Source: Gemmatimonadota bacterium (lineage in GTDB: Bacteria; Latescibacterota; UBA2968; UBA8231). From it: DNA of 27,449 nucleotides. The stretch spans positions 7,034 to 34,482 of the forward strand of contig PATE01000041.1 in NCBI GenBank assembly GCA_002712305.1, in the 5' to 3' direction. Each line of letters starts with the position of its first letter. Within the stretch, counting starts at the first letter, position 1. Both the position numbers and the translations under genes were made by a program. The notes below the pieces were generated by a model. That model saw only the letters and a program-made list of their open reading frames with translations. It did no database searches and was not told where the DNA came from. This document shows, in pieces, positions 1-27,449 of the stretch.

Positions 1-369
1 AGTGAATCTGTGCGCCCAGACTTCTTCTCCCTCTCCCCGAAGCTGGCTCACGCGCGCCCCGATGAAGAGTCCGCCCAGCGGCTGCACGATCGCAACAACG
101 ACTACGCCCCACTGCACCAGTTCGTGGCCGCGTCGAGTGATTTGCAGGTCAAGTTCGTTGTACAGGGCGAACAGGACCTGTTACAAATCGAACAGCTCAT
201 CGAGCAATACCAACTGCCCCGTGAGGAAATCTACCTCATGCCGGAGGGCATCGACGACGAGACGCTGCACGAGCGGGGACTGATTGTGGCCGAGATCTGC
301 CGTCGCGAAGGGTTCAGTTTCACGGGTCGCATGCACATCGAATTGTGGGGACATCGGCGTGGAACGTGA
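1..369 (+). CDS. queE: 7-carboxy-7-deazaguanine synthase QueE, 3' part
   Basis: This is the C-terminal part of QueE, the radical-SAM enzyme that contracts 6-carboxytetrahydropterin to 7-carboxy-7-deazaguanine in queuosine and archaeosine biosynthesis. The frame is open from base 1, so the radical-SAM Cys motif and N-terminus lie outside the window. Family features visible are the FFSLSPKLA stretch (about residues 8-16 of the fragment), KFVVQGEQDL in the middle, EIYLMPEGIDDETL, and the terminal MHIELWGHRRGT, which closely follows the usual QueE ending (LHIELWGNRRGT). The stop codon overlaps the start of the downstream ABC ATPase by 11 bases, so the two are probably co-translated. Identification rests on the conserved tail; the missing N-terminus prevents checking the cluster ligands. 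Confidence 0.9.
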   Translation, partial: SESVRPDFFSLSPKLAHARPDEESAQRLHDRNNDYAPLHQFVAASSDLQVKFVVQGEQDLLQIEQLIEQYQLPREEIYLMPEGIDDETLHERGLIVAEICRREGFSFTGRMHIELWGHRRGT

Positions 370-1126
370 CCTTGCCGCGACCATTGAAGCTCGCGGTGTA
401 GGGTTGACCTTCGACGCAGGCCTGGAAGCGCTGCAAGAGATCGATCTGTCCATCGACGCGGGTTCCTTCGTCTCTATCGTCGGGCCCTCAGGCTGCGGCA
501 AGTCCACATTCCTCCGACTTGTGTCCGGCCTGTCCCACGTGAGCACCGGCGAACTGACGATCAACCAATTGCCTCCCATCGAAGCTCGTCAGCAGCAGCG
601 ACAGTTGTCTTTCGTCCTGCAGGACGCGACGCTGCTGGGATGGCGGCGCGTGTGGAACAACGTTGCTCTTCCCCTCGAATTGCGTGGCGTGGCAGAGGCA
701 GACATCAAGACACGCGTGGAGGAGAGTCTCCAACGGGTCGGACTGAACCAGATGGCAAATCTGTTTCCCCATCAGTTGTCGGGAGGCATGCGCATGCGCG
801 TCTCCATTGCGCGGGCGCTGATTACAGATCCAGGACTGTTGTTGATGGATGAGCCCTTCGGTGCCCTCGACGAGATCGGGCGCCATCGGCTTAATGATGA
901 GTTACTAGGTCTTTGGTGCGATCGCCGATGGACGTGCCTGTTCGTCACCCACTCGGTCCAGGAAGCGGCCTTTCTCAGCCAGCGTGTAGTGGTGATGAGC
1001 GCACAGCCGGGTCGAATACGCGCGGTACACGAGGTCGACTTCCCTTATCCGAGACCCCGTTCGCTGCGCACGGATCCTGAATTCGGACGCCTTGTCGCCC
1101 GCATCTCCGAAGACCTGGAAGGTTGA
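359..1126 (+). CDS. ABC transporter ATP-binding protein, nitrate/sulfonate/pyrimidine-precursor type
   Basis: This is the ATPase subunit of an importer of the SsuB/NrtD/ThiZ group (255 aa). All nucleotide-binding motifs are present: Walker A GPSGCGKST at residues 42-50, Q-loop Gln88, signature LSGGM at 140-144, Walker B LLLMDEP at 160-166, D-loop ALD just after, and the switch His198 in VTHS. I chose the GTG at 359, because GGGGA at 347-351 is well spaced and the family N-terminus begins shortly afterwards; an upstream start at 284 would add 25 residues with no family resemblance. The gene overlaps queE by 11 bases and is followed after one base by the permease, so this is one operon. The substrate cannot be read from the ATPase. 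Confidence 0.9.
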   Translation: MERDLAATIEARGVGLTFDAGLEALQEIDLSIDAGSFVSIVGPSGCGKSTFLRLVSGLSHVSTGELTINQLPPIEARQQQRQLSFVLQDATLLGWRRVWNNVALPLELRGVAEADIKTRVEESLQRVGLNQMANLFPHQLSGGMRMRVSIARALITDPGLLLMDEPFGALDEIGRHRLNDELLGLWCDRRWTCLFVTHSVQEAAFLSQRVVVMSAQPGRIRAVHEVDFPYPRPRSLRTDPEFGRLVARISEDLEG

Positions 1127-1127
1127 G

Positions 1128-1934
1128 ATGAACCAGAAGAATCACGGAAGGGGCGCGGAGGACCTTCGTCATTGGTGTGGGCTGACTCTGCCACCTCTGT
1201 TGACGCTGGGGATTGTGGTCGCCGGTTGGCAGATGCTGGTGGACCTGCTCGGACTCCAGCCCTACATCCTGCCAGGTCCAGCGCACGTGAGCGAAGCGAT
1301 CGCGACCAATCTCGACAGCCTTATACGTGCAGTCAGCCTCACAGCGCAAGCGGCCATCGCCGGTTTTCTGCTCAGTTTCGTGGCGGGCTTCTTCATCGCC
1401 GTTCTGTTTTCGCAATCAGCGTGGGTGGAACGCAGTCTGTATCCCTATGCGATTTTTCTACAGACGGTGCCCATCGTCGCCGTAGCACCCCTGATCGTGA
1501 TGTGGATTGGCCACGGCCTCGGCGGGATCATCGCCGTCTCCTTCATCATCTCTCTGTTTCCCATCATCGCCAACACAACGGCTGGTTTGACCAGCATCTC
1601 CCCCCCCTTGGACGACCTGTTTGCCTTGCACGATGCCAGTCGCTGGCAGCGACTCTGGAAACTTCAGGTTCCCCACGCAGTACCTGACATGCTCACCGGT
1701 GCTCGCATCTCATGCGGTCTATCTGTCATCGGAGCGATCGTGGGCGAGTTTTTCACCGGATACGGCACGACCGACTTCGGGCTTGGATATCTGATCATCC
1801 AGACAAATGCGATGACAAAGACACCCTATCTGTTCGCCTGTGTCCTTTTCTCAACAGGGCTTGGCTTGCTGTTTTTTGGTGTGGTCAGCACGTTGAACCG
1901 CCTCATCCTCCGTCGTTGGGCCGCTGCTCGCTGA
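1128..1934 (+). CDS. ABC transporter permease, SsuC/ThiX-like
   Basis: This is an integral membrane subunit of 268 aa with about six hydrophobic segments, the size and pattern of binding-protein-dependent permeases of the BPD_transp_1 family. The ILPGP motif after the first membrane segment is typical of the SsuC/TauC/ThiX group. The cytoplasmic coupling loop lies around DDLFALHDASRWQRLWKL, with the family's R-L/P-x-P-A-type continuation (VPHAVPDMLTGAR). The start ATG follows GGAAGG at 1117-1122 and lies one base after the ATPase stop codon. It should form the channel of the importer whose ATPase and lipoprotein flank it. It could import pyrimidine precursors, sulfonates or another small organic molecule; the sequence does not decide. 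Confidence 0.88.
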   Translation: MNQKNHGRGAEDLRHWCGLTLPPLLTLGIVVAGWQMLVDLLGLQPYILPGPAHVSEAIATNLDSLIRAVSLTAQAAIAGFLLSFVAGFFIAVLFSQSAWVERSLYPYAIFLQTVPIVAVAPLIVMWIGHGLGGIIAVSFIISLFPIIANTTAGLTSISPPLDDLFALHDASRWQRLWKLQVPHAVPDMLTGARISCGLSVIGAIVGEFFTGYGTTDFGLGYLIIQTNAMTKTPYLFACVLFSTGLGLLFFGVVSTLNRLILRRWAAAR

Positions 1935-2001
1935 CACTTGCCAGACCCTTCACCGACGCTGAGTTTGGCCCTTTCAGGCCCAGACCTGCCAGGAGAGTTC
2001 C

Positions 2002-3012
<1,011 letters not shown>

Positions 3013-3040
3013 GCCTCAGCGCACCCAAGGGGATTTCGGC

Positions 3041-3071
3041 TTGACACATTCTGGCCCTGCCTCCTTATATT
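3041..3071 (+). promoter_or_regulatory. Putative sigma-70-type promoter of the mamK-like gene
   Basis: A perfect -35 box TTGACA (3041-3046) is followed after 19 bases by TATATT (3066-3071, five of six matches to TATAAT). The spacer is longer than the ideal 17. The predicted transcript would have a leader of about 130 bases, which contains a pyrimidine-rich tract at roughly 3108-3127. No other strong promoter is visible in the 196-base gap 3013-3208. Confidence 0.45.
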
Positions 3072-3208
3072 TGACTGCAAAATAGAGCTTTAGGTCGAAT
3101 CGTCGGTGTCTTCCTCCCCCTCCCCCCGGCTGCGACCCTCTTCCAACAATTGGAGCTTCGCCACGATGGCGCGACTCCATCCCCATCGACAGAACGGAGT
3201 ATTGATCT

Positions 3209-4285
3209 ATGGCTGCTGAAGGTCCGGGGGCAAGCGCCTCCCAGGACGGCGACATTCTCTACGTCGGCTTAGATCTCGGCACGTCACAAAGCTCGATCGA
3301 GACGAGCACCGACATCCGCCGCACCGTGACCAGCGTCGTCGGTTGGCCAAAGGATCTCATCTCCTACAAGTTCCTGCAGAAGCAGGTTGTGATCGGCGAT
3401 GAGTGTCTTGAGAATCGTATGGCCGTCGACATGATCTGGCCCATGGAACACGGCGTGTTCCGCGCACGCCCCGAGGATAAGCCCAAAGGGGAAGATGATC
3501 GAGAGGCCGAGGCGATCCAGCACCTCGTCTCGTACGTCATCGAACTGGCCGAGGCGAATCCGAACAGTGACATCCGTGCCGTCATCGGTTGTCCTGCTCG
3601 AGCTTCGGCTGAGGATCGAGAAGCCCTGGTCGAGTCAGTAAGCGGCCTGGTCACGCACGCGATGGTGGCGTCGGAGCCATTCCTGGTCGCCTATGGCCTG
3701 GATCTGTTCAACAATGCCCTCATCATCGACATCGGTGCAGGCACACTTGATCTGTGCCGCATGCACGGAACCATTCCCGGTGAAGACGATCAGCGAACGC
3801 AGATCAAGGCCGGGAATTACGTCGATTCCCGTTTCCACATGCTGCTGCAGGAAAAGGTCCAGGACTCCCCCATCACACTCGAGATGGCCCGGAAGATCAA
3901 AGAGAAATACGCCTTTGTCTCTTCCAACAAAGAAATCATCGCCGCCGACTTCCAGGTGGATGGAAAACCCAAGACCTACGATGTGACCGACGAGTTGCGT
4001 GAAGCGTGTGAGAGTCTGTTGCCCGACATGATCACCAGCGTAAAAGAACTGATCGTCAGCTTTGATTCCGAGTTCCAGAATGAACTGCGTCAGAACATCG
4101 TTCTGGCCGGCGGTGGCAGTCAGATCCGCGGCCTGGCAGAAGAGTTTCGCTCGAACCTGACCGAGTTTGGTCCGTGTCGAGTCAGCGCCGTGGAAGATCC
4201 AGTCTATGCCGGGGCCCATGGCGCACTTCGCTTGGCCACCGACATGCCTGAGTCTGAATGGCGGCGCCACGCAATCCAGAAATGA
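3209..4285 (+). CDS. MamK-like bacterial actin
   Basis: This is a 358-aa actin/MreB-superfamily ATPase that resembles MamK, the filament that aligns magnetosomes in magnetotactic bacteria, more than MreB or ParM. Visible motifs are phosphate-1 GLDLGTSQSS (20-29), the MamK-like VVGWPKD (43-49), AVIGCPARASAEDREAL (124-140), SEPFLVAYGLDLFNNALI (155-172), phosphate-2 IDIGAGTLDL (173-182), KAGNYVDSRF (200-209), and the adenosine-site LAGGGSQIRGLAEE (299-312). Glu156 and Asp174 are 18 residues apart, the same spacing as the MamK catalytic pair I recall as E143/D161. There is no membrane segment, so it should be cytoplasmic. The start follows GGAG with good spacing. No other magnetosome gene is in the window, so a magnetosome role is not supported here. 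Likely partner: the coiled-coil gene downstream. Confidence 0.85.
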   Translation: MAAEGPGASASQDGDILYVGLDLGTSQSSIETSTDIRRTVTSVVGWPKDLISYKFLQKQVVIGDECLENRMAVDMIWPMEHGVFRARPEDKPKGEDDREAEAIQHLVSYVIELAEANPNSDIRAVIGCPARASAEDREALVESVSGLVTHAMVASEPFLVAYGLDLFNNALIIDIGAGTLDLCRMHGTIPGEDDQRTQIKAGNYVDSRFHMLLQEKVQDSPITLEMARKIKEKYAFVSSNKEIIAADFQVDGKPKTYDVTDELREACESLLPDMITSVKELIVSFDSEFQNELRQNIVLAGGGSQIRGLAEEFRSNLTEFGPCRVSAVEDPVYAGAHGALRLATDMPESEWRRHAIQK

Positions 4286-4365
4286 TGGCGTCCCCACGCC
4301 TGTCTTTCTTCCCCGATGATGCTCCCTTCGTCCTCCACCCCTTCGTGGCAGGATCCTGAGGAACT

Positions 4366-4902
4366 ATGGGTATTTTTGCATTCCTGACATCATCACGTCT
4401 CAAAGCAGAACTCACCCGCCAGCGGGATGAGATCGCGCGTATGCACCAGATGCTGGATATGGAAGTCAGTCAGCGGCAGGAAGCCGAACGGCAGACGGAA
4501 GAACAGACGCTTCAGATGCAGGAGATGGAGTCGAAGTCCTCTTCCCTGGCCGAAGAGCTACAACAGAAAGAAACGGCGCTGGAAGAGGAGCGGCAACGGC
4601 TGCAGAAGAAGCTGGAGGAGGAAGGACGACAACTCCAGGAGGAAGCGGAACGCAAGATCCGCGACACGGAGGTTCGCATCACGACGTTGCGTCAGGAACT
4701 GGTCGAAAAACAGCGTCAGCGAGCCGAGGTGACGGACCAGAACTCCAAACTGGCAGAGAAGTCAGCCCAATTGGAGCAGAGGTTGAGCGAGATGGCGACG
4801 GCTGTGGAGCAGGGCGAAGAACGCGTGCAGGCGTTGGAGGATGAAAAACAGGAATTGCAGAAGGACCTTGATAAGATCATGGGGAATCTGACGCGCTGGT
4901 AG
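4366..4902 (+). CDS. Coiled-coil protein, partner candidate of the MamK-like actin
   Basis: I do not recognise a named family. The 178-aa product is almost entirely a predicted coiled coil from about residue 12 to 173: long runs rich in Glu, Gln, Lys and Arg with regularly spaced Leu/Met/Ile (for example ELQQKETALEEERQRLQKKL), and no Pro or Cys. A short hydrophobic N-terminus (MGIFAFL) might act as an amphipathic or membrane-associated anchor. The start follows GAGGA at 4358-4362. It lies 80 bases after the actin gene, and a strong terminator follows, so the two form a closed transcription unit. Coiled-coil partners that tether or regulate filaments are common next to bacterial actins; that this protein does so is inference. 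Confidence 0.8.
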   Translation: MGIFAFLTSSRLKAELTRQRDEIARMHQMLDMEVSQRQEAERQTEEQTLQMQEMESKSSSLAEELQQKETALEEERQRLQKKLEEEGRQLQEEAERKIRDTEVRITTLRQELVEKQRQRAEVTDQNSKLAEKSAQLEQRLSEMATAVEQGEERVQALEDEKQELQKDLDKIMGNLTRW

Positions 4903-4958
4903 CTCAACCAACCGTCATTCCGACGCAGACGGATCGATTCATAGGTCTGCTTGCGCCC

Positions 4959-5001
4959 ACGGCCCCGACGTGACACACTGTGTGCCGCGGGGGCCGTTTT
5001 T
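4959..5001 (+). terminator. Rho-independent terminator after the actin/coiled-coil unit
   Basis: ACGGCCCC (4959-4966) pairs perfectly with GGGGCCGT (4990-4997), and the descending arm runs into a TTTTT tract (4997-5001). The loop itself contains a small CACA/TGTG inverted repeat that could extend the hairpin. It closes the transcription unit that begins at 3041. Confidence 0.8.
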
Positions 5002-5048
5002 CTTATGTAGTCGATCCCACAACGAATGACCCAAGACGACTCTGCCTC

Positions 5049-6209
5049 ATGACGATGACCCATCCCGAGCCCTACGGCGTATTGCTGATCAGCTTCAGCC
5101 GGCACAGCCATCAGCGAAACTTCGTCTCTCTCTATGCCGGTCATCCTCGAACACACATCGTCGCCATCGCCGACGACGATGCGACGATCGACGATGACCT
5201 GCGCCAACTGAATCGACTGTGGGCACAGCGGCTAGACGTTCCCTATGTGCCTTCTGTGAAGGATGCTCTGGCACGAGATGATGTAGACATCGTCAGTATC
5301 GGCCATGACATCGAGCGACGCAGCGATCTGGCCCAACAAGCCGCATGTGCAGGAAAACACCTGTGGATCGACAAGTTTCTCGGAGCGACGATCGATGAAT
5401 GCGATGCCGTCGTAGAGGCCGTCGACGATGCCGGTATCACGGCGATCGTACCCAGTTACGCCTATGGCAGTCTGCTGCGCCAGGTTCGACCGATTCTGGA
5501 ATCCGGTGCCCTTGGCGAACTTCTGGGGTGTCACGTTGATCTGCACTTCGCTAAAGGCAAGCCGCGTCCCGTGGGCGATCGACTCCCCTTTCTGCACGCT
5601 GATGAGGGAAAGTGGAAATATCCCGAACTGAAGCGCGAACTGTTGACCGTCGGCTCTTACAGTGTCGGCCTGCTGCAGTCCTGCCTGGGATCGGCAGCTC
5701 AGGTCCATGGCACAGGAGGCGGTTTCTTCTTCCCGGAACATGCCGATCGAGGCGCCGACGACTTCGCCTGCATCACCCTTGTGGACGAGGCGGGACACCT
5801 CGGGACTCTAAGCGCCGGCCGCGTTGGGCTAGGGTCAAACCCTGCGGGGGGGCCTTGTCGGGCTTGGCTGGTCGGCTCGGAAGCCACGGCGATGGTCGAT
5901 GCCAAGCGTCCAGCCATCGAGTCCTATCTCATCGAGGACGTGCGTGCCCTCGCCCAACCACCTTCCTCAAATGACTGGATGGGATGGGCAACGGGTACGG
6001 CAGCGCTCCACCCCCCGGTCGACGACGATCCCGCGGGCCTTGCCACTGCTCTTGACGATTTGGTGCAATCTCTCGACCTGCAGACGCCACTGCAATATCA
6101 GGTTGCCGAGGCCAGAGACAATATGGAGATCCTGCTGGCCGGATATCAGTCTATTGCCACAGGACAAGAGATTGCCCTGCCTCTTGCCCGTCGAAAGAAG
6201 ACACGATGA
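5049..6209 (+). CDS. Gfo/Idh/MocA-family oxidoreductase with atypical nucleotide-binding loop
   Basis: This 386-aa protein has the fold of Gfo/Idh/MocA NAD(P)-dependent sugar oxidoreductases. The N-terminal Rossmann half reads VLLISFSRHSHQRNFV, then IVAIADDDATI, then DIVSIGHDIERRSDLAQQA and KHLWIDKFLGATIDEC; the last corresponds to the canonical EKP segment, with DKF keeping the lysine. The usual GxGxxG loop is missing, so cofactor binding may be altered. The C-terminal half has the expected beta-sheet region, with GELLGCHVDLHFAKGKPR near the start. ATG 5049 was chosen, with ATG 5055 possible; neither has a clear ribosome binding site. Its last bases overlap the next gene in an ATGA junction. 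Substrate unknown; a role in sugar-acid or polyol metabolism is inferred from the family. Confidence 0.75.
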   Translation: MTMTHPEPYGVLLISFSRHSHQRNFVSLYAGHPRTHIVAIADDDATIDDDLRQLNRLWAQRLDVPYVPSVKDALARDDVDIVSIGHDIERRSDLAQQAACAGKHLWIDKFLGATIDECDAVVEAVDDAGITAIVPSYAYGSLLRQVRPILESGALGELLGCHVDLHFAKGKPRPVGDRLPFLHADEGKWKYPELKRELLTVGSYSVGLLQSCLGSAAQVHGTGGGFFFPEHADRGADDFACITLVDEAGHLGTLSAGRVGLGSNPAGGPCRAWLVGSEATAMVDAKRPAIESYLIEDVRALAQPPSSNDWMGWATGTAALHPPVDDDPAGLATALDDLVQSLDLQTPLQYQVAEARDNMEILLAGYQSIATGQEIALPLARRKKTR

Positions 6210-7096
6210 CCACGATGGTGGTGGTCGCCTCGGCAGCTCAGGCAAAACACGTGCGTCATTTGCAGCGTGTTGCAGGCAACCTCACCGTGGTGTGGTGTTC
6301 GAAGCGAGGCAAGGTCGATGTTGATCACGCGGCCAGCATCGGTGACGCAATCACACCCGGTGTTGGACAGGCTCTATTCCTAGCACCCACTTCGACGCTG
6401 TCCGCAGATGTGGCCCGCTGCCGCCAGTCAGGTATCGATGTGCGAGTGGCAGGCCCCATCCCTGGCGACAGGGACATGGGTCTCAACGAGGCGGCAGCGC
6501 AACCGCTGTGGGGTGAGCCGTGGCGACATGACGGCCAATGGTGTCGGTTGCTTACAGCGAGAAGGCGTAGAGCCTTCGGTGTTGGCGTCTTCTATCGCCG
6601 CGTCAGTGGTGGCGGTTCCGGTGGTGCCCTGTCCACCTGGTGGGCCCTATGGCATGGGATGACAGAAAGCGCCCTGACCCTGGGTCAACCCTTTGAGCAG
6701 ATCAGACTGAATGTGACACGAGTGGCCCCACGTCGGGGCTGGCATGCGACACTTCACATTCGATCCACAACCGGCAGCAGTGCTCTGGTCGGCGTCACAC
6801 CTCAACCGGACGCAGACCTCGTCGATCGAATGCTTGTCGGTACGGGGGGGTCATTGACAACGCAGGCCACCGATACGGGTTCGGTCCTGATCCGACGCGA
6901 CGCGACGATCCAACCAATCGATAGCGACGCCCACCCCCTGTCTGCATGGATCGATTCTGTGTGCCAGACCGGCCATGCGATGGATCCGCCTGTCCCGCCG
7001 GCAGAAGGGTTCGAAACACGTGCTCTCGGCCCCGACGACCTGCTCACCGCTCTGAGACGAGCGGGTCGTGACGGCAAGACGATAGATCTTCTATAG
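6206..7096 (+). CDS. Degenerate Gfo/Idh-like protein, probably non-catalytic
   Basis: This 296-aa protein is not clearly assignable, but its layout follows a shortened Gfo/Idh fold: a Rossmann-like start (MTTMVVVASAAQAKHVRHLQ), a segment QALFLAPTSTLSADVARC resembling the strand-helix before the catalytic loop, and GIDVRVAGPIPGDRD where active relatives have a VEKP-type motif. The catalytic lysine position therefore reads AGP. The later part GGALSTWWALWHGMTESALTLGQPFEQI resembles the GGG..D.G.H..D helix of the family without its His/Asp pair. It starts within the ATGA that ends the upstream oxidoreductase, so the two are translationally coupled and could form a complex. The family assignment is my inference from pattern, not a database match. 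Confidence 0.6.
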   Translation: MTTMVVVASAAQAKHVRHLQRVAGNLTVVWCSKRGKVDVDHAASIGDAITPGVGQALFLAPTSTLSADVARCRQSGIDVRVAGPIPGDRDMGLNEAAAQPLWGEPWRHDGQWCRLLTARRRRAFGVGVFYRRVSGGGSGGALSTWWALWHGMTESALTLGQPFEQIRLNVTRVAPRRGWHATLHIRSTTGSSALVGVTPQPDADLVDRMLVGTGGSLTTQATDTGSVLIRRDATIQPIDSDAHPLSAWIDSVCQTGHAMDPPVPPAEGFETRALGPDDLLTALRRAGRDGKTIDLL

Positions 7097-7103
7097 ACGG
7101 CGG

Positions 7104-7115
7104 CGCGCTAGCGCG
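7104..7115. repeat. 12-bp perfect palindrome between convergent genes
   Basis: CGCGCTAGCGCG is self-complementary and is followed at 7113-7120 by an overlapping GCGATCGC palindrome. It lies in the 57-base gap between two convergent genes. It could contribute to bidirectional termination, but no T-tract follows on either strand. The function is uncertain. Confidence 0.35.
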
Positions 7116-7153
7116 ATCGCTGTCAGGTCGTATCCCCTGCCAACCCGCCTCAC

Positions 7154-10100
7154 TCATCGAGCTGTGCTTCCGCCCGCTGTGCGTTCTACCTCCAGCGACC
7201 GCATCTGAACCGCGACCTGCTGGCGAACCTTGTTGGCGGCCTCGACCTTCACCTGCTCAAACCCGCGGATCTCCTCAGCCGCAGAGGCTAGCTCGACACA
7301 CGCGTCCAGATTCGTCGGATCAAGCACCGAAACGAGTCGACGGACCACGTCGAGATACCAGTCGACCAACTCTCTCTCGACTCGCCGGCACGCCATACGA
7401 CCGAAGGGGTCCAAGCGTCGGCCCCTGAGCCATCGCATCCGATACAACAGCGCCATTGGCCATCGGACCCACGCGCCGACGCGCATCTTGCCGATACCGA
7501 GCCAGCGCAACACGGGTGGGTGCAGAAAGCGTTCGATCCTGATCTTGCCGTCGAACTGATTCTTCATCTTCTGTTGCGCATCACCCCAGACCAGCAGGCG
7601 CGCGATCTCGTACTCGTCTTTGTAAGTCATCAACCGATGGAGCGACCGCCCCACGACGGCGGTCAGACCCTGGTGCTGATGATCGCTCTCGGCGGCTCTG
7701 ACCATCTTGAGAGTGTCCACGTATTTGCGCGCCCAGGAGACATCCTGGTAGCTCACGAGATGACGAATGCAGCGGCTCACGAGCTGTGCATCCTGCTCAT
7801 CGATGTTCAGGTCGGCTAGGGCCCTATCGTGAAGTTCCCGGGCTTCCCCCTGCTCCAGTGCCTGACGTTGTGCCTCTATCACATCGCCCGGCGTCGAGGT
7901 CAGTGGGCCGAGGGCCTCCTCCAACCGTTCTGGATCGGCCACGGCTAAGCGACCCCATCGGAAGGCCTGGATGTTGGCCTCGGTCTGTTTGCCATTCAGT
8001 TCGAGTCCAGCTTCGATCGCCTCGGCACTGATCGGCAATCCTCCGGACTGAAAGGTGGCCCCCAGCAGAATGACATTCGCAAACAGCGTATCACCAAACA
8101 GGCGTTCCGCCATCCAGTAGGTGTCTAGAAAGACGCCCTCTTCGCTTCGCGTACAGGCGTCGATGATGTCACGCAGTGCATCAGGTTCGGGAAAGGAAGC
8201 CTCAGGATGTCGGTTCTGCTCCGCCGTCGGAATCCGCGTGGTGCTGACGACGGCGACACTGCGTTCGACATCGGCATAACGAAGATTGCCCGGTTCGGCA
8301 GCACGGAACAGATCAAAACCCAGATACAGGTCGGCCGCGCCAGGTACCAGACGGTGGAAGACCGGCTGATGGGTCCGGCTGAACTGGATGGGTGCCTCCA
8401 CGGGCCCGCCCTTCTGCGCCAGTCCCGTGTTATTGGCCAGATACACGTGCAGACCGTCGAGCATCGCCGCATAGGCCAGTACATGGGAGATCGTCACAAC
8501 ACCCGTACCACCACGGCCCACAGAATACAGTGTGTAGATCTCGCGCTCCTGGAACCACGATCGGGAGCGGGGTGATGGAAGCGCTTCGTCGAGCAGCTCA
8601 GCAGGCAAATGCCGGCGAAGCGTCGTGCCTTTCGCAGGCACCACACGGGCGAATGACGGACACTCGCCGTCGACGCAGAGGCCATCCTGGTCGCAGGAGG
8701 ATTGGCGAATCTGCGTCTTGTCACCAAAGGGTGTCGGAACTCGATACAGGGCCGCACAGCCCTCGGATTGGCGGTAACAATCGCCACATCCCTCGCAGAT
8801 CTCCTCGTCGATGAACACGTGTTGGGAGGGTGTGATCCCATGCCGACGATTCCGTCGCCCCTTCTCGGTGGCGCATTCCTTGTCGAGGATGAGGGCCGTG
8901 GTCCCCGAAAGCTGCTTGAAGTCCGAAAGGGCCTGAGGGTGTTCGTCCAACGAGTAGTTGTGAACGTTTGAGGCACGTCCACGGTAGGGCGTCTCCCCCA
9001 CGACACCGACCCGTCCCACGCCCAGGGACAACAGTTCTTCCACGACCTCCGAGACACTCCGCTGCCCTCCGGGCTGCTGCCCTCCGGTCAGGGCCACCGC
9101 GCCATTGTAGAGGAGCAGGAAGGTGATGTTTACGCCTCCCTGTACGCAGCTCTGGATCGCCCCCCGTCCACTGTGGAAGTAGCTGCCATCCCCCAAATAC
9201 TGATAGATGTGGCGGTTGCCGTTGAATGGAGCCGTGCCCGAGTAGATCGAGCCCCCCGCTCCCATGGTGGGGATGTATCGAACGCCGTGATCGTAGGCAC
9301 CGATCGCTCGGATCGAACTACAGCCGATGGCGCCCCCGGGTTTCTCACCCTGCAGGTCGCGGAAGGTGTTGTAGGGACATCCTCCACACGACATGGGCGT
9401 TACACGCGGAACGGGTCCAAAACTTCTGTCTTCGATCTGGTCCAATCGCGCTAGCGCCGCCGAGGCATTCACCCCTGTCCTAAGCCGGGTCGCCAGACGC
9501 TGGGCCAGGATCTCCGGATCCACCTCGCCATAGGACGGGATCAGCGGAGCCCCCGATTCGTCCCGTTCGCCGTAGACGGCGCGTACACCGTCCACGCCGA
9601 GCAGCGCCGCCTTGACACCCTCTTCGATGAAGGGTCCCGGTTCCTCCACGACGTATATCGTCTCCAGCCCGTGATCCGTCGCGAAAGATCGGATCGCCTG
9701 TCGATCCAAGGGCCAACTGACGCGCAACTGCAACGTCGGCACACGGACGTCCAGCAGGGCCAGGGCCTGCTCCACATCGGTGAAGCTCTTCCCGCTGGTG
9801 ATGATTCCTGTCGGACCGCCCGTGTCCGACCAGTGCACGCGATTCAGATTGTTCCCCCGCACATACGCTTCCACCAGGGGCACCTTCGTCTCGACCAATT
9901 CCTGCTGCATCGGTAGTGCGCCCAGGGCCATGACGATCGGGTGAAAACGCTTGTTGTAGGGTTCAGGGAGCCGCGGCTGGACCTTCGTCGTCGTCAGGTC
10001 CAGGGTGCTGCCACCGTCGCAGACGGGCGTGACCAGTTTCATGGCCGTCACCACGCCGAGCCAGCGACTCAGGTGAATGGCATGCAACCCCAACTCGATG

Positions 10101-10618
10101 ATCTCACTGACAGAAGAGGGATAGAAGATGGGAACGAAACTGGAACGCAGCGCCCAGTCACTGGTGCCAGGCGAAACCGATGACTTCGATCGATGGTCCT
10201 CACCACACAGAAGAACCATCGATCCCCGCCTGCCCGTGCCGGCTAGGTTTGCGAGCCACGTTTCGTCAGGAATCCACTGCGTTCCGTGTGCCTTGCCATA
10301 CCAGAAGGCGTCCACGTCTCCGCTGTCCGCATACTGACTTCCCAGGATGGCGGAGGCCGCCGTTTTCTCGTTGATCCCGAACTCGTGTATCGTGCGGGCA
10401 CGCTCGTTCAGCATCTCAAGTTGCCCCACCACCTCCAGGTCGAATCCACCCAGTGGCGATCCTTCATACCCGGTGATGAAGGTCTGATTCACTGACTCCG
10501 CATGCGTTTGGTCGTATCGCTGCTTGTCGACGATCAGACGTACGAGGGCCTGCATTCCAGTGAGGAACACGGATCCGTCCTCACGGGCGTATCTGTCGGT
10601 CCAGGCGACCGATTCCAT
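7154..10618 (-). CDS. Indolepyruvate ferredoxin oxidoreductase, fused alpha/beta type
   Basis: This long (1154 aa) single-chain 2-oxoacid:ferredoxin oxidoreductase is of the fused IOR type. It oxidatively decarboxylates aryl- or branched-chain 2-oxoacids to acyl-CoA with TPP and Fe-S clusters. In order: an N-terminal pyruvate-oxidoreductase-like domain (TGYEGSPLGGFDLEV), a Cys segment SCGGCPYNTF near residue 410, a TPP-binding domain with GDGSYFHSG near 476, a ferredoxin-like Cys-rich stretch (CEGCGDCYRQSEGC, then CDQDGLCVDGEC) at about 609-655, and the gamma domain (GRGGTGVVTISHVLA, NNTGLAQKGGPVEAPIQFSR). Length and order match known fused enzymes of aerobic bacteria. The ATG at 10618 is preferred over a TTG one codon upstream; no ribosome binding site is evident. 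It is a stand-alone gene, facing a convergent neighbour downstream. Confidence 0.9.
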   Translation of the reverse strand: MESVAWTDRYAREDGSVFLTGMQALVRLIVDKQRYDQTHAESVNQTFITGYEGSPLGGFDLEVVGQLEMLNERARTIHEFGINEKTAASAILGSQYADSGDVDAFWYGKAHGTQWIPDETWLANLAGTGRRGSMVLLCGEDHRSKSSVSPGTSDWALRSSFVPIFYPSSVSEIIELGLHAIHLSRWLGVVTAMKLVTPVCDGGSTLDLTTTKVQPRLPEPYNKRFHPIVMALGALPMQQELVETKVPLVEAYVRGNNLNRVHWSDTGGPTGIITSGKSFTDVEQALALLDVRVPTLQLRVSWPLDRQAIRSFATDHGLETIYVVEEPGPFIEEGVKAALLGVDGVRAVYGERDESGAPLIPSYGEVDPEILAQRLATRLRTGVNASAALARLDQIEDRSFGPVPRVTPMSCGGCPYNTFRDLQGEKPGGAIGCSSIRAIGAYDHGVRYIPTMGAGGSIYSGTAPFNGNRHIYQYLGDGSYFHSGRGAIQSCVQGGVNITFLLLYNGAVALTGGQQPGGQRSVSEVVEELLSLGVGRVGVVGETPYRGRASNVHNYSLDEHPQALSDFKQLSGTTALILDKECATEKGRRNRRHGITPSQHVFIDEEICEGCGDCYRQSEGCAALYRVPTPFGDKTQIRQSSCDQDGLCVDGECPSFARVVPAKGTTLRRHLPAELLDEALPSPRSRSWFQEREIYTLYSVGRGGTGVVTISHVLAYAAMLDGLHVYLANNTGLAQKGGPVEAPIQFSRTHQPVFHRLVPGAADLYLGFDLFRAAEPGNLRYADVERSVAVVSTTRIPTAEQNRHPEASFPEPDALRDIIDACTRSEEGVFLDTYWMAERLFGDTLFANVILLGATFQSGGLPISAEAIEAGLELNGKQTEANIQAFRWGRLAVADPERLEEALGPLTSTPGDVIEAQRQALEQGEARELHDRALADLNIDEQDAQLVSRCIRHLVSYQDVSWARKYVDTLKMVRAAESDHQHQGLTAVVGRSLHRLMTYKDEYEIARLLVWGDAQQKMKNQFDGKIRIERFLHPPVLRWLGIGKMRVGAWVRWPMALLYRMRWLRGRRLDPFGRMACRRVERELVDWYLDVVRRLVSVLDPTNLDACVELASAAEEIRGFEQVKVEAANKVRQQVAVQMRSLEVERTAGGSTAR

Positions 10619-10633
10619 CAAGCGTACCAGCTC

Positions 10634-10662
10634 TATGTTGTGGTTTTTACTACGGTTGTCAA
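10634..10662 (-). promoter_or_regulatory. Weak candidate promoter for the oxidoreductase gene
   Basis: On the minus strand a perfect TTGACA lies at 10662-10657, but the sequence 17 bases downstream (AACATA, 10639-10634) is a poor -10. If used, the transcript would start only about 10 bases before the ATG, which would agree with the lack of a ribosome binding site. The 168-base gap 10619-10786 must also carry signals for the divergent sugar importer, but I see no convincing plus-strand promoter in it. Confidence 0.25.
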
Positions 10663-10786
10663 GAGTATATGAGTGGCTATCTCAACCTGCAAGGTGGGTT
10701 GCCTGTCCAGATCGAGCAGGATATGTTGCCCTGTTTTGATGAGGCTTCACGGTACGAACTCGTGAAGGAACCTTTCCAGGCGAAGG

Positions 10787-11785
10787 ATGATGCAACGATT
10801 CACGATGTCACAAAGACTCACTCTCTCCATCACGCTGTTGGTGATCTGCATTGTGCCGGCGGCGGGCGACCAGACCGAGCAGGACAACCTTCGATTCGCC
10901 TTCGTGACCCACGGAGGGCCTGGCAATCCTTTCTGGAATGTGGTGATCCAGGGAATGGACGATGCAGCCCAACGATACGATGTGGAGGCTCAGTGGTTGA
11001 GCAACCCGACCTTCTCGATCGAAGACATGGCGGATTTTCTCGACGATGCCATCGCGGCTCGCATCGATGGTCTGGCCATCACGTGTCCAGATCCGGATGC
11101 CATTCGAGAGAATGTAGAGCGCGCCCGACAGGCGGGCATTCCCGTGATCGTTCTCAATACAGCCGATCCCCATGCAGGCAGCGATCACGCACTGCCCACC
11201 CTGTTCTATATCGGCGCCAGTGAATACCTCAGCGGACAGGCCAATGGTCGTGCCATTCTCGAAGCAGCCGCCCAACGCGGCATCGACTTGCAGCGGGCCC
11301 TCTGCCCGATTCAAGAAATCGGACACAGTGGGCTTGAGGCTCGATTTGCTGGGTTTCAGAGTGTTCTTGCCGAAGCCGGAGTTCAGGTCGACGGGCTCAC
11401 CATCTCCAACAATGTGGAGGCCTCTTCAGGATTGCTTGCCGACTACTTCCTTGCCCATCCTGACTGCCGAGCGATCGCCACCCTCGGCCCGTTGCCGGCG
11501 GATGCCTTGTATCTCTACATGGAAGACGAGGCATTGGCTGTCGGCGACTTGCTGCATGTCACCCACGACACCAGCGGCGCAATATTCGACCGAATCCGCA
11601 CGGGATACACACTGCAGGCCATTGATCAGCAGCCCTATCTTCAGGGATACCTCAGCGTCATGTTTCTCTATCTACACAAGCGGTTTGGTCTTTCACTCGC
11701 CTCCGATGCGCTGACGGGCCCCTTCGTCATCGACGCGACCAATGTAGACACGATCGCCGACCTGGTGGCTCAAGGGTTTCGATAG
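10787..11785 (+). CDS. Sugar ABC transporter substrate-binding protein (periplasmic)
   Basis: This is a type I periplasmic binding protein of the ribose/xylose group (Peripla_BP_4-like, 332 aa). A signal peptide (hydrophobic LTLSITLLVICIVPAAG) ends near residue 27 with no lipobox at the cleavage site, suggesting a soluble periplasmic protein. The mature start LRFAFVTHGGPGNPFWNVVIQGM carries the NPFW element typical of sugar-binding relatives. It continues with DGLAITCPDPDAIRENVERA and GIPVIVLNTADP, the usual hinge region. The start is uncertain: ATG 10787, 10790 and 10805 are all in frame and none has an ideal ribosome binding site. It precedes the permease by 7 bases, and the ATPase follows, so this is a complete importer. 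The sugar is unknown; ribose, xylose or an inositol-like ligand are possible. Confidence 0.85.
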   Translation: MMQRFTMSQRLTLSITLLVICIVPAAGDQTEQDNLRFAFVTHGGPGNPFWNVVIQGMDDAAQRYDVEAQWLSNPTFSIEDMADFLDDAIAARIDGLAITCPDPDAIRENVERARQAGIPVIVLNTADPHAGSDHALPTLFYIGASEYLSGQANGRAILEAAAQRGIDLQRALCPIQEIGHSGLEARFAGFQSVLAEAGVQVDGLTISNNVEASSGLLADYFLAHPDCRAIATLGPLPADALYLYMEDEALAVGDLLHVTHDTSGAIFDRIRTGYTLQAIDQQPYLQGYLSVMFLYLHKRFGLSLASDALTGPFVIDATNVDTIADLVAQGFR

Positions 11786-11792
11786 ACGCCTC

Positions 11793-12989
11793 ATGGCCAA
11801 CCCCATTTCGCAGCGTCTGGCTCGACACCCCGAGGCCGGCGCCTTTGTCGGCTTCATTGCGGTTTTTCTCTTCTTTGCCGCCCTGACACCGGACACCTTT
11901 CTCAGTGGGCGCTCGGCCGCTTCTGTGCTGACCAGTCAAGCGATTCCCGGCATCGTGGCCCTGGGCGTGGCGCTACTGATGATCTCCGGTGAATTCGATC
12001 TGTCCGTGGGTTCGATACTCGGTGTGGCAAGCCTCGTCTTCCTTGAGTTGGCCACACACGAAGTCTCGCCTCTGGCAGCGGCCTCAGCAGGTGTGGCGGC
12101 GGGATGTTTCATGGGGCTCATCAATGGGCTCCTGCTGGTATGGACTCGAATCCCCTCCTTCATCATCACCCTGGGAACCCTCCTGGTTTTTCGGGCGATC
12201 TGTCTGACGGCGATCTCCGGGGGGCGCATCGTGCGCTGGAGTGACGTGTCACGGACGGATCCAGTCGTTCTCGTCCCAGGTCTTGTTACGCTCGCCCTGT
12301 GCATCGCCGTCGCCGTCGTGCTGCTCTGGACGGCACGTGACCTGGGGCGGTATCGGCCTCAGAACCGATTCACATTGGGTCTGTCCCGGTTGGGGGCCGG
12401 GGGCTGTCTACTGGCCGCTGTCGCGGTGCTCGGTTGGAGCCTCGGTGCAGACATCTTCGAGCCCTGGGTGATCGACCTGTTCGGTGTCCTCAACGGCCGC
12501 ATCGATATCGGCGCCGCAGCAGGGAATTTTCGCATGTCCATCATCTGGTGGCTGGTGCTTGCTGCGCTGTTCCATCTGTTGCTGACCCGCACCCGTTTCG
12601 GCAATGCGGTCTTCGCCACCGGAGGACATGGTGAGGCGGCCCGGGCCCAGGGGGTCGACGTGGATCGCACGCGCGTGATCAGTTTCGTCATCTGCGGTGG
12701 CCTGGCGGCGCTGGCGGGTGTGCTCCAGGTGTGTCGCCTCAAATCTGTAGACCCCCTGCGGGGAGAGGGTCTCGAACTCGAGGTCATCGCTGCTGTCGTT
12801 ATCGGTGGCACCCTGCTCAAGGGCGGATATGGGAGCATCATCGGTGCGGTGGTCGGCACGGCGCTCACGGGCATGCTGCGCACCGGCCTCGTACTCAGCG
12901 GTGTGCCCTCCAATGCATTTCGAGGTGCCATTGGTGCGCTCGTCATCATCGCCGTCATCATCAACACCCTCGTCCGACGACAGCGATGA
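11793..12989 (+). CDS. Sugar ABC transporter permease, RbsC/XylH-like
   Basis: This is a hydrophobic protein of 398 aa, belonging to the BPD_transp_2 permeases of sugar importers. Family segments are IPGIVALGVALLMISGEFDL (about 50-69), the following SVGSILGVASLV, RIPSFIITLGTLLVFRA, and the C-terminal coupling-loop region RTRFGNAVFATGGHGEAARAQG-type followed by GVDVDRTRVISFVICG. At 398 aa it is longer than RbsC (about 320) and close to XylH (393), the excess lying between about residues 150 and 250, where extra hydrophobic segments occur. It ends in an ATGA overlap with the ATPase gene, so the two are coupled. It probably forms a homodimeric channel. Confidence 0.88.
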   Translation: MANPISQRLARHPEAGAFVGFIAVFLFFAALTPDTFLSGRSAASVLTSQAIPGIVALGVALLMISGEFDLSVGSILGVASLVFLELATHEVSPLAAASAGVAAGCFMGLINGLLLVWTRIPSFIITLGTLLVFRAICLTAISGGRIVRWSDVSRTDPVVLVPGLVTLALCIAVAVVLLWTARDLGRYRPQNRFTLGLSRLGAGGCLLAAVAVLGWSLGADIFEPWVIDLFGVLNGRIDIGAAAGNFRMSIIWWLVLAALFHLLLTRTRFGNAVFATGGHGEAARAQGVDVDRTRVISFVICGGLAALAGVLQVCRLKSVDPLRGEGLELEVIAAVVIGGTLLKGGYGSIIGAVVGTALTGMLRTGLVLSGVPSNAFRGAIGALVIIAVIINTLVRRQR

Positions 12990-13777
12990 ACCCGGCCCTC
13001 AAGAACGATTCTCCGGCGCCACTGGTGCAGTTACAGGACATCGACGTCGGATTTGGTCACATCCGTGCCCTGGAAGGCGCCTGTCTCGAACTACATGCGG
13101 GTGAGGTCGTAGCACTTCTCGGCGACAATGGGGCGGGAAAATCGACGCTGATCAAGGTTCTCACCGGGCTGGTGCGACCGCAGGCGGGCGATATCCGAGT
13201 GAACGGCGAATCTCTCACGCTGGCGTCGCCCTCCCAGGCCCGAAAACAGGGAATCGAAGCCGTCTATCAGGACCTGGCCCTGGTTCCGTTGATGAGTATT
13301 GCGCGGAACTTCTTCCTCGGCCGTGAACTCACCCGGTCGGTGGGACCCGTTCGTCTCCTCGATGAGGAAGAAATGGATCGGCAGGCGTCGCGAGCGCTTG
13401 TCCAGATCGGCATCCAGGTACGCGACACGTCAGAGCCGGTAGAAGGACTCTCCGGTGGCGAGCGTCAGTCCATCGCCATCGGCCGTGCCGTGCACTTTGG
13501 TTCGAAGGTGCTCATTCTCGATGAACCCACCTCTGCCCTGTCGATCGGAGAGACGGAAAAGGTCTTGCAATATGTCGAGGCCGCTCGTGCGAGAGGTCTG
13601 GGTGTCATTCTGATCACGCACAATCTCGACCACGTGTACAAAGTCAGCGATCGCCTCGTGATCCTGTCTCAGGGCAAAACGATCGCCAATCTGCCCGTGG
13701 AGCAGATCGAACATGAAGAAGCGGCACGACTGATCATGAGCGGCGCTGGGCGGAAGACACCTTCCGAGCGAGAATGA
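12986..13777 (+). CDS. Sugar ABC transporter ATP-binding protein, single domain
   Basis: This is the ATPase of the sugar importer (263 aa). Walker A GDNGAGKST lies at 46-54, the Q-loop is in EAVYQDLALVP, signature LSGGE at 155-159, Walker B LILDEP at 176-181, and the switch His is in ITHNLDH. RbsA and XylG carry two fused ATPase domains (about 500 aa); this has only one, as in the FrcA type, and should act as a homodimer. ATG 12986 overlaps the permease stop in an ATGA. Upstream in-frame codons fall inside the permease and show no family resemblance. It ends the importer operon; a 127-base gap follows. Confidence 0.9.
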   Translation: MNPALKNDSPAPLVQLQDIDVGFGHIRALEGACLELHAGEVVALLGDNGAGKSTLIKVLTGLVRPQAGDIRVNGESLTLASPSQARKQGIEAVYQDLALVPLMSIARNFFLGRELTRSVGPVRLLDEEEMDRQASRALVQIGIQVRDTSEPVEGLSGGERQSIAIGRAVHFGSKVLILDEPTSALSIGETEKVLQYVEAARARGLGVILITHNLDHVYKVSDRLVILSQGKTIANLPVEQIEHEEAARLIMSGAGRKTPSERE

Positions 13778-13843
13778 CGCTTACGGTCACCGCTGAGGCC
13801 CGCCGCACCGAGTTGACGGCGCACGATGGAGGAGGGAAACTTG

Positions 13844-13894
13844 ATGAACCCACGACCCACCCGCCGGCAGGCGCGTTCCACACCCTCATTTTGA
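13844..13894 (+). CDS. Possible 16-aa leader ORF
   Basis: A very strong ribosome binding site (GGAGGAGGG, 13828-13836) sits 7 bases before an ATG that opens a 16-codon frame, MNPRPTRRQARSTPSF, ending 10 bases before the next gene. The next gene lacks a good site of its own, so this ORF may couple its translation. The peptide is Arg/Pro/Thr/Ser-rich with no recognisable family. It may equally be only a stray ribosome-loading site. Confidence 0.3.
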   Translation: MNPRPTRRQARSTPSF

Positions 13895-13904
13895 GCGACA
13901 GACC

Positions 13905-14198
13905 ATGGCCGAAACGATTGACGAATTGACGATTCAGTGTGAAGAAGACGGACAGGTCCTGCGCAAGCAGTTGGACAAGGACGTACTGAGCAAGGGCTCG
14001 TGGACGACGATCATGTTTCTGTATCAGGACCTGGACCGAAAGAGTGGAGACTACGGGCCTCAGAAGGTGTCAATCCGGCGATACCAGAAACGGGATGGCA
14101 CGTGTCTGCAGCGTTCGAAGTTCGAGATCTCCAGTCCGGCCCAAGCGCGAGCCGTGCGAGACCGCATCGACGCGTGGCTCGACGACGACGACGCGTAG
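13905..14198 (+). CDS. Small conserved-looking protein of unknown function
   Basis: This 97-aa protein belongs to no family I can name with confidence, although the pattern 'LSKGSWTTIMFLYQDLDRKSGDYGPQKVSIRRYQKRDG' (read from about 27 to 65, here split: LSKGSWTTIMFLYQDLD, RKSGDYGPQKVSIRRYQK) is reminiscent of short conserved proteins in other bacterial phyla. It is acidic at the C-terminus (WLDDDDA), has no signal peptide or membrane segment, and should be cytoplasmic. It is 9 bases upstream of the Gfo/Idh gene in the same direction and is probably co-transcribed with it. Function unknown. Confidence 0.75.
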   Translation: MAETIDELTIQCEEDGQVLRKQLDKDVLSKGSWTTIMFLYQDLDRKSGDYGPQKVSIRRYQKRDGTCLQRSKFEISSPAQARAVRDRIDAWLDDDDA

Positions 14199-14206
14199 GC
14201 AGCCAT

Positions 14207-15283
14207 ATGACCACAAACAACGTCCCCACCTATCGCGCCGTCCTGATCGGGCTGGGAGGTATCGGTGGAATGCGGGCCGCCACAGCCGCCGGTAGCGCCG
14301 AGACCTATGGGCCTATGCCCCAATCCCACGCCGAGGCCTACCAACGCCACCCACAGGCGAATCTGACGGCGGTCTGCGACCTGCGGCCTGAAGCACTGGA
14401 ACAATTCCGCGAGAACTGGAAGGATGTCTGGCCCGACCTGCGGACCTACACTGACGCAAAACAGATGTTGGCGGAGGAGTCGCCCGACCTGGTCAGTGTC
14501 GTCACCTCCGATCACGCGCACGCCAATCTTGTCGTCGACGCAGCGCAGACAGAGAGTGTCCGCGCCATCCTCTGCGAGAAACCGATTGCCACGACGCTGG
14601 CCGACGCCGACCGGATGATCGAGGCTACCGCAGAAGCGGGTGTTCTACTGTCGATCGAGCACACGCGCCGCTGGGACGCTCAACACAGCGAAGCGAAACG
14701 CCTGTTGGCCTCTGGTGAGTTGGGGCCGGTCCGAACCATCCATGCAGAATTGTATTCGCAACGTGCCATGCTGTTCCGCAATGGCACCCATCAGATCGAT
14801 CTGATCAACTATTTCGCCGATGGCGATCCGGCCTGGGTTGTGGCAGAACTGGAAGAGGGATTCGATCACTACACCGAGTATCAGGGTGATGGGGGCAAGG
14901 ATCCCGATTCTGAGCCGTATGCGAGCGCCTATATCCGCTACGACAATGGTGTTCGCGCGTTCTACAACACCTACAAGACAGATTTCCCTGGCTCGCAGAT
15001 CGTCGTCACGTGCGAGGCAGGTAGACTGGAAATGTCCGATCGCCATGGGCGCGTGATTCGTGGCGCCTCCCATTTCGAGTGGTCTTCCACAGACCTGGTC
15101 GCTGGCAGTCTGATGTATGAACGAATTGTGGGCGCCTTGCACGAACTGATCCACACACTCGAACACGGCGGCACGCTGGTATCAGATGGCGCCGAAGGGC
15201 GCAAGACCTTGGAAGTCATCCTCGCCATCATGGCCAGTCACGAAGCCGGCAACAGTCGCGTCGACCTTCCACTGGCTCCATAG
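14207..15283 (+). CDS. Gfo/Idh/MocA-family NAD(P)-dependent oxidoreductase
   Basis: This 358-aa protein is a classical member of the family. It has an intact dinucleotide loop GLGGIGG (15-21), the acidic strand end [24 protein letters not shown] before the catalytic loop, and CEKPIATT with EKP at 124-126, whose lysine is the family's catalytic residue. The C-terminal half has [14 protein letters not shown], with the HxxD-type pair used in substrate binding, preceded by RNG in place of the usual GGG. The ATG at 14207 is preceded only by a weak site. It lies 25 bases upstream of ispG on the same strand. Family members oxidise sugars, inositols or aminosugars. The substrate is unknown but is likely linked to the adjacent sugar importer. 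Confidence 0.85.
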
Positions 15284-15308
15284 GTCACACCAGCCCGGTC
15301 ACAGCAGG

Positions 15309-16451
15309 ATGACGAACCTGAGACCCCGAAATCCAACACGTGCCATTCGAATCGGTGACGTCGTGATCGGTGATGGACAACGCATTGCCGTACAAAGCAT
15401 GGCGGCCACCAAGACGCAGGACGTGGAAGCCACTATCCGCCAGGTCAAACTTCTCGAAGCCGCCGGTGCCGACCTGATTCGGATCGCCGTCGACAGTCGC
15501 AAGGACACCGAAGCCCTGGCCAAGGTTGCCGAACACGCGACACGCCCCCTGAGCATCGACCTGCAGGAGAACTACCGCCTCGCCGAGGTCGTGGCACCGT
15601 GGGTGGCGAAGCTTCGCTACAACCCGGGTCATCTCTATCACCACGAACGGGAGCGGCCCATTCGTGACAAAGTCGCCTACCTGGCTGACACGGCGACCCA
15701 ACACGACTGTGCCATGCGCATCGGTGTCAATTGCGGATCCGTCGACCCCGACAAGGTGAATCAATTTCCCCCAGACGACTCCATTTCGCCCATGCTGGCC
15801 TCCGCCCTCGAACATTGCGAAATGCTTGATGAGTTGGGTTTCCATCGATACTGCGTTTCACTGAAGGATTCAGACCCGAATAAGGTGATCGAAGCCAACC
15901 GACGGTTCGCCGCAGAACGACCCGACATTCCCCTCCACCTGGGCGTGACAGAGGCCGGCATGCCACCCGACGGGGTCATCAAGACGCGGATCGCCTTCGA
16001 GCAACTCCTCGCCGCGGGTATTGGCGACACGATTCGTGTCTCGCTGACCCTGCCCTTTGATGACAAGGGCGACGAGATCACTGCCGGACGTCAGATTCTG
16101 GATGACATCGAAGCTGGACGATTTCGTTCGGTGCCCGAGTATCGCCCAGAGGGCATCAACATCATCTCCTGCCCCTCGTGCTCCAGGGTGGAGAATGAGG
16201 CATTCATCGAATTGGCACATCAGGTCCGCGATGTGACCGACTATGCCAAAGCCCACGCCATCACCATTGCCGTTATGGGCTGTCGGGTGAATGGACCGGG
16301 GGAGACCGATGATGCCGATCTGGGTATGTGGTGTGCCCCGACATTCGTCAATCTCAAGCGCGGCCCCGAACTCATCGGCCAGTTCGGCTACGACGAGGTT
16401 CTCGATGTGCTGAAGCAGGAGGTGGACAGACTCATCGCCGCGTCGCCCTGA
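15309..16451 (+). CDS. ispG: 4-hydroxy-3-methylbut-2-en-1-yl diphosphate synthase (IspG/GcpE)
   Basis: IspG carries out the penultimate step of the methylerythritol phosphate isoprenoid pathway, reductively converting methylerythritol cyclodiphosphate to HMBDP with a [4Fe-4S] cluster. The 380-aa length fits the short bacterial form. Visible are [16 protein letters not shown] (about 28-43), KLRYNPGH (101-108), RIGVNCGS (137-144), and the cluster ligands Cys288 and Cys291 in SCPSCSR, Cys325 in [10 protein letters not shown], and Glu332. The ATG at 15309 follows CAGG and starts close to the family N-terminus. The gene lies within a run of sugar-acid genes, an unrelated neighbourhood; it ends facing the DapA-family gene. 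Confidence 0.95.
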
Positions 16452-16461
16452 TCTGCGGCGC

Positions 16462-16517
16462 CCGTGGGTGGTTTCCTGAAATAGTGATCAGGTATCTACG
16501 GGCCCACGGTGCCTGAT
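16462..16517. terminator. Possible bidirectional terminator between convergent genes
   Basis: Within the 73-base gap between ispG and the DapA-family gene, CCGTGGG (16462-16468) can pair with CCCACGG (16503-16509), and ATCAGG (16487-16492) with CCTGAT (16512-16517). The two pairings overlap, so they are alternatives. No good T-tract follows, so intrinsic termination is uncertain. Confidence 0.3.
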
Positions 16518-16524
16518 ACTTCGA

Positions 16525-17433
16525 TCATATCCCCCACGTCTGAGCCAGTTCCCTGCCCAATGCGACCCTGCCCTCCTCAGACATGTCCACCCTTGGCGGC
16601 CTGACACGGCCACCTGTCAAACCAACCAGATCGAGACCGGCTTTGATGGTGGCGTCGCCGAAGCGATTGCGCAGCCGCTCCAAAGGCGCCAGGCGTCGCT
16701 GTAAGGCAATCATCGAAGGCCAGTCTCCCTTGCGGGCCAGTTGCTCCAGTTCTAGCTCGGCCTGGGGAAGGAAGTTGATGAAGCCTGCCGTGAAGCCTTC
16801 TATGCCGGCCTGATAGCGAAGGTGCAGGACACCTGGATCGTGTCGCTTGTTGCCGATCCAGACGAAGCGATCACCCATCCGCTGAATCGCCTGGAACAGA
16901 GGGTGGTCGTTGAAACACGGATCCTTCACGCCGATCACAGCACCGACGTCGCCGAGGCGTTCGAAGAAGTCAGCTGACCAGCCCTGCGTGTTGTAGGGCA
17001 GCAGTCGCAGCCCCGGCACACGTTCACCGATCAGCGACAGATGATCGATGATCCCTTCCGCGTCATCGGGTATGCCATGCCGCTGGTAGGGAGCCATGGC
17101 GAGGCAGACGCGGGCTCCCATCTCCTGATAGCGCAGGGCCATCTCCACCGCCGCCCCACTGTTGCCGGGAAGGGTCGGTGTCACGAGCGCACGCTCACCG
17201 AGCGTAGCCAGGGCGATGCGCGTGATCTGTTCCAACTCGGGGTTCGTCAGAGCGTCGATCTCGCCGGTTCCGCCACCGACATTGATCACGCGCCCGCCAG
17301 CCGCCACGAGAAACTCGAGATTTGCGGCGAATCCCTCTTCGTCGACCTTCAGTACATCGTCCGCGCTGAAGGGCGTGACGGCGTAGGCATGTACCGTCTT
17401 GAGTTGCTCTCTCAGGTCAGAATCACTCACCAC
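16525..17433 (-). CDS. DapA/dihydrodipicolinate-synthase-family lyase or dehydratase
   Basis: This is a class I (Schiff-base) aldolase-type TIM barrel of 302 aa. The phosphate/carboxylate loop GGGTGE at 53-58, the catalytic Tyr147 in LLPYNT, and the Schiff-base Lys170 in IGVKDP are all present. The GGTGE form with the EIDALT continuation resembles 5-dehydro-4-deoxyglucarate dehydratase and keto-deoxy-gluconate aldolases rather than true DapA (usually GTTGE), so a sugar-acid role is more likely; this is inference. The GTG at 17433 follows AAGGGGA with good spacing. It is a single gene on the minus strand, divergent from the creatininase-family operon, with its own promoter candidate. Confidence 0.82.
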   Translation of the reverse strand: MVSDSDLREQLKTVHAYAVTPFSADDVLKVDEEGFAANLEFLVAAGGRVINVGGGTGEIDALTNPELEQITRIALATLGERALVTPTLPGNSGAAVEMALRYQEMGARVCLAMAPYQRHGIPDDAEGIIDHLSLIGERVPGLRLLPYNTQGWSADFFERLGDVGAVIGVKDPCFNDHPLFQAIQRMGDRFVWIGNKRHDPGVLHLRYQAGIEGFTAGFINFLPQAELELEQLARKGDWPSMIALQRRLAPLERLRNRFGDATIKAGLDLVGLTGGRVRPPRVDMSEEGRVALGRELAQTWGI

Positions 17434-17486
17434 TGGATCCCCTTCGCACGGGTCAGATGGATTGCTTCTTCCGCAGTGTTGGCCAT
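17427..17486 (-). CDS. Possible 19-aa upstream ORF overlapping the DapA-family start
   Basis: In the leader of the DapA-family gene an ATG at 17486-17484 opens a 19-codon frame, MANTAEEAIHLTRAKGIQW. Its TGA (17429-17427) overlaps the GTG GTG start of the main gene in another frame. This geometry could couple or regulate translation. The upstream site GAGGGA is about 12 bases from the ATG, further than ideal. The peptide is unrecognised. Confidence 0.3.
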   Translation of the reverse strand: MANTAEEAIHLTRAKGIQW

Positions 17487-17536
17487 TTGTCTACGTTGTC
17501 CCTCTTGAATGCTCTCAACCGTTGCCGTAGTTGCGC

Positions 17537-17565
17537 ATTATAGACCACCCCCGAGAAGCGGGCAA
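17537..17565 (-). promoter_or_regulatory. Putative promoter of the DapA-family gene
   Basis: On the minus strand a perfect -10 TATAAT (17542-17537) lies 17 bases downstream of TTGCCC (17565-17560, four of six matches). The transcript would have a leader of about 100 bases containing the 19-aa upstream ORF. The region is shared with the divergent creatininase-family gene. Confidence 0.45.
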
Positions 17566-17581
17566 AGAAAGGCACATATAC

Positions 17582-18322
17582 GTGATCACTGGTGAAGTAC
17601 GCTTATGGAAACTCACGCGCAGGCAGGTGCGCGAACGCCTTGCCGCCGGTCAGATGAAGGCAGCGATCCTGCCGACGGGTAGCACGGAGCAACACAACGA
17701 ACACCTGGCCATGGAGCACGACACGGTGAGCGCCCTGGTCGTGGCAGAACAAGCCGCCCTGTCTTTGTTCCCCGATGTCGTGGTCGCAACACCGATGCCC
17801 GTCGGCATCAGCGAACACTGGATGGAGTGGAAAGGCACACTGAGTCTGCGGCCGGACACTTTCTTCTCCGTGGCCTTCGATACCTGCGAAAGTCTGAAAC
17901 GCCACGGTGTCGAACACATCTTCATCTGTAACGGTCACGCAGGAAATGGGCCACTGCGCAATGAGGTCGCGGGCTTCCGCGAGAAACTGGGTATCGATAT
18001 TCGTTTCCATTCCTACTGGGAAGCGTATTCGAAGGAGTTCGTCGCCGAACACCTTGAGTCGAATGACTGTCCCGCACACGCGGCAGAGTTTGAAACCTCT
18101 ATGGCCCTGGCTGCCTTTCCTGAGAATGCCCATTGGGATGGTGTCGACTACGATGCACAGACCTTCGACATCCAGAACGAGAACTACCGGGACAAGGATG
18201 CCCCCTATCACTACGCAGCCCGAGATCTGGCCACGCCAGGCAAGGGACGGATCATGATCGACGAGGCCGCCAACTGGGTCGCAGGTCAGGTTCGCGGAAT
18301 GCTTGACGGCAAGGGGTCTTGA
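17582..18322 (+). CDS. Creatininase-family metal-dependent amidohydrolase
   Basis: This 246-aa protein has the creatininase/MftE-type fold, a family that includes creatinine amidohydrolase and riboflavin-pathway formamide hydrolases. The binuclear metal ligands are visible: PTGSTEQH with Glu36 and His38, MEHD with Asp47, and CNGHAGN with His119; the Glu of FETS (about 171) completes the pattern. The GTG at 17582 was chosen because AAAGG (17568-17572) is well spaced and the next residues (EVRLWKLTRRQVRERL) match the family's usual opening; a TTG at 17531 would add 17 unconvincing residues. The aldolase gene follows with a short overlap or gap. Whether it opens a lactone or cleaves an amide here is unknown. 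Confidence 0.82.
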   Translation: MITGEVRLWKLTRRQVRERLAAGQMKAAILPTGSTEQHNEHLAMEHDTVSALVVAEQAALSLFPDVVVATPMPVGISEHWMEWKGTLSLRPDTFFSVAFDTCESLKRHGVEHIFICNGHAGNGPLRNEVAGFREKLGIDIRFHSYWEAYSKEFVAEHLESNDCPAHAAEFETSMALAAFPENAHWDGVDYDAQTFDIQNENYRDKDAPYHYAARDLATPGKGRIMIDEAANWVAGQVRGMLDGKGS

Positions 18323-18327
18323 ACACA

Positions 18328-19068
18328 ATGGACAATGTGATTCGGCAGGCGCTGGAGCATGGCAAACCCAGCGTGGGAACGTGGCTCAATCTGGGGTCAC
18401 CTCTGGTGGCTGAAACCCTCGCCGTTGCCGGTTTCTCCTGGCTGTGCATCGACGCTGAGCACACGGCCTACGATCTGGGCGAAATTGCCCACTGTTTGCG
18501 TGCGATCGAAGCCAGAGGCGCTCTTCCCCTGGTGCGAGCGTGGGACCACGAACCGACCACCATCGGCCGCCTTCTCGACGCGGGGGCCAGGGGCATTGTG
18601 TTTCCCCATGTGAGCACGCCCGAGCAGGCTGAGGCCATCGCCTCGGCCATGCGTTATCCACCCCGCGGTAGCCGATCGGTGGGTACGGGACGGTGCAGCC
18701 TGCTCGATCCAAACTATCGTCAACTGGCCAACGACGATGTTCTGTGCATTCCTCAGATCGAGGATCTCGAGGGCATCGGGAATGCGGAAGCCATCGCCGC
18801 CATTGACGGTGTGGACATCGGTTTTCTCGGTCCGGGCGATCTGGCCATGTCCATGGGGGTCGAGACAGGAAGCGAACCCCATGAGGCGGCACTTCAGGCC
18901 TTCCGGCAAGGGTGCGAACGTGCAGGAACACCCAGCGGGATTCCTACTGCCGATGGCCCGACGACAACCCGCCGCATCCAGGAGGGCTTCCTCTTCATCG
19001 ATCTGACCAACGACATGCGACTGCTGCAGGAAGGGGCGCGAGTGGCTCTCTCTCAGATCGATGCCTGA
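18328..19068 (+). CDS. HpcH/HpaI-family class II aldolase
   Basis: This family cleaves 2-keto-3-deoxy acids (for example keto-deoxy-rhamnonate or HKHD) into pyruvate and an aldehyde, with a divalent metal. Using the ATG at 18328 the length is 246 aa and the active-site numbers agree with E. coli HpaI: His45 in DAEH, Arg70 in LVRAWD, with metal ligands Glu145 in QIEDLEG and Asp171 in GPGDLAMSMG; the 26-residue gap between these ligands matches. The GTGR and GFLGPGDL motifs are typical. A TTG at 18319 overlapping the previous stop is an alternative start, but AAGGGG at 18311-18316 is better placed for the ATG. It fits as the cleavage step for the keto-deoxy acid made by the downstream dehydratase. 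Confidence 0.88.
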   Translation: MDNVIRQALEHGKPSVGTWLNLGSPLVAETLAVAGFSWLCIDAEHTAYDLGEIAHCLRAIEARGALPLVRAWDHEPTTIGRLLDAGARGIVFPHVSTPEQAEAIASAMRYPPRGSRSVGTGRCSLLDPNYRQLANDDVLCIPQIEDLEGIGNAEAIAAIDGVDIGFLGPGDLAMSMGVETGSEPHEAALQAFRQGCERAGTPSGIPTADGPTTTRRIQEGFLFIDLTNDMRLLQEGARVALSQIDA

Positions 19069-19082
19069 GAAGGCGGTGTGAG

Positions 19083-20087
19083 GTGACGCAGATCCTGAAC
19101 TTCGGCTCCCTCAATCTCGACCATGTCTACACGATGCCCACCATCGTCCGTCCGGGGCAGACCCTGCCCTCGACCAGGTATGAGATCTTCGCGGGTGGCA
19201 AGGGTGCCAATCAATCGGTCGCGCTTGCCCGGGCAGGGGCCCGGGTCCGGCACGCCGGACGCGTCGGCGAAGACGGCCGGCAGATGGTGGACGCCCTATC
19301 CCAGATGGGTGTCGACACCCGTTGGATCGTCGTCGATTCGGATCTGCCCACGGGTCATGCAATCATCCAGGTGGAGGAAACGGGCGGCGAGAACGCGATT
19401 CTGCTGTTTCCTGGTGCAAATCACGCCATCGATGACGAACAGATCTCGACGACACTTAGGGAAGCGGAACAGGGCACTATATTATTGCTCCAAAATGAGA
19501 TAAGCCGAAGAATCTCACTACTATCCGAGGCCAAAGATCGAGGATTGTTCGTCGTTTTCAACCCGGCCCCCTTTACACCGGACATTGCGGCAACCGATCT
19601 GGAGTGTGTGGATCTTCTCATCGTCAATGAGACCGAAGCGGCGTCCATCTGCGGCGCGTCGGCGAAACTCGACCGGCACCAGGCCAACGCTCACAACCAC
19701 GCCGAGACAGATCCCGAGGGGGTGCCGGAAAAGACACTCGCTCGACTGAAGGAACACGTCCCCCAGCAGACTCAACGATTGCTGACCCTTGGAGCCAAGG
19801 GGGCGATCTTCGAGGCGCCCGGGCAGCCATCAATCCGGATTCCGGCCGAGGATGCCGGCGAGGTGGTCGACACCACGGCCGCTGGAGACACGTTCGTCGG
19901 GTTCTATCTGGCAGAAGTGGCCCGTTCTGGGATCACCCACTCTGGGATCAGGCGTTCTGAAACCGACGAGCAGGCGTTGCGAATGGCCAGTGCCGCCGCC
20001 GCCCTTTGCGTGACAATCGTCGGCGCTCAGCATTCGATCCCCACGCGGCCCCGGGTCGAGGAGTTCATGGCCACGAGAGATGCATGA
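19083..20087 (+). CDS. PfkB-family carbohydrate kinase (ribokinase-like)
   Basis: This 334-aa sugar kinase has the two PfkB signatures: the substrate-side AGGKGANQSVALARAG (37-52) and the C-terminal DTTAAGDTFVGFYLAEV (263-279) with catalytic base Asp269. NETEAASI (about 182-189) and NPAPF (160-164) are also characteristic of ribokinase. The region 197-225 carries an unusual polar stretch (HQANAHNHAETDPEGVPEK). Near 281-293 a short in-gene duplication gives SGITHSGIRRSE. The GTG at 19083 is the likely start, 14 bases after the aldolase. Given its neighbours it may phosphorylate a 2-keto-3-deoxy acid (KdgK-like) instead of ribose; the sequence alone does not settle this. Confidence 0.87.
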   Translation: MTQILNFGSLNLDHVYTMPTIVRPGQTLPSTRYEIFAGGKGANQSVALARAGARVRHAGRVGEDGRQMVDALSQMGVDTRWIVVDSDLPTGHAIIQVEETGGENAILLFPGANHAIDDEQISTTLREAEQGTILLLQNEISRRISLLSEAKDRGLFVVFNPAPFTPDIAATDLECVDLLIVNETEAASICGASAKLDRHQANAHNHAETDPEGVPEKTLARLKEHVPQQTQRLLTLGAKGAIFEAPGQPSIRIPAEDAGEVVDTTAAGDTFVGFYLAEVARSGITHSGIRRSETDEQALRMASAAAALCVTIVGAQHSIPTRPRVEEFMATRDA

Positions 20088-20115
20088 CCTAACTCATTGC
20101 TACTGAGGCACTTCT

Positions 20116-21240
20116 ATGAAAATTTCGAGTCTATATGTCACGCCGATTGAACGTCGGGGGTTGATCGTTCAGATCCACACGGATGAAGGCTTGACCGGCA
20201 TCGGTGCGCCTATGAACTACGAGCATGGACGGACCGTAGAGCGAGCGATCCTCGATATGTCCGACTATCTGGTGGGCAAAGACCCGCGTCAGATTGAAGA
20301 CCACTGGCAGGTCATCTTCCGCTCGAGCTACAGCCGCCAGATGCCGATCCTGCTGGCAGCGCTCAGCGGCATCGACATGGCCTGTCTCGATATCCTCGGG
20401 CAATCCCTCGGGGCCCCGATCTGGCGCCTGCTCGGGGGGTCGGTTCGCGACAAGATTCGCGTGTATTCCTCGACAGGTGGCCCAGAGCCAGAGAAGTACG
20501 CCGAGGGTGCGCTGCGGGCTGTGGAAAAGGGATTCACGGCGGTGAAGATGTGCCCCTTCCCCGAACCGGTGCGCTATATCGACACACCCGCCATGGTGGA
20601 CAAGACGGTTCGACGAGTTGCAGCAGTGCGGGAGGCGGTTGGGCAGGAAGTAGATGTAGCCCTCGATTTCCACCGGGCCGTGAGTCCCGCCATGGCTCGC
20701 ATGGTCTTGCCCGAGTTGGAGCCTTTGAGACCGATGTTTGTGGAGGAGCCCACCCATCCGGAGAATGTGGATGCCCTGCTGGACATCGCCCAGTCCACGT
20801 CGATCCCCATTGCCACCGGCGAACGGAATACAACGCGATGGGGATTCCGGGAGATCTGTGAGAAACGAGCAGCTGCCGTGCTACAGCCGGATATCCGCCA
20901 CTGTGGCGGCATCCTTGAGATACGGAAGATCGCCTCTCTCGCCGAGATCCACTACCTGTCGCTGGCACCTCATTCCGCCTCAGACCCGCTCGGCGTGGTC
21001 GCCTCCGTCCATGCCATGGCGGGGGTCCCGAATTTCCTGATCCAGGAGTTTGGAGGTGGCGATGGAAACGAGCTGTTTGAGGAGCCCCTCGCCTTCAAGG
21101 ATGGATTCGTGGAGTTGCCCACCGAGCCTGGCATGGGCGTGAAAATCGATGGCGAAAAGCTGAAGGCTCTGAAGATGGACGATTGGCGTCTGCGACCAGC
21201 TCGCCGTCACCCTGAAGACGACTCGGTCAACGACATATAG
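20116..21240 (+). CDS. Mandelate racemase/enolase-family dehydratase, D-galactonate dehydratase type
   Basis: This 374-aa enolase-superfamily enzyme would dehydrate an aldonate to a 2-keto-3-deoxy acid. Metal ligands and catalytic His residues sit one position away from E. coli DgoD: Asp184 and His186 in LDFHR, Glu210 in VEEP, Glu236 in TGERN, and His286 in LAPHS. VLQPDIRHCGGI (255-266) and the capping domain with GLTGIGAP (25-32) also match. The product is most like the galactonate/gluconate dehydratase subgroup; substrate stereochemistry cannot be told. The start follows GAGG with a 7-base spacer. The last codons (DSVNDI and stop) lie in the first copy of a 22-bp direct repeat. It is the final gene of the aldolase/kinase operon. 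Confidence 0.88.
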   Translation: MKISSLYVTPIERRGLIVQIHTDEGLTGIGAPMNYEHGRTVERAILDMSDYLVGKDPRQIEDHWQVIFRSSYSRQMPILLAALSGIDMACLDILGQSLGAPIWRLLGGSVRDKIRVYSSTGGPEPEKYAEGALRAVEKGFTAVKMCPFPEPVRYIDTPAMVDKTVRRVAAVREAVGQEVDVALDFHRAVSPAMARMVLPELEPLRPMFVEEPTHPENVDALLDIAQSTSIPIATGERNTTRWGFREICEKRAAAVLQPDIRHCGGILEIRKIASLAEIHYLSLAPHSASDPLGVVASVHAMAGVPNFLIQEFGGGDGNELFEEPLAFKDGFVELPTEPGMGVKIDGEKLKALKMDDWRLRPARRHPEDDSVNDI

Positions 21241-21286
21241 TGATCTATAGGTTGACCGAAGTTTCGACTCGGTCAACGACATATAG
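21219..21286. repeat. 22-bp direct repeat with intervening inverted half-copy (two competing hairpins)
   Basis: A perfect 22-bp direct repeat occupies 21219-21240 (overlapping the dehydratase stop) and 21265-21286. Between the copies GTTGACCGA (21251-21259) is the exact reverse complement of TCGGTCAAC, which occurs in both copies (21223-21231 and 21269-21277). Two mutually exclusive 9-bp stems are therefore possible; the first could also close an inner TATAG/CTATA stem. No T-tract follows, so simple intrinsic termination is not supported. Confidence 0.85.
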
Positions 21287-21296
21287 GAGATCTTGA

Positions 21297-21326
21297 TTGA
21301 CGATTTGGTGGACCTCATGGTATCAT
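21297..21326 (+). promoter_or_regulatory. Putative promoter of the PilZ-domain gene
   Basis: TTGACG (21297-21302) and TATCAT (21321-21326), each with five of six consensus matches, are separated by 18 bases just downstream of the direct repeat. The predicted transcript would carry a leader of about 125 bases before the GTG at 21458. Confidence 0.45.
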
Positions 21327-21457
21327 GAATTCACAACGTTCAGCGCCCCAATCACTTGCGGCGCATGCTCTTGTGCCACGCATCCTGTCGCCATCGCTCC
21401 ATCTCTCTAATCGACAGTTCGAGTCGTCCGTCTCCTAACCATCGACAGGCCTTACCG

Positions 21458-22798
21458 GTGAACGAAGGCTCTCTCAAGGAAATCCTGCCGCTGCTGCGGC
21501 CCCGGTCGGCCGAGCCGACCCTGTTCACGACGACGGTGTGGTATCTGCTGTGGATCGGGTTGGCCATCCTCGTCAGCCTGTATGTGTACCGACTCTATCG
21601 CCAGCGGAAAAGGCGGCATGCCGAGTTTCTTGCCGTGTGCCAGGAGGCCGGCATCAGCGAGGGGCAGACCCGGCTTCTTAAACGAATCACCCGTGCTCGG
21701 AAACTCAAGCAGCCCGAGCGTCTGATCTCCTCGGCTCACACCTTCGAACGCCAGGTGGGTGCCTATGCGCAGGATCTGGTGCATCGCCATCCACGGCACA
21801 AGCGTCTGCGACAGATCGCCCGCCTGCGCGAGGATCTGGGGTTTGACCAGTTACCCACCGATCAGGCACTGATCTCCACGCGACAGATCGATCGCGGCCA
21901 GACGGTGATGATCAGCGACTATGACGAAACGACGCATGAGGAGATTCTCGTCCCCTGGCTCGTTCTGGAGCGGGACGAAACCGTGATGGAATTGTCCCCT
22001 CTTCTTCGCCGGGGCACAGAAGGCCATCAGATCCGTCGTGGTGAGCAAATCGACGTACGATTCTGGCGTGAGGGGGATACGGAGTATCACTTCCATACGC
22101 TCGTGGCGTCCGTGGATGGCGGGAATCTGACCGTCCCTCATGCCATCAGGATCGAGCGGATGCAGAATCGGGACTTCTATCGGATCCACGTCGACTTCCC
22201 CATCGACCTGTATGGTCTGCATCAGACGCAGGTTGAAGACGACGCGGCAGCGATCGCACTGCTCGACGAAGATGCAGAAGCCACTCAGGAAACGCCGGCA
22301 CCGGAGCCCGAGGACGCAGCTGAGGCTGATGATGACACGGATTCGACTCAGATCCCTGCGCAGGCGCCCCGGCTGCACGGCCGGGTCGAGAATCTGTCAG
22401 CGGGCGGACTGGCTCTCACCATCCTCGCCGGGAGTCTGCCGCCGGGAAGTGTGACCGAGGAGGATGGCGAGGCGGAGTGGCTCTGGATGGTCGACCCCGC
22501 CTTCGAGGACGAGTTCCCCCTCGCCGGTGTCGCGTGTCGCGCTGTCAGCACGGAGGCGGTGCTCGGGGGACAACAACTGGTGAAGATGCAGTTCGAGGCC
22601 CTGCCGTTGACGGTTGAGAAAGAGATCGTGCAGCGGGTGTACCAGCACCAGTTGGACACTGCGGGCGGCGCACCCGCCCCGATGCGCCCGCGCGACGAAG
22701 AGCCTGACAACGCTGCAGTGACAGCAGAATCCGACACAGACGATGCCGCTGCCCAGGGCGATCCTGGCGATCTACCCGATCCGCCGGCCGCAGGCTGA
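21458..22798 (+). CDS. Membrane-anchored YcgR-like PilZ protein (probable c-di-GMP effector)
   Basis: This 446-aa protein has one N-terminal membrane segment (VWYLLWIGLAILVSLYVY, about 27-44), a basic stop-transfer RLYRQRKRR, an alpha-helical region (about 50-125), a YcgR-N-like beta region (about 135-228), and a C-terminal PilZ domain. The c-di-GMP signatures are present: Arg238-x3-Arg242 in RDFYRIHVDFPID and NLSAGG (Asn312-x-Ser-x-x-Gly317). Unusually, an acidic low-complexity insert (about 257-305, many Asp/Glu/Ala) separates the two, and the tail (about 405-446) is also acidic and Pro/Ala-rich. The GTG at 21458 is preferred; in-frame TTG 21356 or ATG 21365 would add an unconvincing Cys/Ser/Arg-rich N-terminus. 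It probably links c-di-GMP to motility or envelope behaviour. Confidence 0.75.
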   Translation: MNEGSLKEILPLLRPRSAEPTLFTTTVWYLLWIGLAILVSLYVYRLYRQRKRRHAEFLAVCQEAGISEGQTRLLKRITRARKLKQPERLISSAHTFERQVGAYAQDLVHRHPRHKRLRQIARLREDLGFDQLPTDQALISTRQIDRGQTVMISDYDETTHEEILVPWLVLERDETVMELSPLLRRGTEGHQIRRGEQIDVRFWREGDTEYHFHTLVASVDGGNLTVPHAIRIERMQNRDFYRIHVDFPIDLYGLHQTQVEDDAAAIALLDEDAEATQETPAPEPEDAAEADDDTDSTQIPAQAPRLHGRVENLSAGGLALTILAGSLPPGSVTEEDGEAEWLWMVDPAFEDEFPLAGVACRAVSTEAVLGGQQLVKMQFEALPLTVEKEIVQRVYQHQLDTAGGAPAPMRPRDEEPDNAAVTAESDTDDAAAQGDPGDLPDPPAAG

Positions 22799-22849
22799 GT
22801 AGCCGTCAGTTGCCCTCTGACCGCGCGCCTCTGGCGCTCATGTCGTGAT

Positions 22850-24022
22850 CTAAATCGGCATATACGACAGATCAAAGACACGTTCCACGAACCATCCAAC
22901 CCCAAACAGCAGAATCACGGCCGAGGCGACCTGCACCAGTCGCTGTTGATGCCCATGTTTTGCCGCCCACAAAATTCCCGGCAGAAGAATCGCCACGATG
23001 ACGACCTGGCCGATCTCGACGCCCACGTTGAAGGCCAGCAGACTGGGCACCAATCCCTGCGATGGCAATCCGAGATCACGAAGAACGTTCGCGAAACCGA
23101 AGCCATGCACGAAACCGAAGGCGAATGTCAACATCCATCGGTGGGAGGCGCCGCGGATCCAGAAATTCTCGAGGGCCACGTAGGCGATACTCAGGGCGAT
23201 CCCTGCCTCGACCCATCGCGTCGGTAAAGAAACGATCTCAAGGGCCGCCAGGATCAGCGTAATACTGTGAGCCACGGTGAAGGCGGAGACGATCTTCACC
23301 AAGGGCCCCAGGCGCGAGCCGATCACGATGAGGGCCGCCAGAAACATGATGTGGTCGTAGCCGATGAAGATGTGTTCGACACCAAGCCAGACGAAATGCA
23401 TGACCTGGGCGAGCAGGTCGACCTCTTCCCGCAGCTGAAATCGGCCGACCGGGGATGAAGCGGACAATACAGCCAGCAACTCCGGTTGATCACTCGCCAC
23501 AAAGACACGAACCAGATTCTTGTGCTCATCCAGCAGAGGGGCCTGCAAGAATTTCTCGAGATCCAGCACGAGAGTGGCTGGTGGTTCGTCGGCCAGCGGC
23601 ACGTCATACACGATGCGCAGGAACAAGTTCCCATCTACGTCGACCTCTGGCGCCGCGCTCAGCATTTCTGGTGTGTGTGGCTCACCGTCGACCTCTGTCG
23701 ACAACCGGTCCTGCAGCTTCAATGCCATCGCTTCCCCGCCACCCCGCACCTCATCCCGATACAACAGCCCATCCCCGTTGACGTCGATCTGCGGATCCAG
23801 ACGAATCAGGTCTGCCTCATCGATGGACAGAATCAGCCGAACACTGTCGCTTCTGACGGAAACGACGGAGTAGGACGTATTGATCTCGTGTGCCGCGCCC
23901 GGTCGTGCGTGGATGAGGAGGATGGCTGCCAACCCAAACCATCGACCAAGCGATATCCCAGACGATTGTCTGAGATGATGGACGGGAGAGACACAGCGGT
24001 GCCACGGAGACATCGTTTTCAT
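22850..24022 (-). CDS. HupE/UreJ-like membrane protein with EF-hand loop
   Basis: This 390-aa protein has a signal peptide (hydrophobic core near 29-37, cleavage probably after PGAA before HEINTS), an extracytoplasmic domain (about 45-205) and six or so C-terminal membrane segments with HupE/UreJ_2 motifs: HIFIGYDHIMFLA (218-230), FTVAHS (248-253), GFVHGFGFA (303-311) and FNVGVEIGQ (331-339). The repeated His residues in the membrane suggest metal handling, as proposed for the nickel-linked HupE/UreJ group. A canonical EF-hand calcium loop (Asp80 to Glu91, DVNGDGLLYRDE) lies in the outer domain. The ATG at 24022 follows AGAGGA. It is the last gene of the operon after sco; a small CCACAG/CTGTGG inverted repeat lies between them. 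Confidence 0.8.
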   Translation of the reverse strand: MKTMSPWHRCVSPVHHLRQSSGISLGRWFGLAAILLIHARPGAAHEINTSYSVVSVRSDSVRLILSIDEADLIRLDPQIDVNGDGLLYRDEVRGGGEAMALKLQDRLSTEVDGEPHTPEMLSAAPEVDVDGNLFLRIVYDVPLADEPPATLVLDLEKFLQAPLLDEHKNLVRVFVASDQPELLAVLSASSPVGRFQLREEVDLLAQVMHFVWLGVEHIFIGYDHIMFLAALIVIGSRLGPLVKIVSAFTVAHSITLILAALEIVSLPTRWVEAGIALSIAYVALENFWIRGASHRWMLTFAFGFVHGFGFANVLRDLGLPSQGLVPSLLAFNVGVEIGQVVIVAILLPGILWAAKHGHQQRLVQVASAVILLFGVGWFVERVFDLSYMPI

Positions 24023-24080
24023 TGCGCATCCTCTATGAGTGGAACCTGGCGCCACAGACGAAAGCTGTGGACGGCAGTTT

Positions 24081-24638
24081 TCAGTCGATGACGGAGCCAA
24101 TCACCTCAGCCATGTGAGCCGTATCATCATCGCTGGCAAAAACGTCGCGAACCCGGTGCTGGCTATCGAGCAGATAAATTCGGGACGAATGGTCGATCGT
24201 GCCCTCGCTCGTTCTTTGCAGACCCGCGGCGAAAGCGCGTGCGATCGGGGGAATCCGGGACGGGTCCTCGGAGGTCAACCCGATAAACCTAAAATCGTAC
24301 GATGCACCGTATTGTGCCAAACGTTCTGGCGTATCGCGGCGCGGATCGACACTCACAAACAGCACGGAGACCTTGTCAGCAGGCACGTCCTTCATCAACG
24401 ACGCCAGTCTGGACATGGTCAGCGGGCAGGCATCAGGACAGGACGTGAACCCGAAGAACAGGAGGGAAACCCCCTCGTGTTCGCTCAGTCGAAACGGCCG
24501 CCCCCGGTGATCGGTGAGTTCGAAATCGGCGCCGAGATGGCTGTAGATCTCACCATCATCAGAATCGCGCTCGGCATGACCGCAGGAGGAAAGGGTCACC
24601 AACAGGGCGGCCATACAGCTGACGCAGAACCTACTCAT
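24081..24638 (-). CDS. SCO1/SenC-family copper-chaperone lipoprotein
   Basis: This 185-aa Sco-family thioredoxin-fold protein would deliver copper to, or reduce, cytochrome oxidase CuA sites. The copper ligands are all present: Cys67 and Cys71 in TSCPDACPLT, and His150 in DHSSRIYLLD. A signal with lipobox LSSC places the lipidated Cys at residue 19. SVDPRRDTPERLAQY and the FGFTSCPD opening are hallmark segments. The ATG at 24638 follows GAGG at 6 bases and overlaps the end of the cytochrome gene by 8 bases, so the two are translationally coupled. The protein should sit on the outer face of the inner membrane beside the cytochrome. No oxidase subunit is in the window. Confidence 0.92.
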   Translation of the reverse strand: MSRFCVSCMAALLVTLSSCGHAERDSDDGEIYSHLGADFELTDHRGRPFRLSEHEGVSLLFFGFTSCPDACPLTMSRLASLMKDVPADKVSVLFVSVDPRRDTPERLAQYGASYDFRFIGLTSEDPSRIPPIARAFAAGLQRTSEGTIDHSSRIYLLDSQHRVRDVFASDDDTAHMAEVIGSVID

Positions 24639-25020
24639 GGGGTGCCTCGGCCAGGGACACGATGAACACCGCCAGTGCACGACGGTCCGTTTCTGAGAGA
24701 TGTCCGTAACCCGGCATGGCCCCGCGACCTCCTGCGCCCGTACGAATCGCCTCGGCAACGGCGTCCACCGTGTGGCCGAGGGCGAACTGGTCGGACTTGG
24801 AAAAGTCTCTTGGCGGTGGATCCAGAGAGCGCGCCATCCGGCCGTCACCGAGGCCACCCTCTCCATGACACAAGGCACACCCGTGGTCGCGATACAGCTT
24901 CTTCCCCACGTCGACGGAATCCACCGGTTCAGCAGGCTCGTCAGAGGCCTGCTCACAGGCGCCCAGGACAACGACCAGGGTCAGTAGGCCGGCAAGGCAC
25001 GGCCGGAGAGGGCGCTGCAC
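24631..25020 (-). CDS. Class I cytochrome c lipoprotein
   Basis: This 129-aa secreted mono-haem cytochrome c has a lipobox VLGAC (lipidated Cys22), a haem-binding CALCH (Cys48, Cys51, His52) and a likely axial Met102 in GAMPGYG. The rest follows a cytochrome-c/cbb3-type pattern (GEGGLGDGRMARSLDPPPRDF, then ALAVFIVSLA at the C-terminus). The GTG start lies a single base after the glgC stop codon with only a weak ribosome binding site, so translation may depend on glgC. It overlaps the Sco gene by 8 bases. Electron transfer to or from a membrane oxidase is the expected role; the partner is not in the window. Confidence 0.88.
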   Translation of the reverse strand: MQRPLRPCLAGLLTLVVVLGACEQASDEPAEPVDSVDVGKKLYRDHGCALCHGEGGLGDGRMARSLDPPPRDFSKSDQFALGHTVDAVAEAIRTGAGGRGAMPGYGHLSETDRRALAVFIVSLAEAPHE

Positions 25021-25021
25021 G

Positions 25022-26287
25022 TCAGATCTTCATCCCGTCAGCGATCACACCATCTTTCGGGATCACCACGATCCCCTCCCGGATATAGTACCCCTCGCCG
25101 TCGGCTTCCACGACTCCATCGGTATTGCTGATAACGACGTTCTCGCCAATTCGCGCATTCTTGTCGATGATCGCCCACTGAATGACACTGCCCGCCCCGA
25201 TTCCGACGGACGGCAGATGCATGGCTGCATCTCGCTCCTTGTCCGCTGGGGTCTGGTAGTAGTCGGCCCCCATCACGATAGACTGCGAAACCGTCGCGCC
25301 TGCGCCGATGACGGAACGCACGCCGATGACGGAATCTTCGATGGATGCGTCCTCGAAGATGCATCCCTCGGCGACGATGCCCCGACTGACTCGGCAACCG
25401 TGCATCTTCGTGGCGGCGAGAAACCGCTGTCGTGTGAAGATGGGAGCGTTCGGGTGATAGAACTCGAAGGAGGGCGCAGACTCAACGAGACTGATGTTCG
25501 AGCGATAGAAGGCACCAATGGTGCCGATATCTTCCCAATATCCGTCGAAGGTGTGGGCATACACGTTGAGCGATTCGATCGCCTTGGGAATGATATGTCG
25601 CCCAAAGTCGTCCTCGGGAACGCTGACGAGCAGACTTGTCAGAACTTGAGGTTCGAAGATGTAGATGCCCATGCTGGCCAGATAACACGCCTCCGGATCG
25701 TCGCCGGGGGCTTGAGGCAATCGCAACGCATCCAGCTCCTCATCGGTCTGTGGTTTTTCACAGAAAGCGACGATCCGCCCTTCTTCGTTCACCTGCAGAA
25801 TGCCGAGTTCAGAAGCTTGCTCGCGTCGGACGGGTTTAACGGCGATGCTGACATCTGCCTGGCGCTGCCGATGCTCTTCGACAAAGGGCCGGTAATCCAT
25901 GCGGTAGAGGTGGTCGCCCGATAGAATCAACACCTCATTGCCACGACGCGAGTGGATGCGGCGAAGTTGCTTGCGTACGGCATCAGCTGTTCCCTGATAC
26001 CAGTTCATGTCCTCCATCGTCTGTTCGGCAGCGAGAATCTCGACGAATCCTTCGCCGAAACTGTCGAACCGGTACGTTAGACTTACGTGGCGATTCAGAG
26101 AACCTGAATTGAACTGGGTCAGTACGAAGATCTTGTCGACACCCGAGTGAATACAGTTGCTGATCGGGATGTCGATGAGCCGGTATTTGCCCCCGATCGG
26201 AACTGCGGGCTTGGAGCGATACTCAGTCAACGGAAACAGCCGCGCGCCCTGTCCACCTCCGAGAATGACACCGATCACATTGCGCAT
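25022..26287 (-). CDS. glgC: Glucose-1-phosphate adenylyltransferase (ADP-glucose pyrophosphorylase)
   Basis: GlgC makes ADP-glucose for glycogen synthesis. The 421-aa protein has the nucleotidyl-transferase loop GVILGGGQGARLFPLT (6-21), KPAVPIGGKYRLIDIPISNC, QFNSGSLNRH, NWYQGTADAVRKQL, and SGDHLYRMDY, then a left-handed beta-helix C-terminal domain. It is closer to the cyanobacterial/plant form (FGEGFVEILAAEQT, GYYIREGIVVIPKDGVI at the end) than to the enteric form. The ATG at 26287 is preferred because AAGGGGG lies 8 bases upstream; a GTG at 26296 is possible. It starts 20 bases after the L,D-transpeptidase stop and ends 1 base before the cytochrome gene. No other glycogen gene is in the window. 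Confidence 0.95.
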   Translation of the reverse strand: MRNVIGVILGGGQGARLFPLTEYRSKPAVPIGGKYRLIDIPISNCIHSGVDKIFVLTQFNSGSLNRHVSLTYRFDSFGEGFVEILAAEQTMEDMNWYQGTADAVRKQLRRIHSRRGNEVLILSGDHLYRMDYRPFVEEHRQRQADVSIAVKPVRREQASELGILQVNEEGRIVAFCEKPQTDEELDALRLPQAPGDDPEACYLASMGIYIFEPQVLTSLLVSVPEDDFGRHIIPKAIESLNVYAHTFDGYWEDIGTIGAFYRSNISLVESAPSFEFYHPNAPIFTRQRFLAATKMHGCRVSRGIVAEGCIFEDASIEDSVIGVRSVIGAGATVSQSIVMGADYYQTPADKERDAAMHLPSVGIGAGSVIQWAIIDKNARIGENVVISNTDGVVEADGEGYYIREGIVVIPKDGVIADGMKI

Positions 26288-26307
26288 ATGCCTCACCCCC
26301 TTGTGAA

Positions 26308-27449
26308 CTAAGTTCCGCCATCCTGCGAGGGACGCAAGTGGCTCGGGCGTCGATCGGAGTCGAGCCAGCCACGCGTGTGCGGCGTTCGGGAGACCGTGTG
26401 CAATGCGTTGATCAGGGCTGAGTCCTCGTCGTAGACATCTTCGAGATCACGCAGTTCACCGTCGACGACGTCGACGGTCCAGTAGATGAAGAAAACAGGA
26501 AGGGGCCGGCCCAGTGAGACGGCCCCCGTCTGGTGGTTTGCGAGCAGTGAATCAAAGAGCGGCGCACGTGACCCGAGAATCTGTCGAGCCAGTTCGATGG
26601 CGCCTTCGACACGAACGCACCCGTGGCTCAGATCTCGTTCCTGATCTGTGAAATGCGACTTGACGGGCGTATCGTGGAGGAAGATGGAGAAGGGATTGGG
26701 GAGGTTGAATTTCACCGAGCCGAGCGGATTTCCCCCGCCGGGGGCCTGTACGAACAGCAGACGTCTCGTCTGCAAGGAATCTCCCCAATCGACGTTCATC
26801 AGTTCGGCGGGCCGGCCGTCGCGCAGGACGCGGAATCCAGCTGCACGAGCGAAATCCGGATTCCGGGATATGCGCGGAACCAGCTCATGCTGTGCGATCG
26901 ACGCGGGTACGTGCCAGAAGGGATGGACCACAATGTCCGTGATCTGGCTGGCAAAGGATGGCGTTCGCTGAAAGGGCGTGCCCACGATCACCCTCCGAGT
27001 CGGCTGTTGGACGCCGGCACGAATCCAATCCAGTTCGAAGGCCGCCAGGCGCACCAGGAGATAGTCACTGCCCAGATCACGCGGCAGCCAACGCCAGCGT
27101 TCGAGGTTGGCCTCCAGCTTGTTGCGTCTGAGATCTGAGCTCTGTCTGAGGAAGCGCCCCAATTCGGAATAGACCGATCTGCGGGGTTGGAGCCGACCCA
27201 GGGCCGGTCCCACATTCTGCAGGGAAAGGCTGGTCGTGAGCAGCCCAGCAAGATCGGTGCGTCGATCGGGCACGTGCCAGTGCTCATTCACCGTCCTCGG
27301 ATCGACGAGGCCGCGACGAATGTGGTCGGCATACACGATAAAGGTCTCGCTCAGGGCCAGGTCGACCCGTGCAAGGTGTTCTGCGTCACGAGGGCCTCTG
27401 GACGCCTCAACGGCCTCACGCAGATCGACGAGCCGATAGAGTTCCCCCG
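26308..27449 (-). CDS. L,D-transpeptidase, YcbB/LdtD-like, 5' end missing
   Basis: The frame stays open to the window edge (27449), so the N-terminus lies beyond it; about 380 residues are visible. The protein forms L,D (3-3) peptidoglycan cross-links or attaches proteins to the wall. The catalytic YkuD motif SHGCVRVE is present, with the nucleophilic Cys codon at 26617-26619, preceded by SIFLHDTPVKSHF. VVGTPFQRTPSFASQI and VVHPFWHVPASIA match YcbB/LdtD, which also shows the upstream helical segment here (LALSETFIVYADHIRRGLVDP). The mature enzyme is periplasmic; the signal or membrane anchor would be in the missing part. glgC follows after 20 bases, probably in one operon. Confidence 0.9.
   Translation of the reverse strand, partial: GELYRLVDLREAVEASRGPRDAEHLARVDLALSETFIVYADHIRRGLVDPRTVNEHWHVPDRRTDLAGLLTTSLSLQNVGPALGRLQPRRSVYSELGRFLRQSSDLRRNKLEANLERWRWLPRDLGSDYLLVRLAAFELDWIRAGVQQPTRRVIVGTPFQRTPSFASQITDIVVHPFWHVPASIAQHELVPRISRNPDFARAAGFRVLRDGRPAELMNVDWGDSLQTRRLLFVQAPGGGNPLGSVKFNLPNPFSIFLHDTPVKSHFTDQERDLSHGCVRVEGAIELARQILGSRAPLFDSLLANHQTGAVSLGRPLPVFFIYWTVDVVDGELRDLEDVYDEDSALINALHTVSRTPHTRGWLDSDRRPSHLRPSQDGGT

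Follow-up and report, generated by a model that had tools for sequence, protein, structure and literature searches.

A two-gene unit of a MamK-like actin and a coiled-coil protein in a Latescibacterota genome without detected magnetosome genes

The actin gene, its coiled-coil neighbour and the flanking signals

We analysed a stretch of 27,449 nucleotides (the window; assembly GCA_002712305.1, contig PATE01000041.1, positions 7,034 to 34,482) from a bacterium labelled Gemmatimonadota and placed by GTDB in the Latescibacterota; the close relatives of this genome (G000) are mostly labelled Candidatus Latescibacterota, and some are labelled Gemmatimonadetes. An actin gene and a coiled-coil gene were found side by side between a likely promoter and a likely terminator (Table 1). 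The genes flanking the pair encode an ABC transporter and a sugar oxidoreductase and gave no hint of a cargo.

Table 1. Positions of the features within the window
Feature	Position	Strand	Remarks
Likely promoter	3041-3071	+	TTGACA 3041-3046, TATATT 3066-3071, 19-bp spacer
MamK-family actin gene	3209-4285	+	358-aa ORF; catalytic pair E156/D174
Coiled-coil partner gene	4366-4902	+	178 aa; downstream of actin; conserved ends
Likely intrinsic terminator	4959-5004	+	G+C-rich bulged stem 4959-4997, then U-rich tail
Ferredoxin oxidoreductase fusion gene	7154-10621	-	1155 aa; POR domain, TPP-binding domain, DUF6537; ordinary

The MamK-style motifs quoted for the actin in a preliminary description of this DNA were all present in the ORF. 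The catalytic pair proposed there also proved correct, as E156 and D174 aligned exactly with E143 and D161 of MamK (5ljw), and both residues were invariant across an alignment of 11 actin sequences. The protein scored 413.5 bits (E 5.6e-124) against the NCBIfam MamK model, which is above the cut-off of 400, and fell below the cut-offs of the BeeR model (208 of 530 bits), the mreB model (37 of 365.75) and the plasmid-actin models ParM (14.8 of 417) and Alp7A (14.5 of 22). The top PDB sequence match was MamK 5ljw (3.3e-88), followed by BeeR (1.3e-39), and the actin was approximately 41-43% identical to MamK over the fold. The AlphaFold2 model, which was of moderate quality with a mean pLDDT of 70, matched MamK 5ljw with a Z-score of 30.0, MamK 5ljv with 29.5, BeeR with 28.7 and MreB with approximately 24. 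Since MamK and BeeR were nearly tied by fold, the assignment of the actin rests on sequence and on the tree described below. Mad28 proteins are marked by a Ser that replaces Asp in the phosphate-2 motif and by the lack of a Pro after the Glu in connecting region 1 (PMC10653835); the window actin has IDIGAGT and SEPF, and thus does not carry these marks. Residue A278 of MamK, whose replacement by Asp gave the non-polymerising mutant 5ljw, corresponds to Asn291 in the window actin and to Asp in the sister-family actins, so the filament contact at this position may differ. The actin is present as a single copy in G000 (4.77 Mb, 91% complete).

The downstream protein had been described as an almost pure coiled coil, and the AlphaFold2 prediction bore this out with a single continuous helix over residues 2-177 (mean pLDDT 93.6). 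At 0.15 nm for each of its 176 residues, one such helix would form a rod of approximately 26 nm. The protein contains no proline and showed a hydrophobic period of 3.54 residues, which was equally strong in 1 of 2000 shuffled sequences. A family alignment of seven sequences revealed conserved ends, MGIFAFLTxSRLK...TRQRDEIAR and IMGNLxxW. No Pfam or NCBIfam family matched the coiled coil above its cut-off; the Pfam Filament model reached 15.2 of 40 bits and Rod_CreS 13.3 of 100. No match was found in PHROGs or PADLOC, and a domain profile search revealed no DNA-binding domain.

Strong purifying selection acts on both genes. Between the window and genus mate G059, dN/dS was 0.033 for the actin gene and 0.040 for the coiled-coil gene, with synonymous sites near saturation in both.

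The consensus-like promoter of the preliminary description does contain TTGACA, but the best -10 element lies 19 bp away, and a standard scan with spacers of 16-18 bp misses the promoter. TTGACA was kept upstream of the actin gene in all seven genomes compared, which span three genera, and for this reason the promoter is probably real despite its spacer; the hexamer was also retained in G046, where both genes are deleted. The likely terminator has a bulged 8-bp G+C-rich stem and a U tail, with a folding energy of -24.9 kcal/mol and a z value of -2.0. In G059, the corresponding place holds a comparable hairpin whose T run is longer.

Tree placement of the actin and searches for magnetosome genes

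The actin tree was built with IQ-TREE from 57 actins, without the MamK of the magnetosome cluster of Latescibacteria (SAG AAA252-B13). The Latescibacterota actins formed one clade (100/98), with the actins of SM23_31, PL23a_bin.125 and CSMAG_2693 as its sister (96/99). Magnetosome MamK formed a separate clade (99/96, excluding a long-branched Nitrospinota row), the actins of Planctomycetota and those of KSB1/Calditrichota formed further clades, BeeR was a separate long branch and MreB was a separate outgroup. A forced joint clade of the Latescibacterota actins and magnetosome MamK was rejected (AU p 0.00015), and the window actin lies outside the magnetosome MamK clade. The plasmid search revealed no homologue; the tree, the family models and this search all placed the actin outside MreB, ParM and the plasmid actins. 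Two MamK copies close together were observed in each of L071 and L075, which are gammaproteobacterial and deltaproteobacterial metagenome-assembled genomes.

The earlier observation that no other magnetosome gene is visible held for the whole window, in which no mam gene was found. In G000, profile searches for MamQ and MamB gave no match, and the MamE profile gave only weak matches to DegP-type proteases, the best with 148 of 800 bits. With these three profiles, no mam genes were detected either close by or genome-wide.

Joint retention, decay and deletion of the two genes

The actin was present in 14 of 64 genomes of the phylum, and the pair or the actin was found in a patchy manner within the family (9 of 25 genomes); nearly all of the compared genomes are metagenome-assembled, and the family genomes are non-independent observations. 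A simple script supplied the gene calls for sequence outside the window. In all eight family genomes with a readable actin locus, the coiled-coil gene adjoined the actin gene. A profile search of the 64 genomes with the coiled coil found it in eight family genomes and elsewhere only as a remnant in G060, and no intact coiled coil without the actin was found among them. G060 contained decayed pieces of both genes side by side at the same locus, and both genes appeared frameshifted in G053. The actin of G063 stood alone at a contig end, with the neighbouring position beyond the contig. The flanks of G046 and G045 share 93.7-95.2% DNA identity, but G046 is without both genes owing to a single clean deletion, which starts just past the promoter and reaches the final codons of the coiled-coil gene. 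The flanking genes stay put in genomes without the pair. The actin and the coiled coil are retained together and are lost together, by decay or by deletion.

MamK-like actins also occurred in Planctomycetota, KSB1 and Calditrichota, where most stood next to different partners. Conservation of the coiled-coil neighbour held within one Latescibacterota family, but relatives elsewhere use other partners. In the sister families f2-f4, two genes preceded the actin, one for a short non-coiled protein and one for a protein that is of the TPR type in L027 and looks alike by position in the others. Where visible, a ParB-like protein followed; its ParB_N/HTH_ParB domains were tested in L027. Likewise, a short ParB_N/HTH_ParB protein was found next to the orthologous actins of L024-L027, L029 and L042 wherever it is visible on the contig. 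L042 had both a ParB-like gene and a small coiled coil near the actin, the latter with a weak match to ZapB (E 0.0008, below the cut-off). Coiled coils of 71-73 aa were found downstream of the actin in L046 and L047, and proteins of 156-265 aa, some with heptad character, upstream of the actin in Planctomycetota.

Tandem MamK-like actins were found in KSB1 and Calditrichota (L054:5755-12545, L056:5274-13955). One of the two actins has a long N-terminal extension that is coiled-coil-like at its start, and downstream of these actins lie DUF4388/roadblock proteins and an Arf/Ras-like small GTPase; this locus could possibly represent a polarity module. A MamK-like actin with 43% identity was also observed at L049:7917-9014, on a contig labelled Thermoplasmata archaeon whose neighbouring genes (RNA polymerase subunits, Kae1) look archaeal by eye. 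It grouped with the KSB1/Calditrichota actins in the tree, and a transfer into an archaeon is possible. Upon comparison with hhalign, no homology was found between the window coiled coil and the partners in other clades; two planctomycete partner types appeared related to each other, and no other pairs did. Viral contigs contained no relative, one 23% match was found in phages and PADLOC gave no match.

Comparison with known systems and possible roles of the pair

Four known systems come closest to the pair. The window actin shares with MamK of magnetotactic bacteria the family model and the catalytic Glu/Asp, but differs from it in its place outside the magnetosome clade, its own coiled-coil partner and a genome in which no magnetosome genes were detected. 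BeeR of Verrucomicrobiota (8r2n) is likewise a MamK-related actin of non-magnetotactic bacteria, described as of unknown function (PMC11929497), and it gave a close fold match; in contrast, the window actin fell below the BeeR cut-off and off its long branch, and the parts of that report available to us mention no coiled-coil partner for BeeR (PMC11929497). In Desulfovibrio magneticus RS-1, the coiled-coil proteins Mad20, Mad23, Mad25 and Mad26 work with MamK and Mad28, and two-hybrid tests showed their interactions (PMC12748827). This combination of actin and coiled-coil proteins is a functional analogy to the pair, although the Desulfovibrio genes belong to a magnetosome cluster with several coiled-coil proteins and Mad28 has a Ser where the window actin has D174. 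Magnetospirillum AMB-1 also carries a MamK-like gene away from its main magnetosome island; however, that strain is magnetotactic and the gene lies in an islet with other mam-like genes (PMC2818848).

MamK homologues in non-magnetotactic genomes have been published before, together with the hypothesis that they are relics or were transferred (PMC5955933), and greigite-type magnetosome clusters have been reported from Latescibacteria (PMC7602337, PMC5955933). Under that hypothesis, the window actin would be left over from a magnetosome cluster since lost, or would have come as a mamK from a magnetotactic donor. We consider this quite unlikely, since the actin groups with non-magnetosome relatives of several lineages, the joint clade with magnetosome MamK was rejected for the 57 actins of the tree and the profile searches of G000 gave no MamB, MamQ or specific MamE; the strong purifying selection and the dedicated partner do not fit a relic. 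The ParB_N and HTH_ParB protein that follows orthologous actins in f2-f4 and L042 raises another reading, namely a DNA-partitioning or chromosome-organising actin with nucleoid-linked filaments, in which the coiled coil would replace a DNA-binding adaptor. Such a role is rather unlikely here: a ParB-like gene is absent from the window locus, G000 has only a canonical 290-aa ParB, and neither the domain content of the coiled coil nor the plasmid search and the ParM and Alp models point to DNA partition.

A cytoskeleton for cell shape or division, in which the coiled coil would play a part like that of ZapB or crescentin, would be consistent with the small coiled coils beside related actins, including that of L042, and with the weak matches of the window coiled coil to the crescentin and intermediate-filament models. 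It is nevertheless unlikely, as MreB occurs almost throughout the phylum, the genus mate included, and the clean loss of the pair in close relatives argues against a core shape or division gene. The apparent absence of MreB from G000 itself is likely an assembly gap, given that the genus mate and nearly all other genomes have MreB.

We favour as the probable explanation that the pair is a self-contained cytoskeletal module, in which MamK-like filaments and a dedicated rod-like partner organise a non-magnetosome cargo or the cell interior. The preliminary description had suggested that the pair may be a distinct cytoskeletal system that positions another compartment or cargo, and the results support it; none of the three contrary outcomes named there (placement in a plasmid-segregation or MreB clade, a neighbour that is not conserved, mam genes close by) was observed, the last as judged with the three profiles. 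The joint retention and loss of the cassette, taken with the failure to detect magnetosome genes, suggests that the pair is probably a filament system organising something besides magnetosomes. We also counted the coiled-coil neighbours of other MamK-like actins and the KSB1/Calditrichota fusions in favour of an actin/coiled-coil module. Judged from its fold, family and catalytic residues, the actin would be an ATPase that polymerises into MamK-like filaments. The 178-aa protein would oligomerise as a coiled coil and work with this actin alone; its most likely role is that of a cross-linker or adaptor, with the conserved ends perhaps attaching to the filament, to a membrane or cargo, or to both. 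In a bacterium that would make no magnetosomes, the module may order a cargo or the interior of the cell, and we infer that it could position another compartment. Its patchy occurrence indicates that it serves no core function; it would be useful but dispensable.

Microcompartments, the compartment that would come to mind first in these cells, were considered as the cargo and rejected, because shell proteins were found in 25 of 25 family genomes regardless of the pair and went undetected in 15 of 22 genomes from other phyla that represent the non-magnetosome relatives. In G000, contigs C11, C86 and C101 contain 14 BMC shell-domain matches.

No description of the actin/coiled-coil pair was found in the open-access literature. 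The new findings are the conserved two-gene cassette, the deletion or decay of both genes together and the position of the actin in the tree, apart from magnetosome MamK. As a tentative view, there may be a wider group of bacterial positioning actins whose partners are exchangeable: the window coiled coil in one case, TPR and ParB-like proteins in another, and roadblock proteins with a small GTPase in a third. MamK would then be one branch of this group, and magnetosomes may have taken over their actin from this more ancient, general-purpose system. Whereas mamK in non-magnetotactic genomes has so far been ascribed to transfer or relics, here it belongs to a maintained two-gene module. In this lineage, where no magnetosome genes were detected, the actin comes with a specific partner that can be tested; the pair would reveal the function of a MamK-type actin in the absence of magnetosomes and the origin of the magnetosome cytoskeleton.
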